Made by a program: the position numbers and the translations under genes
Notes under the pieces: model-generated
Database searches by the model: none
Seen by the model: only the letters and a program-made list of their open reading frames with translations
What the model was told of the DNA's origin: nothing
Assembly (NCBI GenBank): GCA_902619485.1
Contig: CACNEF010000001.1
Location: 434,001-498,000, forward strand
Direction of reading: 5' to 3'
From: an uncultured SAR116 cluster alpha proteobacterium
Lineage (GTDB): Bacteria > Pseudomonadota > Alphaproteobacteria > Puniceispirillales > Marisalimonadaceae
Length of the DNA: 64,000 nt
Shown here: positions 1 to 64,000 of the stretch, one piece after another
How the letters are laid out: every line of letters starts with the position of its first letter
Position numbering within the stretch: position 1 is the stretch's first letter

Positions 1-176
1 ACAAACTCTTCTTTTTCAGAACCGTCATCATTAAATCTCATCTCATCAAAAAGATGTTTACCTAAACCTGTTCTTTTAATTGTCTTTAAAAATTGTTTAG
101 GAATTATTTTGTCTGTATCTACATTTATAAAATTAAATGGAGCGGCTATACCTCTAATATTTTTAAATTTTTCCAT
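1..176 (-). CDS. leuD: 3-isopropylmalate dehydratase small subunit, 5' part only
   Basis: This is the first 58 codons of LeuD, running off the left window edge. The small subunit completes the isopropylmalate isomerase of leucine synthesis with LeuC. The ATG is at 174-176 on the minus strand. The start [15 protein letters not shown] is followed by the family signature [13 protein letters not shown] and then [15 protein letters not shown], which matches the canonical LeuD N-terminus. It lies 16 bp downstream of leuC in the same orientation, the usual leuCD arrangement. The rest of the gene is outside the window, so completeness cannot be judged. Confidence 0.93.
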
Positions 177-192
177 AGTTAAACCTCTAAAA

Positions 193-1596
193 CTACGTGA
201 TTAAAGTATAATCAGTTAATTTACCTGTAATTGCAGAGGCAGCAGCTATTTCAGGACTAACCAGATGTGTTCTTCCACCTTTCCCTTGTCTACCTTCAAA
301 ATTTCGATTGGATGTACTTGCGCATCTTTCACCAGGTTGAAGTTTGTCTTCATTCATTGCTAAACACATTGAGCAACCAGGCTCTCTCCACTCAAAACCA
401 GCTTCAGTAAATAATAAATTTAGACCCTCCTCTTCAGCCTGACTTTTCACCAATCCAGAACCTGGAACTACCATTGCTCTAACACCCTTTTTAACTTTTT
501 TTCCATCTATTACTTTTGCAGCTGACCTTAAATCTTCTATTCTGGAATTTGTACATGAACCTATGAATACAGTATTTATTTCAACTTCAGATATCTTTTG
601 ACCACCTACTAATCCCATATAATCTAGTGATCTTTGTACTTTAGCTCTAGCGTCCTCATCTTTAATCTTTGAAGGATCAGGTATATAACCATCAATTGAA
701 ACGACATCTTCTGGACTAGTACCCCATGTTACAGTTGGTTTGATTTTATTTGCGTTAATGGTAATTTTTTTGTCATAAAATGCGTTTTCATCTGAAGGCA
801 ATGATTTCCACCATTCTAAAGCTAAATCCCAGTCTTTACCTTTTGGAGACATAGGTTTATCTCTTAAGTAATCAAATGTTACTTTGTCAGGAGCTATCAT
901 TCCTGCTCTTGCACCAGCTTCTATTGACATATTACAAACAGTCATCCTACCTTCCATAGAAAGTTGCTCTATAGCTTTACCTGAATATTCGATAACATGA
1001 CCAGTACCACCTGCAGTGCCAATTTCTCCAATAATAGCGAGAACTAAATCTTTAGGAGACACGCCTGGTTGAAGCTCACCTTCAACATTGATGAGCATGT
1101 TTTTAGCTGGCTTTTGAATTAAAGTTTGAGTAGCCAAAACATGTTCAACTTCTGAAGTACCAATACCAAACGCCAGAGCTCCAAATGCACCATGAGTTGC
1201 GGTATGGCTGTCACCACAAACTATTGTCATACCCGGTTGCGTAAAGCCTTGTTCTGGCCCTATCACGTGAACAATTCCTTGTCTTTTGTCCATCATGTTA
1301 AAATATGGTATTCCGAAATCTTCTACATTCTTGTCTAGAGCTTCAACTTGTATCCTAGATTCTTCTTCTTGAATTCCGTCAGCTCTATCAGTTGTTGGTA
1401 CATTATGATCAGCCACAGCTAAAGTTCGGTTAGGAGAATTTACATCTCTACCAGACATTCTTAACCCCTCAAATGCTTGTGGACTTGTTACTTCATGAAC
1501 TAAATGCCTATCAATATAGATTAATGACGCACCATCTTCTTGTGTACTAATAAGATGGTAATCCCAAATTTTATCAAACAATGTTCTGGGTTTCAT
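193..1596 (-). CDS. leuC: 3-isopropylmalate dehydratase large subunit
   Basis: LeuC carries the [4Fe-4S] cluster of isopropylmalate isomerase, which converts 2- to 3-isopropylmalate in leucine synthesis. The 467-aa product is of normal family length. I place the start at the ATG at 1594-1596, giving [14 protein letters not shown], the classic N-terminus; the frame also extends nine codons upstream to a TTG. The cluster cysteines are visible in GSCTNSR and in GCSMC (about residues 408 and 411). The substrate-pocket segment [12 protein letters not shown] is present. It is followed by leuD and preceded by rplS, so it is the distal part of a translation-gene operon. Confidence 0.97.
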
Positions 1597-1663
1597 TTTT
1601 AGAACTCCATTAAGTTGTATCACAATACTAAAATATTATTTGTTTTATAAAGTTAATTCACTT

Positions 1664-2095
1664 TTATGAAGTCGTGTCTTCAGCAGCTTCTTTGGAAACA
1701 GGTTGATCAACTTGAGTTTTAGTATCTTTTTTAGAAACCTGTATTTTTTCAACGATTCGTGCTGATTTACCTCTTCTGTCTCTTAGATAATATAACTTAG
1801 CTCTTCTTACTTTACCTTTTTTAAGAACAGTTATTCCAGCAATTTTAGGAGAAAATATTGGAAAAATTCTCTCAACACCCTCACCATATGAAATTTTTCT
1901 AACGGTAAAACTTTCGTTCAGCCCACCTCCACTTCGAGCAATACATAGTCCCTCAAATGCTTGAATTCTTTCTTTATCACCTTCGACAATTTTTACATCA
2001 ACTTTTATCGTATCACCTGCACTAAAATCAGGTATAGATCTTTCAGCAACAATCTTGTCCATTTGATCTTTTTGAATTTTATCAATAACATTCAT
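1664..2095 (-). CDS. rplS: 50S ribosomal protein L19
   Basis: L19 sits at the 30S-50S interface. The 143-aa protein has the family core: [26 protein letters not shown], then [27 protein letters not shown]. The E. coli protein is about 115 aa; this one has a charged C-terminal tail of about 25 residues ([24 protein letters not shown]) of the kind common in Alphaproteobacteria. It follows trmD after a gap of 53 bp, and the order rpsP-rimM-trmD-rplS is the conserved bacterial operon. The start is ATG at 2095. Confidence 0.97.
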
Positions 2096-2148
2096 CTGTC
2101 TACCCTTTCGTGAAAATACTCATAGCAAATTAATAAATATTTTTCTAG

Positions 2149-2835
2149 TTAAGATTTAATATATTTTGACCATAAATCTGGTCTCCTAGATTTGGTAAGC
2201 TTTTCAGACATCTTTAATTTCCACATTTGGATTTTTTTATGATTTCCAGATAATAGGACCTCTGGCACTTCCATATCTTTCCATACTCTCGGATGAGTAT
2301 ATAATGGATATTCTAACAAATGTCTTTCAAAACTTTCATCCACCAACCCTGCAGCATTTCCAATTACCTCAGGAATAAGTCTTATTGTCGCGTCCATGAT
2401 TAATTGAGCACCAATTTCTCCACCAGATAAAACGAAGTCCCCAACACTTACTTCTTCTATTTCATTATGAATTAGAAACCTTTCATCAACGCCTTCGTAT
2501 CTCCCACATATAAAAACAGCGCCTTTTTCTTGAGATAATTTCTTTGCGAATTCTTGGTCAAATTTTTTTCCTCTTGGTGTAAGGTAAATTCTACGACCAA
2601 CAGCTTTAGCGACAAATTTAAGTGCTTTATCTAAAACTTCTGGATTAATAACCATTCCTGGCCCACCTCCAAATGGAACTTCATCTACTTTACCATTTTT
2701 GTTATTTGAAAATTGTCTAATATTAACAGTTTTTAGAGACCACAAATTTTTTCTAAGGGCTTTGCCTGCTATTGAAAAATCTAGAGTGCCAGGAAACATT
2801 TCTGGGAATAATGACAAAACAGTTGCATTCCACAC
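2149..2835 (-). CDS. trmD: tRNA (guanine37-N1)-methyltransferase
   Basis: TrmD methylates G37 of tRNAs reading CNN codons, which prevents +1 frameshifting. The 228-aa product shows the trefoil-knot SPOUT motifs: VPFGGGPGMV near residue 55, GRYEGVDERF near 112 and SVGDFVLSGGE near 130, the last two forming the SAM-binding knot. SRRPDLW near the C-terminus is also typical. It starts at ATG 2835, 14 bp after the rimM stop, so it is co-transcribed with rimM and rplS. Confidence 0.97.
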   Translation of the reverse strand: MWNATVLSLFPEMFPGTLDFSIAGKALRKNLWSLKTVNIRQFSNNKNGKVDEVPFGGGPGMVINPEVLDKALKFVAKAVGRRIYLTPRGKKFDQEFAKKLSQEKGAVFICGRYEGVDERFLIHNEIEEVSVGDFVLSGGEIGAQLIMDATIRLIPEVIGNAAGLVDESFERHLLEYPLYTHPRVWKDMEVPEVLLSGNHKKIQMWKLKMSEKLTKSRRPDLWSKYIKS

Positions 2836-2849
2836 AAAAAATCTCCTTT

Positions 2850-3359
2850 TTAATTTTTAATAAAATCTAGATCTAGTTCTAGTATTATTTGTCTGTTTTT
2901 ATAATCAATTTTTTTTAGAAAACTTTTTCCCATTGGCAAATAAAAAGTCTTATTATTTTTTTTTACCTCAACTAACAACCCTGCTCCAAAATCCTCCAAA
3001 GATATGACTTTGCCAAAGCTTTCTTTATTTAAATTATAAACTGCAAAGTTCAACAAATCAGAATGATAAAACTCCTCATTTGTAAGTTTCGGCAAACTTT
3101 TCCTAGTTATGAATAACTTTAATCCTTTAAAATTTTCAGCATCAGTTCTTGTTTCAATGTTTTCGATTTTGCAAACAAATATTTGTTTTAATTTTCTTAT
3201 TAACTTTAATTTTATAGGGTTTTCAAAACTCTCTATAAAAATTTCTCTAAAAGAAAAAATATTTTCTGGAGTTTCTGTAAAGCTTTTAAGCTTAACTTCT
3301 CCTTTAATTCCATGGACCCCAACAAAGGATCCGATTTCAATTAAATTTTTCTTAGACAA
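2850..3359 (-). CDS. rimM: 16S rRNA processing protein RimM
   Basis: RimM helps mature the 30S head and binds S19. The recognisable N-terminus is IEIGSFVGVHGIKGEVKLKSFTETPENIF, the PRC-barrel/RimM signature, and the protein continues through a PRC-barrel region (EDFGAGLLVEV, FYLPMGKSFLKKID). I place the start at the TTG at 3357-3359, eight bases after the rpsP stop, giving 169 aa, the normal length. The frame is open far upstream only because it reads the repetitive tail of rpsP in another frame. No strong ribosome-binding site precedes the TTG, so translation is probably coupled to rpsP. Confidence 0.9.
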   Translation of the reverse strand: MSKKNLIEIGSFVGVHGIKGEVKLKSFTETPENIFSFREIFIESFENPIKLKLIRKLKQIFVCKIENIETRTDAENFKGLKLFITRKSLPKLTNEEFYHSDLLNFAVYNLNKESFGKVISLEDFGAGLLVEVKKNNKTFYLPMGKSFLKKIDYKNRQIILELDLDFIKN

Positions 3360-3366
3360 AACTATT

Positions 3367-3882
3367 CTATTCTTTTTTTTCCTCTTCAGCTTTAGTCTCA
3401 TTGGCAACTGCTTCCTCTGCTGGAACTTCTGCCGCAGGTGCCTCTTCTGCAGCTGCTTCCTCTGCTGGAACTTCTGCCGCAGGTGCCTCTTCTGCAACTG
3501 CTTCCTCTGCTGGAGCTTCTGCCGCAGGTGCCTCTGCTGTAGCTGCTGACTTTTCTACCGCTTCTGCTTCTCTTTCTTGCCTTTTCTTACCTGGAGCACT
3601 TTTAATTGGTTGATGTCTAATCACTGGTGCTTTTACCAAACCATCTGATGAGAGCATTTTTGCAACTCTTAGTGTTGGTTGAGCGCCTTTTGATAACCAA
3701 TATTTTGCTCTTTCAATGTCAAGAACTAATCTTTCAGCATGATCTTTAGCTACCATTGGATTATATGAGCCTAATCTTTCTATAAACTTTCCATCTCTTG
3801 GTGACAATGCTTCTGCAACTACGATTTTGTAAAAAGGTCTCTTTTTTGCTCCACCCCTAGACAATCTTATTTTTAACGCCAT
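3367..3882 (-). CDS. rpsP: 30S ribosomal protein S16 with Ala/Glu/Pro-rich tandem-repeat tail
   Basis: The first 80 or so residues are a standard S16 ([24 protein letters not shown], then [13 protein letters not shown], then [17 protein letters not shown]). After about residue 95 the protein, 171 aa in all, becomes a low-complexity tail of Ala, Glu and Pro built from 15-residue units resembling [14 protein letters not shown]. The DNA shows the same as a 45-bp tandem repeat. Alphaproteobacterial S16 proteins often carry acidic, alanine-rich extensions; the clean repeat structure is notable here. It is the second gene of the ffh operon, 36 bp after ffh. Confidence 0.95.
3411..3545. repeat. 45-bp tandem repeat inside rpsP
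   Basis: About three copies of a 45-bp unit begin at 3411, 3456 and 3501, as seen from the recurring string cttcctctgc at exactly those positions, with a few substitutions between copies. The unit encodes 15 residues of the S16 tail. Because 45 is divisible by three, copy-number change keeps the frame. The repeat is open in several frames, which creates spurious ORFs on both strands. Confidence 0.9.
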
Positions 3883-3918
3883 TTTTTTTCCTTATAATTA
3901 TGTTATTATTTAATAAAT

Positions 3919-5439
3919 TTATCTTCTTTTTTTAGACGGTTTTCCACCTAACCCTGGTAACCCCATACTTCCAAATCGATTTGCCATATTACCTAAGTTA
4001 GGCATATTACCACCCATCATTTTTTGTAATTCGGCCATCTTATTGGCATCCATAACTGAATTTTCACCATCCCCTAATCCAGGATTTGAACTTGCTCCTC
4101 CAAGTGAAGACATCATATTTTTTAATCCCCCTAGACCACCCATTTTTCCCATTTTTTTCATCATACGAGCCATGTCTTGTTGTTGTTTGACAAGTCTATT
4201 TACATCAGAAACAGCTGTTCCCGAACCTGAAGCAATTCTTTTTCTACGAGAAGCATTTAAAAGAGAAACATTTACTCTCTCTTTTTTTGTCATGGAGTGT
4301 ATAATAGCTTCTTGTTTTGAAATTGCTTTGTCATTAAAATTATTAGCAGCCATTTGTTTCTGGAGCTTACCAATACCTGGAAGCATGGACATTATTCCAC
4401 CTAAACCTCCCATTTTTTTTAATTGTCCAATCTGTTTTAACATATCATTCATATCAAAACTGCCTTGTGACATCCTTTTCATCATTTGAGCAGCATCTTC
4501 TTCTGCAATGGTTTCTGCGGCTTTTTCTACAAGTGAGACAACGTCCCCCATATCTAAAATTCTTCCAGCAGCTCTATCTGGGTAAAATGGTTCTAATCCG
4601 TCTAGTTTTTCAGAAATACCAACAAATTTTATAGGACATCCGGTCACCGATCTCATTGATAATGCAGCACCACCTCTTGCGTCACCATCGGACCTCGTTA
4701 AAACAACTCCTGATACGTTAATTAACTCTGAAAAAGCTTTTGCTGTCTGAACTGCATCCTGACCTGTCATTGCATCAGCAACTAATAATGTTTCGGATGG
4801 TTTGGATAATTTAAAAACCTCTTTTGCCTCAGACATCATGGCTGTATCGAGTGTTGTTCTACCAGCAGTATCAAGTATTAAAACATCTATTGCCTGTACT
4901 TTAGATGCAGCCATTGCTCTTTTTGTTATTTTTTCTGGACTCTCTCCATCAATTTCTGGAAGTACCAAAACTTCCGCTTGTTCACCTAATATCCTAAGTT
5001 GTTCTCTAGCTGCAGGCCTGTAAATATCAAGCGATGCAAGCATTACTTTCTTTCTTTTTTTAGATTTTAAATGAAAAGCTAACTTACCAGCAGTTGTAGT
5101 TTTACCAGAACCCTGAAGACCCACTAACAATATAACTGCAGGAGGAGCATGATCTATTAATAACTCTGATTCTGTGGAACCAAGCACTTCTATTAAGACG
5201 TCATTAACAATCTTGATAACTTGTTGGCCAGGTGTAACCGATCTTAAAACTTCTTCACCAACTGCCCTTACTTTAACTTTATCAATAAATTCTCTGACAA
5301 CTGACAAAGCAACATCTGCTTCTAGTAGAGCTGTTCGCACTTCTTTAAGTGCGTTTTCAACATCACTTTCAGAAAGAGCTCCCCTCTTTGTTAGTCCTTT
5401 AAAAACATTTCCAAGCTTATCAGTTAAGTTTTCAAACAT
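3919..5439 (-). CDS. ffh: Signal recognition particle GTPase Ffh (SRP54)
   Basis: Ffh binds signal sequences and 4.5S RNA and delivers ribosomes to FtsY. Order of domains in 506 aa: N domain (MFENLTDKLGNVFKGL), G domain with P-loop GLQGSGKT at 107-114, DTAGRTTLD, and a G4 region TRSDGDARGG in which the usual TKxD reads TRSD, as in several alphaproteobacteria; then the methionine-rich M domain (MLPGIGKLQKQM, SRRKRIASGSG). The C-terminus is a Gly/Met-rich tail ending KPSKKRR. It is the first gene of the operon continuing to rpsP, with a promoter-like sequence about 95-120 bp upstream. Confidence 0.97.
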   Translation of the reverse strand: MFENLTDKLGNVFKGLTKRGALSESDVENALKEVRTALLEADVALSVVREFIDKVKVRAVGEEVLRSVTPGQQVIKIVNDVLIEVLGSTESELLIDHAPPAVILLVGLQGSGKTTTAGKLAFHLKSKKRKKVMLASLDIYRPAAREQLRILGEQAEVLVLPEIDGESPEKITKRAMAASKVQAIDVLILDTAGRTTLDTAMMSEAKEVFKLSKPSETLLVADAMTGQDAVQTAKAFSELINVSGVVLTRSDGDARGGAALSMRSVTGCPIKFVGISEKLDGLEPFYPDRAAGRILDMGDVVSLVEKAAETIAEEDAAQMMKRMSQGSFDMNDMLKQIGQLKKMGGLGGIMSMLPGIGKLQKQMAANNFNDKAISKQEAIIHSMTKKERVNVSLLNASRRKRIASGSGTAVSDVNRLVKQQQDMARMMKKMGKMGGLGGLKNMMSSLGGASSNPGLGDGENSVMDANKMAELQKMMGGNMPNLGNMANRFGSMGLPGLGGKPSKKRR

Positions 5440-5532
5440 TTTAAAACCAATTAATCATTATAACCACAATTACGCCCGTGCTTGAAACTCAAGGACGCGC
5501 GTTTACGAATTTTAAAAATAATTTTTTGTTTC

Positions 5533-5559
5533 AGTATAGAATTTTATCGATCAAGTCAA
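5533..5559 (-). promoter_or_regulatory. Candidate sigma-70-type promoter for the ffh operon
   Basis: On the minus strand TTGACT (5554-5559) is followed after 15 bp by TATACT (5533-5538). The spacer is shorter than the optimal 17, but the -10 is good and the position, in the 139-bp gap between ftsY and ffh, fits a promoter for ffh and the genes behind it. Inferred from sequence only. Confidence 0.4.
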
Positions 5560-5578
5560 GCCTAACTAAAAGAAATGA

Positions 5579-6511
5579 CTAATCCAAACCAGCTAATGCC
5601 TTTGAAAATGACGAGGCTTCAAAAATTTGCAAATCATCTAATCCTTCACCAACACCAACTGCATGAATAGGAATTTCGAACTTTTCAGCTAAAGACACTA
5701 CAACTCCACCTTTTGCACTTCCATCTAATTTTGTAATGATCATACCTGTTAAACCAATAGATTCGTCGAAGCTTTTTAATTGAGAATGTGCATTCTGTCC
5801 AACAGTACCGTCTAAAACTACAACTTTTTGGTGTGGGGCATCATGATCTAATTTTGATACAACTCGACAAGTTTTTGTCAGTTCTTCCATTAAATCTTTT
5901 TTATTTTGTAATCTTCCAGCTGTGTCGATAATAACAATGTCAATATCTTTTTTTTTTGCTAACTCAAAAGCTCTGAAAGCCACAGCGGCTGAGTCTCCTC
6001 CTTCTTCTCCGGATACCACTTGTGCACCGACTCTTTTTCCCCACGTCTTTAACTGTTCTACAGCAGCCGCCCTAAAAGTGTCTGATGCAGCTAAAACAAC
6101 TGATTTTTGTTCAAGTCTAAATTTTTCTGCTATTTTAGCAGCGGTAGTTGTTTTTCCAGAACCATTGACCCCTGCTAAAAGCATAACATGTGGTTTAGAT
6201 TTAACTTTTTCATAGAGATTTTGTTCACGAGGCAGTAAAATTTGTTCAATTTCTTCAGCCAACGTTTTTGCGATTTGTGTCTTTTCTATTTCTTTATTTT
6301 TATTTAATTCGAATTTCTGATCTTTGATCTTTTTTGCTATTCTACCAGCAACTTCCACACCAAGATCGGCTAGTATTAATTGATCTTCAATATCATAAAG
6401 TGTTTCTTGATCAATTGTTTTTTTTCCAGTTATAGAGGCTATCGCACCTTCTACCTTAGATGCCGATTTGCTTAATCCAGTCTTTAATTTTTTAAACCAA
6501 TTTAATGCCAT
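5579..6511 (-). CDS. ftsY: Signal recognition particle receptor FtsY
   Basis: FtsY is the membrane-associated GTPase that docks SRP-ribosome complexes. The 310-aa protein has the NG core: P-loop GVNGSGKT at 114-121, DTFRAAAVEQLKTW, DTAGRLQNKKDLMEEL and TKLDGSAKGG. It lacks the long acidic A domain of E. coli FtsY and starts directly with the amphipathic MALNWFKKLKTGLSKSASK, which could serve as the membrane-targeting helix. It is preceded by mtaB (26 bp) and followed by ffh in the same direction, so both halves of the SRP pathway sit together. Confidence 0.97.
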   Translation of the reverse strand: MALNWFKKLKTGLSKSASKVEGAIASITGKKTIDQETLYDIEDQLILADLGVEVAGRIAKKIKDQKFELNKNKEIEKTQIAKTLAEEIEQILLPREQNLYEKVKSKPHVMLLAGVNGSGKTTTAAKIAEKFRLEQKSVVLAASDTFRAAAVEQLKTWGKRVGAQVVSGEEGGDSAAVAFRAFELAKKKDIDIVIIDTAGRLQNKKDLMEELTKTCRVVSKLDHDAPHQKVVVLDGTVGQNAHSQLKSFDESIGLTGMIITKLDGSAKGGVVVSLAEKFEIPIHAVGVGEGLDDLQIFEASSFSKALAGLD

Positions 6512-6537
6512 TAAATCTGACTCTTTTTTTATCTATT

Positions 6538-7830
6538 TCAATTATGAATAGTTCCTAACAAACCATCAGGGTGAATTTCTAAAATTTTTGTAGAAACAAT
6601 TGTGCACGCTTCAACATTTTCTTTTAATTTTATTTTTGAAAAATTTGTAGCATGACCAACTGAATTATTTTCTACTAAAACTTTTTGAGTGGTTCCAACT
6701 TGACTAACTAAAAAATTATTATGTTGTGTTTCAGCTAAATCTCTTAGTTCTTTAGCTCTTTTTTGAATCATTTTTTTTTGTAGTTGTGGCATATTTGAAG
6801 CTGGAGTATTTTTTCTATTAGAGTATGGAAATACATGAATGTATGTAATGTTAGCTTCTTTTATTAGTTGCATACTTTTTTGGTGAGCTTTTTCATCTTC
6901 AGTAGGGAAACCAGCTATAAAGTCACCTCCGAATACAATATCATTTCTTCGTCTTTTTGCTTCTTCTACAAAATTAATTACGTCCCTATAAAGATGTCTT
7001 CTTTTCATTCTTTTCAAAATAATATCGTCACCATGTTGAATAGATAAATGAATATGAGGCATTAGTCTTTCTTCATACTCGAATGCATCCATCAAGTCAA
7101 AATCAACTTCAGCTGGATCAATGGATGACAATCTTAGTCTATGCAAAGTTGGAATGTTTTTTAAAATTTTTTTTACCAACAATCCTAAACTTGGTTTCCC
7201 AAAAATATCAACACCCCAAGATGTTAAATCCACACCAGTGAGAACAATTTCTTTAACGCCATTTTTTAATAAAGAATTAATAGAGTTAATCACATTTTGA
7301 GTTGATACTGACCTACTAGGGCCTCTTCCAAAAGGAATAATACAAAATGTACACCTATGGTCACATCCATTTTGAACTTGAACAAAACCACGTGTGTGTT
7401 TGTTAAAAGATTCAATTAGATGCTCAGATGTGCTTTTGACTTCCATAATATCTTGAACAAATACATTTTGATTATGAAGTATGTTATTTTCTGCTACAAA
7501 TTTCTTCCAAAAATTTTTATCAAGCTTTTCTTTGTTGCCTACAACAAAGTCCACTTCCGGCATGATATTCCATCTTTGAGGATCTATTTGAGCAGCACAA
7601 CCTGTAACCATAATTTTAGCATCTGGTCTATTTTTTTTAGACGATCTTATTGCCTGTCTTGCTTGACGTTCAGCTTCACTAGTTACAGCACAAGTGTTGA
7701 AAATTATTAAATCACTTTGACCATTCTGACTAGCAAGATCGCTAATAACCTGACTTTCCCAGATATTTAGCCTACATCCAAAAGTCTTAATATCAGGTAA
7801 TGAGTTTTTATTTTTTGAATTAATGTTCAT
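6538..7830 (-). CDS. mtaB: tRNA t6A37 methylthiotransferase MtaB
   Basis: This radical-SAM enzyme converts t6A to ms2t6A at position 37 of ANN-decoding tRNAs. N-terminal UPF0004 cysteines are C19 (FGCRLN), C47 (NTCAVT) and C78 (TGCAAQ), binding one [4Fe-4S] cluster. The radical-SAM triad is C156, C160 and C163 (CDHRCTFC). The motif GCRLN followed by ES points to MtaB rather than MiaB or RimO. The length, 430 aa, is typical, with a weak TRAM-like C-terminal end. Its ATG directly abuts the dapF stop, indicating co-translation with dapF. Confidence 0.92.
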   Translation of the reverse strand: MNINSKNKNSLPDIKTFGCRLNIWESQVISDLASQNGQSDLIIFNTCAVTSEAERQARQAIRSSKKNRPDAKIMVTGCAAQIDPQRWNIMPEVDFVVGNKEKLDKNFWKKFVAENNILHNQNVFVQDIMEVKSTSEHLIESFNKHTRGFVQVQNGCDHRCTFCIIPFGRGPSRSVSTQNVINSINSLLKNGVKEIVLTGVDLTSWGVDIFGKPSLGLLVKKILKNIPTLHRLRLSSIDPAEVDFDLMDAFEYEERLMPHIHLSIQHGDDIILKRMKRRHLYRDVINFVEEAKRRRNDIVFGGDFIAGFPTEDEKAHQKSMQLIKEANITYIHVFPYSNRKNTPASNMPQLQKKMIQKRAKELRDLAETQHNNFLVSQVGTTQKVLVENNSVGHATNFSKIKLKENVEACTIVSTKILEIHPDGLLGTIHN

Positions 7831-8643
7831 TTATTCACCTATAAAACCTTCAAACACTTTTTCAGTATCGCCAGAAAGTGTTACAGACCCGTTGTCAAGC
7901 CATTTGATAAACAAATCTCCACCGTCTAAAGCAACTTTATTTTCTTTATAACTTTTGTTTAATGAAGAAGCTGCAACTAAAGTTGCACACGCTCCAGATC
8001 CACATGCTGAAGTCATGCCCACTCCTCTCTCCCAAACTCTCATTCTTAGAGATTTATCTTCTAAAACAGATACAAATTCAATATTTGCAAATTCTGGAAA
8101 AATGGAATGCTTTTCTAAACGAGGACCAATAGAGTTTATATTCAGATTCTCAAGCTCTTCTAAATTATTTATAAAAATAACTGCATGTGGATTTCCCATA
8201 GATAAACAGAAAGCTTCAAACTCATCTAATTTAACGCTTTGCGTATCTTGCTTCTTTGATAATGGTATTTCATTCCAGCTAAATTTGGGCACACCCATAT
8301 TAACGGTAACTAAATTGTTAGTTTTAGAACAATACAAGTCATTACTAACACTTTTAATAGTTAAAGATTTTAGGTCATTCTTTTTCATTAAATAGTCAGC
8401 CACACATCTTGTACCATTTCCACAAGCACCAGTTTCCGAACCATCAGAATTGTACATTTTAATTTGAAAATTTTCAGGAGTAATTGTGTTTTCAATTATC
8501 AAAACTTGATCACATCCAATTCCTATGCGTCTATTACTTATTTTATTAATAAATTTTGAGTCATGAATGATAGGGTTCTTTATATTATCAAAAATAATAA
8601 AATCATTTCCTAGACCATGCATTTTTACAAATGGAATTTTCAA
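7831..8643 (-). CDS. dapF: Diaminopimelate epimerase
   Basis: DapF interconverts LL- and meso-diaminopimelate for lysine and peptidoglycan. The 270-aa protein begins MKIPFVKMHGLGNDFIIFD, the family signature. Both catalytic cysteines are in place: C74 in ACGNGTRC and C214 in ACGSGACA. The pairing dapF-mtaB-ftsY is a common alphaproteobacterial order. A second candidate lysine-pathway gene, a DapC-like aminotransferase, lies 4 kb away on the same strand. Confidence 0.97.
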   Translation of the reverse strand: MKIPFVKMHGLGNDFIIFDNIKNPIIHDSKFINKISNRRIGIGCDQVLIIENTITPENFQIKMYNSDGSETGACGNGTRCVADYLMKKNDLKSLTIKSVSNDLYCSKTNNLVTVNMGVPKFSWNEIPLSKKQDTQSVKLDEFEAFCLSMGNPHAVIFINNLEELENLNINSIGPRLEKHSIFPEFANIEFVSVLEDKSLRMRVWERGVGMTSACGSGACATLVAASSLNKSYKENKVALDGGDLFIKWLDNGSVTLSGDTEKVFEGFIGE

Positions 8644-8666
8644 AATCTTAGCCTTTAATTTTATTC

Positions 8667-9452
8667 TTAAATATCAATATCAACTATAATCGGTACATGG
8701 TCAGATGGTTTTTCCCATGACCTGCTGTCCTTATAAATAACACCTGATTTTACTAATGAAAATAAATTTTTTGATATCCAAAAGTGATCAAGTCTTCTAC
8801 CTCTATTTGAAATCTCCCAATTTCTATTTCGATATGACCACCAAGAATAAAGTTTTTCATTTTGTGGAACAAATTCCCTCATTATGTCTATCCAATTACC
8901 AGTCTGAATAATATCTAATAAGGTTTCTGTTTCTATTGGTGTATGTGATACCACGTTAAGTAATTGTTTATGTGACCAGACATCATGTTCTAATGGCGCG
9001 ATATTCAAATCACCTACTAAAATTTTATTTGTTTTTATCTCTGATGAAAAATAATTTTTCATTTCATTAATGAAAGAAATTTTATGCTCGAACTTTGGAT
9101 TAGTTGAAATGTCAGGCTCATCTCCACCAGCAGGTACATAAAAATTATGAATTTCGATATAATTCTCTAATTTTACATAAAGGTGACGAGTATCATCTTT
9201 ATTACACCAATTTACATAACCTGAGTCTATAAATTCAAACTTTGATATTATAGCAACTCCATTGTATGATTTTTCTCCTCTAAAATATTGATGAACGTAC
9301 CCAATTTTTTCAAGCTCTTTACTTGGGAAAAATTCATTTGGTGTTTTGGTCTCCTGCAAACACAAAACGTCAATGTTTTGACTTTTCAAAAAATTTAGAA
9401 CTTGATTAATTCTTAACCTTATTGAATTTATATTCCAAGTTGCAATTCTCAC
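8667..9452 (-). CDS. xth: Exodeoxyribonuclease III (AP endonuclease)
   Basis: A metal-dependent endonuclease/exonuclease/phosphatase-family DNA repair enzyme of 261 aa. Visible active-site motifs: MRIATWNINSIR at the N-terminus, the metal-binding Glu in LCLQETK, GDLNIAP with catalytic Asp and Asn, RLDHFW near the end and the final SDHVPI with the general-base Asp-His pair. Length and motif order match XthA/ExoA-type AP endonucleases. It is separated from dapF by only 23 bp and followed upstream by an AT-rich gap of 155 bp in which I see no gene. Confidence 0.94.
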   Translation of the reverse strand: MRIATWNINSIRLRINQVLNFLKSQNIDVLCLQETKTPNEFFPSKELEKIGYVHQYFRGEKSYNGVAIISKFEFIDSGYVNWCNKDDTRHLYVKLENYIEIHNFYVPAGGDEPDISTNPKFEHKISFINEMKNYFSSEIKTNKILVGDLNIAPLEHDVWSHKQLLNVVSHTPIETETLLDIIQTGNWIDIMREFVPQNEKLYSWWSYRNRNWEISNRGRRLDHFWISKNLFSLVKSGVIYKDSRSWEKPSDHVPIIVDIDI

Positions 9453-9607
9453 AAAATACCTCTGATTTTTTTTGTGTTTAATTCAAATTATTTCATTATT
9501 AAATAAATATTAGAAATTATAGTGAGTTTTATATAATGACAAATTTATTTTGAAAATAAATTCCTTCTTCATAACATCATTAAATTAATAAAAAAGATAA
9601 AAATTTA

Positions 9608-10225
9608 TCAATAAGTTGGCTCAGGAAAATCTATTGGAAAAAATAATAAATAAGAGAGTTCATTATTATATTTTGCATTTTGAATCAATACAGTTGTGTT
9701 TTCTCCCAAAGAGTCTTGAATTACCCATTTTTTTAAGCTGAATGGATTTTCTGAAAATTCTAAAACCAAACTTTCTTGATTATCTTTATTTTGGCTTTTT
9801 AATTTTAATGAAATTATACCTGCTTCAATAATATATTCTGTTTTAATATTTTTATTATTTAAAAATGATGTATTTTCTAATAAAAGGGCAAAAGGAGAAT
9901 TTTTTAAAGGAATATTGTTGGTTGTTTTTGCTTCTCTGTCTTGGATCACAATCCAAAATCCTTTACAAGTTATAAGCAAATTATTAGGTTTTTCATAATC
10001 AATTCTCAATTTCCCTGGTAAATCCAAGTAGAGTTTACCATTACTGACATTTCCTGACGGACTTACCTGTATAAAATTTGCTTCTAGTGTAATAAGATTT
10101 TCAAAAAATTTTTTAATTTGAATTTTTGCTGATTTGTTTTTTTCAACAGCATATGATGCATGGCAACTTAAAATTATTAAAAAAACATATAAACAAAATT
10201 TTATCGTAATTTCTAATTGCTTCAA
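9608..10225 (-). CDS. lolA: Outer-membrane lipoprotein carrier LolA family protein
   Basis: LolA ferries lipoproteins through the periplasm. The 205-aa protein has an N-terminal signal peptide (hydrophobic FCLYVFLIILSCHASYA, cut after about residue 26) and LolA-type sequence: ITLEANFIQ, then NGKLYLDLPGKLRIDYEKPNNLLI, then GFWIVIQDREAKTTNNIPLKNSPFALLLE. Its ATG abuts the ftsK stop, as in many alphaproteobacteria where lolA follows ftsK. Sequence divergence is high, so the family call is firm but the exact cargo role is inferred. Confidence 0.85.
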   Translation of the reverse strand: MKQLEITIKFCLYVFLIILSCHASYAVEKNKSAKIQIKKFFENLITLEANFIQVSPSGNVSNGKLYLDLPGKLRIDYEKPNNLLITCKGFWIVIQDREAKTTNNIPLKNSPFALLLENTSFLNNKNIKTEYIIEAGIISLKLKSQNKDNQESLVLEFSENPFSLKKWVIQDSLGENTTVLIQNAKYNNELSYLLFFPIDFPEPTY

Positions 10226-12592
10226 TTAAGTATCCTCAATCAAAATATCTCTTTTTCCAGCTCTACCTGGCTTAGAAACAACATTATTATCTTCCATTTT
10301 TTCAATTATTGTAGCTGCTCTATTGTAGCCTATTTTTAAATGTCTTTGAATAAATGAAGTACTTGCCCTTCCTTCTCTAACTACTAAAGCTACAGCTTCG
10401 TCGTATAACTCATCTCTTGAATTTTTATTGTTATTAAAACTATTTAGATCATTTGGAGAAAAGTTCTCAGGTTCTTCGGTAATACTTTCATCATAATCTG
10501 GAATAGATTGATCAGATAAAAATTTTGTTAGTTTCTCAACTTCACTATCTTCTACAAAAGGACCGTGTACCCGTGTTACTTTACCACCACCTGCCATATA
10601 CAGCATGTCTCCCCTTCCAAGCAGCTGTTCAGCACCTTGCTCTCCTAATATTGTTCTGCTGTCAATTTTACTTGTAACTTGAAATGAAATTCTAGTTGGA
10701 AAATTTGCCTTAATTGTTCCTGTTATAACATCTACGGATGGTCTTTGCGTGGCCATGACAACGTGAATACCAGCTGCTCTAGCCATTTGGGCTAATCTTT
10801 GAACTGCTGCCTCAATATCTTTTCCAGCAACTAACATTAAATCTGCAACTTCATCAATTATTACTACAATATAAGGTAAAGGTGTTAAACTTATTTGCTG
10901 ATCTTCAAAAATTGGTTGGCCAGTTTCTGGATCGAAACCAACTTGAATATTTTTTGAGAGAATTTCACCTTTCTTTCTTGCTTGAATTAATCTTTCATTA
11001 TAACTGTCAACATTCCGAACACCGAGTTTACTCATGGACATATATCTAGTTTCCATTTCCCTCACAGCCCATTTTAAAGCAATAATTGCTTTATTTGGAT
11101 CTGTTACGACAGGTGTTAGAAGATGAGGAATACCATCATAAACTGATAATTCTAACATTTTAGGATCAATCATAATAAGTCTACAAGATTCTGGGGTATG
11201 TTTATATAATAAAGATAAAATCATTGCATTTATTCCAACCGATTTTCCTGAACCTGTTGTTCCAGCTACAAGTAAATGTGGCATTCTTGCTAAGTCAGCA
11301 ACAACTGGGTATCCTGCTATATTTTTACCAAGACAGACTGGTAGACTAAAATTTGATTTTTGAAATTCCTCGTGTTCTAGGATGTTTCTCAACATCACTG
11401 TTTCTCGTGATTTGTTAGGTAACTCAATACCAATAACATTTTGACCTGGAACCATTGCTACCCTTACAGCCTCAACTGACATTGATCTGGCAATATCATC
11501 AGCGAGAGATATAACCCTTTGACTTCTTAAACCTGGTGCTGGTTGTAAGTCATACCTGGTTACAACTGGCCCATATCTAACGGACTCTATATTTCCATTA
11601 ATTGAATAATCTGACAAAACTCCCTCAAGAACTTTGGCATTCATGTCGAGGGTTTCTTTGCTAGGAGGTTTGATATCTTCTGTAAAATCTTTTAGCAAAT
11701 TTAAAGATGGTAAAATAAATCCGCTTTCAGACCCTAATGGCAAGTCATCTTGATATGAATTGTAATTTTCTGACTTTTTCCCTAGATTTGGATCTTTATG
11801 GACATTTTTAATTAAAATTGGGCTTTTTCTAACTTTTGGTTTTTTTCTGCCAATAGAATTATTTTTAAATCTAAAAAATTTATTTTTAAGTTTATTGAAA
11901 AAGCCAAGTTCATATTTATCCTCTTCAAGTTCACTTTCAACTTTTTTATAGTTGTAAAAAAACAAATTTGAGAACATTGTTAATATCCAAACTAATGGTA
12001 AAAATATAGGTCTAAAAATAAATTTAAAAAATTTTATTTCTTTTTCACCTATAGATAGTATCCAAAAAAATAATAACAAAGATATACTTAGAGATGCTAA
12101 CCCTAAAATTGTTTGAGATAGAGTAATGTCAAAAGCTATTAGATCAGAGATTTTTCTAGAGCAGGTTAATAATAACCATTCAGATAAACCATTTTGACTA
12201 AAGATTGGGGAATTAAGAGTTAGTTTTTGAATTATATTAATCTCAATATAAGTACCTCCTATTGAACTGAGAAATATCATAAGGATAATTGTAAAAATTT
12301 TTGTTTTAAAAAATTTTACATTAGTTTCATTAAAAAACTTTAAAGACCATATAAATATAATTGAGGAAAGCAATAATCCCGGTAAAACACCAAATTCTCT
12401 TATAACTAACCCAGAGAAAAATGATCCAATTTCACCATAAAAATTTTTTGGTATGTTCTCGGAGACAATACCCCAGCCAGGATCTTCAGGGTGAAATGAA
12501 AATAAAACTAAAAAAAACGATATAGAACTAAAAAATAAAATTGAAGATAGTATTTTATTTGTTATTTTAATATAAAAATTACTTTTTTCCAT
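10226..12592 (-). CDS. ftsK: DNA translocase FtsK
   Basis: FtsK pumps chromosome dimers through the septum and activates XerCD. The 788-aa product has about four N-terminal membrane segments within the first 210 residues, a rather short charged linker, and the RecA-like motor with Walker A GTTGSGKS and Walker B IDEVADLM. MATQRPSVDVITG is a hallmark segment. The C-terminal gamma domain (DELYDEAVALVV, RASTSFIQRHLKIGYNRAA) is the winged helix that reads KOPS. It is immediately upstream of lolA and 31 bp downstream of the DapC-like gene. Confidence 0.97.
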   Translation of the reverse strand: MEKSNFYIKITNKILSSILFFSSISFFLVLFSFHPEDPGWGIVSENIPKNFYGEIGSFFSGLVIREFGVLPGLLLSSIIFIWSLKFFNETNVKFFKTKIFTIILMIFLSSIGGTYIEINIIQKLTLNSPIFSQNGLSEWLLLTCSRKISDLIAFDITLSQTILGLASLSISLLLFFWILSIGEKEIKFFKFIFRPIFLPLVWILTMFSNLFFYNYKKVESELEEDKYELGFFNKLKNKFFRFKNNSIGRKKPKVRKSPILIKNVHKDPNLGKKSENYNSYQDDLPLGSESGFILPSLNLLKDFTEDIKPPSKETLDMNAKVLEGVLSDYSINGNIESVRYGPVVTRYDLQPAPGLRSQRVISLADDIARSMSVEAVRVAMVPGQNVIGIELPNKSRETVMLRNILEHEEFQKSNFSLPVCLGKNIAGYPVVADLARMPHLLVAGTTGSGKSVGINAMILSLLYKHTPESCRLIMIDPKMLELSVYDGIPHLLTPVVTDPNKAIIALKWAVREMETRYMSMSKLGVRNVDSYNERLIQARKKGEILSKNIQVGFDPETGQPIFEDQQISLTPLPYIVVIIDEVADLMLVAGKDIEAAVQRLAQMARAAGIHVVMATQRPSVDVITGTIKANFPTRISFQVTSKIDSRTILGEQGAEQLLGRGDMLYMAGGGKVTRVHGPFVEDSEVEKLTKFLSDQSIPDYDESITEEPENFSPNDLNSFNNNKNSRDELYDEAVALVVREGRASTSFIQRHLKIGYNRAATIIEKMEDNNVVSKPGRAGKRDILIEDT

Positions 12593-12623
12593 ATTTTAAT
12601 CTTAATTATTATTCAAAAAACAT

Positions 12624-13835
12624 TCATTCTTGGGCAAGATCCATCTTTAAAAATAAGCAAATACGTCTCATTGTTTCCTCAATCACTTCTTTCTTGTCAA
12701 CTAAGGAGATTCTTAAGTATCCTTTACCAGGATTAATACCATGGACATCTTTTGCCATAAAACTTCCCGGCATAACTCTTAAAGAAAATTTTTCCCATAA
12801 CATTTTGGCTGCTTTCTTATCGTCATTAACTTTTAACCAAAGAAAAAAACCTGCATCTGGAATTTTGAAATCTTTATAAAAGGGTTTTAAATATTTTTCT
12901 GCGAGTTCAAAGTTTTGGTCATAATGTAAGCAACCTTCTATTTGATGATTATCGTCGTCATACAATGCGCTTGCAACTTTTTGAATAGGAATAGGAACGG
13001 GTGAAGCACCATTTGAGACCAACAACTTATATTTTTCAATTATAGTTTCGTCTCCAGCTATAAATCCAGCTCTCATTCCACAAGTATTATTTCTTTTTGA
13101 TAGAGAATTAAAAATTATTAAATTTTCTAAACTATTGCCTAAATGTAAAGCTGCCTCTAGTCCTCCTGGTGGTTTAGATCTATTCATTCTGTAGACATCA
13201 CTATAACATTCATCAATGGCCAAAATGAATTTATATTTTCTAGCAAGTAATATAGCGTTTTTTAAATAATCAATGTTGGCAACACTACCATGAGGGTTAG
13301 ACGGGGAGCAAATATACATTATTACAGAAGAATTCAATAAATTTTCAGGTAAATTAAAAATATCTGGCATATAATTATTTTCTGGCAAAGAGTTCAACCA
13401 ATGTACTTTAGATCCACTTGATATACTACCTGCAAACCAAGCATGATAAAATGGATTAGTTACAAGGGCAGTTGTTTCTCCAACTTTTAAGTTTTTAGCC
13501 AGCAAACCTAATAGATGTAAGGGTTCTCTCGTTCCTGGAACAGGAACTACATTCTTATTTAATTTTATCAGTTTGTCTGCACCTGGGTATCTTCTTTTTA
13601 TATAATTTAATATACTATTGCCAAAACTTGGTATTGCTTCACTTGGAGGATATTTTGACCAATCTTTATAATTTGAGTCTAAAATTTTTTTTGTAAAATC
13701 TGGTAAACCCAATGTAGGTTCACCGAGTGACATTTTTATAATTGGATATTTAGGGTTGGGCTCAGTGTTTTCTAAAAGAGATGCGAGTTTTCCAAACATC
13801 CAGTCTTTTAAAATATTATAATCTGAGTTTAACAT
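12624..13835 (-). CDS. dapC: Class I/II PLP aminotransferase, probable succinyldiaminopimelate transaminase
   Basis: A fold-type I aminotransferase of 403 aa. The PLP lysine lies in FNSLSKRNNTCGMRAGF, and upstream are CSPSNPHGS and DECYSDVYR, typical of the aspartate aminotransferase family. The pattern SLSKRNNTCGMR resembles DapC-type enzymes that transaminate N-succinyl-L,L-diaminopimelate. Proximity to dapF, though not contiguous, supports a lysine role. Other aminotransferase activities cannot be excluded from sequence alone, so the gene symbol is a probable assignment. It is divergent from the UbiH-type gene across a 98-bp AT-rich gap. Confidence 0.75.
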   Translation of the reverse strand: MLNSDYNILKDWMFGKLASLLENTEPNPKYPIIKMSLGEPTLGLPDFTKKILDSNYKDWSKYPPSEAIPSFGNSILNYIKRRYPGADKLIKLNKNVVPVPGTREPLHLLGLLAKNLKVGETTALVTNPFYHAWFAGSISSGSKVHWLNSLPENNYMPDIFNLPENLLNSSVIMYICSPSNPHGSVANIDYLKNAILLARKYKFILAIDECYSDVYRMNRSKPPGGLEAALHLGNSLENLIIFNSLSKRNNTCGMRAGFIAGDETIIEKYKLLVSNGASPVPIPIQKVASALYDDDNHQIEGCLHYDQNFELAEKYLKPFYKDFKIPDAGFFLWLKVNDDKKAAKMLWEKFSLRVMPGSFMAKDVHGINPGKGYLRISLVDKKEVIEETMRRICLFLKMDLAQE

Positions 13836-13933
13836 TTTAAAACCTCAAACAATTTTCATATTTATTTATTTATATTATACTGGTAAATTTTTAAACTAAT
13901 ATAATTGAGTTATTTAACTTAATGAGAGCATAA

Positions 13934-15136
13934 ATGGCTAGTAACGAAATATCGCAAGAAAATTTTCATAAAATTTGTGTTATTGGTGGAGGAATAACAG
14001 GTGCTATGATGGTTTTATTGTTAAAAAAATCAAAAATGTTCAAGTTAAGTGATATAGGTTGGATTAAACCAAGTTTAAAATTAAAAAATGATTTCAGAAC
14101 GACTTTTTACAACAAAACTAGTTTGGAATTGCTAAATAATTTAAATATTTTAAATAAATTAAAAAAAAATGATTTTACGCCAGTCAAAAGTATTCAAGTA
14201 TTTGGTCCTAATTATAGTTTACCATTGGAGTGGAATAATGTTGATACAAAAAGAGAATTTGGTGCAGTAATAAAAAATGATGTTGTTTTAAATATTATAG
14301 AAGAAGAACTTAATGACATAAAACAATATGAAAGTTTCGTAAATAATACCAAATGTAACCAATTTGAAAGAACTTTATATTTAGAAAATAAAATATCAAT
14401 AAATACACATTTAGTTTTGTCAGCAGACGGAAAAAATTCTTACTTTAGAAAATTACTTTCTATAAATACGATAAACAAAAAAACTAAACACTTAGCAATT
14501 TCTGGGTTTTTGAAACAATCAAAAAATCATAACTCAAATGCCATTCAAGCATTTACGAATATAGGACCGATTGGAATACTTCCATATGAGAATAAAAATC
14601 TAGTGAATTTTGTTCAAAGTATTGAAAAAGTAGAGTGTGAAAAGATTTTATCAAAAGAAAATCCAGAATATTTTATTTGCAGTGAGTTAAATAAATTTTT
14701 TTCACGTATTGATCTTAATTTTAGTCCTATAAAAAAAATTAATAATATAGAAAACAAATTATCATATTGGGATCTCAACTTAAACCTTATTTTGAATCCA
14801 ACATCCTCAAGAGCAATTTTAATAGGTGATGCTGCTCATTCGATCCATCCTTTAGCGGGACAAGGACTAAACCTATCTTTAAGAGATTGCGTTTCTACAT
14901 TAAATTCAATAAAAGACTGTTTGAAATTTGGACGTGATCTTGGTGATAAATCTATTTTAAAATTTTACAAGAACGAAAGGCTGCCGCGAACTATTTCTAT
15001 GACAGCTTTTACTGACTTTATGTTTTATGGGTTTACTTCAACTTCAGAAAAAACACAATCATTGCTTACAAAAGGCATGGAAAATTTAAATAGAACAAAA
15101 CTAAAAAATATATTTAGAGATTTAGCATCAATTTGA
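13934..15136 (+). CDS. UbiH/UbiF/VisC-family FAD-dependent hydroxylase
   Basis: An aromatic-ring flavin monooxygenase of 400 aa, likely hydroxylating a ubiquinone precursor. The Rossmann FAD motif is IGGGITGAMMVLLLKKS near residue 18, and the second FAD site is the conserved GDAAHSIHPLAGQGLNLSLRD (about 298-318), which is diagnostic for the UbiH/VisC group. The central region is quite divergent and the middle DG motif is weak (LSADGKNSYFRK). Which ring carbon it hydroxylates cannot be told. It runs convergently into the DUF971 gene with a 1-bp gap. Confidence 0.85.
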   Translation: MASNEISQENFHKICVIGGGITGAMMVLLLKKSKMFKLSDIGWIKPSLKLKNDFRTTFYNKTSLELLNNLNILNKLKKNDFTPVKSIQVFGPNYSLPLEWNNVDTKREFGAVIKNDVVLNIIEEELNDIKQYESFVNNTKCNQFERTLYLENKISINTHLVLSADGKNSYFRKLLSINTINKKTKHLAISGFLKQSKNHNSNAIQAFTNIGPIGILPYENKNLVNFVQSIEKVECEKILSKENPEYFICSELNKFFSRIDLNFSPIKKINNIENKLSYWDLNLNLILNPTSSRAILIGDAAHSIHPLAGQGLNLSLRDCVSTLNSIKDCLKFGRDLGDKSILKFYKNERLPRTISMTAFTDFMFYGFTSTSEKTQSLLTKGMENLNRTKLKNIFRDLASI

Positions 15137-15137
15137 T

Positions 15138-15464
15138 TTATAGAGAATTGTAATATTCTTGTAGATACTTATCATGATTTATTCCATAATCATATAATAA
15201 TCCCCAGCTATAAATTCCCGAGGAGTGATTATCAGAAAAAATGATTCTAATAGCATAATTACCAACGGGTTCAATTTGATCAATCAGAATATTTTCTTTA
15301 TTTCTCACAATAATCTTGGGACCTCCATGACCTTGCACGTCAGCAGAAGGACTTTCTACTCTCAATAATTCTGATAAAATATTAAACTTAGTGTTATTAT
15401 CAAAATGAATTGACAAATATTTACCATTATCTTTTTTTTTAATTAAGATTGGAATAGCTTCCAT
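15138..15464 (-). CDS. DUF971 (gamma-butyrobetaine hydroxylase-like N-terminal domain) protein
   Basis: A stand-alone 108-aa domain with the family signature ELLRVESPSADVQGH, followed by VGNYAIRIIFSDNHSSGIYSW. This domain occurs alone in many proteobacteria and at the N-terminus of gamma-butyrobetaine hydroxylases; its biochemical role when alone is not settled, though links to iron-sulfur assembly have been suggested. It follows the Lon-N gene by 45 bp in the same direction. Confidence 0.88.
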   Translation of the reverse strand: MEAIPILIKKKDNGKYLSIHFDNNTKFNILSELLRVESPSADVQGHGGPKIIVRNKENILIDQIEPVGNYAIRIIFSDNHSSGIYSWGLLYDYGINHDKYLQEYYNSL

Positions 15465-15509
15465 ATAAATTTCCTCTCGTTAACTTTTAAATTAACAGTT
15501 AAGATCGAT

Positions 15510-16166
15510 TTAATGCTTAATTGTATTAGAGATATTTTCTTCGTTAATGTAACTATCTAATATGGTTTGAAGTAATTTTTCTCTTTTTGAAATAGAAGTA
15601 GTTTCTAACAAAAGTTGTTTTTCATTATTGGCTAAAGGACATATCATTGTTATTTGATCAACAAAGTTATAATCATTAAATGTATCAATTGCATCCATAT
15701 TTGCTGAAATGTTTTTTGATTTAAAATATTGTTTCAGGGTTTTCTTTAAAGTACTAAAATCTGAAGACTTTGATTTTATGTTCAAATCCTTACTAAAATT
15801 TTCCCAAGTAATATTAGCTTCTTTGTAATCTTTTTCATTGGTTTTTTCTGAAATTAAATTAAACCTACTTAGACCTTTCAGGGTAATTAAATATCTATTA
15901 TCGTCAGTTTCTTCAAATTTTATAATTTTACCAGCACATCCAACACTATAAAATATGGATTTTTCATCTCTATTATTTATGTTTTTTGGCTGTATCATTC
16001 CAATTAATCTATATTCATTTGAAATTGCGTTATCTATCATTTTCAAATAACGAGTTTCAAAAATATTTAATGGTAGATAGGTATCTGGAAACATTACAAC
16101 ACCTTCCAATGGAAATATTGGAATGATGTTTGGTAAATTTATTTTTTTTTCAGAATCGTCAACCAT
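15510..16166 (-). CDS. Lon N-terminal (LON substrate-binding) domain protein
   Basis: This 218-aa protein matches the stand-alone Lon N-terminal domain family: IIPIFPLEGVVMFPDTYLPLNIFETRYLKMIDNAI near the start, then RLIGMIQP, GCAGKI, and RYLITLKGLSRF. There is no AAA or protease domain. Such proteins are found next to the thioredoxin-TPR gene and DUF971 in Alphaproteobacteria, as here. Its function is unknown, though a role in protein quality control is plausible from the domain and neighbours. Confidence 0.9.
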   Translation of the reverse strand: MVDDSEKKINLPNIIPIFPLEGVVMFPDTYLPLNIFETRYLKMIDNAISNEYRLIGMIQPKNINNRDEKSIFYSVGCAGKIIKFEETDDNRYLITLKGLSRFNLISEKTNEKDYKEANITWENFSKDLNIKSKSSDFSTLKKTLKQYFKSKNISANMDAIDTFNDYNFVDQITMICPLANNEKQLLLETTSISKREKLLQTILDSYINEENISNTIKH

Positions 16167-16180
16167 TAAGTTTGTCCTTA

Positions 16181-17083
16181 TTAAGAAAATAATAATGTTG
16201 CTAACTTTTTTCTAGCACTTATTGTCTCTTCTGCTTCAATGCCTGCTGATAAAAAAAATTCTAGCAACTGCTTTCTGGCTGCTTGTTCATTCCATTCTTT
16301 GTCTATTTTGATAGATTTCAATAGCATTTCAAAAGAATCTTCAATTTTACCTATGCCAAATAAAGCAATTGCCATTTGTAATAGATAATCTAAGTTGTCT
16401 GGTTCTTTTTGTAGTTTTTTTTCTAAGTCTTTGATATTTCCTTTTGCTATAAAAGCCTTTTCGGAAGTTTCAAGCAATGAAATTGCTTCTTCGACTGGCT
16501 TAGAATTTTTTATTTCTGAAGCTAAATTATCTATTAATTCCTTTGTTTCGTTAAACTTGTCTAACCCGATCATTGATCGAATAAGATTTCCAAAACCAAT
16601 GTGATTTTCTGGATCTACAGCTAAAATCTTTTGAGAAATTTCAAAAGAACTATTCCAATCTCTTTTTTCTATGCATTCTTTCACGCTTAAAATTAAATCT
16701 TCTACCTCTTGTCCAGGACCAGATAAACTTGCTGATTTTTTAATAAATTCTATTATTTCACTATTTGATTTAACTCCTTGAAATCCATCAACAACTTTAC
16801 CTTCAAAAAAAGTATAGACTGTAGGAATAGATTGAATTTTTAATTGTGCAGCAATATTTTGATTTTGATCAATATCAATTTTGGCTAAAATTAACTCTTG
16901 TTCATAACCTTTAACAGCATCTTCTAATAAAGGTGTAAGGGTTTTACAAGGTTCGCACCATGGAGCCCAAAAATCAACAATAACTGGCTTTGTCTTGGAA
17001 ATTTCTACAACTTCATTCATAAATGTTTCTTCATTTACATTTATAATATTGCTGACTGTTGATATTAAATCATTATTTTCCAT
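16181..17083 (-). CDS. Thioredoxin-TPR co-chaperone (CnoX/YbbN-like)
   Basis: The N-terminal 110 residues are a thioredoxin fold with the redox-type motif WCEPCK (C43 and C46) in VDFWAPWCEPCKTLTP, plus cis-Pro in SIPTVYTF. The remaining ~190 residues are TPR-like helices (SFEISQKILAVDPENHIGFGNL and DNLDYLLQMAIALFGIGKIEDSF). This matches the YbbN/CnoX architecture, a chaperedoxin that holds oxidised proteins and hands them to GroEL or DnaK. It begins at ATG 17083 with a 14-bp gap to the Lon-N gene. Confidence 0.9.
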   Translation of the reverse strand: MENNDLISTVSNIINVNEETFMNEVVEISKTKPVIVDFWAPWCEPCKTLTPLLEDAVKGYEQELILAKIDIDQNQNIAAQLKIQSIPTVYTFFEGKVVDGFQGVKSNSEIIEFIKKSASLSGPGQEVEDLILSVKECIEKRDWNSSFEISQKILAVDPENHIGFGNLIRSMIGLDKFNETKELIDNLASEIKNSKPVEEAISLLETSEKAFIAKGNIKDLEKKLQKEPDNLDYLLQMAIALFGIGKIEDSFEMLLKSIKIDKEWNEQAARKQLLEFFLSAGIEAEETISARKKLATLLFS

Positions 17084-17236
17084 AATCTAGACTCCTGAGT
17101 GTTGTATATTGATATGGTTGTCAGCAAATAATATTTCAACAATTTATTACAAAATACTACAATTGACCAATTACTAAAGTGTATGTATCTAAAGAGTAGA
17201 CAATAATTGAATCCAAAATGAAAATTATAATTTAAA

Positions 17237-18187
17237 ATGATAAGAGAATTAAATATTGCTCTAATTGGTTGTGGTAACTGGGGAAAAAATATAGCTAGAA
17301 ATTTACATGAAATGGGAGCTCTGGCATGTATATATGACTTAAATACCAAATTATCAGAAAAACTAAATTATGACTATTCACTACCAACTTTAGAGTTAAA
17401 TAAAATTTTTAAAGATCAAAACATCAATGCAATAGTAATTGCTTCACCAGCAATAACACATAATGATTTAGCAACTGAAGCTCTAAAAAATAATAAAGAT
17501 GTATTTATAGAAAAACCATATTGTTTGTCATTGCCTGATGCTCAAAAACTTTCAGAGCTAGCTGCAAATAGAAATAAAGTTTTGATGGTTGGCCATTTAC
17601 TAAATTATCATAATGCATTTGTAAAAATGAAAGAGCTAATCAAAAATGGTAAAATAGGTATTTTACAAAACATTAGAGCTAATCGTCTCGCTCTAGGTGC
17701 TATTAGAAAAGAAGAATCTGTGATTTATGATTTATCTACTCACGACATTTCCATGATACTTTCAATTGTGAAAGTATTACCTATAGGCGTAAATGTTCAA
17801 TCAATTCATCATCATAATAATGTTGGACCAGACGCAGTCAGTATAAAATTATCATTTCCAGGAGGTGTAACTGCATTGATTAATTCTGATTGGATGTGTC
17901 CGTACAAAGAACATAATTTTTCCGTAATTGGGACAAAAGGCTCGCTCATTTTTGACGACACAAAAAATTGGTCAGAAAAATTGCTATATAATCCATCATT
18001 TGTAACAAATAAAAATACAATTAAAACTTTACCAATTGAAAAAATTAAAATCCAAGAAAACGAGCCCCTTAATAGTGAATTAGAAGAATTTATAGACTGT
18101 ATATATTCAAGAAAAAGCCCTTTAACAGATCATAAAGAAGCTGTAAAAGTTCAAACTGTTATTGATATGATAGAAAAAAAACTATAA
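17237..18187 (+). CDS. Gfo/Idh/MocA-family NAD(P)-dependent oxidoreductase
   Basis: The 316-aa protein has an N-terminal Rossmann fold (NIALIGCGNWGKNIARNLHE) and the diagnostic EKP motif (VFIEKPYCLSL) near residue 96, with the catalytic-type histidine region YDLSTHDISMI further on. The gene is followed after 17 bp by a DegT-type sugar aminotransferase. Such pairs (for example WbpB with WbpE) oxidise and then transaminate nucleotide sugars for surface polysaccharides. The precise sugar is unknown. Codon use resembles the neighbours. Confidence 0.88.
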   Translation: MIRELNIALIGCGNWGKNIARNLHEMGALACIYDLNTKLSEKLNYDYSLPTLELNKIFKDQNINAIVIASPAITHNDLATEALKNNKDVFIEKPYCLSLPDAQKLSELAANRNKVLMVGHLLNYHNAFVKMKELIKNGKIGILQNIRANRLALGAIRKEESVIYDLSTHDISMILSIVKVLPIGVNVQSIHHHNNVGPDAVSIKLSFPGGVTALINSDWMCPYKEHNFSVIGTKGSLIFDDTKNWSEKLLYNPSFVTNKNTIKTLPIEKIKIQENEPLNSELEEFIDCIYSRKSPLTDHKEAVKVQTVIDMIEKKL

Positions 18188-18204
18188 GGAATTAAAATAA
18201 ACTT

Positions 18205-19344
18205 ATGATACCTTTTATTGATCTAACTGCTCAACAAAAATTAATTCGAGATAAAATTGATAAACGTATTAATCAAGTTCTTGATCATGGACAATATATT
18301 TTAGGCCCAGAAGTAAAAGAACTTGAGGATAAACTTAGCTCATTTACAGGTTGTAAGTATGTGTTATGTTGCTCTAGTGGAACAGATGCATTATTATTAT
18401 CTTTGCTTGGTTTAAAAATTAAACCTGGTGAAGGTGTAATTGTTCCTGCATTCACTTTCGCTTCGTCTGCCGAGGTTATGCCTTTGCTTGGTGCTATTCC
18501 AATTTTCGTCGATGTTAAGCGTGATACCTTTAACATAGACCCAGCTAAACTACCTGACGCTCTAGATACTGCCAAAAACTTAGGTGTTAATGTAAAAGGT
18601 ATAATGCCGGTCGGTTTGTTCGGACAACCAGCAGAGATGGATTTAATTAATGATTTTGCAAAGAATAATAACTTATGGGTTCTTGATGATGCTGCACAAT
18701 CTTTTGGAGGAATATATAAAGATAAAGTTGTTGGCAATTTATCTGAAGCAGCTGCAACATCTTTCTTTCCTGCAAAACCACTAGGTTGTTATGGGGATGG
18801 AGGTGCTGTTTTTACAAATGATAAAAAAATTTATGAAATAGCAAATTCTTCTCATATACATGGTATGGGGAAAAAAAAGTATGAATACGATAGAATAGGA
18901 ATGAATGCTCGTATGTCTACAATTCAAGCCGCCATTTTATTAGAAAAACTCGAAATATTTCCAGATGAGTTGCAAAAAAGGCAGATAGTAGCAGATAACT
19001 ATAATAAAAACTTAAACTCACTAAACCTCAATATTGAATTGCCAAAAATTCACAGTAATTTTAAAAGTAGTTGGGCCCAATACACAATCATACTTCCAGA
19101 AAACATCAATAGAGACAAACTACAAGAATATTTAAAATCAAAAAACATTCCTACTGCAGTTTATTATCCAATATCTCTAAATAAACATAAACCTTATATT
19201 AAATATCCCGTATCTAAAGGTGGCCTAGGTGTGACATACTATTTATGTAAAAATGTTTTGTCTTTACCTATGCACCCGTATTTAAAAGAAGACGAGATCA
19301 TATATATATGTGAGAACATAAATAATTTTATAAAAAACCACTAA
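18205..19344 (+). CDS. DegT/DnrJ/EryC1-family nucleotide-sugar aminotransferase
   Basis: A PLP enzyme of 379 aa starting MIPFIDLTAQQKLI. Conserved family features are CSSGTDALLLSLL (phosphate-binding), DDAAQSFGG, and the PLP lysine K191 in FFPAKPLGCYGDGGAV. The C-terminal IPTAVYYPISLNKHKPY is typical. The sequence type is close to WbpE, which makes UDP-3-amino-sugars, consistent with the adjoining Gfo/Idh dehydrogenase. No acetyltransferase or glycosyltransferase is next to it, so the pathway is incomplete at this site. Confidence 0.9.
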   Translation: MIPFIDLTAQQKLIRDKIDKRINQVLDHGQYILGPEVKELEDKLSSFTGCKYVLCCSSGTDALLLSLLGLKIKPGEGVIVPAFTFASSAEVMPLLGAIPIFVDVKRDTFNIDPAKLPDALDTAKNLGVNVKGIMPVGLFGQPAEMDLINDFAKNNNLWVLDDAAQSFGGIYKDKVVGNLSEAAATSFFPAKPLGCYGDGGAVFTNDKKIYEIANSSHIHGMGKKKYEYDRIGMNARMSTIQAAILLEKLEIFPDELQKRQIVADNYNKNLNSLNLNIELPKIHSNFKSSWAQYTIILPENINRDKLQEYLKSKNIPTAVYYPISLNKHKPYIKYPVSKGGLGVTYYLCKNVLSLPMHPYLKEDEIIYICENINNFIKNH

Positions 19345-19407
19345 AATAAATTATTTTTATTTTTCCTTGATACTATGAATTAGGATGCTATATTTCATCA
19401 CAATTAG

Positions 19408-19482
19408 GCGGGCGTAGCTCAGTGGTAGAGCATCTCGTTGCCAACGAGAATGTCGAGAGTTCGAATCTCTTCGCCCGCTCCA
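19408..19482 (+). tRNA. tRNA-Gly (anticodon GCC)
   Basis: A 75-nt cloverleaf including the encoded CCA. The acceptor arms GCGGGCG (19408-19414) and CGCCCGC (19472-19478) pair fully, the D-arm is GCTCAGTGGTAGAGC, and the anticodon arm is TCTCG-TTGCCAA-CGAGA with GCC at 19440-19442. The T-arm is GAGAG-TTCGAAT-CTCTT with one G-U pair. Directly downstream is a small CGCC-TTCG-GCG hairpin lacking a T tract. Confidence 0.96.
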
Positions 19483-19568
19483 ATCGCCTTCGGCGTGCTG
19501 CCCAGATTTCCTTAAATATTCGATCTTTTAGAAGTGTTAACTTTGAAGGTTATTTATTGCAGATCAGT

Positions 19569-20213
19569 CTAATTAATTAATCCCATTACCTCAAAAGTCT
19601 TTTGAACATAGTCAACTAATTCAGCTTTCTTCTCAATTATTTCAATGTCATAATTTGTTTTTTCTGTAAATTCAAAAAATTGTTTTTCATCTTCTTTATC
19701 AAATTTGAATTTAATTTTTTTAGCAATTTCTTTAATTCTTCTATTAACTAAATTATCTATTCTCTTAAGATCACTCTTGTTTAAACTCTCTTCATTTTTA
19801 AAATTTTTAATAGCATCAAATAACCTTTCTTCTTTAGCAATTTCATAATTTTTAATAGATTTATAGCCATTTATTTTATTTCCAAAATTATTATTACTAT
19901 CATAATTATCGTCTGAAGAATTGTTGTTATTGTCATATGAATATGATTGTTCACTAAAATTGTCTTGAACAGATGGTGTTTCTGCAGTTTTACTAGTAGG
20001 TGCATTATCTTTGCTTGACTTAGTAATATTTTCTATACTTTTACTTGCTGAAGCCTCTGTTTTAACTCCTGCATTTGTGTGATCTGATTTATCTGCTTTA
20101 CTTACAGAAACAGTGACACTCACTTTTCCAGAATTTTTGCTGTAGGAAAATGCTTTGTTGTGGATAAGTAATGTAGAAAGTATTAATATAAATATTTTAA
20201 ATAAGATTTTCAT
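19569..20213 (-). CDS. Hypothetical exported protein, Asn/Ser/Lys-rich
   Basis: I do not recognise a family. The 214-aa product has an N-terminal signal peptide (MKILFKIFILILSTLLIHNKAFS). It is followed by a low-complexity Ser/Thr/Lys region and an Asn/Asp/Ser-rich stretch (SYDNNNNSSDDNYDSNNN), then a lysine- and glutamate-rich, probably helical C-terminal half (ENIKKIKFKFDKEDE-type composition). The ATG at 20211-20213 is preferred; a TTG lies five codons upstream. It is likely a periplasmic or surface-exposed protein. It is followed (in its direction) by the tRNA-Gly on the opposite strand. Confidence 0.55.
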   Translation of the reverse strand: MKILFKIFILILSTLLIHNKAFSYSKNSGKVSVTVSVSKADKSDHTNAGVKTEASASKSIENITKSSKDNAPTSKTAETPSVQDNFSEQSYSYDNNNNSSDDNYDSNNNFGNKINGYKSIKNYEIAKEERLFDAIKNFKNEESLNKSDLKRIDNLVNRRIKEIAKKIKFKFDKEDEKQFFEFTEKTNYDIEIIEKKAELVDYVQKTFEVMGLIN

Positions 20214-20294
20214 TGTTTCTGTTTTCAAATTATGAATTGAGTATTAGATATATACAATAAATTGGGTTAAATTTGAAAGAAATAAAATCGTTTA

Positions 20295-20334
20295 TTTGCA
20301 TTCATACTTGTGTTTTTGCATATTTAATTTGCAT
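20295..20334 (+). promoter_or_regulatory. Three TTTGCAT direct repeats upstream of the tandem paralogues
   Basis: TTTGCAT occurs at 20295-20301, 20315-20321 and 20328-20334, that is three times within 40 bp, in the 138-bp gap upstream of the first 114-aa paralogue (start 20352). The spacings (20 and 13 bp) are not periodic. It could be an operator for a regulator or part of a promoter. The role is inferred from position only. Confidence 0.3.
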
Positions 20335-20351
20335 ACTGACAGGTGACATAC

Positions 20352-20696
20352 ATGGTAAAACCAATAACTAAAGAGACTTTATTCATGAATTGCATGGAGC
20401 TAGATTTTGCAACAAAGGTTGAATTAGAGCACTGGATGGCAACTTTTGAAGAAAAAGTATGGACAGAAGATATAATGAAAGAACTATCTAAAGCAGGATT
20501 AGTAAGAAGAACTGTTGCCCAAGTATGGAATAAACAAAATCATAGATTAACAAGTACATTTGAATATGAAGATGAGAATGCTTACAAGGCTTGTCAAAAG
20601 ATAATTGAAGAAAAAGTTATACCTAAAGCACTAGCAAGTTATACCATAAAGTCTAGGAATAATAGGGGGGTAATTTTTTATGATTATAGAAGTTGA
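20352..20696 (+). CDS. Unrecognised 114-aa protein, tandem paralogue A
   Basis: I do not recognise the family. The ATG at 20352 is chosen because it gives the same N-terminus (MVKPITKETLFMN) and length as the downstream copy and sits 6 bp after an AGGTGA ribosome-binding site. The protein is mixed charged, without a signal peptide or membrane segment. Conserved between copies: MELDF, IELEHW-like, LSKAGLVR, QVWNK(Q/E)NHRLT, FEYE, AYK-CQKIIEEKV(I/V)PK, RNNRG and the end DYRS. The strand/helix pattern could suit a ferredoxin-like alpha/beta fold, but that is a guess. Cytosolic. Confidence 0.8.
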   Translation: MVKPITKETLFMNCMELDFATKVELEHWMATFEEKVWTEDIMKELSKAGLVRRTVAQVWNKQNHRLTSTFEYEDENAYKACQKIIEEKVIPKALASYTIKSRNNRGVIFYDYRS

Positions 20697-20782
20697 TTTA
20701 GATCCATATCTAATCCTTAGTGATAATTGTTCTTGATATAGCTATCCAGTTTTTTTGAATAAACCCTCAAAAGGTGCGATAA

Positions 20783-21127
20783 ATGGTAAAACCTATAACT
20801 AAAGAAACTCTATTTATGAATGTTATGGAGTTAGATTTTCCTTCAAAGATTGAATTAGAGCATTGGCTTGAAACCTTTCAAGATAGAATATGGACTGATG
20901 ATTTAATGGCAGAGCTTTCTAAAGCTGGATTGGTTAGAGTAACAGTCTCCCAAGTTTGGAACAAAGAAAATCACAGGCTCACAAGGGTTTTTGAATATGA
21001 GTCTGAGAAAGCATATAAAGACTGTCAAAAAATAATTGAAGAGAAAGTAGTTCCAAAAGTGGGAAAAAATTATAACACAAAATATAGGAACAATAGAGGA
21101 ATTGTTCTTCATGATTATAGAAGTTGA
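20783..21127 (+). CDS. Unrecognised 114-aa protein, tandem paralogue B
   Basis: This is a clear duplicate of the preceding gene, 86 bp downstream, of identical length and with roughly two thirds of its residues identical. It starts MVKPITKETLFMNVMELDF at ATG 20783 (upstream AAAGGTGCGATAA gives a ribosome-binding site) and ends HDYRS. Differences are concentrated in the middle (DDLMAELSKAGLVRVTVSQ) and before the RNNRG motif. Both copies keep intact frames and the same conserved blocks, which argues that both are under selection. Function is unknown. Confidence 0.8.
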   Translation: MVKPITKETLFMNVMELDFPSKIELEHWLETFQDRIWTDDLMAELSKAGLVRVTVSQVWNKENHRLTRVFEYESEKAYKDCQKIIEEKVVPKVGKNYNTKYRNNRGIVLHDYRS

Positions 21128-21241
21128 TTTATAAGTTCAAAATCTATTTTTGAAAATGCACATGAATTGTCAGTCTACTAAATTTTTTTTGATAATGTTT
21201 AGTGATATTGAATATTATTTAAAAAATATTAAATAATTATT

Positions 21242-21343
21242 ATGTCAATAATACAAAAAATCATAGTTATACCATTATTGAAATCTCAAGTTAGACTTTA
21301 TGTTTTCTTTGGTATTCTTTTTTGTTTTTATCAATTTATTTAA
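21242..21343 (+). CDS. Possible 33-aa hydrophobic peptide
   Basis: A short frame MSIIQKIIVIPLLKSQVRLYVFFGILFCFYQFI lies between the tandem paralogues and the 50-aa membrane peptide. Its second half would span a membrane. There is no good ribosome-binding site and chance ORFs of this size are common in AT-rich DNA, so the call is tentative. Its place immediately ahead of another small membrane ORF is the only supporting context. Confidence 0.25.
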   Translation: MSIIQKIIVIPLLKSQVRLYVFFGILFCFYQFI

Positions 21344-21367
21344 TGGTTTGAAAATTAGGAGTTTAAT

Positions 21368-21520
21368 ATGTTTGGATTAGGAATGATTAAAGGAACTATT
21401 ATAGGTATGGGCATAGGAATAATGGCTGGTCTAGCTCTAAAAGAAGTTTGTAGAATGAAAAAAAAGAAAGATCAAATTAGTAAAACTGAAAGTGATATTG
21501 TTGATTCAGAAAATAGTTAA
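21368..21520 (+). CDS. Small single-pass membrane protein, 50 aa
   Basis: ATG at 21368 follows a good ribosome-binding site (ATTAGGAGTTTAATATG). The product begins with a Gly/Ile/Met-rich hydrophobic helix (residues 2-25, containing the GxxxG-like repeats GMIKGTIIGMGIGIMAGLAL) and ends with a basic-to-acidic tail (MKKKKDQISKTESD). The topology suggests a membrane anchor with a cytosolic tail. It is followed after 16 bp by the DUF4174 gene and may be co-transcribed with it. No family is recognised; glycine-rich one-helix proteins of this size are common but poorly characterised. Confidence 0.5.
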   Translation: MFGLGMIKGTIIGMGIGIMAGLALKEVCRMKKKKDQISKTESDIVDSENS

Positions 21521-21536
21521 TAAAAATTAATGAATA

Positions 21537-22085
21537 ATGGATTTAACGAAATACAAATGGAAATGTAGAATACTTTTGTTATGTACGACTTGCTACAGAG
21601 ATAATAACTACAAAAAATCTAAAGATCTTTACCAAACGCATATAAAAGAATTTCATAAAAGACATGTCAAATTAATGTCTTTTAGAAAAAAGGGTCTTAA
21701 GTTTTCTATCAAACTAATAGGTTACGATGGTACTTTAAAAAAAGAATATTCAACTTTAAAACCTAATATTATTTTTGATCTTATAGACTCTATGCCAATG
21801 AGTAAGCAAGACTATCAAGGAAAGTTAAAGCCTCTTAATCTTTCTCTATATTCAGATTATAAGCCTGAGACAACTCTAAAAGGACTTGGATTTAAAAACA
21901 AAGAAAAAGCAACCTACACAATAGATGCAATAAAAGACAGAGACAAAAAATATCAAGTTAATGTTGTGTCCACCATGTTAGGTAGAGCAAAAAAACATCC
22001 AAACAAAACTGCTGATATGGATGAAGCAATATTAGTTTTTGAGAAATGGATGACAAACTATAAAAAGAGCAAGTTTTTAGTATAA
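21537..22085 (+). CDS. DUF4174-like protein with additional C-terminal region
   Basis: The 182-aa protein opens MDLTKYKWKCRILLLCTTCY and reaches LIGYDGTLKKEY and then IFDLIDSMPMSK near residue 90; the wKxRlLl start, LIGxDG and IDxMPM elements match the DUF4174 family. The family's usual end is near here, but this protein adds about 85 residues (TTLKGLGFKNKEKATYTIDAI, then VSTMLGRAKKHPNKTADMDEAI, then FEKWM) that I do not recognise. No signal peptide is evident, whereas many DUF4174 proteins are exported. ATG at 21537; role unknown. Confidence 0.65.
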   Translation: MDLTKYKWKCRILLLCTTCYRDNNYKKSKDLYQTHIKEFHKRHVKLMSFRKKGLKFSIKLIGYDGTLKKEYSTLKPNIIFDLIDSMPMSKQDYQGKLKPLNLSLYSDYKPETTLKGLGFKNKEKATYTIDAIKDRDKKYQVNVVSTMLGRAKKHPNKTADMDEAILVFEKWMTNYKKSKFLV

Positions 22086-22093
22086 TCAAATTA

Positions 22094-22330
22094 TTATTCT
22101 ACTTTGGTATATTTTTGTAATATGTGGGGATCAGAATATGTGACCTCGGTATCACTACCCACAATAACTACACCAATTCCCATTTCTTTAAATTGTTTTA
22201 CAAAATCAGTATATTGTGAATAAGCTTTGTCTGAAGTTTTTTAATCTTTCTATGTGTTGATTATTTAGAGGTTAGTGTCATTAACATTAACAAAAGTTGA
22301 ACTATATTTTCCTTTTTTTAGTAATTTATC
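22094..22330 (-). pseudogene. Remnant of a decayed protein-coding gene
   Basis: The gap from 22086 to 22604 contains no intact gene. On its minus strand, however, protein-like text can be read in successive frames: DKLLKKGKYSSTFVNVNDTN, then NNQHIERLKNF, then a 46-codon run ending VVIVGSDTEVTYSDPHILQKYTKVE and a stop at 22094-22096. The blocks are broken by a stop and two frame changes. I do not recognise the family. The remainder, 22331-22604, shows nothing I can identify. Confidence 0.4.
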
Positions 22331-22604
22331 ATTTTTTAACCTAATGGTATTTTTTAAGTTTTTTTTGCAACTTTGTTTTGAAATTTCAAAACATGAATTC
22401 TTGTAAACATGTAAAATTAAAATTTATAAAACTTTAACATAAATTGAAACTAACTGAAAAAATTAACCAAATTGCCAAATTAATAGTTATGATTTTTAGT
22501 GTCTTGAAAATGTCATATCAAAATTGCTGCACATTATGTATAACTGAAGCATGGAATAGGCTATATTAAGTACTTTGACTGCCTCTAAACTTCAATGAAA
22601 ACGC

Positions 22605-23708
22605 TCAGGAAACACTTAATAAATCAAATCTGACTTTATCTAAGATGTAATAATCATTGAGGTTGTTCGTTATATTTTTTGATGCAATTAAAAAACCTAT
22701 ATATTTCCCATATTTAGGTGACCAAACAATTGAAGTTGCTTTTCCGATTTCAACATCTTTTTTAAAAATTAAGATATTATTAAAAAAAATTGGTTTGTCT
22801 TCTATTTCAAGATTAAATTGAATTTTAAATATATCTTTTTCATAGCCAAGCTCTTTTTGTTTCAATAAAGAAGACTTTCCAATGAATTCATAATCTGAAT
22901 CTAGATTACAAAAATTGCCTAACCCACAATCATAGGGCGTGTCGTTAAGTGTCATCTCATTTCCATAACTAAGAAGATTATTCTCTACTCTCTCAATCAT
23001 ATTTGGACACCCAACCCGAATGTTGAATTCCTTACCATTTTCCATTATTAGGTCCCACAACATAATTGCTTTATTTGGATTACTTAGTAAAATTTCGTAA
23101 CCAGACTGTTTACTGTAACCTGTTTTCGAAATCATAATTTCTTCTTCATTGAATGTTAGTTTAATGAAATTAAAATATTTCAAGTTTTGTATTTCTACAC
23201 CAAAAATTTTTTGAGCTAATTTTTCAGATTTTGGCCCTTGTATAGCAATTGTAAATATATCGGTTTCTCTTACTTCAGAGTAAAATTCTTTTGAATTGTT
23301 AATTGCAGAGACCCAATTAAACAAGTCTGAGTCAGATAAAGAAATTAAAAAATGATTGTCAGCGATGCAAAAAACAACTGGGTCATTTAACAAACCACCT
23401 TCAAAGTTAACTATTGGTGCGTAATAAGCTTTACCGGAAGAAATATTAGAAAAATCTCTACAAAAAAGATATTGCATTAATGATAAAGATTTACTGCCTT
23501 TGACCTCAATAACTCTTTGCGCACATACATCCCATAACTGAACATTTTTTATTAGATGATTATAATCTTCTTCTAATGATTTAAATATTGTGGGTAATAA
23601 TGTGTTATTATAGACAGTATAATTTTTAACACCAGCCATTTCATTTCTAGTAGTAAATGGTGTGCTTCTAATTCTATTAGATGTATTAATTAAAAAACTA
23701 TTAGACAT
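22605..23708 (-). CDS. dmdA: GcvT-family methyltransferase, probable DMSP demethylase
   Basis: A 367-aa tetrahydrofolate-dependent aminomethyltransferase-fold protein. Its N-terminus RIRSTPFTTRNEMAGVKNYTVYNNTLLPT, together with QLWDVCAQRVIEVKG, IVNFEGGLLNDPV and RVGCPNMIERVENNLLSYGNEMT, is of the DmdA type rather than the glycine-cleavage T protein. DmdA transfers a methyl group from dimethylsulfoniopropionate (DMSP) to tetrahydrofolate, giving methylmercaptopropionate and 5-methyl-THF. The divergent neighbour, 51 bp away, is a methylene-THF reductase that could oxidise that product. GcvT-like paralogues with other substrates exist, so the symbol is probable, not certain. Confidence 0.68.
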   Translation of the reverse strand: MSNSFLINTSNRIRSTPFTTRNEMAGVKNYTVYNNTLLPTIFKSLEEDYNHLIKNVQLWDVCAQRVIEVKGSKSLSLMQYLFCRDFSNISSGKAYYAPIVNFEGGLLNDPVVFCIADNHFLISLSDSDLFNWVSAINNSKEFYSEVRETDIFTIAIQGPKSEKLAQKIFGVEIQNLKYFNFIKLTFNEEEIMISKTGYSKQSGYEILLSNPNKAIMLWDLIMENGKEFNIRVGCPNMIERVENNLLSYGNEMTLNDTPYDCGLGNFCNLDSDYEFIGKSSLLKQKELGYEKDIFKIQFNLEIEDKPIFFNNILIFKKDVEIGKATSIVWSPKYGKYIGFLIASKNITNNLNDYYILDKVRFDLLSVS

Positions 23709-23759
23709 TTGTTAGTACCCCAATTAAACAATATCCATAAATTACTTTGGACATATTTT

Positions 23760-24650
23760 ATGAAAAGTAAATTAAGAAAATTACTTAATGAAAAAAAATT
23801 TGTTTTTACAGCTGAAACTTCTCCACCAGATTCTGGCAATAAAGATGTTGTTTTAGATGAAGTAGAATGTCTACACGGTTTAGCTGACGCAATTAACGTT
23901 ACTGATGGAGCTGGGGCAAAATCTCATATGTCAGCTCTTGCGACAGCAGCAATTCTTGCTCAAAATGGTATTGAACCAATTTTACAATTTACCACCAGAG
24001 ACAGAAATAGGATTGCAATACAAGGTGATCTGCTTGGGGGTTGGGCATTGGATATTCCAAACATTCTTTGTTTGTATGGTGATGAGGTTAAAGGCGGAGA
24101 TCAACCAGATACTAAAGAAGTTAGAGATCTAGATACAATTGGTATATTGAGAACTGCTCACGAAATTAAAACAAAAAAAATGTATCCTTCTGGAAGGAAA
24201 ATTAATGATGCACCAGAATTTTTCATTGGTGGAGCAGATACACCATTTAAAATTAACAATGATTTTGATGGCTTAAACTTAATAAGAAAAATTGAAGCTG
24301 GTGTCGAATTTTTTCAAACACAATACGTTTTCGAGGAAGATATTCTAAAAAATTATATGTTAAAGTTAAATGAATTAAATATTACTGACAAAGCTTATTT
24401 CATAATTGGATTAGGAGTAATTAAGTCTGCAAAAAGTGCTAGATGGATGAACAAAAATCTCTTTGGTATTAATATTCCTGAGGAAATAATCAATAGAATT
24501 GAACAATCTAATGACGAAAGCCATGAAGGTATTAAAATTTGTATAGAATTAATAGAAAAATATAAATCTATTGAAGGCGTTAGTGGAATTCATTTAATGG
24601 GATATAAACAAGAAAAAGAAATAGCCTCTGTTATTTCAAATTTTAAATAA
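23760..24650 (+). CDS. metF: 5,10-methylenetetrahydrofolate reductase
   Basis: A flavin TIM-barrel enzyme of 296 aa interconverting 5-methyl- and 5,10-methylene-THF. The start at ATG 23760 gives MKSKLRKLLNEKKFVFTAETSPPDSG, where the catalytic-type Glu in TAETSPP is conserved. Further family segments are DAINVTDGAGAKSHM, ILQFTTRDRN and FFQTQYVFEED near the C-terminal half. The frame extends upstream by 17 codons to a TTG, which I reject. The gene diverges from the DmdA-like gene and may dispose of its 5-methyl-THF product. Confidence 0.92.
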   Translation: MKSKLRKLLNEKKFVFTAETSPPDSGNKDVVLDEVECLHGLADAINVTDGAGAKSHMSALATAAILAQNGIEPILQFTTRDRNRIAIQGDLLGGWALDIPNILCLYGDEVKGGDQPDTKEVRDLDTIGILRTAHEIKTKKMYPSGRKINDAPEFFIGGADTPFKINNDFDGLNLIRKIEAGVEFFQTQYVFEEDILKNYMLKLNELNITDKAYFIIGLGVIKSAKSARWMNKNLFGINIPEEIINRIEQSNDESHEGIKICIELIEKYKSIEGVSGIHLMGYKQEKEIASVISNFK

Positions 24651-24672
24651 ACAATAATCATAATTTATATAA

Positions 24673-25812
24673 CTAAATTTCTTTAACAAAAATTTTATTA
24701 GCTGCCTTTTTTGCCTTCTCCAAAGTTGGAGCTAAAACAATACCCATTCGACGATATGATTTTAAAAATGGTTTTCCAAAGATTCTGTAATCTACATTTT
24801 TATCTTCAAGTGCATCTTCAACACCATCAATGATATAGTTACCCGAAGCATTTTCTTCTGCTAGGATCACATGACTGGCACCAGATTGATTTATTTTAAT
24901 TTCTGGTAAAGGCACTCCCAACAAAACTCTGGCGTGAATATCAAACTGACTAAAATTTTGAGTAAACATAGTAACCATTCCTGTATCATGTGGACGAGGG
25001 CTTAGTTCACTAAAAATCACCTCTTCTTTTTTATCAATAAAAAATTCTACCCCGAATATACCTGACCCACCTAAGTCTAAAACCATTTTTTTTGCAGCCT
25101 CTTGTGCCTTTCTAATTACTTTCTGTGAGCATTTGGCTGGCTGCCAGCTATACTGATAATCACCTCTTTTTTGAAAATGTCCAATAGGTTCACAAAACGT
25201 AACTTTCCCAGATTTTTCTAAAATTGTTAAAAGGGTAATTTCATACTCAAAATCTATGAACTCTTCGACTATTACACGTTTCCTGTTTCCTCTCATATTT
25301 TCGAGTGCAAATTTCCAAGATGCTTTTAACTCATCATCTGAATTTGCATAACTCTGGCCTTTTCCAGAAGAGCTCATAACTGGTTTAACCGCCACTTTTG
25401 TGCCAATTTTCTTTGCCTCTAAAATTAATTCTTCTTCTGCTTCTGCATAAGCAAAATGAGCGGTTTTCAATCCTAAATGTTTCGCTCTATCTCTAATTCT
25501 ATCTCTATTCATAGTTAAATTTACAGCTTTTGCTGACGGTATTACATTATAACCATTTTGCTCAGCATCAATTAGGGCTTTTGTTTCAATAGCCTCAACT
25601 TCTGGTACGATGAAATCTGGTTTATGTTTATTAATTACTGCTTTTAGCTTTTCTTCGTCAAGCATATTAAATACTTCATTTTTATCACTAACTTGCATAG
25701 CAGGAGCATTTTCATAAGCATCACATGCTATAACATTGCATCCAACTCTTTTAAGGCTAATAGTTAATTCTTTACCTAACTCACCACTACCTAGCAGTAA
25801 AATTTTTTTCAT
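24673..25812 (-). CDS. purT: Formate-dependent phosphoribosylglycinamide formyltransferase
   Basis: PurT is the ATP-grasp enzyme that formylates GAR using free formate in purine synthesis. The 379-aa protein shows LLLGSGELGKELTISLKRVG, NRDRIRDRAKHLGLKT, VKPVMSSSGKGQS (ATP-grasp phosphate loop), VEEFIDFEYEITLLT, and VEFFID with SELSPRPHDTGMVT near the metal site, all as in PurT. A formate-using enzyme can link to one-carbon metabolism such as the neighbouring metF and DmdA-like genes. It runs convergently with metF. Confidence 0.95.
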   Translation of the reverse strand: MKKILLLGSGELGKELTISLKRVGCNVIACDAYENAPAMQVSDKNEVFNMLDEEKLKAVINKHKPDFIVPEVEAIETKALIDAEQNGYNVIPSAKAVNLTMNRDRIRDRAKHLGLKTAHFAYAEAEEELILEAKKIGTKVAVKPVMSSSGKGQSYANSDDELKASWKFALENMRGNRKRVIVEEFIDFEYEITLLTILEKSGKVTFCEPIGHFQKRGDYQYSWQPAKCSQKVIRKAQEAAKKMVLDLGGSGIFGVEFFIDKKEEVIFSELSPRPHDTGMVTMFTQNFSQFDIHARVLLGVPLPEIKINQSGASHVILAEENASGNYIIDGVEDALEDKNVDYRIFGKPFLKSYRRMGIVLAPTLEKAKKAANKIFVKEI

Positions 25813-25864
25813 GTAATAACCCTTTTAAGTTTAAATTGACTTAATTCTAGCTTAACGTGATTAG

Positions 25865-26518
25865 ATGATATTAATAAAAACACTTATTAATAAGTTTCTA
25901 AACAAACAAATATCTAAAATTTATAGTAAACGTTTTGATTATTATAATAATACCCCTAAAGGAGTATTTTGGAATAGTAAATTATCACAGGACCTTAGAT
26001 TAAACATTATTTTAGATAAAATATTACAAAACACGAAAAATGAAAAGTGTTCAATTGCAGATATTGGTTGTGGATATGGTAGATTATACGAAATTATCAA
26101 AGAGAGAAACTTAGATAATAAATTTCAATATTATGGGTTTGATATAAATCAGAATTTAATTAATTTTTGCAAAAAAAATAAAGATTTCGAAAATGTTGAA
26201 TTTGCAATAAGTGCATTTCCTTTTAAAAATACTGATTATGTTGTTATGTCAGGCACGTATAATCTTACACCAACAAAAAATATACCTTTGTGGGAAGATT
26301 ATATAATTAAAAATCTTACAACTAATTGGAAATTAGTAAAAAAAGCTATGATTTTTAACTGCTTAATAAAAGAAAAAAAAGAAATAAATAAAGCATTATA
26401 TTATACAGAGTTATCTTGGATAAAAAGGGTTTGTGAGAATAACTTTGGAAAGATAAAAATTTTCAAAAATCAACTTTTAAAAGATGATATTACAATTGTT
26501 ATAAAAAAATCATCTTAA
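25865..26518 (+). CDS. Class I SAM-dependent methyltransferase
   Basis: The 217-aa product carries a SAM-binding motif I, SIADIGCGYGRLYEII, near residues 60-75, with a motif II-like YGFDINQNLI acidic region and DYVVMSGTYNLTP following. These support a Rossmann-fold methyltransferase of unknown substrate. The region is strongly AT-biased and Lys/Asn-rich like the rest of the window. It overlaps the hydrolase gene tail to tail by 9 bp and is divergent from purT. Confidence 0.72.
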   Translation: MILIKTLINKFLNKQISKIYSKRFDYYNNTPKGVFWNSKLSQDLRLNIILDKILQNTKNEKCSIADIGCGYGRLYEIIKERNLDNKFQYYGFDINQNLINFCKKNKDFENVEFAISAFPFKNTDYVVMSGTYNLTPTKNIPLWEDYIIKNLTTNWKLVKKAMIFNCLIKEKKEINKALYYTELSWIKRVCENNFGKIKIFKNQLLKDDITIVIKKSS

Positions 26519-27322
26519 CCTTTTCGCAAATTGATTTAGATGCATAGCAAACTCATTTGGATTTTCTAAAGGTATTAAATGTCCACAATCAGGAAATTCT
26601 AACCTTTGGACATTTTTCATAGAGTTTGCGATCTGATCAATATCATCAGGAATTCTAAAAACTTTATCATAGTGTCCCGTCATAATTAAAACTGGTAATT
26701 CAATTTTAGACCAGTCAATATCCCAGTTAGCTGTTAAAGATCCCTTCATAAGTTTGAAAATACCAGTGGTTTCTTCTAATCCTTTATAATTATTAGGATT
26801 GAGTGCACTTGGTTTCATTTTGTCTAAAAAGAATGGTGAAGCAATTACAGGCATATTCATATCCATTAATAATGATGTACCTCCATAGCGTGCGACATTA
26901 ACCATAGTCTCGTTAATCCATTTTAACCTAGAGTTATTTTTCCTAAGTGTGTTTATTAAAACTAAACCCTTAGACTTAACCCCCTTTTCAAGAGCAAGTG
27001 AAGCATATAATCCACCAATGGATAAACCTACTAAAATAATATTTTTAAGTTTTAATTTTTCTATTAAAAAACACAAATCAGAGACTATTAAATCTGTGTC
27101 TAAATTAAGTTCTTCATTAAATTTACTGTTATCCTGACCTCTAAAATTATAGGTGAGAAAACCATTCCCATCTTCAGTAATTTTATCTCCAATGATTCCG
27201 TTCCACGCGGTTGTGTTACCTGTTAAAGCGTTTACAAAAACGAATGTATGTCCATTACCCTTTGGTTCAGTAAACTCATAATAAATTTCATTTTGATCAT
27301 TAATTTTTAAAATAGACATCAT
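26510..27322 (-). CDS. Alpha/beta hydrolase
   Basis: A 270-aa alpha/beta-fold hydrolase. The nucleophile elbow is GLSIGG in LVGLSIGGLYASLALEKG, the oxyanion/early motif is ALTGNTTAWNG, and the catalytic His sits in DCGHLIPLENP, with an acidic residue in MTGHYDKVFRIP. The nearest kinds are 3-oxoadipate enol-lactonase-like and epoxide-hydrolase-like enzymes, but the substrate cannot be assigned. ATG 27322 overlaps the stop of the preceding membrane-protein gene, suggesting translational coupling. Confidence 0.85.
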   Translation of the reverse strand: MMSILKINDQNEIYYEFTEPKGNGHTFVFVNALTGNTTAWNGIIGDKITEDGNGFLTYNFRGQDNSKFNEELNLDTDLIVSDLCFLIEKLKLKNIILVGLSIGGLYASLALEKGVKSKGLVLINTLRKNNSRLKWINETMVNVARYGGTSLLMDMNMPVIASPFFLDKMKPSALNPNNYKGLEETTGIFKLMKGSLTANWDIDWSKIELPVLIMTGHYDKVFRIPDDIDQIANSMKNVQRLEFPDCGHLIPLENPNEFAMHLNQFAKRLR

Positions 27323-27876
27323 AAATCCTGTTCTTCTACGGTTTGTATTTTTAAATGTTGAAAATGTGTTTCTAATTCCATGTCTCTTAAATCAGAAAAT
27401 CTTTGAAATTCTTCTTCACTTAAAATATTGACATTAGATGAATCAAATGTGTTTGTTATATTTTCTTCAGAATTAGAAATGATTAGATTTTTTTCTATTT
27501 CTGACATTTCCTTTTTGATAGGTAACTCACCAACTCTTTCTTGAAATCTAACAATGGCTCTAAGACCTCTCTCAATAGCCGATTTCTCATCGTCATTTTC
27601 ACTTTCATCAAACCCGACGTAAAGAGCATGTATTATATGTTGTTTTGGATCTGGTAAAAGATCAATATCAAAAATCATTTCTCCTTCAGGATTTAAATTC
27701 ATATAAAACTCACTAAATCTCGCAAGAATTTCTCTAGTTCTAGACGGACCTGGTTCTATTGGGGGTGCTTTTTCGGGAGGTTGGGGAGCATTTAAACTAT
27801 TCCATATAGCAACACATATCATAAAGCTGAATGTTACAACTAAAGCTATTATAAATGGTGTAAAATCTTCAAACAT
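27319..27876 (-). CDS. Hypothetical membrane-anchored protein
   Basis: I do not recognise this 185-aa protein. It has one N-terminal membrane helix (residues 8-27, FIIALVVTFSFMICVAIWNS), a proline-rich linker (PQPPEKAPPIEPGP) and a soluble acidic domain. The C-terminal half is Glu/Asp-rich and probably helical. Its last 4 bp overlap the hydrolase start, so the two are probably co-expressed. A structural role at the inner membrane is a guess. Confidence 0.65.
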   Translation of the reverse strand: MFEDFTPFIIALVVTFSFMICVAIWNSLNAPQPPEKAPPIEPGPSRTREILARFSEFYMNLNPEGEMIFDIDLLPDPKQHIIHALYVGFDESENDDEKSAIERGLRAIVRFQERVGELPIKKEMSEIEKNLIISNSEENITNTFDSSNVNILSEEEFQRFSDLRDMELETHFQHLKIQTVEEQDL

Positions 27877-28068
27877 TTGTTACATATAATAATAAGAATA
27901 ACGAAATGTAAGTAACTAAATAATAAATTTCAGTAAAAATTTATAGACATAATCTCAAAGTTTTTTTAAAAAATATTATCTATATATATCAATTACTTAA
28001 AGTGTGTTAATAGTTGTTTTCAATTATAGTGATTTGCAATTAGTGCAGTTTTCTTGTTATTATGATTC

Positions 28069-28085
28069 TTGAATTTTTAATTCAA
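28069..28085. promoter_or_regulatory. Palindrome upstream of opuAC
   Basis: TTGAATT-TTT-AATTCAA is a perfect 7-bp inverted repeat around 60 bp upstream of the substrate-binding-protein gene, in the 269-bp gap 27877-28145. It may be an operator. AT-rich DNA throws up such palindromes by chance, so the significance is uncertain. Confidence 0.25.
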
Positions 28086-28111
28086 TTTACTTTAATTTAA
28101 TTAATCAAGGT

Positions 28112-28126
28112 TTGTAATTATTACAA
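28112..28126. promoter_or_regulatory. Palindrome just ahead of the opuAC ribosome-binding site
   Basis: TTGTAAT-T-ATTACAA is a perfect inverted repeat 8 bp before the AGGAG ribosome-binding site (28135-28139) of the transporter binding-protein gene. The location near the leader suggests a regulator site or RNA hairpin that could affect translation. Only the symmetry and place are seen. Confidence 0.3.
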
Positions 28127-28145
28127 GCGGAAACAGGAGAATAAA

Positions 28146-29162
28146 ATGAAAAGGGTATTCGGAGCTGCATTTACTATGGCGGCAACCGTAGCCGTAGGCC
28201 TTAGTTGGGCTACAATTGGTAACGCTGCATGTGGAAAAGTAACTATTGCAGAAATGAATTGGGCATCTGCTGAATTAATGGCCAATGTAGATAAAATAAT
28301 TTTAGAAAAAGGTTATGGATGCGAAGTTGAACTAGTTTCAGGTGCTACAATGCCAACCTTTACTTCAATGAATGAAAAAGGATCACCTGATGTTGCTCCA
28401 GAATTGTGGGCTAATGCAGTTGCTGTTCCATTAAAAAAAGCTGTTGGTGAAAACAGATTAATTGTTGCTAACAAAGGTCCAATCACTGGTTTAGGTGAAG
28501 GTTGGTGGCTTCCTCCTCACACTATCAAAAAACACCCAGAGTTAAAAACAGCTTTAGATGTTTTAAATAGACCTGATCTTTTTCCATATTCTGAAGATAA
28601 ATCTAAGGGAGCTTTCGTTGGGTGTCCTGCAGGTTGGGGTTGCCAATTAGCTAATGCTAACCTTTTTAGAGCTTTTGAAATGGAGAAAAAAGGATGGGTT
28701 CTTGTTGATCCAGGAAGTGCTGCTGGTTTAGATGGTTCAATGGCGAAAGCTGTTGAGAGAGGTGAAAATTGGTTTGGTTATTACTGGTCACCAACATCTA
28801 TGATTGGAAAATATAAAATGCACAAGTTAGACTTTGGTGTACCTTTTGGTGGAAAAGATAACTGGGATAACTGCATTGTGAAGCCAGAGAAAGAATGTGC
28901 AAATCCACAAAAATCTTCTTGGGTTAAGTCTGAAGTTAATAGTGTAGTGTCAGCAAATTTTAAAAAGAATGCTAGTGTCGCTATGAATTACATTACAAAC
29001 AGAGTTTATCCAGGTGAAATAATGAATGGAATGCTTGTTTTTATGACTGAACAAAAAGCGTCTGGAAAAGATGCTGCTTTCGAGTTTCTAGAGAAGCACG
29101 GAAGCGTTTGGGAAAAATGGGTTTCTGCAGACGTAGCTAAAAAAGTTAAAGCTGGTCTTTAA
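28146..29162 (+). CDS. Glycine betaine/choline/DMSP-type ABC transporter substrate-binding protein
   Basis: An OpuAC-family periplasmic protein of 338 aa. The signal peptide is MKRVFGAAFTMAATVAVGLSWATIGNA, and the mature part opens CGKVTIAEMNWASAELMANVDKIILEKGYGCEVELV. Aromatic residues that could cage a quaternary amine or sulfonium appear in GEGWWLPP and NWFGYYWSPT. Family members bind glycine betaine, choline, proline betaine or DMSP. The good AGGAG site and a following terminator suggest high expression, as is usual for binding proteins. The nearby DmdA-like gene makes DMSP a plausible substrate, by inference only. Confidence 0.88.
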   Translation: MKRVFGAAFTMAATVAVGLSWATIGNAACGKVTIAEMNWASAELMANVDKIILEKGYGCEVELVSGATMPTFTSMNEKGSPDVAPELWANAVAVPLKKAVGENRLIVANKGPITGLGEGWWLPPHTIKKHPELKTALDVLNRPDLFPYSEDKSKGAFVGCPAGWGCQLANANLFRAFEMEKKGWVLVDPGSAAGLDGSMAKAVERGENWFGYYWSPTSMIGKYKMHKLDFGVPFGGKDNWDNCIVKPEKECANPQKSSWVKSEVNSVVSANFKKNASVAMNYITNRVYPGEIMNGMLVFMTEQKASGKDAAFEFLEKHGSVWEKWVSADVAKKVKAGL

Positions 29163-29177
29163 GTAATACCAAATTTT

Positions 29178-29222
29178 ATAATCACCATCTTAAGTAAATT
29201 TAGGGTGGTGATTATTTTTTTT
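29178..29222 (+). terminator. Intrinsic terminator between binding protein and permease genes
   Basis: A 12-bp stem (29178-29189 with 29204-29215; one T-G pair) closes a 14-nt loop, followed by a run of eight T. The position between the first and second genes of one operon suggests partial termination that keeps binding protein in excess over the membrane components. Confidence 0.75.
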
Positions 29223-29242
29223 ACAGAAAAGGAATGTAAAAA

Positions 29243-30130
29243 ATGGATTGGTTTTTTAATTTCCCAGACATGAGCAGATCTGATTTAAGAGAATTTAAGA
29301 AAACTGTAGATTTTGCATTCACTGATTTTTCAAGGACTTATGGCCAAGGCATTGAAGAGTTTTTTGAACCACTACTGATGTTTTTAGTATGGTTCGAAAA
29401 GCTTTTTATTAATACCCCTTGGCCTATTATTATATTTAGTATTCTTTTACTCGCTTGGATAGGCTCAAGATCCATATTAATAGTTGTTGGAACTTTTTTG
29501 AGTTTTATGTTGATTGGTTATTTCGGTATGTGGGAAGATACAATGTCAACATTAGCTATAATACTTGTAGCTACATTCCTATGTATAGCAATTGGTATAC
29601 CACTAGGTATTGCTATGGCAAGAAGTAATAAGGTCCAAGCAGCAATAGTTCCTGTTTTAGACGTAATGCAAACAATTCCTAGTTTTGTATATTTAATACC
29701 AGTTGTGATGCTTTTAGGTATTGGAAAGGTTCCTGGATTAATTGCAGTATGTATTTATGCTATTCCTCCAATTGTTCGTTTAACGAATTTAGGCATAAGG
29801 TTGGTAGATAAAGACGTTTTAGAAGCAGCAGACTCATTTGGAGCAAATTATTGGCAGAAATTATTAGGAGTTCAAATGCCATTGGCTCTACCAACTATAT
29901 TTGCTGGTGTAAATCAAACAATAATGATGGCCTTAGCAATGGTAGTAATAGCATCTATGATTGGCGTTAAAGGTCTTGGCCTTCCAGTTTTAAGAGCAAT
30001 TTCAAATCAGTATTTAGCTCTGGGATTAATGAATGGTCTTGCTATAGTAATACTAGCAATTATTTTTGACAGAGTTACACAAAAATTTGGACTGAGAATG
30101 CAAAAATATAGGAACGAAGGTAAGGATTAA
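29243..30130 (+). CDS. Glycine betaine/proline-type ABC transporter permease
   Basis: An OpuAB/ProW-family inner-membrane permease, 295 aa. Hydrophobic segments begin near residue 60, and the BPD_transp_1 core runs about 100-280 with the EAA-loop region EAADSFGANYWQKLLGVQMPLALPTIFAG that contacts the ATPase. The N-terminal 60 residues are a cytosolic extension (MDWFFNFPDMSRSDLREF). It follows the binding protein after an internal terminator and is followed within 4 bp by the ATPase gene, completing the importer. Confidence 0.92.
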   Translation: MDWFFNFPDMSRSDLREFKKTVDFAFTDFSRTYGQGIEEFFEPLLMFLVWFEKLFINTPWPIIIFSILLLAWIGSRSILIVVGTFLSFMLIGYFGMWEDTMSTLAIILVATFLCIAIGIPLGIAMARSNKVQAAIVPVLDVMQTIPSFVYLIPVVMLLGIGKVPGLIAVCIYAIPPIVRLTNLGIRLVDKDVLEAADSFGANYWQKLLGVQMPLALPTIFAGVNQTIMMALAMVVIASMIGVKGLGLPVLRAISNQYLALGLMNGLAIVILAIIFDRVTQKFGLRMQKYRNEGKD

Positions 30131-30134
30131 TATA

Positions 30135-31187
30135 ATGAATTCAAAAAGTATATTAATCAAAGTAAGTCAACTTTATAAGATTTTTGGAGATGGTGATAAA
30201 AATGCACTTGATCTGGTTAAAAATGGAATGGGTAAAGACGAACTCCTTGAGAAGTCAAACTGTGTTCTCGGATTAAATAATATAAATCTAAATATTAATA
30301 GAGGGAAGATACAAGTTGTTATGGGTCTTTCTGGTTCAGGCAAATCAACTCTAATAAGACATCTTAATAGATTAATAGAACCAACAAGTGGTGAAATACT
30401 GTTTAATGATACAAATATCCTAAATTTAACTTCTAAAGAACTCATTCAGTTCAGACAAAATAATATGTCTATGGTTTTTCAAAAATTTGCTTTATTTCCT
30501 CACAAAACAGTTTTACAAAATGTTGGTTACGGACTAGCAATTCAAAATATTTCTAAAGATGAATGGTCAGAAAAAGCTCAAAAATGGATTAAGAGAGTTG
30601 GATTAGATGGTTACGAAACATATTATCCAGGACAATTGTCAGGTGGTATGCAACAAAGAGTGGGACTTGCAAGAGCACTTGCAACAGATGCAGAAATACT
30701 ACTAATGGATGAAGCTTTTTCTGCTTTAGATCCATTAATTCGTTCAGAAATGCAAAATATACTTTTAGATCTTCAGAGTGAATTACATAAAACTATAATA
30801 TTTATTACACATGATCTTGATGAAGCTCTTAAAATTGGAGATAGAATAGCTATTCTTCGCGATGGAAGCATGGTTCAAGACAGTGATCCTCAAGAAATAA
30901 TAATGAATCCTGCAGATGAATACGTCTCTGATTTTATAAAAGATATTAATAGAGCAAGGGTCATTCAAGCAAAATCAATTATGACACCAACAAACACAAA
31001 AAGCTCTGGTGCAACTGTCAAAGAAGATATGGTGTTAGAGGATATACTTCAAATAATGTCAGATGCACCTTCAAAGCCAGTTACAATTGAAAACTCAAAA
31101 GGTAAAATAACTGGTAAGATAGAAATGGTAAATTTAATTGAGGGAATGAAAAGACCTAAATCACTTGGGACAAGTATTACTGGCTAG
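30135..31187 (+). CDS. Glycine betaine/proline-type ABC transporter ATP-binding protein
   Basis: An OpuAA/ProV-family ATPase of 350 aa. Walker A is GLSGSGKST at 64-72, the signature is LSGGMQQR, and Walker B is ILLMDEAFSALDP. N-terminal KIFGDGDKNALDLVKNGMGKDELLEKSNCVLGL is typical of the ProV subfamily. The C-terminus beyond about 270 is a single reduced CBS-like region (IMTPTNTKSSGATVKEDMVLEDILQIMSDAPSKPV), shorter than the two CBS domains of ProV. It overlaps the ugd gene tail to tail by 11 bp. Confidence 0.93.
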   Translation: MNSKSILIKVSQLYKIFGDGDKNALDLVKNGMGKDELLEKSNCVLGLNNINLNINRGKIQVVMGLSGSGKSTLIRHLNRLIEPTSGEILFNDTNILNLTSKELIQFRQNNMSMVFQKFALFPHKTVLQNVGYGLAIQNISKDEWSEKAQKWIKRVGLDGYETYYPGQLSGGMQQRVGLARALATDAEILLMDEAFSALDPLIRSEMQNILLDLQSELHKTIIFITHDLDEALKIGDRIAILRDGSMVQDSDPQEIIMNPADEYVSDFIKDINRARVIQAKSIMTPTNTKSSGATVKEDMVLEDILQIMSDAPSKPVTIENSKGKITGKIEMVNLIEGMKRPKSLGTSITG

Positions 31188-32493
31188 GAGTTAGTCTTCC
31201 TATTTGAGTGAGATTGAATCCACTTTCACGAAAATTGTCTGGGTTAAGTGCGTTTCTTAAATCAATTAAAATATTTCCTTTCATATGTTTTTTTAATCTT
31301 TCCGGTGACAAACTCCTGAATTCATTCCACTCAGTCAAAATTACAAGTGCATCACTATTGTTAATGCAATCTTCAATACATTCAGTAAATTGGACATTTT
31401 GTAATAATTTTTTTGCTTCATCCATGGCTACTGGATCATATGCAGAGATTTGTAAATTTTTTTCTTGAAGTTTGGGGATAATATCAAGACACGGACTTTC
31501 TCTCATATCATCTGTTTCTGGTTTGAATGCTAACCCTAGAATAGATATTTTCTTATTCTCATATTTTTTTCCTAAGGCAGAAATTATTTTTTCTGCCATA
31601 TCTATTTTTCTTTGAGAATTGTATTTGATCACATTTTCTACAATAGAAATATTAGAGTTATAATAATTAGCGGTTTTTACAAGTGCTTGAGTGTCTTTTG
31701 GAAAACAAGATCCACCATAACCTGGTCCAGGATGCAAGAATTTACTACCAATTCTTTTGTCAAGACCGATTCCTCGTGAAACATCATGAACATCCGCCCC
31801 AACTTTTTCACATAAATCTGCCATCTGATTAATATAAGAAATTTTAACAGCCAAGAATGCATTACCAGCATACTTAATCAACTCGGCTGTTTTTAAATCA
31901 GTAAATAAAATTGGAGTTTCAATTAGATATAAAGGTTTATATATTTTTGAAATTACTTCTTTGGCTTTTTCAGTTTCGTAACCAACAACCACTCTATCTG
32001 GTCTCATAAAATCCTCAATAGCATTACCTTCTCTTAAAAATTCTGGATTTGAAACCACATCAAATTTAGCTTCGGGATTTGTTTTGCTAATAATTTTTTT
32101 TATTTCATTTCCTGTTCCAACTGGTACCGTGGACTTAGTGACAACAACTGTATAGCCAACTAAATTTTTTGCTATTTCTTCTGCAGCTTCATAAATATAT
32201 GATAAATCAGCATAACCATCACCACGTCTTGCAGGTGTTCCCACAGCAATAAAAACAATGTCTGCGTTTGTTATATTTTTTTTTATATCATTGCTAAAAG
32301 TGAGCCGGTTAGCATCTTTGTTCTTTTTAACTAAATTCTCAAGACCAGGTTCATAGATAGGTATAATGTTTTTTTTTAGGTTAGTGATTTTGTCTTTATC
32401 TTTGTCTACACAACATACATCAAAACCAAACTCTGAAAAACAAGTTCCAGATACTAACCCAACATAGCCAGTTCCTAATATTGTTATTTTCAT
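31177..32493 (-). CDS. ugd: UDP-glucose 6-dehydrogenase
   Basis: Oxidises UDP-glucose to UDP-glucuronate with NAD in two steps. The 438-aa protein has the N-terminal Rossmann motif MKITILGTGYVGLVSGTCFSEFG and the catalytic-cysteine loop GPGYGGSCFPKDTQAL; the C-terminal domain FKPETDDMRESPCLDII is intact. It is divergent from galU, whose product is its substrate, across a 101-bp gap. A likely role is providing uronic acids for surface polysaccharide. Confidence 0.95.
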   Translation of the reverse strand: MKITILGTGYVGLVSGTCFSEFGFDVCCVDKDKDKITNLKKNIIPIYEPGLENLVKKNKDANRLTFSNDIKKNITNADIVFIAVGTPARRGDGYADLSYIYEAAEEIAKNLVGYTVVVTKSTVPVGTGNEIKKIISKTNPEAKFDVVSNPEFLREGNAIEDFMRPDRVVVGYETEKAKEVISKIYKPLYLIETPILFTDLKTAELIKYAGNAFLAVKISYINQMADLCEKVGADVHDVSRGIGLDKRIGSKFLHPGPGYGGSCFPKDTQALVKTANYYNSNISIVENVIKYNSQRKIDMAEKIISALGKKYENKKISILGLAFKPETDDMRESPCLDIIPKLQEKNLQISAYDPVAMDEAKKLLQNVQFTECIEDCINNSDALVILTEWNEFRSLSPERLKKHMKGNILIDLRNALNPDNFRESGFNLTQIGRLTPSQ

Positions 32494-32594
32494 GACATAT
32501 CCTCTTATATTTGAGAAACATAAAGTTTTTAACTGATTGAAAATAAAAAAATAATAACCATATCAACTACTATACTAGTTTATAGGATTTGTGA

Positions 32595-33458
32595 ATGAAA
32601 ATTAAGAAAGCAATATTTCCAGTGGGTGGATTAGGTACAAGATTTCTTCCTGCTACCAAGTCAATGCCTAAAGAAATGCTTCCAATTGTTGATAAGCCCC
32701 TTATACAATATGCAGTTGAAGAAGCGGCTAATGCAGGTATTGACCAATTTATTTTTGTTACTAGTCGAGGAAAATCTGCTATAGAAAATCATTTTGATCA
32801 TTCTTTTGAACTAGAAAATAACTTACTTTCAAAAGGAAAAAGACAAACCCTTAAAACTGCTCAAGAAATGCTTAAAATCCCTGGATCATTTGCTTACGTA
32901 AGACAACAAGAACCAGCTGGTCTTGGTCATGCTGTTTGGTGTGCTAGGCATTTAATTGGAGATGAACCAGTTGCCATAATTCTTGCTGATGACTTAATTT
33001 ATGGTGGAAATACAATTAAAGAAATGATTTATAAATATAATTCTGGTAACATGCTTGCTGTAATGGATGTAGACAGAAAAGACGTATCTTCATATGGAGT
33101 GATTTCTCCTGGAAAATCGATAGACCAAAATGTTACTGAAATTTTAGGCCTTATAGAAAAACCATCCACAGAAAATGCACCTAGCAATATGGCTGTTGTC
33201 GGGAGATATATTATAGAACCAGCCGTTTTTGAGGTCTTAGAACAACAAAATAGAGGTGCTAGCAATGAAATTCAACTTACTGACGCTATAGCAAGTAGAA
33301 TAGGAGCGTCAAATTGTATGGGATATAAATTTTCAGAGGAGCGATTTGATTGTGGGTCTAAATTAGGATTTATACAAGCAAACATTCGTTTTTCTATTGA
33401 AAGGCCAGAGATGAAACAGAATCTTAAAAGTTGGCTAAAACGTGAAATAGTTAGTTGA
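32595..33458 (+). CDS. galU: UTP-glucose-1-phosphate uridylyltransferase
   Basis: Makes UDP-glucose from UTP and glucose-1-phosphate. The 287-aa sequence begins MKIKKAIFPVGGLGTRFLPATKSMPKEMLPIVDKPLIQYAVEEA, with the nucleotide-binding G-G-x-G-T-R and the signature lysine. The GLGHAVWCAR and ILADDLI segments are conserved. A phosphomannomutase/phosphoglucomutase gene follows 5 bp downstream and can supply glucose-1-phosphate; the divergent ugd uses the product. Confidence 0.96.
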   Translation: MKIKKAIFPVGGLGTRFLPATKSMPKEMLPIVDKPLIQYAVEEAANAGIDQFIFVTSRGKSAIENHFDHSFELENNLLSKGKRQTLKTAQEMLKIPGSFAYVRQQEPAGLGHAVWCARHLIGDEPVAIILADDLIYGGNTIKEMIYKYNSGNMLAVMDVDRKDVSSYGVISPGKSIDQNVTEILGLIEKPSTENAPSNMAVVGRYIIEPAVFEVLEQQNRGASNEIQLTDAIASRIGASNCMGYKFSEERFDCGSKLGFIQANIRFSIERPEMKQNLKSWLKREIVS

Positions 33459-33463
33459 AATTG

Positions 33464-34873
33464 ATGTTTAAGCATACTTTTAACAACACAATTCTTAGAT
33501 CATATGACATTAGGGGTATTTATGAAAAAACCTTAACAAAAAAAGACGCCTTCATGCTTGGTTTTTTCTTTGGCATTACAGTCAGAGAAAAATATCCAGA
33601 AAAAAAAAATCCATTAATTGTTGTTGGAATGGATGGGAGGTTATCTAGCCCATTATTAGAAGAAAAACTGACTGAAGGGCTTGAAAATTCTGGTTGCGAA
33701 ATTTATAGAATTGGAATGGGTCCAACGCCAATGCTCTATTTTGCAAGTAATTATTATAAGGCAGATGGAGCAATACAAGTCACTGGAAGTCATAATCCAA
33801 AGGATTATAATGGTTTTAAAATAGTTTTAAATCAAAACTCTTTCTTTGGAGAAGAAATTCAAGAACTAGGTCATTTTGCAAGTAAAGGTTATTCAAGAAC
33901 ATTTAATGGTTTTTCTAAATCTGTCGCAATAAATTCTCATTATATTGATGAAATTATTAGACCTCTTCAAAATATTAAACGACAACTTGATGATAAAACT
34001 ATTGTTTGGGATTGTGGTAATGGCGCATCCGGTCCTTCACTTGAGATGATAACATCAAAAATTCCTGGAAAACACGTTATCTTATATTCTAAAGTTGATG
34101 GAAATTTCCCAAATCATCATCCTGATCCTACTGATGAGTCTACTCTAAAAATTTTGAAAAATAAAATGAAAGAGGTTGATGCTGAACTTGGGATAGCATT
34201 TGATGGAGATGGTGACAGAATTGGTGTTATTGACAAGAAAGGAAGGCCAATTCCTGGTGATTTATTAACTGCATTTCTTGCAAATTCAATAGCTTCAAAT
34301 GATAAAATTACCCAAACAATAATTTTAGATATTAAGTCAAGTTATGTTGCATATGAAAATATAATATCTCTTGGTTTTAAAGCAGAAATTGGAAAAACAG
34401 GGCATTCAAACATCAAAAAAAGAATTAAAGAGATAAAATCCCCATTAGCAGGTGAAATGTCTGGCCACATATTTTTTAGTGATACCTATTTTGGTTATGA
34501 TGATGCACTTTATGCAGCTATAAGATTACTTACCTTAACGGCAAATAATTTTGAATTAGATAAATTTATATCAACTTTGCCTGAAACATTTGTTTCACCT
34601 GAAATTAAGGTTTTTTGTTCTGATGAAATTAAATTTTTAACTATTGATAATATATCAAAAAAAGTGTTTGAAAAATATAATCCCAATGATGTAATTACAT
34701 TAGACGGCTTAAGGATCAAAAATAATCATGGTTGGTGGTTAATACGCGCAAGTAACACTGAAGAAGCACTGGTAGTTAGGTTTGAAGGTAAATCTGAAAA
34801 AGATAAGAAAGAATTGTATTTTGAAGTTAAAAATCTTCTCAAAAATGAAGGATTGACTTTAGATAATTTTTAA
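33464..34873 (+). CDS. Phosphomannomutase/phosphoglucomutase
   Basis: A hexose-phosphate mutase of the ManB/AlgC type, 469 aa from ATG 33464; the frame also opens at a TTG three codons upstream that overlaps the galU stop. The active-site phosphoserine motif is TGSHNPKDYNG and the Mg-binding loop is FDGDGDRIGVID; the sugar-specificity region GEMSGH and the phosphate-binding RASNTEEALVVRFEG at the C-terminus are intact. Close coupling to galU suggests production of sugar-1-phosphates for UDP-sugar synthesis. Confidence 0.9.
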   Translation: MFKHTFNNTILRSYDIRGIYEKTLTKKDAFMLGFFFGITVREKYPEKKNPLIVVGMDGRLSSPLLEEKLTEGLENSGCEIYRIGMGPTPMLYFASNYYKADGAIQVTGSHNPKDYNGFKIVLNQNSFFGEEIQELGHFASKGYSRTFNGFSKSVAINSHYIDEIIRPLQNIKRQLDDKTIVWDCGNGASGPSLEMITSKIPGKHVILYSKVDGNFPNHHPDPTDESTLKILKNKMKEVDAELGIAFDGDGDRIGVIDKKGRPIPGDLLTAFLANSIASNDKITQTIILDIKSSYVAYENIISLGFKAEIGKTGHSNIKKRIKEIKSPLAGEMSGHIFFSDTYFGYDDALYAAIRLLTLTANNFELDKFISTLPETFVSPEIKVFCSDEIKFLTIDNISKKVFEKYNPNDVITLDGLRIKNNHGWWLIRASNTEEALVVRFEGKSEKDKKELYFEVKNLLKNEGLTLDNF

Positions 34874-34918
34874 AAAATGATATTAATTTTTTGAATAATA
34901 CTCACATTGGGGATAAAA

Positions 34919-38210
<3,292 letters not shown>

Positions 38211-38272
38211 TTATTTAATAAAGTCAATTACTTAGTTAAATTAATTTAACTATTACAATATGTGTATATTTA

Positions 38273-38968
38273 TTAGTTTATCTTACTATATATAGTAGCA
38301 ATAGGCTTGAAAGATTTTCTGTGTAAATCTAAAATACCATTTTCTAAAATAGCATTTATATGAGTTTTTGTCCCATATCCAAAATTACTGTCAAACAAGT
38401 AAGATGGGTGTTTTTTTGACCATTGCCTCATTACAGTATCTCTTGTTTCTTTTGAAATAATACTTGCTAAAGCAATAGTTTTGCAAAGACTATCACCCTT
38501 GACAAGAGCTTTAATTGAATATTTATCTAAATGTAATTTGTTAAGTAGTAAAAAATTGTCCAAATTTTTAAAATCTGGTTTAAATTTTCCATCAATATAA
38601 ATACAAAAATCTTTATTTCTAAATAGTTGTGAGTGTTTTTTTAATTCTTGAGTTAGTGAAAAGATAGACCTCTTCATAGCAATTGCATTTGCATATGAAA
38701 GACCATACTTGTCAATTTCCATTACACTAGCAATAGAAGAACAATATTTAACAAAATTATCTAATGATAATATTATCTCTTTTCGCTTAGACGATTTTAA
38801 TTTCTTGCTATCGTTAATTTCTGAATGCAAAGATTTATATTTAGTAAAATCAAACCAACATGCGGTCGACACTAATGGACCAGCCCATGAACCCCTTCCA
38901 GCTTCATCAACTCCTATCATAATTATATTTTTGTTATATAAATCTCTTTCTATATCAAAACTTATCAT
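38273..38968 (-). CDS. rnhB: Ribonuclease HII
   Basis: RNase HII removes ribonucleotides from DNA. The 231-aa protein has the active-site sequence IGVDEAGRGSWAGPLVSTACW (acidic DEG motif) and later ASIISKETRD. The N-terminal 15 residues are slightly extended relative to the shortest family members. In many alphaproteobacteria rnhB is next to ccrM, as here. Its ATG shares one base with the stop codon of the MoaB gene. Confidence 0.94.
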   Translation of the reverse strand: MISFDIERDLYNKNIIMIGVDEAGRGSWAGPLVSTACWFDFTKYKSLHSEINDSKKLKSSKRKEIILSLDNFVKYCSSIASVMEIDKYGLSYANAIAMKRSIFSLTQELKKHSQLFRNKDFCIYIDGKFKPDFKNLDNFLLLNKLHLDKYSIKALVKGDSLCKTIALASIISKETRDTVMRQWSKKHPSYLFDSNFGYGTKTHINAILENGILDLHRKSFKPIATIYSKIN

Positions 38969-39507
38969 TAATTTTTAGAACGATAAAATTTATGTTCTTG
39001 GAGTCTAGGCATAATTTCTACAAAGTTACATGGTTTATGTCTTATATCCAATTGATATTTCAATATTTCGTCCCATCCATCTTTACATGCAGAAGGAGAG
39101 CCAGGTAAACAGAAAATATATTTGCCACATGCAACTCCAGCAAGTGCTCGTGATTGTAATGCTGATGTATTAATTTTTTTAAATGATAACCAACGAAACA
39201 TTTCTCCAAAACCATCTATGGTTTTTTCGAAAAGTTTTTCCATTACTTCAGGTGTAATATCTCTTCCTGTAAGTCCAGTACCACCAGTAGAAATTATAAC
39301 ATCTATATCTTTATTATTGAGTAACTTTTTAAATAAATCATAGATGTTATTAAAATCGTCTTTTACTATTTCTCTAACTGTTACATTGTGCCCAAATTGT
39401 ATGATTCTATTTTGTAAAGTATCACCTGACTTGTCATTTTTTAATTCCCTTGTGTCTGAAATAGTCACAACTGCAATATTTATGGAAATAAATTCATTTT
39501 CTACCAT
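38968..39507 (-). CDS. moaB: Molybdopterin biosynthesis MoaB/MogA family protein
   Basis: The 179-aa sequence shows the MoCF-binding fold: VTISDTRELKNDKSGDTLQNRI, IISTGGTGLTGRDITPEVMEK with the conserved TGGTG, and LPGSPSACKDGWDEIL. MogA adenylylates molybdopterin; MoaB is close, with the usual PGSP and D-x-T-P-E residues present. No other molybdenum cofactor gene is in the window. The stop overlaps rnhB by one base. Confidence 0.88.
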   Translation of the reverse strand: MVENEFISINIAVVTISDTRELKNDKSGDTLQNRIIQFGHNVTVREIVKDDFNNIYDLFKKLLNNKDIDVIISTGGTGLTGRDITPEVMEKLFEKTIDGFGEMFRWLSFKKINTSALQSRALAGVACGKYIFCLPGSPSACKDGWDEILKYQLDIRHKPCNFVEIMPRLQEHKFYRSKN

Positions 39508-39515
39508 TATTAATA

Positions 39516-41291
39516 TTAACTTCCTGTATTTTTGAAAAACACTTTTGAATTTATGGATTTTCCAGATGCTAGTGAAAGCAGTGCTGAATTATCTTGATTT
39601 AATCTGGTCTTGTATACCCATAAATTTGTGAGAACTAACTTTATGTAATTTCTAGTTTCTCTTGCGGGCAAACTTTCTAACATTAATAGAGTGTCTTTAT
39701 TTTTGTAATTTCTATGTTTAGTCCATTTTTCAAAATTTCCTGGACCTGCATTGTAGCTTGCTAACATCCACATTAAATCATTGTTTACGAAAGGTAAACC
39801 AAAGAGAAATTTTATATATTTAGAACCAATTGAAATGTTGTGAGGGGCATTGTAAAGCAAGTGATTTTTGCTTCTTCTAAGTCTATATTCTCTATTTTTC
39901 ATTATAAACGCTGCTGTCGAAGGAATTATTTGAAGGACACCCATTGCTTTTGATGAGCTTTTAGCTCTTGGGTTGAAACCTGATTCTTGACGAGCTATAG
40001 CATATAGAAGTGCCTTATCTTTCAAGTTTGATGTATCTATGTTCCAGGTTGGTACAGGATATAATCCTCCTAATAATATTTTATTATGATCATTTCTTAA
40101 AATAGCAGCTAACCTAAAAGTTAATCCTGGCATATTATTTTTTGATGTGAATGATAATAATTGAGGATAGTCTTTTACGTCAAGTTTAGGAATAATTTTT
40201 CTGAATTCTCTTGCTGCTTTGTGGAATTCATTTACTTCTATTAATGCTAAAGCCCTAATACCGCCTTTATGTTTTAAAATTTTGTTTATAAATTTATGAT
40301 CATAGCTGGGCAAATCAAAATTAGGCTTATATTTATATCCTAAAGAAGCCATCGCCAATGATCCATAAAAAGTACGTTCGTTTGAAGCTGCTTTTTTCAA
40401 AAAATAATTTGCTTTTCTAGCATTTCCTAACATAAATGAAATTCTTGATGACCAATAACCTCCACCAGCAATTATTCCTTCAGGCCCCTGAATTTCTGAC
40501 AATTTGTTGAAGAAATATTTCGATAATTTAATATCTTTTATTCTCCATGACGCCAATCCACCAGCCCATAAAGCTAGAGGGTTCGGTTTATCTGACAAAC
40601 TCAGTGATAGTCTAGCTTGTCTGATAGATTTGTGATCCTCTTCAAAAATAAATAGAGCGTGTGATAATTCTGATCTTAGTTGTGATAATTCATTTTTAGT
40701 AAGATACTTTTTTACTTTTTTACTATTTAATAAATTTTCAGCAGATAAAGTTTTTCTTTTATTAATTGCTCTTCTAAATTTGATTGAAGTAGCATAGGAA
40801 AAACTTTTATATTTTTGGTTATCAATAGGAAATCTTGGCTTTAATACATTTTCTTTGAATGTACCATACCCATTTAAAAAACCAGGTGTTGGTTTTTTTG
40901 GGCTTTTAAAATTTTTTGGTTTTCTCTTTAAAGCTATCCTAATTATTCTAGTAGCATCTGGATGGTCATTGTATTTATCAAGCCATTTTTTTAAATCAGT
41001 ATATGAACTTCTCCACCCAGTAGGATGTAAAAATCTCTCAGCATATACATTGCCTAATAATATTCTATTATTTAAACCCTTGATTAAATTATCAACTTTT
41101 TTCCATTCCTTAGATTTTTTATTTTTAATTGGAAGTTTTTGAATATCGAAAATTTTTTTGTAAATTTTTATATCATCAATTGATAATATTTTTTTAATAT
41201 TTTCATTATTTGCAAATGAAATATTAGAAAAGATTAGGGAACTTAAAAAGATAAGTGGAAAAAATATTTTTGTATTTTTTAGAATTATCAT
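39516..41291 (-). CDS. Soluble lytic murein transglycosylase
   Basis: An exported peptidoglycan-cleaving lysozyme-like enzyme of 591 aa. It has a signal peptide (FFPLIFLSSLIFSNISFA) and a long helical, solenoid-like region (EEDHKSIRQARLSLSLSDKPNPLALWAGGLASWRIKDIKLS). The catalytic SLT domain near 445-570 has IARQESGFNPRAKSSSKAMGVLQI with the catalytic Glu, and ASYNAGPGNFEKW. This is the Slt70 layout with the usual length near 600. It is downstream of the UDG gene by 7 bp. Confidence 0.93.
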   Translation of the reverse strand: MIILKNTKIFFPLIFLSSLIFSNISFANNENIKKILSIDDIKIYKKIFDIQKLPIKNKKSKEWKKVDNLIKGLNNRILLGNVYAERFLHPTGWRSSYTDLKKWLDKYNDHPDATRIIRIALKRKPKNFKSPKKPTPGFLNGYGTFKENVLKPRFPIDNQKYKSFSYATSIKFRRAINKRKTLSAENLLNSKKVKKYLTKNELSQLRSELSHALFIFEEDHKSIRQARLSLSLSDKPNPLALWAGGLASWRIKDIKLSKYFFNKLSEIQGPEGIIAGGGYWSSRISFMLGNARKANYFLKKAASNERTFYGSLAMASLGYKYKPNFDLPSYDHKFINKILKHKGGIRALALIEVNEFHKAAREFRKIIPKLDVKDYPQLLSFTSKNNMPGLTFRLAAILRNDHNKILLGGLYPVPTWNIDTSNLKDKALLYAIARQESGFNPRAKSSSKAMGVLQIIPSTAAFIMKNREYRLRRSKNHLLYNAPHNISIGSKYIKFLFGLPFVNNDLMWMLASYNAGPGNFEKWTKHRNYKNKDTLLMLESLPARETRNYIKLVLTNLWVYKTRLNQDNSALLSLASGKSINSKVFFKNTGS

Positions 41292-41298
41292 TACGCAA

Positions 41299-42045
41299 CT
41301 AAATTTCTTTGATCCGGTCTCTTAGTAATTTCATATCCTCCCAAGCATATTTTTTTAAATCTGGTCTATTTAATAAATGTGAAATACTAAAAGTTGGAAG
41401 AACAGGAAATTCACAATTAGATTGATCAGATTTTAATGTTCTCCATTTTCCTCTTATTTTTATAATACTCTCATTCAATTCTAAAATTTGATAGGTGGGA
41501 ACCTCGCCTAAACACAAAATAATTTTAGGTCTTAATATGTTTATCAATTTAAGAATAAAGGGTCTACAAATATTTATTTCTTCATTACTTGGGTATCTGT
41601 TACCTGGCGGTCTCCAGGGAATACCTTTTATAATAAAAGTTTCATTAATCTTTAAATCTATAGCATTAAGCATTTTTTCAAACAATAATCCTTTACTTGA
41701 CGCAAAAGAAACTCCCTTCTTATCTTCTTCCTCATCTGGCGGTCCGTCAATTATTAATATTTTAGAGTCTATATTTCCGAAAAATCTAAGAAAATTTGTA
41801 GATGTCTTTTTTAATTTGCAACCTTCAAAGTTTTCGAATGAATGTTCCAATTCTTTGATTTTAGTGTCTTTATCTTTTTGTATGTTACAATTTTTATTAA
41901 GTTTTATATTTTTTTTGTTCCCTTTTGATATAAAATGCTCTTTAGAAAAAAATTTGTTAGAAACTGTAATATCGATTCCAATTTCTCTGTAAAAATTTAA
42001 AATATTTGTAATTATTTTTTGATTTTTAGTTTTAGTTAGATCCAA
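41299..42045 (-). CDS. Uracil-DNA glycosylase superfamily protein, divergent family 4-like
   Basis: The 248-aa protein has family 4/alphaproteobacterial-type elements: FEGCKLKKTSTNFLRFFGN, FIIKGIPWRPPGNRYPSNEEINICRPFI, LCLGEVPTYQIL and PTFSISHLLNRPDLKKYAWEDM. The motif usually GEAPG...EDxxGxPFVG reads GPPDEEEDKKGVSFASSKG, changing key residues. It may excise uracil or another base but with altered active-site chemistry; activity is not certain. It is upstream of slt on the same strand and its start is 77 bp from the divergent TPR-protein gene. Confidence 0.82.
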   Translation of the reverse strand: MDLTKTKNQKIITNILNFYREIGIDITVSNKFFSKEHFISKGNKKNIKLNKNCNIQKDKDTKIKELEHSFENFEGCKLKKTSTNFLRFFGNIDSKILIIDGPPDEEEDKKGVSFASSKGLLFEKMLNAIDLKINETFIIKGIPWRPPGNRYPSNEEINICRPFILKLINILRPKIILCLGEVPTYQILELNESIIKIRGKWRTLKSDQSNCEFPVLPTFSISHLLNRPDLKKYAWEDMKLLRDRIKEI

Positions 42046-42134
42046 TTAAAAATTCCTATTAAATTTTATTTAATAATATAAGATAGTTTGTATTGATTTT
42101 ATATTAAAGAAAATAATAACTTTTGGTAAATTTT

Positions 42135-43772
42135 ATGATTAAAAGTGCACTAATTCTTTTTGTTTCAGTAAATTTGATAGGTTGTAATATTAAAACAAAA
42201 CTTACAGATATACACCAAGATCATTATAATCAAAAAAACAATACGTCATATGTAGGAAACTATCTTACTGCTAATTATTCAATAAAAAAGGGGGATGCTT
42301 ACACAGCTAGTAGGATATTAAATAGAAATCTCAATAATCTAAAACTTTTGGAAATCAAGTTTTTTTCAAATCTGGTAAGTGGAAATTTTAATATCGCAGA
42401 TAAAGTTTCCCATAAATTGAAAGCTAATAGTAAAATTAACACTTTATATAATTTACCAAGATATATTTTAAAAATTAAAAATAATGATTTTAGAGGCAGT
42501 CTAGAGGTTTTTAAAAATCAAGAATTATTTTTTAATATTGATGATTTAAATAATTTAATTAAATTTTGGATTAAAGAAACAGAAAATCCAAAAAACGAAT
42601 TATCAGGAGACTATTATAATAAGTCATCTGTTCATGAGTTACTAATATTAGAAAATTTTTATAATTCCAATGAACTAATTAAAATTGCTGACTTAATTTA
42701 TAAAAATAATAATTTAAATAGTCATGAATTATTGTTGTTAGCAGGATTTTACTTCAGGGTAGATAATTTCGAAAAATCAAAAAAAATTATAAATTTAAAA
42801 CTACCTACCCAGTTTGATAAAATTAACATAATTAATGAATTTTCAAATAAAAATAACATTTTTAAAAATGTTCAAAAATTAAATGTTATCTTAGCATCTA
42901 AAATTTATAAAATGATAAATGAGGATAATTCTAAAGTAAATAACTCTTATTCTTATCAAAAAATATTATTAGAGTTTAGTGTTTTTCTAGAACCTAAAAT
43001 GGATATTTCTAAATATGCGTTATCAGAAATCTATACTTTTGAAAAAACCTATGAAACAGCAGTTAGAATTTTAGACACCATACCTAAAAAATCATTTTTT
43101 TCTTTACCAGCAAATCTGAAAAAATTAGACATAATTAAATCTTTTAGTATGAATATAGAATATAAAACATTACTCTTGAAAATTATTAAAGTCTGGCCTG
43201 ATAATAAATTTGTTTTATATAGACTTGCAAATTATTACAAATCGAAATCACTGTATCATAAGTCTCTAAAAATTTATAAAAAGATTATAGATCACTATGA
43301 CTCGAATGATCGTGATTTATTTTTATACGCTTCTAATTTAGATAAAATAGGTAAATGGAAAGAAGCAAGAGTATTATTCTTAAAACTTTTGAAAAAAAAT
43401 CCAAATGATACTTTCACATTAAATTATATCTCTTATAAGTTAGCTTTAAAAAATCAAGAATTAGAACTTGCTTTAGATTTAATAAAAAAAGCTCTAATTA
43501 TAGATCCTAATAATGGGTATTTTTTAGATACTCTTGGTTGGGTAGAATATAAGAGAAATAATTTTAACTCTGCAGTTTTCTTTTTAGAAAAATCTGTTTC
43601 TATACTTCCGAGAAGTGCTGAAGTTATAGATCACCTTGGTGACTGTTATTTTATGTTAAATAGAAGAAAAGAAGCTATTTTTGAATGGAATAAAGCCCTT
43701 AAATATGAAACTAACACGAATACAATAAAAAAAATCAAAGAAAAAATAAGAAAACATGACCATTTATTATAA
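42135..43772 (+). CDS. TPR-repeat lipoprotein
   Basis: The start is placed at ATG 42135 so that a signal peptide ends in the lipobox IGC (MIKSALILFVSVNLIGC), giving a 545-aa lipoprotein. The rest is Asn/Lys-rich helical repeats; clear TPRs are near the C-terminus (KSLYHKSLKIYKKIIDHYDSNDRDLF, GYFLDTLGWVEYKRNNFNSAVFFLEKS and RSAEVIDHLGDCYFMLNRRKEAIFEWNKAL). It is probably a periplasmic scaffold. It overlaps ispE by 17 bp, which points to co-translation; the ispE-TPR pairing is seen elsewhere in Alphaproteobacteria. Confidence 0.85.
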   Translation: MIKSALILFVSVNLIGCNIKTKLTDIHQDHYNQKNNTSYVGNYLTANYSIKKGDAYTASRILNRNLNNLKLLEIKFFSNLVSGNFNIADKVSHKLKANSKINTLYNLPRYILKIKNNDFRGSLEVFKNQELFFNIDDLNNLIKFWIKETENPKNELSGDYYNKSSVHELLILENFYNSNELIKIADLIYKNNNLNSHELLLLAGFYFRVDNFEKSKKIINLKLPTQFDKINIINEFSNKNNIFKNVQKLNVILASKIYKMINEDNSKVNNSYSYQKILLEFSVFLEPKMDISKYALSEIYTFEKTYETAVRILDTIPKKSFFSLPANLKKLDIIKSFSMNIEYKTLLLKIIKVWPDNKFVLYRLANYYKSKSLYHKSLKIYKKIIDHYDSNDRDLFLYASNLDKIGKWKEARVLFLKLLKKNPNDTFTLNYISYKLALKNQELELALDLIKKALIIDPNNGYFLDTLGWVEYKRNNFNSAVFFLEKSVSILPRSAEVIDHLGDCYFMLNRRKEAIFEWNKALKYETNTNTIKKIKEKIRKHDHLL

Positions 43773-44649
43773 TATTTCTGCACCCGCAAAACTTAATTTA
43801 AATTTATTTGTTAAAAATAAATCTTTAGATGGGCTTCATTTTATTGAGAGTGATATCTGCTTCTTAGAATTAACTGATAAAATTTATTTAAAATTCAGTC
43901 AAGATGATGCTTTTCATCAAAATAAAGAAAATCCATTTCTTATCGACCCAAAAAAAAATTTAATTTTGCAAGCAATAAACCAGTTCAGATTTCATACAAA
44001 TTGGGACCAAAAATTTGAAGTTTACCTGGATAAAAATATTCCAATTGGGTCTGGTTTAGGTGGAGGTTCGGCAGATGCAGCAGCAACCCTTGTGGTTCTA
44101 CGAACACTTTTTAACAAAGATAAAAATAATAATAAAATACCTTTATCCAAAATATTAGAAATTGGTAGTGAATTAGGATCAGACGTACCTTCATGTATCA
44201 TTAGTAAAGATTTAAAGTTAACTGGTTATGGCAGAGAAGTAAGAAGAAAAAAATTTCCAAGTAATTATTATTTCCTACTAATTTACCCAAATATCAAACT
44301 ATCAACTAAATCTGTATTCCAACATTACTCTGATTTTAAAAATTTAAATCATAAATCAAAAAAAATATTTTTTGAAAACATAATAATTCATAATTCTCTT
44401 TTACTTTCAGCAACAAGCCTGGCTCCTAAAATCAAAGATATTTTAATTAATTTAAAAGAAATTCCTAATATCGTAGCTTATGGTATGACAGGAAGTGGAT
44501 CTACATGCTTTGGTATAATAAAAAGTTTAGAAGATAAGCCTAATTTAGGTAAGTTCTTTAACAATAAATATTTTTTTTGGTTTGGAAAAAAAGCTAATTT
44601 CAAATTGAACAGGGTAGTTTGCTCTAAAGTTCTTGAAAATAAATTTTAA
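43756..44649 (+). CDS. ispE: 4-diphosphocytidyl-2-C-methyl-D-erythritol kinase
   Basis: IspE is a GHMP kinase of the MEP isoprenoid pathway. The 297-aa protein has APAKLNLNLFVKNK at the start, the ATP-binding GHMP motif PIGSGLGGGSADAAATL near residue 98, and GMTGSGSTCFGI toward the C-terminus. The overlap with the preceding TPR lipoprotein gene suggests one transcript that may continue into the tRNA-Gln gene. Confidence 0.96.
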   Translation: MTIYYNISAPAKLNLNLFVKNKSLDGLHFIESDICFLELTDKIYLKFSQDDAFHQNKENPFLIDPKKNLILQAINQFRFHTNWDQKFEVYLDKNIPIGSGLGGGSADAAATLVVLRTLFNKDKNNNKIPLSKILEIGSELGSDVPSCIISKDLKLTGYGREVRRKKFPSNYYFLLIYPNIKLSTKSVFQHYSDFKNLNHKSKKIFFENIIIHNSLLLSATSLAPKIKDILINLKEIPNIVAYGMTGSGSTCFGIIKSLEDKPNLGKFFNNKYFFWFGKKANFKLNRVVCSKVLENKF

Positions 44650-44670
44650 ATAATGTAATTCAATTATCAG

Positions 44671-44745
44671 TGGGGCGTAGCCAAGTGGTAAGGCATCGGG
44701 TTTTGATCTCGTGTACCGTAGGTTCGAATCCTACCGCCCCAGCCA
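44671..44745 (+). tRNA. tRNA-Gln (anticodon TTG)
   Basis: A 75-nt tRNA including CCA. Acceptor arms TGGGGCG (44671-44677) and CGCCCCA (44735-44741) pair fully. The anticodon loop TTTTGAT (44701-44707) gives TTG at 44703-44705. The anticodon stem has a G-U pair and a T-T mismatch at its outer end, and the T-arm is TAGG-TTCGAAT-CCTA. The sequence matches typical tRNA-Gln. Confidence 0.95.
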
Positions 44746-44754
44746 TTTTAATAT

Positions 44755-44779
44755 TTTCTCATGAGAAACATCTTTTTTT
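44755..44779 (+). terminator. Possible terminator after tRNA-Gln
   Basis: A 14-nt perfect palindrome TTTCTCATGAGAAA (44755-44768) is followed by CATC and seven T. The stem is short and A+T-rich, so the call is weak. It sits between tRNA-Gln and the convergent response-regulator gene and could serve the tRNA transcript. Confidence 0.3.
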
Positions 44780-44806
44780 CTTGGTTCTTTATTCAAGCTA
44801 GTCAAT

Positions 44807-45496
44807 CTATTTTAAATAATATAAACCATTTTTATTTTTTAATGATAAAGAGAAATTTTTATCTATTCTATTTAATTTTTGCTTTAACCTATAAATATGT
44901 GTTTCTAGAGTATGTGTATTAATTTTTTCTGAAAATCCCCAGATTTTAATTAGTAAATCTTTTTTTAATATTTCTTCATTTTTTTTATTATAAAGGTAAA
45001 TTAACAGATTATTTTCTTTTTCGGTTAAGTGTTCTGTACAGTTTGTTTCTAAATTAGAAATAGTTTTTTTTGAGGGAGAATAAATAATATGATCCATTAA
45101 ATATTTATTAGAATTGTTAATAGTTTCTGAATTCTTAATACTATCTAAATGATTAAGCAGAGTTATTAATTTAAATGGTTTTTCTAATAAAAATAATTTT
45201 TCTACATTATCAATCATTTTTTTTAAATAAGGTTCATGATAAGCTATAATATTGTTATGTTCACTATTGGTTTGAAGTATTTTAATAAAATTTTTGCTGT
45301 CGTTACCTAAGTCATTTAGATTTAAAATGTAAACATTAAAATTTCTATTTATTACAATCTCATTCAGTTCTTCATAACTTTCTGTAACAAAAAGGTCATA
45401 ATTATTATAATTTAAAATTTGATAATGAAGAATTGAGTTTAAAATTTTTTCCTTTTCATATAATAATATTGATATGTCTTGTTTCAAAAAAAACAC
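44807..45496 (-). CDS. OmpR-like transcriptional regulator with degenerate receiver domain
   Basis: The 229-aa protein has a CheY-like N-terminal domain and an OmpR-type winged-helix C-terminus (LTEKENNLLIYLYNKKNEEILKKDLLIKIWGFSEKINTHTLETHIYRLKQKLNR). The receiver lacks the phospho-acceptor: where the family has the Asp of D-x-x-x-P the sequence is YILNLNDLG, with Asn at residue 59, and the upstream acidic pair reads YEKE. The Lys-Pro of the LEKPFKL segment remains. Phosphorylation-independent control is therefore likely. It is divergent from ribA by 23 bp. Confidence 0.82.
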   Translation of the reverse strand: MFFLKQDISILLYEKEKILNSILHYQILNYNNYDLFVTESYEELNEIVINRNFNVYILNLNDLGNDSKNFIKILQTNSEHNNIIAYHEPYLKKMIDNVEKLFLLEKPFKLITLLNHLDSIKNSETINNSNKYLMDHIIYSPSKKTISNLETNCTEHLTEKENNLLIYLYNKKNEEILKKDLLIKIWGFSEKINTHTLETHIYRLKQKLNRIDKNFSLSLKNKNGLYYLK

Positions 45497-45519
45497 CTTA
45501 TTAATTAATTTAAAATCAT

Positions 45520-46629
45520 ATGAATAATACTTTAACAGTTAAAATAGAAAGAGCAATATCTGAGCTAAGAAGAGGTGGCAAGTTAGTAATTTCCGATATT
45601 AATTCAGGAACTTCTGTTTTACTAGTAGCATCTGAGCTAATAGAAAAACATACAGTTGATGAGTTGTCCAAACTTGCTCTATCAAGACCAAGTATTATTC
45701 TGTCTGAAAATCGAAGCAAAGCAATTGGTATTAATGGAAGTAATGGGCCTTGTTCAATTTTAATTAAAAATAATTGGAAATTAGATGATATTCTGTCTCT
45801 ATGTATGCCATTAGCTAATCATAAAATTCCTAAAATTGACGGGGCTTTGCCTGAGAGCTTCGAGGGAATTGTATCATCTTGTATTTTGCTCTTAAGACAA
45901 TCTAGGCTGCTACCTGCTGGCTTGATGACTATAATCTCGAATGTTGCAGTTGAGAAAATCAATAAGTGGGCATTTGATAAAAATCTTATTCATGTAAATA
46001 CTTATGACATTAAATCATATGAAAAGGAAAGTGCTAATAGTTTGATTATGTCAGTTAGAGCCAAAGTACCAATTATACATAGCGAAAATTGTGAAATTAT
46101 AATATTTAGACCGAAAGATGGTGGTAACGAACATTTTTGTTTGGTTTTTGGGAAAAATAGAATATTGAAAACTGATCACGCTTTAGTAAGAATTCATAGC
46201 CAATGCATAACAGGAGATGTGTTAGACAGTCTCAAGTGTGACTGTGGGCAACAATTAAAACAGTCTATCAAATTAATGGCTAAAGCTGATGAAGGAATAT
46301 TGATTTATCTTGCTCAAGAGGGAAGGGATATTGGATTATTGAATAAACTTCGAGCGTATTCATTACAAGAAAATGGTATGGATACCGTGGAAGCAAATGA
46401 AGACCTGGGGTTTAATGATGATGAAAGACTATATTACCCTGCAAAAGAAATTTTGGATCAACTAAAAATAAAAAATGTAGAATTAATTACTAATAATCCT
46501 AAAAAGGTTGAGCACCTAAAAAATTTAGGTATAAATATCATAAAACGAGTACCAATTAAAATAACCCCTAATAAACACAATAAAAAATATCTTGAAACAA
46601 AATCCAACAAATCAGGCCATTTACTCTAA
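45520..46629 (+). CDS. ribA: GTP cyclohydrolase II with degenerate RibB-like N-terminal domain
   Basis: Opens the imidazole ring of GTP in the first step of riboflavin synthesis. In 369 aa, the C-terminal half carries the zinc motif GDVLDSLKCDCGQQL and LAQEGRDIGLLNKLRAYSLQ. The N-terminal 165 residues align loosely with dihydroxybutanone-phosphate synthase but lack the acidic metal-binding and RPGH-type motifs, so that activity is unlikely and only GTP cyclohydrolase II is confident. Such fused degenerate N-domains are seen in some alphaproteobacterial RibA proteins. Confidence 0.9.
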   Translation: MNNTLTVKIERAISELRRGGKLVISDINSGTSVLLVASELIEKHTVDELSKLALSRPSIILSENRSKAIGINGSNGPCSILIKNNWKLDDILSLCMPLANHKIPKIDGALPESFEGIVSSCILLLRQSRLLPAGLMTIISNVAVEKINKWAFDKNLIHVNTYDIKSYEKESANSLIMSVRAKVPIIHSENCEIIIFRPKDGGNEHFCLVFGKNRILKTDHALVRIHSQCITGDVLDSLKCDCGQQLKQSIKLMAKADEGILIYLAQEGRDIGLLNKLRAYSLQENGMDTVEANEDLGFNDDERLYYPAKEILDQLKIKNVELITNNPKKVEHLKNLGINIIKRVPIKITPNKHNKKYLETKSNKSGHLL

Positions 46630-47301
46630 TCACTCTTGTCTTTTACCAAATAACAGTGAACCAATCCTAACAGACGTTGCTCCAAACTTTATTGCATCTT
46701 CATAGTCACTGCTCATTCCCATAGATAATTCCGGCAAATTATTTCTATTTGCAATTTTTTGTAATAAGACGAAGTGCATTGATGGTTCTTCACTTAACGG
46801 TGGTATGCACATCAATCCAACTATGTTTAATTTTAAATCTTTAATACAATAATTTATAAATTTATCTGCTTCTAAAGGATCTACACCACTTTTTTGTGGC
46901 TCATTTCCAGTATTGACTTGAATATAAAAGCTTTTGGTTTTGGTTTTTTCATTCAAATTTTTTTCTATCTCTATTGCTATCCTTTCTCTGTCAATTGTCT
47001 CAATAACATCAAATAAATTCAAAGCTTGTCTAACTTTATTAGTTTGAAGTGGTCCTATAAGCCTTAATTCTAAATCTTTATAGTTCTCTATTCTTTTATT
47101 CCAACGATTAATTGCCTCCTGCACTCTATTTTCTCCAAAGATTTTTTGTCCACATGCTATCGCCTCATCAATTTTATGGTCTTCCTGTTTTTTTGAAACT
47201 GCTACTAATTTTGGTACTTTATTGTCTGAAAAGAAGCTTTTCTCGTGTAACTTTTGTATATTAGATAAAAGGAACTCTATATTTTTTTTTATATCTTCCA
47301 A
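46630..47301 (-). CDS. PLP homeostasis protein (YggS family)
   Basis: A TIM-barrel PLP-binding protein of 223 aa. The Schiff-base lysine is in LVAVSKKQEDHKIDEAI, followed by FGENRVQEAINRW, LRLIGPLQTNKVRQAL, IQVNTGNEPQKSGVDP and SMGMSSDYEDAIKFGATSVRIGSLLFG. It binds PLP and affects amino-acid homeostasis rather than catalysing a racemase reaction. It runs convergently with ribA (adjacent) and is divergent from the porin gene across a 217-bp gap. Confidence 0.94.
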   Translation of the reverse strand: MEDIKKNIEFLLSNIQKLHEKSFFSDNKVPKLVAVSKKQEDHKIDEAIACGQKIFGENRVQEAINRWNKRIENYKDLELRLIGPLQTNKVRQALNLFDVIETIDRERIAIEIEKNLNEKTKTKSFYIQVNTGNEPQKSGVDPLEADKFINYCIKDLKLNIVGLMCIPPLSEEPSMHFVLLQKIANRNNLPELSMGMSSDYEDAIKFGATSVRIGSLLFGKRQE

Positions 47302-47417
47302 TAGTTTTCTCCTTTAATTACTTCATAAAATAATATTATTTTTTTTTAGATCTTATTTTGTTGCAAAAAAACAACAAAAATAAAAAAAAGTGATATTTAT
47401 GTCATAACACACTAGTT

Positions 47418-47447
47418 TTTACACTCTATTTCATATAGAAGTATAAT
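47418..47447 (+). promoter_or_regulatory. Candidate porin promoter
   Basis: TTTACA (47418-47423) and a consensus TATAAT (47442-47447) are 18 bp apart, 72 bp ahead of the porin ATG. The predicted start of transcription, about 47454, falls inside the inverted repeat listed next. Confidence 0.6.
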
Positions 47448-47449
47448 CA

Positions 47450-47498
47450 AACATTTCTATGGTAGAAATGTTATTTAACCGTTTTCTTAATAGAAAAC
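47450..47498 (+). promoter_or_regulatory. Two inverted repeats in the porin leader
   Basis: The first (47450-47472) is AACATTTCTA-TGG-TAGAAATGTT, a perfect 10-bp stem. The second (47481-47498) is GTTTTCT-TAAT-AGAAAAC, a 7-bp stem. Both lie between the -10 box and the ribosome-binding site AAGGGG of the porin gene. They may stabilise the mRNA 5' end or bind a regulator. Confidence 0.55.
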
Positions 47499-47518
47499 AT
47501 AATATAAGGGGATACGCG

Positions 47519-48511
47519 ATGCGTAAATTACTTTTAGGAACAACTGCACTAGCTGCAGCTGCTGCTATGAATGCAAATGTTGCATTAGCAGACGTTGCAA
47601 TCTCAGGATACTTTGAGTGGGACTACTCAAATGTAAACTCTGATATTGCAGCAAAAGATGGAACAGCTTTCGGCCAAGATTCTGAGATGAAGGTAGTCTT
47701 CACAAACAAGACAGATTCTGGTTTAACAATCGCTTTCCAAACAGAATTTGAAACAGATAAAGCTGGTGGCGGTACATCAGATGATAACTTTCTATCTATT
47801 TCAGGTGGTTTCGGTAAGTTAGTATTAGGTGAACTTGACGGTGTTATGGATCAGTATGGTATAGCTGCTTCAGACTTACCTTCTGAGGAACTATATAAAG
47901 GTCAGCCACTTACAGGAACAACTAGTCAATTAAAAACTGCAAACGGAGACGGAGCAGTTTCTGGTTCTGAAAGCAACAAAGTTTCTTATCACATACCTGC
48001 AGTTGGCGGATTAACTGCTGGTGTTTCATACACTAACTCAGGTGTAGCTGGTGATGCAGATGCAACAGCATATGCTGCTAGATACACAGTTGATGCTGGT
48101 GGTGCTGCTATTACTATCGGTGGTGCAACAGGTACTAAGGAAGTATCAGGCCAACAAGATGAAGATACACAAAATGTTGGTATCAAGGTTGCTGCTGGTA
48201 ATATGGCTTTAGTGTTATCTAATTCTACATATGAAGATGCAGACCAAGATGAAAGCACAAATGGTGTTGCTGCTTCATTTAAAGTGAGTGATGCAATGAC
48301 ATTAGTAGGTTACACAACAAAACTTGAAGATGACTTATCTACATCTCAAGAAGAATACACAGTTAGTGGTATTGAAGTTCAATACACAATTGCTTCTGGA
48401 TTATCTGCTGTAATTAACGTGGAAGATTACGAGTACGAGAATGGACAAGTATCTGGTAACACAGACGATTCAGGTACAGCATCTAGCTTAACATTAAAAG
48501 CATCATTCTAA
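47519..48511 (+). CDS. Outer-membrane porin
   Basis: From ATG 47519, behind an AAGGGG ribosome-binding site, the 330-aa protein has a signal peptide (MRKLLLGTTALAAAAAMNANVALA) and the alpha-type porin N-terminus DVAISGYFEWDYSNVNSD. The mature part is Gly/Asp/Ser/Thr-rich with alternating beta-strand character and ends with an aromatic residue (LTLKASF), the outer-membrane insertion signal. It is the main general diffusion porin type. Codon use is richer in G and C than the neighbours, as expected for a highly expressed gene. Confidence 0.92.
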   Translation: MRKLLLGTTALAAAAAMNANVALADVAISGYFEWDYSNVNSDIAAKDGTAFGQDSEMKVVFTNKTDSGLTIAFQTEFETDKAGGGTSDDNFLSISGGFGKLVLGELDGVMDQYGIAASDLPSEELYKGQPLTGTTSQLKTANGDGAVSGSESNKVSYHIPAVGGLTAGVSYTNSGVAGDADATAYAARYTVDAGGAAITIGGATGTKEVSGQQDEDTQNVGIKVAAGNMALVLSNSTYEDADQDESTNGVAASFKVSDAMTLVGYTTKLEDDLSTSQEEYTVSGIEVQYTIASGLSAVINVEDYEYENGQVSGNTDDSGTASSLTLKASF

Positions 48512-48535
48512 TTGCTTTTTTTAGTAAATACGAAG

Positions 48536-48571
48536 AAGGCGACTTCGGTCGCCTTTTTTGTTTTTTTTTAT
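48536..48571 (+). terminator. Intrinsic terminator of the porin gene
   Basis: AAGGCGAC-TTCG-GTCGCCTT (48536-48555) forms an 8-bp stem with a stable TTCG tetraloop, followed by a long T-rich run with a single G. It begins 24 bp after the porin stop and is the most convincing terminator in the window. Confidence 0.88.
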
Positions 48572-48621
48572 GATTAATTTATTATATTATACAATCATAT
48601 TTAAAATTTAGAGGATATTTA

Positions 48622-49122
48622 ATGTTTAGATATATTCTATTAACATATATTTTGATTTTCATTTCATCTTGTTCGACAAATAATTCGATTGTTCAAAATC
48701 CTATTACTAACGAAAAACCAAAACCTGGTTTGTTTTCTAAGGATTCAGAAAAAGGTGTTTCATTATCTAGAATCCTAGACCTAGTAGACTCTACTGACAA
48801 TAGTATTAATGTGAATGGATATTTATGGCGAGCATCTCTAAATATATTATCTGTTGCACCACTAATTTCTACAGATGCTTTAGGCGGAACTATAATAACT
48901 GATTGGTATGCCAAGAAGAATATTAAAGATAAAAGAATAAAAATTATGGCTTATATAAAAACAAGTGAACTGAGGTCAGATGGTATAGAGGTAAAAGTTC
49001 ATGTGCAAAATTTTAAAAACAATTTTTGGTCTAATACATTTCTTGATAAAAATCTTGCCAATAAAATTGAAGAAAACATCTTGAACGAAGCTAGAAATTT
49101 AAGAATTAAGTCGACAAAATAA
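48622..49122 (+). CDS. DUF3576 lipoprotein
   Basis: The 166-aa protein starts with a lipoprotein signal peptide (YILLTYILIFISSC, lipobox SSC) and contains the DUF3576 segments LWRASLNILSVAPLISTDALGGTIITDWY and RIKIMAYIKTSELRSDGIEVKVHVQ. The family is restricted mainly to Alphaproteobacteria and its function is unknown. It is placed directly ahead of leuS (8 bp), the usual arrangement DUF3576-leuS-lptE-holA, which suggests an envelope role. Confidence 0.88.
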   Translation: MFRYILLTYILIFISSCSTNNSIVQNPITNEKPKPGLFSKDSEKGVSLSRILDLVDSTDNSINVNGYLWRASLNILSVAPLISTDALGGTIITDWYAKKNIKDKRIKIMAYIKTSELRSDGIEVKVHVQNFKNNFWSNTFLDKNLANKIEENILNEARNLRIKSTK

Positions 49123-49130
49123 AATTAATA

Positions 49131-51653
49131 ATGAAATATAATCCCTCTGTAATTGAAAAAAAATGGCAAAAGAAATGGTCTGAACTTAATAGTTTTAAGG
49201 CTGTAATTGATTATAACAAACCTAAATATTATGTATTAGAAATGTTTCCATATCCTTCTGGTGCTATACATATGGGACATGTAAGAAATTATACTTTAGG
49301 TGATTTAGTTGCTCGGTACAAAAAAGCACAAGGGTTTAATGTTTTGCATCCTATGGGTTGGGACTCATTTGGACTACCAGCAGAAAATGCCGCTATAGAA
49401 AATAAAACTCATCCATCAGAGTGGACTAATTCTAATATCCAAAATATGAAGACACAGTTAAAGCAGATGGGTTTGTCTTATGACTGGGAAAGAGAATTAA
49501 GTACATGTGATCCAGATTATTATAAATTTGAACAGAAAATGTTTTTAGATTTCTATAAATCTGGGATTGCCTATAAAAAAGAAACCTTAGTTAATTGGGA
49601 TCCAGTTGAAAATACGGTTTTAGCAAATGAACAGGTTGTTGACGGTCGAGGCTGGAGATCTGGAGCTGAAGTTGAAAAGAAAAAAATGAAAGGATGGTTT
49701 CTCAAAATTTCAGAATTTGCAGATGAATTACTCAATGAAATAGATAATTTAAATGCATGGCCTGAAAAAGTCAAAACAATGCAAAGAAATTGGATTGGAA
49801 AAAGCAATGGAGCTATAATTAAATTTTTAATAGATAATTCATCTGAAAAAATAAATGTTTTCACAACCAGACCTGACACAATTTTTGGAGCAACTTTTAT
49901 TGCGATATCGCCTCAACATCCATTTTCAAAGAAAATTTCTGAGAAAGATTCTAAAGCAGCTGACTTCATAAAATTTTGTGAGAAAAATTCAACCAAAGAA
50001 GCTGACTTAGAAAAAGCTGAAAAATATGGATACAACACAAATCTTACTGTCTCTCATCCTTTTAAAAAAGATGTTAAGTTAAAAGTTTTTATTGCTAACT
50101 TTATTTTGATGGATTACGGAACAGGAGCAATTTTTGGCTGTCCTGCACATGATCAGAGAGATTATGATTTCGCAGTTAAATACTCTTTAGATATTATACC
50201 AGTCATAAAAACCAAAGAAAGTCTGCCTTTTACAGGAGATGGAATTCATGTTAATTCTGAATTTTTAAACGATTTGAATACTGATGATGCAATCAAATTA
50301 TCTATTAAAAAACTAAATGAATTAGGGATTGGTAAAGAAAAAATAACTTATAGGATACGAGATTGGGGTGTTTCTAGGCAGAGATATTGGGGTTGCCCAA
50401 TACCAATAATATTTTGCCATAATTGTGGTGAGGTACCAGTACCAGAAGAACATTTACCAATTACTTTACCGAAGGATATTAATTTTAACATACCTGGAAA
50501 TCCGTTAGATAATCATTCAACTTGGAAACATACACAATGCCCTAAATGCAAAAAACAGGCTGTTCGAGAAACGGACACATTTGATACATTTTTTGAATCT
50601 AGTTGGTACTTTGCAAGATTTACTGATCTAAATCCTTCAAATGCCTTTACTCAAGAAGCTATTAAATACTGGATGCCTGTTGATCAATATATAGGTGGAG
50701 TTGAGCATGCTGTCATGCATCTTCTTTATTCAAGGTTTTTTATGAGAGCTTTAAAACATGTAAACTCCGTAGATATTGAGGAACCTTTCACTTCTCTTCA
50801 AACACAAGGAATGGTATGTCATCAGACCTTTAAAACATTGGAGGATAAGTGGGTTTTTCCAAGTGACATAGTAAAAAATGGTAATGAATACTTTCACTGT
50901 AAGACAAAAGAACCCCTTATTGTTGGAAGAATAGAGAAGATGAGTAAATCAAAAAAAAATGTAGTTGACCCTCAGCAGATAATTGATGATTTTGGTGCAG
51001 ACACCGCACGCTTTTTTGTGTTGTCTGATTCTCCACCTAACAGAGATATGGAATGGTCTGACTCGGGAGTAGAAGGGTCATGGCGTTTTTTAAATAAACT
51101 TTGGAAATTTGTAATAAGTTTACCTAAAAAAAACAATGAAAACAAACTACCAACAATTATTTCTTTAAAAAATAAAGAACTTTTATCAGTTATGCACTCT
51201 ACAATCAAAGATGTTACAAAAGCAGTTGAAGAATTTCACTTCAATATTGCCGTTGCTCAAATTAGAAATTTATTTAACATAGTATTTTCTCATAAAATTG
51301 AAAATGAAGATGATTCTAAAGTTGTTCTTTTTGTAATAAGTAGACTTCTTGTTTTAATTAATCCAATGGTCCCCCATATCGCCGAAGAACTCTGGTATAC
51401 TTTAGGTAATAAAACCTCAATTTCAAATGAAATATGGCCGAAAGTTGATTTTGACTATATTAAAAAGAGTAACGTAAAAATACCTATACAAGTAAATGGG
51501 AAAGTACGAGCAGTTGTTGAAGTCCCTATAAACTTAAATGATAAAGATATAGAGGAAATTGCTATGAAAGAAGAAAATGTTTTAAAATTTTTGAACGAAA
51601 GCCCAAAAAAAGTTATTATCATCCCTAATCGTGTTGTTAATTTCGTTGTTTAA
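49131..51653 (+). CDS. leuS: Leucyl-tRNA synthetase
   Basis: Class Ia synthetase charging tRNA-Leu, 840 aa. The HIGH-type signature is PYPSGAIHMGHVRNY with HMGH at 47-50, and the KMSKS loop is KMSKSKKNVVDPQQ. The zinc-type cysteines CHNCGE...CPKC and the editing region TTRPDTIFGATFIAI are present. Length and domain order agree with bacterial LeuRS. It is between DUF3576 and lptE on one transcript. Confidence 0.98.
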   Translation: MKYNPSVIEKKWQKKWSELNSFKAVIDYNKPKYYVLEMFPYPSGAIHMGHVRNYTLGDLVARYKKAQGFNVLHPMGWDSFGLPAENAAIENKTHPSEWTNSNIQNMKTQLKQMGLSYDWERELSTCDPDYYKFEQKMFLDFYKSGIAYKKETLVNWDPVENTVLANEQVVDGRGWRSGAEVEKKKMKGWFLKISEFADELLNEIDNLNAWPEKVKTMQRNWIGKSNGAIIKFLIDNSSEKINVFTTRPDTIFGATFIAISPQHPFSKKISEKDSKAADFIKFCEKNSTKEADLEKAEKYGYNTNLTVSHPFKKDVKLKVFIANFILMDYGTGAIFGCPAHDQRDYDFAVKYSLDIIPVIKTKESLPFTGDGIHVNSEFLNDLNTDDAIKLSIKKLNELGIGKEKITYRIRDWGVSRQRYWGCPIPIIFCHNCGEVPVPEEHLPITLPKDINFNIPGNPLDNHSTWKHTQCPKCKKQAVRETDTFDTFFESSWYFARFTDLNPSNAFTQEAIKYWMPVDQYIGGVEHAVMHLLYSRFFMRALKHVNSVDIEEPFTSLQTQGMVCHQTFKTLEDKWVFPSDIVKNGNEYFHCKTKEPLIVGRIEKMSKSKKNVVDPQQIIDDFGADTARFFVLSDSPPNRDMEWSDSGVEGSWRFLNKLWKFVISLPKKNNENKLPTIISLKNKELLSVMHSTIKDVTKAVEEFHFNIAVAQIRNLFNIVFSHKIENEDDSKVVLFVISRLLVLINPMVPHIAEELWYTLGNKTSISNEIWPKVDFDYIKKSNVKIPIQVNGKVRAVVEVPINLNDKDIEEIAMKEENVLKFLNESPKKVIIIPNRVVNFVV

Positions 51654-51665
51654 ATTGAGAATAAA

Positions 51666-52133
51666 ATGTTTATTTTAAAAAAGTTATTTTTTATAAATTT
51701 AATTATTTTAATTTCTAGCTGCACTCTAAATAATGCTGATAAAATTAATAACTTTTTAATTGAAATTGAAACGCCTAATGATAAGCACAACTTGTATTTT
51801 AAAGAAAATTTAAAACGTTTTTTCTATGCTAGTGATTATAAAGCAAAATATATGCTTAAATCAAAAATAACATTTGAAACTATTAAGACATTGTCAGTTG
51901 GTGGTCAAAATATTCTAAAATCAACAAAGGCTAGAATTGATTATCAATTAATAAATAAAAATACAAATGCCGTCAAATCTGGTTACATAAATACTTTTCC
52001 AGCTTTGAGCTCTTCATCAAGCTCTCTTTATACTCAAGAAAAAAGCATCAATAGTATTAAGGAAAGATTAACAAAAAGCTCGGCAGAATCTCTCTATAGA
52101 CATATTAAAATTATCTTAAGAAGATTAAATTGA
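51666..52133 (+). CDS. lptE: LPS-assembly lipoprotein LptE
   Basis: LptE plugs the LptD barrel that inserts LPS in the outer membrane. The 155-aa protein has a lipobox (LIILISSC), a short beta-rich body (AKYMLKSKITFETIKTL, KARIDYQLINKNTNAVKSGYI) and a C-terminal helix (SAESLYRHIKIILRRLN). Sequence identity in the family is low, so the call rests on lipoprotein signal, size and the conserved place between leuS and holA. Its stop overlaps the holA TTG. Confidence 0.85.
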   Translation: MFILKKLFFINLIILISSCTLNNADKINNFLIEIETPNDKHNLYFKENLKRFFYASDYKAKYMLKSKITFETIKTLSVGGQNILKSTKARIDYQLINKNTNAVKSGYINTFPALSSSSSSLYTQEKSINSIKERLTKSSAESLYRHIKIILRRLN

Positions 52134-53170
52134 AAATAGATCCTTTTTTTTATGAAAATAATATAAAAAATAACCTTGAAAACATAAACATAATTTTTTT
52201 TCATGGTACCAACGTTGGCTTAGTTGACCTTTTATATAAAAAAACTTTAGAATTTCTTGAAATAGATACAAATGATCCTTTCAATGTCTCAAAAATAGAC
52301 GGTAACGAATTCAAAGATAATCCAACAGTACTTCATGACAATATAAATACTTTGAGTGTTTTTTCAGAAAAAAGATCTATACTTTTAGATCTAATGCACG
52401 TTTCTGTAAATAAAAACTTAGAAAGTATTATTTTAGAAAGTGTGAAAACTGAAAATGAAAATTATTTACTTTTAATAAAAGCTAAAAACTTAAAGGTAAA
52501 TTCTTTTATAAAATATTTTCAAAATTTAAATAATGCTATTCTAGTTTCTTGTTATGAAGAAAAAATAAACACCATTCAATCTAAATTATCTAATTTATTT
52601 TCTAAACATAAAATTAATTTCAAAGAAGATTTTTTAAAAAATTTAATTTTTAAATTTAGTGAAAATTCACTAATTAATGAAATGGAACTTGAAAAACTGG
52701 ATATCTTTTTAACGGAAAATAAAAATGTTACTGAAGAAATGATTTTCTCTATTATTTCACAAAATGATGATATTAATTTAAATAAAATTATTGAAAATTG
52801 CTCAAATGGCTATCCTAAAGAAGCAATAACAATTTTCGAAAATATTTATGAAAATCAAACAACAAGTCTGACTCTAATAAGAATGTTTTTTAATCACTTT
52901 AAACTATTAGAAAAAATTTTATTACTTTTTGAGAATAATAAAAATTTGATAAATGTTATTGAAAATATTAAACCGCCAATTTTCTTTAAAAAAAAGAAAT
53001 TTATAATTTTTCAATGTAGAGTGTGGAATTTAAAATTAATTAATATTATATTAACACGCTTAATTGATCTTGAACTAAAATGTAAATTAAATCATACAAT
53101 TGAAAAAACTCTTTTATTACAGTTCTTATTGTCAACTTCTGTTCTTGCAAGAAATAAAATTAATTCTTAA
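52130..53170 (+). CDS. holA: DNA polymerase III subunit delta
   Basis: The delta subunit opens the beta clamp in the clamp loader. The 346-aa protein has the N-terminal DNA_pol3_delta features (IIFFHGTNVGLVDLLYKKTLEF, FNVSKIDGNEFKDNP, SVFSEKRSILLD). It begins at TTG 52130, sharing three bases with the lptE stop. The body is very Lys/Asn-rich and diverged. Position after lptE, and facing parB, is the conserved alphaproteobacterial order. It overlaps parB tail to tail by 11 bp. Confidence 0.88.
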   Translation: MKIDPFFYENNIKNNLENINIIFFHGTNVGLVDLLYKKTLEFLEIDTNDPFNVSKIDGNEFKDNPTVLHDNINTLSVFSEKRSILLDLMHVSVNKNLESIILESVKTENENYLLLIKAKNLKVNSFIKYFQNLNNAILVSCYEEKINTIQSKLSNLFSKHKINFKEDFLKNLIFKFSENSLINEMELEKLDIFLTENKNVTEEMIFSIISQNDDINLNKIIENCSNGYPKEAITIFENIYENQTTSLTLIRMFFNHFKLLEKILLLFENNKNLINVIENIKPPIFFKKKKFIIFQCRVWNLKLINIILTRLIDLELKCKLNHTIEKTLLLQFLLSTSVLARNKINS

Positions 53171-54017
53171 ATTTTTCAATTATAAAGTTAAATTCTTCTA
53201 GGTTTTTACATTCTAGCTTTATTGTTCCAGTTTTTTTTAAACTATTAAAATCAATATTTATGACTAATCCTGTTATTTCTGTTAGTTCTTTTTCTAAATT
53301 AATGATATCTATATTTTTAACTTTATTTTTGGGAGATTTTGTATTTCCTTTTTTTATGAGTTTTTCAATATCTCTAGAATTAAGTTTGTTTTTTAAAATT
53401 ATTTCTAAATAAACGTCAGAGTCTTTATGACCTATAAGTGGTCGGACTTGGCCAATAGTAAGTTTTTTTTGTATTAGTAATTCTTTAGCCTTAACTGATA
53501 ATGATAATAATCTAATAATATTACCAATATAAGACCTAGATTTTCCGACTGCTTTTGAAATATCTTCTTGAGTATAATTATAATTAATAAGAAGAGACTG
53601 ATACCCTTCTGCTTCTTCAATAGGATTTAATTCAGATCTTTGGATATTTTCAACTAAAGATAATTCAGCAACTTTTTCATCTTTTATATCATCTCTAATA
53701 ATAGCTGGAATTTCATGTATATTTGCTAGTTGACATGCTCTCCACCTTCTTTCGCCAGCAATTATATAATATTCATTTTTAAATGTACCGTTAGATTTTA
53801 TTACTACTGGTTGAATTATGCCCTGTTTTTTTATTGAATTTGATAAAGACTCTAGTTCCTCTTTATCAAAAATTTTTCTTGGTTGCCATGGTCCAGGTTT
53901 GATAAACTCTATTGGTACCATTTTGAAATCATCAGTTTTTTTTTCTACCTCAGCACCTAAAAGACTTGAAAGACCACTTCCAAGGCCAATAGGTCTTGCA
54001 TTTTTCTTTTGTTTCAT
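53160..54017 (-). CDS. parB: Chromosome-partitioning protein ParB
   Basis: ParB is a CTP-dependent clamp that loads at parS and spreads. The 285-aa protein opens with a short basic segment (RPIGLGSGLSSLLG), then the conserved IKPGPWQPRKIFDKEELESLSNSIKKQGIIQPVV, AGERRWRACQLA (CTP site) and ENIQRSELNPIEEAEGY, then the helix-turn-helix (EDISKAVGKSRSYIGNIIRLL). The C-terminal dimerisation domain is short. It is co-oriented with parA (4-bp overlap). Confidence 0.96.
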   Translation of the reverse strand: MKQKKNARPIGLGSGLSSLLGAEVEKKTDDFKMVPIEFIKPGPWQPRKIFDKEELESLSNSIKKQGIIQPVVIKSNGTFKNEYYIIAGERRWRACQLANIHEIPAIIRDDIKDEKVAELSLVENIQRSELNPIEEAEGYQSLLINYNYTQEDISKAVGKSRSYIGNIIRLLSLSVKAKELLIQKKLTIGQVRPLIGHKDSDVYLEIILKNKLNSRDIEKLIKKGNTKSPKNKVKNIDIINLEKELTEITGLVINIDFNSLKKTGTIKLECKNLEEFNFIIEKFKN

Positions 54018-54799
54018 TTTAGATCTTTCTCCTGATTAATGATTTCACCCGCCAATGAGGCATATGCTTGAGATCCCGGACATGAAATATCATACATCAA
54101 CACTGGTTGACCATAACTAGGTGCTTCAGAAATTCTTACGTTTCTTGGAATTATAGTTTTAAAAACTTTATCATTAAAATGATTTTTAACATCATTTGAT
54201 ACCATTTCACATATTTTATTTCTTTTATCATACATGGTTAGGAGTATACCTTGAAGAGTAATTTTATTATTAAAATTATTTTTAATTGACTCCAATGTTT
54301 TCATAAGTTGAGTTAAGCCTTCCAATGCATAAAATTCAGTTTGAAGAGGTACAATTAAACTTTTTGCTGCACATAAGGCGTTCAATGTAAGCAACCCTAG
54401 AGAAGGTGGACAATCAATAAATATGTAATCGTAAAAGTCGCTAATTTCTCTAATTAAATCACGAATTTTAAATTCTCTATTTTTAATATCAACTAATTCT
54501 TGTTCAAGAACTGAAAGATCTGGTGAGGTAGGAATGATATCTAATTTCGGAATCATAGTTTTTTTGATTGAAACATTAATATTATCCTTACCACAAATTA
54601 TAGAATATAAATCTTTATCTCTTTGATCATATTTTATGCCAAAGCCAGTACTAGCATTTCCTTGTGGATCAGCATCAATGATAAGTGTTTTTTTATCACA
54701 AGCTGCCATAGCTGTTGCCAAATTTATTACAGTAGTAGTTTTTCCTACACCACCCTTTTGATTTGCAATAGCAATTATTTGTGTAACTTTATTTGTCAT
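54014..54799 (-). CDS. parA: Chromosome-partitioning ATPase ParA
   Basis: A Walker-type ATPase of 261 aa that drives ParB-parS movement. The deviant Walker A is IANQKGGVGKTTTVINL with the signature lysines at 15 and 20; DADPQGNAS and the Walker B-like DYIFIDCPPSLGLLTLNAL follow. The parA-parB pair sits downstream of rsmG (11-bp overlap) in the mnmE-mnmG-rsmG operon leading away from the candidate origin. Confidence 0.97.
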   Translation of the reverse strand: MTNKVTQIIAIANQKGGVGKTTTVINLATAMAACDKKTLIIDADPQGNASTGFGIKYDQRDKDLYSIICGKDNINVSIKKTMIPKLDIIPTSPDLSVLEQELVDIKNREFKIRDLIREISDFYDYIFIDCPPSLGLLTLNALCAAKSLIVPLQTEFYALEGLTQLMKTLESIKNNFNNKITLQGILLTMYDKRNKICEMVSNDVKNHFNDKVFKTIIPRNVRISEAPSYGQPVLMYDISCPGSQAYASLAGEIINQEKDLK

Positions 54800-55445
54800 T
54801 TTTAATATCTAACACATCTACTTTATTTATGTATAAAATTTTACCATGTATATCTGTTATTGAAGGATACTCTTTGAAATTAATTTTTTTATTTTTTCTT
54901 AAATCTAATATTTCAGAGAAATAAGATTTTCCCTTTAAAAACAATAGCTTAGGTAGTTGTTTTTCTACAGATGATTTGTTTATAAAAATCTCTACATAAT
55001 CAATAAGCTTGCTTAATGGCGCCAATGCTCTGCAAGTAATTAAATCAACATTTATGAAGCTTAAATCTTCAATTCTACAGTTATGTATAATTATATCTGT
55101 TTCTGTTAGCATTGCAATTTCTTTTAAAAACACACACTTCTTATAGTCTGATTCAACTAGATGGATATTTTTTTTCCCCATTATTGCAAGCACCAAACCT
55201 GGGAAGCCGGCCCCAGAACCAAAGTCTATGATGTTTCCTTCTATATCTTTAACAAACTTGTATAATTGTGCTGAATCTAATATATGCCTTTCCCAAATAC
55301 TTTTTACAGTACTTTTACTAATTAAGTTTATTGAATTTTGCCACTTAATAAGAATTTTATGAAACACACATAATTTTTCATACGTTTCACGTGAAACAAA
55401 TACATGTGAACAAAATTTATCATAGGTATTGATGTTCGTTAGCAA
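54789..55445 (-). CDS. rsmG: 16S rRNA (guanine527-N7)-methyltransferase RsmG
   Basis: Also called GidB. The 218-aa protein has the SAM motif [17 protein letters not shown] and [13 protein letters not shown], typical of RsmG, with [12 protein letters not shown] further on. The N-terminal codons contain one of the two parS sites as coding sequence (FVSRETY). It overlaps mnmG by 26 bp and parA by 11 bp, so translation is tightly packed. Confidence 0.95.
55383..55398. promoter_or_regulatory. parS site 1 (15 of 16 matches)
   Basis: CGTTTCACGTGAAACA matches the universal parS palindrome TGTTTCACGTGAAACA except at the first base. It lies within rsmG, 584 bp from parA, and 6.0 kb from the candidate origin. 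ParB in this operon is expected to bind here. Confidence 0.92.
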
Positions 55446-57303
55446 CTTTATATTTTTTTTCTCTTTTTAAATGTCTAAGAAGTAACAAGGTGGCTGTTGG
55501 CGTAAAACCTGGAAGGTTAGATGCTTGAGCAACAGTGCTTGGTTTGTTTTGTTTCAAAATATCTTTTATTTCATTTGACAACCCTTTTATAAGGTCAAAA
55601 TCAAAATTTATGGGAATTTTAGTTTTGTTTTCTTGTTTATACATTTTTATGTCCTCTCTTTGTCTTTTAAGATAGACGTTATATATACAATCTGTTTCTA
55701 TTTGTGAATGAAGTTCATTTGGGATCATCTCTAAATCTGGCCAAATTTCAAAAAGATCTTTTATATGATGTGTTCCAGATGATAGAATATCTTTTGGTGA
55801 CCTTGGGTTTCCAGTCCTTGTAGATGGTAAATTGTATTTTTTTAACAAGCTGGGCTTTGCAAATAAATCGTCTATGATTCTATAAGAATATTCTAAATTT
55901 TTTTTCTTTTCTTCCCAGAATTCTTGTCTTTCAGAACTAATTATACCAAACTTTATTCCTTTGTCTGTCAACCTTTGGTCAGCATTGTCAGACCTTAAAA
56001 GCAACCTAAACTCTGCCCTAGATGTAAACATTCTATAGGGCTCAGGTGCTCCTCTGTTTATCAAGTCGTCAATCATAACTCCTATATATGCCTCTGATCT
56101 ATCAAGAGTAAACCATTTGGGATTATTATTAAGATTTATTGTAGCATTGATTCCCGCAATTAATCCCTGGGCAGCAGCTTCTTCATATCCAGTTGTACCA
56201 TTTATTTGCCCAGCAAAAAAAAGGCTTTTTATTTTTTTTGTTTCTAAGGTGTCTTTTAAAGCTCTTGGATCCATATAATCATACTCAATTGCATAACCAT
56301 GCTGTTTTATAGTGGCAGATTCTAATCCAGGAATTGTTTTTAAAAATTCACTCTGAATTTTTTTTGGTAAACTTGTTGAAATACCATTAGGATAGATTAA
56401 TTGGCTATCAAGACCTTCGGGCTCAAGGAAAATTTGATGTGAACTTTTTTCATGAAATCTAGTGACTTTGTCTTCTATACTTGGACAATATCTAGGTCCA
56501 GAACCTTGGATTGATCCAGAATATACCGGAGACAAGCTTATATTATTAGATATTATTTTATGCGTGTTTGCGTTTGTTCTTGTTATGCCACATTGGATTT
56601 GTTGAATAATTATTTTCTTAGTCATATACGAAAATGGTATTGGATTATTGTCTGCAGACTGCATCTCAACTTTATTCCAATTTATACTATTTTTGATCAA
56701 TCTAGGTGGTGTTCCAGTTTTAAGCCTGCCAATTGGCAATTTTAATTCTCTAATTTTTTTTGACAAATGGTTTGAAGGTTTGTCTCCTATTCTACCTGCT
56801 GGAATTCTCTCATTTCCAATATGAATAACTCCACCCAAGAAGGTTCCTGTTGTTAATACTACTGATTTAGCCCTTATAGTATAACCATTATCTAACGCAA
56901 CATCCTTAATTACATTATTATTGATCGTAAGGTCTTTTACTGTTCCCTCTAATATTGTTAAATTTTCACATGATTCTAGCAAATCTAATATAGCTTTTTT
57001 GTATAGTTTGCGATCTGCCTGAGATCTTGGCCCATGAACTGCGGGCCCTCTAGAGCGATTAAGCATTCTAAATTGGATACCAGAAACATCTATAGCCTTA
57101 GCCATTATACCATCAAGTGCGTCAATTTCTCGTACTAAATGACCCTTTCCCAAGCCGCCTATAGCTGGGTTACATGACATTTCACCAATACTCTCAATTT
57201 TCATAGTTATCAAAACAGTTTTAGCACCCATTCTCGATGACGCTGCTGCTGCTTCAACGCCAGCATGACCTCCTCCAATTACTATTACATCAAAATTTTT
57301 CAT
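55420..57303 (-). CDS. mnmG: tRNA uridine-34 5-carboxymethylaminomethyl modification enzyme MnmG
   Basis: MnmG (GidA) works with MnmE to modify U34 of tRNAs. From ATG 57303 the protein has 627 aa, starting [26 protein letters not shown] with the FAD motif. The conserved [24 protein letters not shown] and [12 protein letters not shown] segments are present, and the C-terminal [25 protein letters not shown] ends the tRNA-binding region. A TTG four codons upstream is possible. It is 15 bp after mnmE. Confidence 0.97.
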
Positions 57304-57318
57304 GTTTCTTATCAAAAG

Positions 57319-58617
57319 TTATTTACCAATACAAAAACTACTGAATATATCATCTAAAATTTCTTCCACGTCAATAATATTTGTTATACTTCCGATTTCT
57401 CTAGCAACTATTCTTAAATTCTCTGACGCTATTTCAGGATTGATATTTAGGTCAAATTTATGCATATCATTCAAGGCATTAATCGATCTTTGTATTGCCT
57501 CTACATGCCTTTTTCTTGTTAGTAATGCATTTTCTTTAGGAGCCAAAGACTCTAGATGACTGACAATTGCTTTGATTAGTTTGTCAATCCCTATATCATC
57601 TTTAACAGAAATATTATAGATACCTTTATTAGGTAACATTTTCAAATCTGATTTTGTGTGTACTAATATTTTTTTACATGTTGAATTAAGTTCCGGATAA
57701 GCAAAATCTTCATTGTCAGACAAAATAAGTATTATATCAGATAATTCAGCCTTTTTTAAAGCTCTTTTAATTCCAATTTTTTCTACTTCAGATTTTGTGT
57801 TTCTTATACCAGCAGTATCATTCAAAATAACCGGAAACCCTTCAAAATCCATAATAACTTCTATAATGTCCCTTGTCGTTCCAGCTTCATCTGTTACTAT
57901 AGCGACACTTTTATTTGACAAATAATTTATAAGTGAACTTTTTCCAACATTAGGACGACCCAAAATAGTTATGACAAAGCCATTTTTGATTCTTTCCGCA
58001 TAATTGCTGTATCTCATAGATTTCTTCATTTCTTTTAATATTTTTAATACTTTTGAATTAAAAATTTGTTCTAATTCTGCAGGAAGTTCCTCATCTGAAA
58101 AGTCAATAAGTGCTTCTAACTTTGATAATAGCCAAATGACTTCATCCCGCCATGAATATACTTTTTTTGATAAAACACCTTCATACTGAGACATAGATAT
58201 CGTGTGTTGATTTTCTGTTTCTGAATTTATTAAGTCATTTAAACCTTCCGCTTGAGTAAGATCTAAAATACCATTTAAAAATGCCCTCTTCGTAAACTCT
58301 CCTCTAGCAGCTATTCGAAATCCTTTTAACTGAGTTAGAACATCATATATTTTTTTCTCAATCACTATGCTTCCATGAATGTGAAACTCTATAACATCTT
58401 CGCCAGTCACAGTATTCGGGCCAGGAAAATATATTACTAGAGCATTATCAATGATATTATGGTTTTGATCATATATTTTTCTAAGAGACGCAACTCGAGG
58501 CTGCGTTGGCTTAAATGAGAAAATTTTTGGTATTTTTTTTGTTTCGCTTCCAGAAACTCTAACAACTTTAATTGCACTTTTTTGTGAACTTGAAGCTGAG
58601 GAAAAAATTGTGTCCAA
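57319..58617 (-). CDS. mnmE: tRNA modification GTPase MnmE
   Basis: MnmE (TrmE) is the GTPase partner of MnmG. The 432-aa protein starts at TTG 58617 (MDTIFSSASSSQKSAIKVVRVSG). Conserved parts: GEDVIEFHIHGS, the P-loop GRPNVGKSSLINYL, DTAGIRNTKSEVEKIGI, and the C-terminal CIGK motif with the essential cysteine. Some internal loops are shortened, but all G-domain motifs are intact. It is separated from rho by 39 bp that hold parS site 2. Confidence 0.97.
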   Translation of the reverse strand: MDTIFSSASSSQKSAIKVVRVSGSETKKIPKIFSFKPTQPRVASLRKIYDQNHNIIDNALVIYFPGPNTVTGEDVIEFHIHGSIVIEKKIYDVLTQLKGFRIAARGEFTKRAFLNGILDLTQAEGLNDLINSETENQHTISMSQYEGVLSKKVYSWRDEVIWLLSKLEALIDFSDEELPAELEQIFNSKVLKILKEMKKSMRYSNYAERIKNGFVITILGRPNVGKSSLINYLSNKSVAIVTDEAGTTRDIIEVIMDFEGFPVILNDTAGIRNTKSEVEKIGIKRALKKAELSDIILILSDNEDFAYPELNSTCKKILVHTKSDLKMLPNKGIYNISVKDDIGIDKLIKAIVSHLESLAPKENALLTRKRHVEAIQRSINALNDMHKFDLNINPEIASENLRIVAREIGSITNIIDVEEILDDIFSSFCIGK

Positions 58618-58638
58618 ATTTTTGTTCTTTTTTAAAAA

Positions 58639-58654
58639 TGTTTCACGTGAAACA
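58639..58654. promoter_or_regulatory. parS site 2 (perfect)
   Basis: TGTTTCACGTGAAACA is an exact match to the conserved bacterial parS palindrome. It lies in the 39-bp gap between rho and mnmE, 2.8 kb from the candidate oriC. With site 1 it makes a parS pair typical of chromosomal parABS systems. Confidence 0.95.
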
Positions 58655-58656
58655 TG

Positions 58657-59916
58657 TTATTTATTCATGGCTCTAAAGAAATCTTCATTAGATTTGCTTT
58701 GCTTTAGTTTATCTGACAGAAAATCCATTGCGTCTACCGGCCCCATTTGAATTAAAATTCTTCTCAAAACCCACATTCTAGATAATGTGTCTTTTTCTAC
58801 CAAAAGCTCTTCTTTTCTTGTGCCTGACTTAGTTACATCAATAGCCGGGAAAGTTCGTTTGTCTGATAATTTTCTGTCAAGTATTACCTCGCTATTTCCA
58901 GTGCCTTTAAATTCTTCGAAAATTACCTCATCCATTCTTGAGCCTGTTTCAACTAATGCGGTGGCAATAATGGTTAATGAACCTCCATCTTCAATGTTTC
59001 TTGCTGCACCAAAGAATCTTTTTGGCCTTTGAAGAGCGTTTGCATCAACACCTCCCGTTAAAACTTTGCCACTAGACGGTATTACAGTGTTGTAAGCTCT
59101 TGCTAACCGGGTTATGGAATCTAATAAAATCACTACATCACGTTTGTGTTCAACTAGTCTTTTAGCTTTTTCTATAACCATATCGGTTACTTGTACATGT
59201 CGAGAAGCGGGTTCATCAAATGTAGAACTAATAACTTCTCCATTAACAGATCTTTGCATATCTGTAACTTCTTCAGGTCTTTCGTCAATTAATAAAACAA
59301 TAAGATAAATCTCAGGATGATTTTTTGATATTGCTTGAGCTATTGACTGTAACATCATTGTCTTACCTGTTCTAGGTGGTGCTACAATTAAGCCACGTTG
59401 TCCTTTGCCCATAGGCGCAACCATTTCTACGACACGAGTAGTAATATCTTTGTTGTTTGGATCAAATTCAGTTTCAAAGTTAATTTTAGCTTGAGGATAA
59501 AGAGGTGTTAAATTATCAAAATTTATTCTGTGACGAACAGAGTCCGGGGATTCAAAATTTATATTTTCAACTTTAAGTAATGCAAAATATCTCTCTCCAT
59601 CCTTAGGGGCTCTAATTTGACCCTCTACAGTGTCACCCGTACGAAGGCCAAATTTTCTTACTTGATTTGGAGAGATATAAATATCATCTGGTCCTGCGAG
59701 GTAGTTAGATTCAGGTGACCTTAAGAAACCAAATCCATCAGATAAAACTTCAAGTACTCCATCTCCATATATCGCAATATCATTGTCAGCAAGTTTTTTC
59801 AAACAGGCAAACATCATATCTTGTTTTCTTAAAGTGCTTGCGTTTTCTATTTCTAAACTCTCAGCATAAGTTAATAAATCTGATGGGTTCTTTGCTTTAA
59901 GTTCTTTTAAATGCAT
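58657..59916 (-). CDS. rho: Transcription termination factor Rho
   Basis: The 419-aa hexameric RNA helicase shows an N-terminal Rho_N segment ([21 protein letters not shown]), the RNA-binding cold-shock-like region ([23 protein letters not shown]), P-loop [28 protein letters not shown], and the conserved [21 protein letters not shown]. This is the usual form without large insertions. In Alphaproteobacteria rho lies close to hemE near the origin, as seen here. Confidence 0.98.
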
Positions 59917-59937
59917 TTAAATCTCGTTGATTAGAAT

Positions 59938-60378
59938 TTAGATTATTTGGAAGTTTGGTTTTAAGATTATTAGAAGAACAATAAAAATCAATAACAATGT
60001 TGGGATTTCGTTTATTATTCTGTAAAATTTTGTTTTTTTGATTCTATAACCTTTTTTAAAATCTTTGTAAAGAATATATAAATAGTAGTGAAATAATGTT
60101 AGACAAAAAACCAATAATAATTTAATTAAAAAATAATTTTCACTTAAATAATAAGTATTATCATATAATAAAATTAAACCTAGAAGATAAGTTACTACAA
60201 GAGCAGGTGTCATTATATAATTCAACAGCCTATACTCCATTACTAGGAAAGTACTATCCATTTCACTTAAATTTTTAGTATCATTATGATACACGTATAA
60301 TCTAGGTAAATATAATAATCCTACCATCCAAGATATTATTGAAATAAGATGAAAAGATTTAATTATTTCATAAAACAA
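59938..60378 (-). CDS. hemJ: Protoporphyrinogen oxidase HemJ
   Basis: A four-helix membrane protein of 146 aa (formerly UPF0093) that oxidises protoporphyrinogen IX. The family start FYEIIKSFHLISIISWMVGLLYLPRLYVYH carries the conserved heme-ligand type His and RLxVYH pattern; three or four further membrane segments follow (ALVVTYLLGLILLY, LLVFCLTLFHYYLYILY, LLLIFIVLLIIL). It starts 3 bp after hemE and belongs to the heme pathway with it. Confidence 0.9.
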   Translation of the reverse strand: MFYEIIKSFHLISIISWMVGLLYLPRLYVYHNDTKNLSEMDSTFLVMEYRLLNYIMTPALVVTYLLGLILLYDNTYYLSENYFLIKLLLVFCLTLFHYYLYILYKDFKKGYRIKKTKFYRIINEIPTLLLIFIVLLIILKPNFQII

Positions 60379-60381
60379 ATA

Positions 60382-61419
60382 TTAAACTTTCAAGTTATAA
60401 TTTCTTACAATACTAATAACTTCTTTTACGTTATCAATTTTACAATCTGGAGTTAAACCGTGACCAACATTAAATATAAATCTTCTGTCTTTCATTATAT
60501 CTAAAATAGTTAATACATTCTCCCTTAAATGATTACTATGTGATGGAATGAGAGACGCTGGATCAAGATTACCTTGTAAAGCAACCTCTTTATTAATATA
60601 CTTTATTGCCCAACAAAGATCAACAGACCAATCTAAAGCAATACAATCAACTTTACTTTCAAAAGAATATTTTACAATAGATTCTCCTGCTTTAAATGGA
60701 AACCCAATAACAGGAACAAGAATTTTTCTAGATCTTAAAATATCTACGATCTTAGCCGTTGGCCTTATGGCACAATCATCAAAAAAGTTATTAGGTATCA
60801 TATGAGACCAAGAGTCGAATATCATCAAGATATCTGCACCTGCTCTAGCTTGCATTTCTAGCTTATCAGCAACATAAATTGTAAGTGTTTCAATTAACTC
60901 CATAAACCATTCATAAGAACTCCACAGGGCTTTCCTGGTATTAATGAAGTCTTTACTTCCTCTTCCTTCGACCATATAGCAAGCTAGAGTCCAAGGAGCG
61001 CCAGCAAAACCAATTAAACCAAGGGATTTTGGTAATTTCTCTCTGAGATAACTTATTGAATTTTTTAAAGGTTCAAGTTTAGAGCTTAAACATATATTTC
61101 GAAGAATTTTAGTTTCACCTGGGATCATAGGTTTCAAAGAAGGACCAAAATTTTTAGCAAATTTGACGTCTCTATCCATAGCCCAGGGTATCATTAAAAT
61201 ATCTGAAAATATTATGGCAGCATCAAGATCATAATATTTTAAGGGTAGAGTTGTACTTTTAATTATTAGATCCTCATTTAAACAAAAATTAATAAAATTT
61301 TTTTCATTTTTTCTAATTTGAAGGTATTCAGGTATATGTCTTCCAGCTTGTCTCAAAAACCATATTGGTACAGAAGCCTCTTTATTTTTAAGTACTTTAC
61401 TTATTAAGTTATCTGACAC
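60382..61419 (-). CDS. hemE: Uroporphyrinogen decarboxylase
   Basis: HemE makes coproporphyrinogen III in heme synthesis. The 345-aa sequence has the active-site arginine motif PIWFLRQAGRHIPEYLQIR near residue 20, ILMIPWAMDRDVKF, GFAGAPWTLACYMVEGRGS and NVGHGLTPD. HemE next to the origin is the marker used to locate oriC in Caulobacter and relatives. Its start faces the DnaA-box cluster and coaE is divergent on the other side. Confidence 0.97.
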   Translation of the reverse strand: MSDNLISKVLKNKEASVPIWFLRQAGRHIPEYLQIRKNEKNFINFCLNEDLIIKSTTLPLKYYDLDAAIIFSDILMIPWAMDRDVKFAKNFGPSLKPMIPGETKILRNICLSSKLEPLKNSISYLREKLPKSLGLIGFAGAPWTLACYMVEGRGSKDFINTRKALWSSYEWFMELIETLTIYVADKLEMQARAGADILMIFDSWSHMIPNNFFDDCAIRPTAKIVDILRSRKILVPVIGFPFKAGESIVKYSFESKVDCIALDWSVDLCWAIKYINKEVALQGNLDPASLIPSHSNHLRENVLTILDIMKDRRFIFNVGHGLTPDCKIDNVKEVISIVRNYNLKV

Positions 61420-61688
61420 AATAGTATTACTTTATTTAAAGTTTGATGATGATGATGCTTCTTATAAAGTTGTGAATAAAAAAAAAAATTATTTTATCCA
61501 CAATATATTTAAAAAAATGTTATTGAATTATATAGGTAAATAGAGTTATTCACAAATTTTAATTTTTTAAATTCAAAATTATAAACATGTAATTAAGTTC
61601 TGGATAAATATTAATATTAAAAAAAAAATTGGATTTACAAAGATAAAATAATGATTATCAACAATTTATTCACTTAAGAAATTTATAA
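61420..61688. other. Candidate chromosomal replication origin (oriC)
   Basis: A 269-bp AT-rich gap between divergent hemE and coaE holds DnaA-box-like 9-mers: TTATCCACA at 61494-61502 (exact), TTATTCACA at 61471-61479 (minus strand) and 61546-61554, TTATCCAGA at 61599-61607 (minus), TTATCAACA at 61655-61663 and TTATTCACT at 61666-61674. Long A/T runs between them could be the unwinding element. Nearby parS sites, parAB and the hemE-coaE-dnaQ context strongly support an alphaproteobacterial origin. Initiation itself is inferred. Confidence 0.85.
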
Positions 61689-62291
61689 ATGATAATAATT
61701 GGCATAACAGGATCAATAGGTACAGGTAAAACAACAGTATCTAAAATGTTAAAAATATTAAAAATACCAGTTTTCGATTCAGACAAAAAGGTAAAAGAAA
61801 TACTAGATAATAATCATCTTGTTATTAACAAGGTATCAAAAATCTGGCCTGAAGTTGTATCGATCAATCAAAATCAAAGAAAGATCAATAAAGTACTGTT
61901 AGGTAATAAAATATTTAAGAACAAAAAAGAAAGAAAAAAACTTGAAGATATAATTCACCCACTTGTTGAAAAAGAAAGAAATATGTTTTTACAGAGTTCT
62001 ACAAATTTTCGGATAGTTGGACTTGATATTCCATTGTTATATGAGATAGGTTTGGATAAAAAATGTGATTATGTTTTTTTGATGCATACATCTAAGAAAA
62101 TTCAAAAAAATAGAGTTTTAATGAGGCCAAATATGACTGAGAAAAAATTTGAACTTATCAATAACGTACAATGGAGTTTTGAAAAAAAAGCAAAAAGAAA
62201 ACCTTTTATAATAAGTACGTCATTTGGTAAATTAATTACCTTTATTCTAATTTTGTATTATTTACTAAAAATTAAATTTAGAGTTGAATAA
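61689..62291 (+). CDS. coaE: Dephospho-CoA kinase
   Basis: CoaE phosphorylates dephospho-CoA in the last step of CoA synthesis. The 200-aa protein begins MIIIGITGSIGTGKTTVSKML, a P-loop, then PVFDSDKKVKE, LEDIIHPLVEKE, VGLDIPLLYEIGL and RVLMRPNMTEKKF, the LID-type region, all in CoaE order. The C-terminal 40 residues are unusually hydrophobic (FGKLITFILILYYLLKI). It reads away from the candidate origin and dnaQ follows 1 bp later. Confidence 0.9.
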   Translation: MIIIGITGSIGTGKTTVSKMLKILKIPVFDSDKKVKEILDNNHLVINKVSKIWPEVVSINQNQRKINKVLLGNKIFKNKKERKKLEDIIHPLVEKERNMFLQSSTNFRIVGLDIPLLYEIGLDKKCDYVFLMHTSKKIQKNRVLMRPNMTEKKFELINNVQWSFEKKAKRKPFIISTSFGKLITFILILYYLLKIKFRVE

Positions 62292-62292
62292 A

Positions 62293-63003
62293 ATGACTAG
62301 AGAGTTAGTACTAGATACAGAAACTACTGGTTTAAACTACGAAGATGGCCACAGAATAGTTGAAATAGGTATAGTTGAACTAGAAAATTATTTACCAACT
62401 GGGAGTTGTTTTCATTATTACTTAAACCCAGAAAGAGATTCAGACAAAAGAGCTGAAGAAGTTCATGGTTTAAGTCGTGAATTCTTGAATGACAAACCAA
62501 AATTTTCCGATATAGCAAACGAATTTATAGATTATATATCGGATAGTAAAATAATTATACATAATGCTGCATTTGATGTTGGTTTTATAAACGCGGAGTT
62601 AAGTAGATGTAATATGAAAAAGTTGAATGGTAATAAGATAATAGATACATTAATTCTAGCCAAAGAAAAATTTCTAGGTCAGTCAGTCAGCTTAGACTCA
62701 CTTTGTAAAAAATATAATATTGATTTAACTGGAAGAGAAATCCACGGCGCTATAAAAGATGCTAAACTTTTAGCCTCTGTATATTTAGAATTGATTGGAG
62801 GAAGACAATCTAGGTTAGATTTTGAAATTTTAACTGAAAATGTCAACTTTGCTGAAGATCAATTCTTCAGTTTAGATCATTATAATAAGAAGATAAATTT
62901 AAGAAATAAGAAAAATCCAGAAGTAAATTTTGACGATTATAAATTGCATTTAAGTAAAATTCGAACAATAAAGAATAATATTTGGAAAAAAATAAGTGAC
63001 TAG
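62293..63003 (+). CDS. dnaQ: DNA polymerase III epsilon subunit (3'-5' exonuclease)
   Basis: The proofreading subunit, 236 aa from ATG 62293. Exo motifs: I is LDTETTGLNYEDGHRIVEIGIVEL, II is HNAAFDVGFINAEL, III is HGAIKDAKLLASVYLEL. The central HxAxxD catalytic layout is intact. The frame also opens three codons earlier at a TTG overlapping coaE. Gene order coaE-dnaQ-secB is standard in Alphaproteobacteria. It overlaps secB tail to tail by 4 bp. Confidence 0.95.
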   Translation: MTRELVLDTETTGLNYEDGHRIVEIGIVELENYLPTGSCFHYYLNPERDSDKRAEEVHGLSREFLNDKPKFSDIANEFIDYISDSKIIIHNAAFDVGFINAELSRCNMKKLNGNKIIDTLILAKEKFLGQSVSLDSLCKKYNIDLTGREIHGAIKDAKLLASVYLELIGGRQSRLDFEILTENVNFAEDQFFSLDHYNKKINLRNKKNPEVNFDDYKLHLSKIRTIKNNIWKKISD

Positions 63004-63428
63004 TTTTTAATTAAGTTAAAGTCCACCTCATTTAATGAAATAGGAATACTCCCACCTTTTCTTGTTATATCTTCTACTATTTCTTTTATAAAAGGAAATA
63101 ACATTTTTATACCACTTTTAGTAAATTCCTCTTGATCATAATTTTTTTGTTTTAAAATTTCAAAGAAACCAAAGTAATCTAATTCAAGATTAAATAAATT
63201 TTTTTTATTCTCTTTTGAAGAACAGTCAAAAGTATACCTTAATAGTAAGCTGAAAAGATTATTATTGTAAGGTGTATAAAAAACGTTCATGTTAATGTTA
63301 AGATTACTATTGCTATTATTGAATACATTATTTTCATTAATGTTTTGAGGATTCTCAAAAGATAAATCTTTGATAAAATTTTTTAATAATTTAATACTAT
63401 TATCTTTATTTAAATTTAAATTATTCAT
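63000..63428 (-). CDS. secB: Protein-export chaperone SecB
   Basis: A tetrameric chaperone that keeps preproteins unfolded for SecA. In 142 aa it shows IKDLSFENPQN near the start, a beta-strand core (NLNINMNVFY), LELDYFGFFEI, and MLFPFIKEIVEDITRKGGSIPISLNEVDF, the SecB C-terminal signature. It is shorter in the usual acidic C-tail. Convergent with dnaQ and divergent from the Tim44-like gene. Confidence 0.92.
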   Translation of the reverse strand: MNNLNLNKDNSIKLLKNFIKDLSFENPQNINENNVFNNSNSNLNINMNVFYTPYNNNLFSLLLRYTFDCSSKENKKNLFNLELDYFGFFEILKQKNYDQEEFTKSGIKMLFPFIKEIVEDITRKGGSIPISLNEVDFNLIKN

Positions 63429-63550
63429 ATAATTCTCTAAATATCTATATACTCGTATATATATATGAAATAATTAATAATGAATATTAATTTTTCTTTT
63501 TTTTAGTATAATAAAATATGTTTTATTATAAGTAAGGATGGTTTAAAAAC

Positions 63551-64000
63551 ATGCAGAATAGTTTTCCGTATATTGATATATTGATTTTTGGAGTGATAGC
63601 AGTCTTTCTGATTTTTAGACTTAAAAATATTTTAGGTACAAAAACAGGTTTTGAAGAATCTAATCTAAATGAAAAAAAACAAGATAAACAATTCACCAAT
63701 GTTGTCTCTCTAAAATCAGAAAAGAATAATCTAAACAACAAAGAATTAAATGATATTCTAAACGTTGATCCTAATTTCAATATGAATGATTTTCTTTCTG
63801 GATCAAAAAATTTTTTTAGAATGGTTTTAGAAAGCTTTGTTAGTGGTAATTTAGAAAATATTAAAAATTTTACTAAACCATCTGTTCTCAAAAGTTTCAA
63901 AACTGCTATTGATGAAAGAAACAGTGAAAAAGAAACACTTATTATTGACTTAAAATCGATAAAAGAAAATAAAATTACCAAAGCGGTAATAACAAAATCA
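63551..64000 (+). CDS. Tim44-like domain protein, 5' part only
   Basis: An ATG at 63551 opens a frame that stays open for 150 codons to the window edge. It starts with a membrane helix (MQNSFPYIDILIFGVIAVFLIFRLKNILG, the type seen in alphaproteobacterial Tim44 proteins), followed by a polar linker and a Tim44-like start of domain (FNMNDFLSGSKNFFRMVLESFVSGNLENIKNFTKPSVLKSFKTAI). Tim44-like proteins are predicted inner-membrane-anchored import/assembly factors. The order secB-Tim44 divergent pair is common in the class. Confidence 0.85.
   Translation, partial: MQNSFPYIDILIFGVIAVFLIFRLKNILGTKTGFEESNLNEKKQDKQFTNVVSLKSEKNNLNNKELNDILNVDPNFNMNDFLSGSKNFFRMVLESFVSGNLENIKNFTKPSVLKSFKTAIDERNSEKETLIIDLKSIKENKITKAVITKS

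What the first reader, a model, noticed from the sequence alone, without database searches (positions are those of the whole stretch)
61420..61688. Candidate oriC between hemE and coaE
At least six DnaA-box-like 9-mers, including one exact TTATCCACA and two TTATTCACA, occur in 269 bp with long A/T runs. Genes read away on both sides and parAB plus two parS sites lie within 8 kb. The hemE-oriC location matches Caulobacter-type origins. I see no GANTC site in the gap, although a CcrM gene is in the window, which would be unusual for a CcrM-controlled origin.
Basis: partly seen in the sequence, partly recalled or inferred. Interest (0 to 1): 0.72.

Follow-up and report, generated by a model that had tools for sequence, protein, structure and literature searches.

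The report
Replication origin with relaxed opening code
The gap is very probably the chromosome replication origin of a marine SAR116-type bacterium, and the short repeat that seems to mark where its DNA is pulled open allows A or T at a position where the known code has A, a variation that could be tested directly.

Summary
The 269-bp hemE/coaE gap has three exact TTATNCACA and four weaker DnaA boxes, the densest cluster in its 728-kb contig. The contig's purine-skew minimum falls inside the gap (window 61437). In two relatives' contigs the minima lie at or within 1.4 kb of this locus. coaE is the divergent neighbour in 40 of 41 family loci that reach past hemE (the other is cut off).

In relatives the repeats read TAG, TTG or ATG. 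The G hardly changes, while the middle base switches between A and T many times. The published trio has a conserved middle A, contacted by Asn187 of B. subtilis DnaA; here that residue is Tyr, while G-contacting residues are kept or conservatively changed. Some other alphaproteobacterial hemE loci have similar modules, many do not. I read it as a relaxed trio code, a new variant of a known kind, from sequence only.

GANTC is absent from 41 of 41 gaps; CtrA was not recognised in seven family genomes.

The parts
61420..61688 (.). oriC: 269-bp intergenic gap between divergent hemE and coaE, GC 0.152
61443..61457 (+). DnaA-trio-like run TTG ATG ATG ATG ATG (G at 61445, 61448, 61451, 61454, 61457); inferred strand-opening site
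61458..61470 (.). 13-bp spacer between last trio G and inverted box (published BUS peak 10-13 bp)
61471..61479 (-). DnaA box R1 TTATTCACA (reads TGTGAATAA on the trio strand), anchor of the BUS-like module
61494..61502 (+). DnaA box R2 TTATCCACA (exact)
61546..61554 (+). DnaA box R3 TTATTCACA
61579..61587 (+). weak DnaA box R4 TTATAAACA; a box-like TTATTNACA in many of the 16 aligned relatives
61582..61596 (.). conserved element TAAACATGTAATTAA: ACATGT core (61585-61590; 5 of 6 bases invariant, one nearly so, in 16 aligned gaps) inside a one-mismatch match to TTAAN7TTAA; role unknown
61599..61607 (-). weak DnaA box R5 TTATCCAGA
61655..61663 (+). weak DnaA box R6 TTATCAACA
61656..61668 (+). IHF-consensus match WATCAANNNNTTR overlapping R6/R7 (consensus recalled)
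61666..61674 (+). weak DnaA box R7 TTATTCACT
60382..61419 (-). hemE (uroporphyrinogen decarboxylase)
61689..62291 (+). coaE (dephospho-CoA kinase)
   Evidence: PF01121
58639..58654 (+). parS-like site, exact TGTTTCACGTGAAACA (consensus recalled)
55383..55398 (+). parS-like site, 1 mismatch
54014..54799 (-). parA-type ATPase
53160..54017 (-). parB
   Evidence: TIGR00180
37071..38153 (-). CcrM-type DNA methylase (N6_N4_Mtase + RAMA)

Best explanation
The gap is the chromosomal oriC. Shown: box cluster, skew minimum, parABS nearby, conservation of position and of sequence blocks. Inferred: DnaA fills the boxes; DnaA on the inverted box R1, across a 13-bp spacer, is fed onto the + strand of the G-every-third-base run 61443-61457, and an oligomer with one protomer per trinucleotide captures bases and opens the duplex, as in the B. 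subtilis basal unwinding system (BUS). Further inferred: the trio code is relaxed here. G is needed (DnaA Lys and Glu in place of B. subtilis Arg202 and Glu228), but the middle base may be A or T because Asn187, which reads the middle A in B. subtilis, is Tyr.
For: oriC. Conservation: coaE beyond hemE in 40 of 41 family loci with upstream sequence, the other being cut off. Module: >=3 NNG trios in 38 of 41 gaps; 10-14 bp to the best inverted-box match (sought at 4-20 bp) in 37 of those 38. One place on both strands of C1 at >=4 trios and <=1 box mismatch, 0 in reversed controls. The four G are invariant in 16 of 16 gaps (of 41, chosen by me) in a MAFFT alignment that knew nothing of trios. On a hemE tree of 41 loci, G columns change 2, 1, 2, 0 times and middle columns 3, 10, 7, 12 times, always A/T. 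DnaA: Asn187->Tyr, Arg202->Lys, Glu228 and Glu183 kept, by alignment to 8btg; MYQFI in 30 of 30 family DnaA loci fetched, of 44 genomes with DnaA; Tyr 27, Phe 2 of 29 rows class-wide. Geometry and contacts from passages and sections of PMC8287927 and PMC10721633.
Against: No marker-frequency or binding data. The pure GC-skew minimum is 33.7 kb off. Trio runs were picked by a G-in-third rule, so G constancy is partly by construction (one search is not), and three rows were anchored by hand. The window's own ATG run could be phased with A in the middle (GAT GAT GAT), though the invariant G would then sit at the uncaptured position. L028 has no good inverted box (4 mismatches), L004 and L187 only 3-mismatch ones. 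Three of 41 gaps have broken runs. With looser settings C1 has other matches (>=4 trios, <=2 mismatches: 2 places vs 1 in the reversed controls; <=3: 10 vs 15). In the wider class only 19 of 89 hemE upstreams pass >=4 trios plus box <=3 mismatches, against 2 on the reverse strand, and none of the three same-order genomes (L191, L192, L196) nor two Puniceispirillum loci (L071, L072) passes. Class-wide DnaA rows are from the 30 best-scoring loci, 28 of which aligned. In B. subtilis C works nearly as well as A in the middle, yet C is never seen in this family's trios, so the rule here is not simply a looser form of that one.
Confidence: 0.8

Rival explanations
1. It is oriC, but the run is read E. 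coli-fashion: T-rich single strand (TTGT/TTATT motifs) is bound back by DnaA on the boxes (ssDUE recruitment), not by a BUS filament reading trios.
For: TTG runs contain TTGT, a motif reported for E. coli DnaA (PMC10797057, passages). In T. maritima three TAG repeats are bound by a ssDUE-recruitment mechanism (PMC10316083, passages).
Against: Pure ATG and pure TAG runs contain no TTGT; what is constant is the G phase, A/T at the other two positions and the usual 12-13-bp distance to an inverted box.
Confidence: 0.2
2. The period-3 run is a hemE or coaE regulatory or coding element unrelated to replication.
For: It lies 24-38 bp upstream of the hemE start in a divergent promoter region.
Against: TAG runs in relatives are stops in that frame; the module sits at the skew minimum next to DnaA boxes; 1 of 58 non-alphaproteobacterial hemE upstreams has such a module.
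Confidence: 0.05
3. The origin is elsewhere, for example beside dnaA (C1:558262) or on another contig, and this is a DnaA-titration cluster.
For: Pure GC-skew minimum at window 27734; 55% of the assembly was not tested for skew; two TTATNCACA sites lie 1.5-1.8 kb upstream of the DnaA domain match.
Against: Purine-skew minimum inside the gap, minima at the same locus in two relatives, unique box cluster and module.
Confidence: 0.04

Closest known systems
Caulobacter/Rickettsia hemE-COG1806 oriC
   Same: hemE is one neighbour; AT-rich gap with DnaA boxes and an IHF-like site; parABS nearby
   Different: coaE instead of COG1806 (not found in this 78%-complete genome); three near-consensus DnaA boxes rather than only weak G/W-boxes (PMC4468827 and PMC10797057, passages); no exact CtrA consensus in this gap and no CtrA recognised in seven family genomes; no GANTC
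B. subtilis basal unwinding system (DnaA-box + spacer + DnaA-trios)
   Same: order and strand (5'-trios-spacer-inverted box-3'), 13-bp spacer, at least 4 repeats in most gaps, near-constant G
   Different: middle base A or T instead of A; one good box; no GC-rich cluster in the window's spacer; DnaA Tyr at the Asn187 position
T. maritima eTrio (three TAG repeats)
   Same: tandem TAG repeats occur in several relatives
   Different: different box arrangement; here TTG and ATG replace TAG

Membership tests
bacterial chromosomal oriC | cluster of DnaA boxes denser than anywhere else | tested here: met
   C1; whole assembly, TTATNCACA only
bacterial chromosomal oriC | cumulative skew minimum | tested here: met
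   purine-skew minimum in the gap; GC-skew minimum 33.7 kb off but nearly tied (C1 only); two relatives agree
bacterial chromosomal oriC | replication starts there in cells | not testable with these tools
   no reads or cultures
Caulobacter-type hemE origin | hemE flank | tested here: met
Caulobacter-type hemE origin | COG1806/RP001 on the other side | tested here: not met
   coaE instead; PF03618 not found in the own 78%-complete genome
Caulobacter-type hemE origin | CtrA sites TTAAN7TTAA | tested here: inconclusive
   no exact site in the own gap; 13 of 41 gaps have one or two. At the conserved ACATGT element the own gap has a one-mismatch match, and 16 of 41 gaps have 0-1 mismatches there, but 1895 of 2000 shuffles of the own gap also hold a site at 0-1 mismatches somewhere
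Caulobacter-type hemE origin | GANTC sites in the origin | tested here: not met
   0 in 41 of 41 gaps
DnaA-trio BUS | at least 3 trinucleotides 5' of an inverted DnaA box within about 16 bp on the same strand | tested here: met
   definition from PMC8287927
DnaA-trio BUS | adenine in the middle of each trio | tested here: not met
   in the G-fixed phase the middle is T in 98 and A in 57 of 155 trios of 38 gaps; for the window's own run a shifted phase would give A
DnaA-trio BUS | DnaA opens the strand in vitro | not testable with these tools
   needs a biochemical assay

The most novel reading that the evidence does not exclude
A good part of the Alphaproteobacteria carry a DnaA-trio with a relaxed code, 5'-(A/T)(A/T)G-3', in which only G is obligatory. 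It goes with a Tyr/Phe in place of Asn187 in alphaproteobacterial DnaA, so initiator and single-strand code have changed together between bacterial lineages. This would be a natural form of the 'deviant DnaA-trio without middle adenine' that PMC8287927 only suspected.
Probability: 0.45. Interest if true: 0.75.

Novelty: new variant of a known kind. Interest (0 to 1): 0.58.

Why it matters
How a bacterial initiator picks the strand and place to open was only recently tied to one repeat code with a conserved middle adenine. Here relatives swap A and T at that base many times while G stays, and the DnaA residue that reads the adenine differs. Nature has in effect run part of the mutational series, and purified DnaA could test it. 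It may also help origin-finding programs that demand a middle A. Separately, an origin without GANTC in a CcrM-bearing family where CtrA was not recognised would be a stripped-down relative of the Caulobacter origin.

Tried and rejected
GANTC absence as a striking feature of this one gap: rejected, since 0.27 sites are expected and 35 of 49 equally AT-rich tiles also lack it. Across 41 gaps 0 vs 12.0 expected by composition is suggestive, but it is not corrected for kinship or for the depletion in the genome (959 vs 2045 in C1).

CtrA control: no exact TTAAN7TTAA in the own gap. On rechecking I found that the conserved ACATGT element lies inside a CtrA-like palindrome: exact in 5, one mismatch in 11 and two mismatches in 11 of 41 gaps. 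In such AT-rich DNA a one-mismatch site somewhere is nearly certain by chance, so this neither shows nor excludes a CtrA-type site. NF045991 gives at most 141.5 bits in 7 family genomes, two of them 99-100% complete, against 246 in a same-order genome. None reaches the model's cut-off of 350, the model was built for Rhodobacterales and only 1 of 14 control genomes passes it, so loss is possible, not proven.

In-frame TGA reported in some hemE matches: taken for the normal stop, because the BLAST alignments of those loci end at residues 341-345; not pursued. The 'reversed' control is no control for the family, because reversal keeps a period-3 run. Covariation of the DnaA residue with the trio middle base inside the family was not possible because MYQFI does not vary. 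The search for related loci served to name the group (SAR116; a genus label AAA536-G10 is recalled) and gave comparison loci. Literature: I found no paper on middle-T trios or on trios of Alphaproteobacteria in the listings; most listed papers were not opened, and one search listed one (PMC5043019), not opened. The tree figure of PMC8287927 marks the five proteobacterial classes, so BUS predictions for Alphaproteobacteria may stand in its supplement, which I could not see.

Rows dropped: L003, L011, L177 (no upstream sequence). The class set is 89 of 238 genomes with hemE, the best by hemE score. Class DnaA is 28 of the 30 fetched loci of 57 genomes, plus own.

Full report
Context. The window is contig C1:434001-498000 of a 1.62-Mb, 43-contig, 78%-complete assembly. 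The closest named hemE relatives are uncultured SAR116-cluster alphaproteobacteria and SCGC AAA536-G10.

The 269-bp gap between hemE and coaE holds DnaA boxes at 61471 (-), 61494 (+), 61546 (+), 61599 (-) and 61655 (+) at no more than one mismatch to TTATCCACA, plus weaker ones at 61579 and 61666. The window as a whole has no excess of such sites (26 vs 22.3 expected); the excess is local. On C1 the gap ranks first for exact TTATNCACA (3 in 269 bp; next 2) and for one-mismatch boxes (5; next 3). No other three of the 65 TTATNCACA in the assembly lie this close together.

Skew. Tiling C1 (727,698 bp, 2,500 N; 45% of the assembly) gives a cumulative purine-skew minimum at C1:495437 = window 61437, inside the gap. 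The pure GC-skew minimum is at window 27734, 85 units below the value at the gap on a range of 4444; within 10 kb of the gap the local minimum is at window 61020. In G040:C2 (266,677 bp) the GC minimum is at 135715 and the purine minimum at 134762, with the hemE start at 136112. In G006:C13 (first 120 of 139 kb) the purine minimum is at 59638, in the gap upstream of hemE (match from 59899), and the GC minimum at 59338. parA/parB and two parS-like sites lie within 8.3 kb.

Conservation. HemE was found in 43 of 58 family genomes. Of 44 loci examined, 41 (from 41 genomes) have upstream sequence, and in 40 coaE is the divergent neighbour at 205-290 bp; the 41st is cut off. COG1806 (PF03618), the Caulobacter neighbour (PMC1914354, passages), is not found in the own genome.

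The unnoticed module. Beside hemE, + strand 61443-61457 reads TTG ATG ATG ATG ATG, then 13 bp, then TGTGAATAA, an inverted DnaA box. In 38 of 41 gaps a run of at least three NNG trinucleotides is found, with 10-14 bp to the best inverted-box match in 37 of them (box mismatches 0-3); L028 has 9 bp to a 4-mismatch site. The 155 trios are TTG 59, TAG 54, ATG 39, AAG 3; C was allowed but not seen. Three gaps (L176, L179, L183) have runs broken by A for G. At >=4 trios and <=1 box mismatch the module occurs once in C1 on both strands and not in reversed controls; at <=2 mismatches there are 2 places against 1 in the controls, and at <=3 it is no longer distinct (10 vs 15). In a MAFFT alignment of 16 of the 41 gaps the G at 61448, 61451, 61454 and 61457 are invariant. 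On a hemE tree of 41 loci, G columns change 2, 1, 2 and 0 times; middle columns change 3, 10, 7 and 12 times, always between A and T. The G rule was used to pick runs and three rows were anchored by hand, so only the A/T-only rule there, are free of that choice.

What it resembles. PMC8287927 (section 13, first part of section 14, and passages; [quoted passage not shown] PMC10721633 (passages) reports that G is contacted by Arg202 and Glu228, the middle A by Asn187 and Glu183; in B. subtilis T or G in the middle impairs opening and growth while C works about as well as A. Its base numbering gives the same order on the strand as here: trios, spacer, boxes. B. subtilis and H. pylori trio sequences were seen in passages of PMC10316083.

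The initiator. The own DnaA aligned to B. subtilis DnaA of 8btg has Tyr at Asn187, Lys at Arg202, Lys at Asn196, and keeps Glu183, Glu228, Ile190 and Ile193. The 30 family DnaA loci fetched (of 44 genomes with a match) share MYQFI. In 29 rows (28 class loci plus own) the 187 position is Tyr 27, Phe 2; Lys at 202 and Glu at 228 in 29 of 29.

Wider class. Of 89 hemE upstreams (of 238 genomes with hemE, the best by score), 31 have a run of at least four NNG near hemE (controls: reverse strand 19, reversed 11, complement 11) and 18 a run of at least five (controls 4, 2, 1); middle bases of the latter are T 53, A 39, C 3. With a box at no more than three mismatches: 19 of 89 vs 2 on the reverse strand; 2 of 15 further alphaproteobacterial loci and 1 of 58 non-alphaproteobacterial ones. 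Against breadth: the three same-order genomes (L191, L192, L196) and two Puniceispirillum loci (L071, L072) do not pass. Two loci of one genus (L221, L230) show trios, a 5-bp spacer, TGTGGATAA and then CGGGGATGA, that is, two co-oriented box-like sites beside the trios, like the arrangement described for B. subtilis.

GANTC and CtrA. GANTC is absent from 41 of 41 gaps, with 12.0 expected by composition. For one gap this means little. [quoted passage not shown] A CtrA model scores at most 141.5 bits in seven family genomes and 246 in a same-order genome. A conserved ACATGT element lies within a CtrA-like palindrome (one mismatch in the window, 0-1 mismatch in 16 of 41 gaps), which by itself is within chance for such AT-rich DNA.

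Mechanism and confidence. That the gap is oriC I hold at about 0.95 from converging sequence evidence. That the run is the opening site used BUS-fashion I hold at about 0.75, and that the middle base is functionally free between A and T at about 0.5. Filament assembly, base capture and tolerance of T are inferences, not shown.

Noticed in passing
61582-61596: ACATGT core inside a CtrA-like palindrome, kept at the same place in much of the genus (16 aligned gaps; 0-1 mismatch to TTAAN7TTAA in 16 of 41); binding factor unknown.
   Followed up: partly
61420-61688 and 40 relatives: GANTC absent from 41 of 41 family origin gaps although a CcrM-type gene is in the window and GANTC is depleted about twofold in C1.
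   Followed up: partly
G000, G004, G007, G010, G039, G040, G044: No protein in these seven family genomes scores like CtrA though a same-order genome has a much better match; possible loss of CtrA in this SAR116 family.
   Followed up: partly
44807-45496 (-): Response-regulator-like protein with a degraded-looking receiver part and a winged-helix C-terminus.
   Followed up: partly
L221, L230, L211, L201, L250: Other alphaproteobacterial hemE upstreams carry TTG/TAG/ATG trios beside TGTGGATAA- or TGGGGATTA-like sites.
   Followed up: partly
61656-61668: IHF-consensus match overlapping two weak DnaA boxes beside coaE; present at a similar place in 13 of 41 gaps, anywhere on that strand in 16 of 41.
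   Followed up: partly
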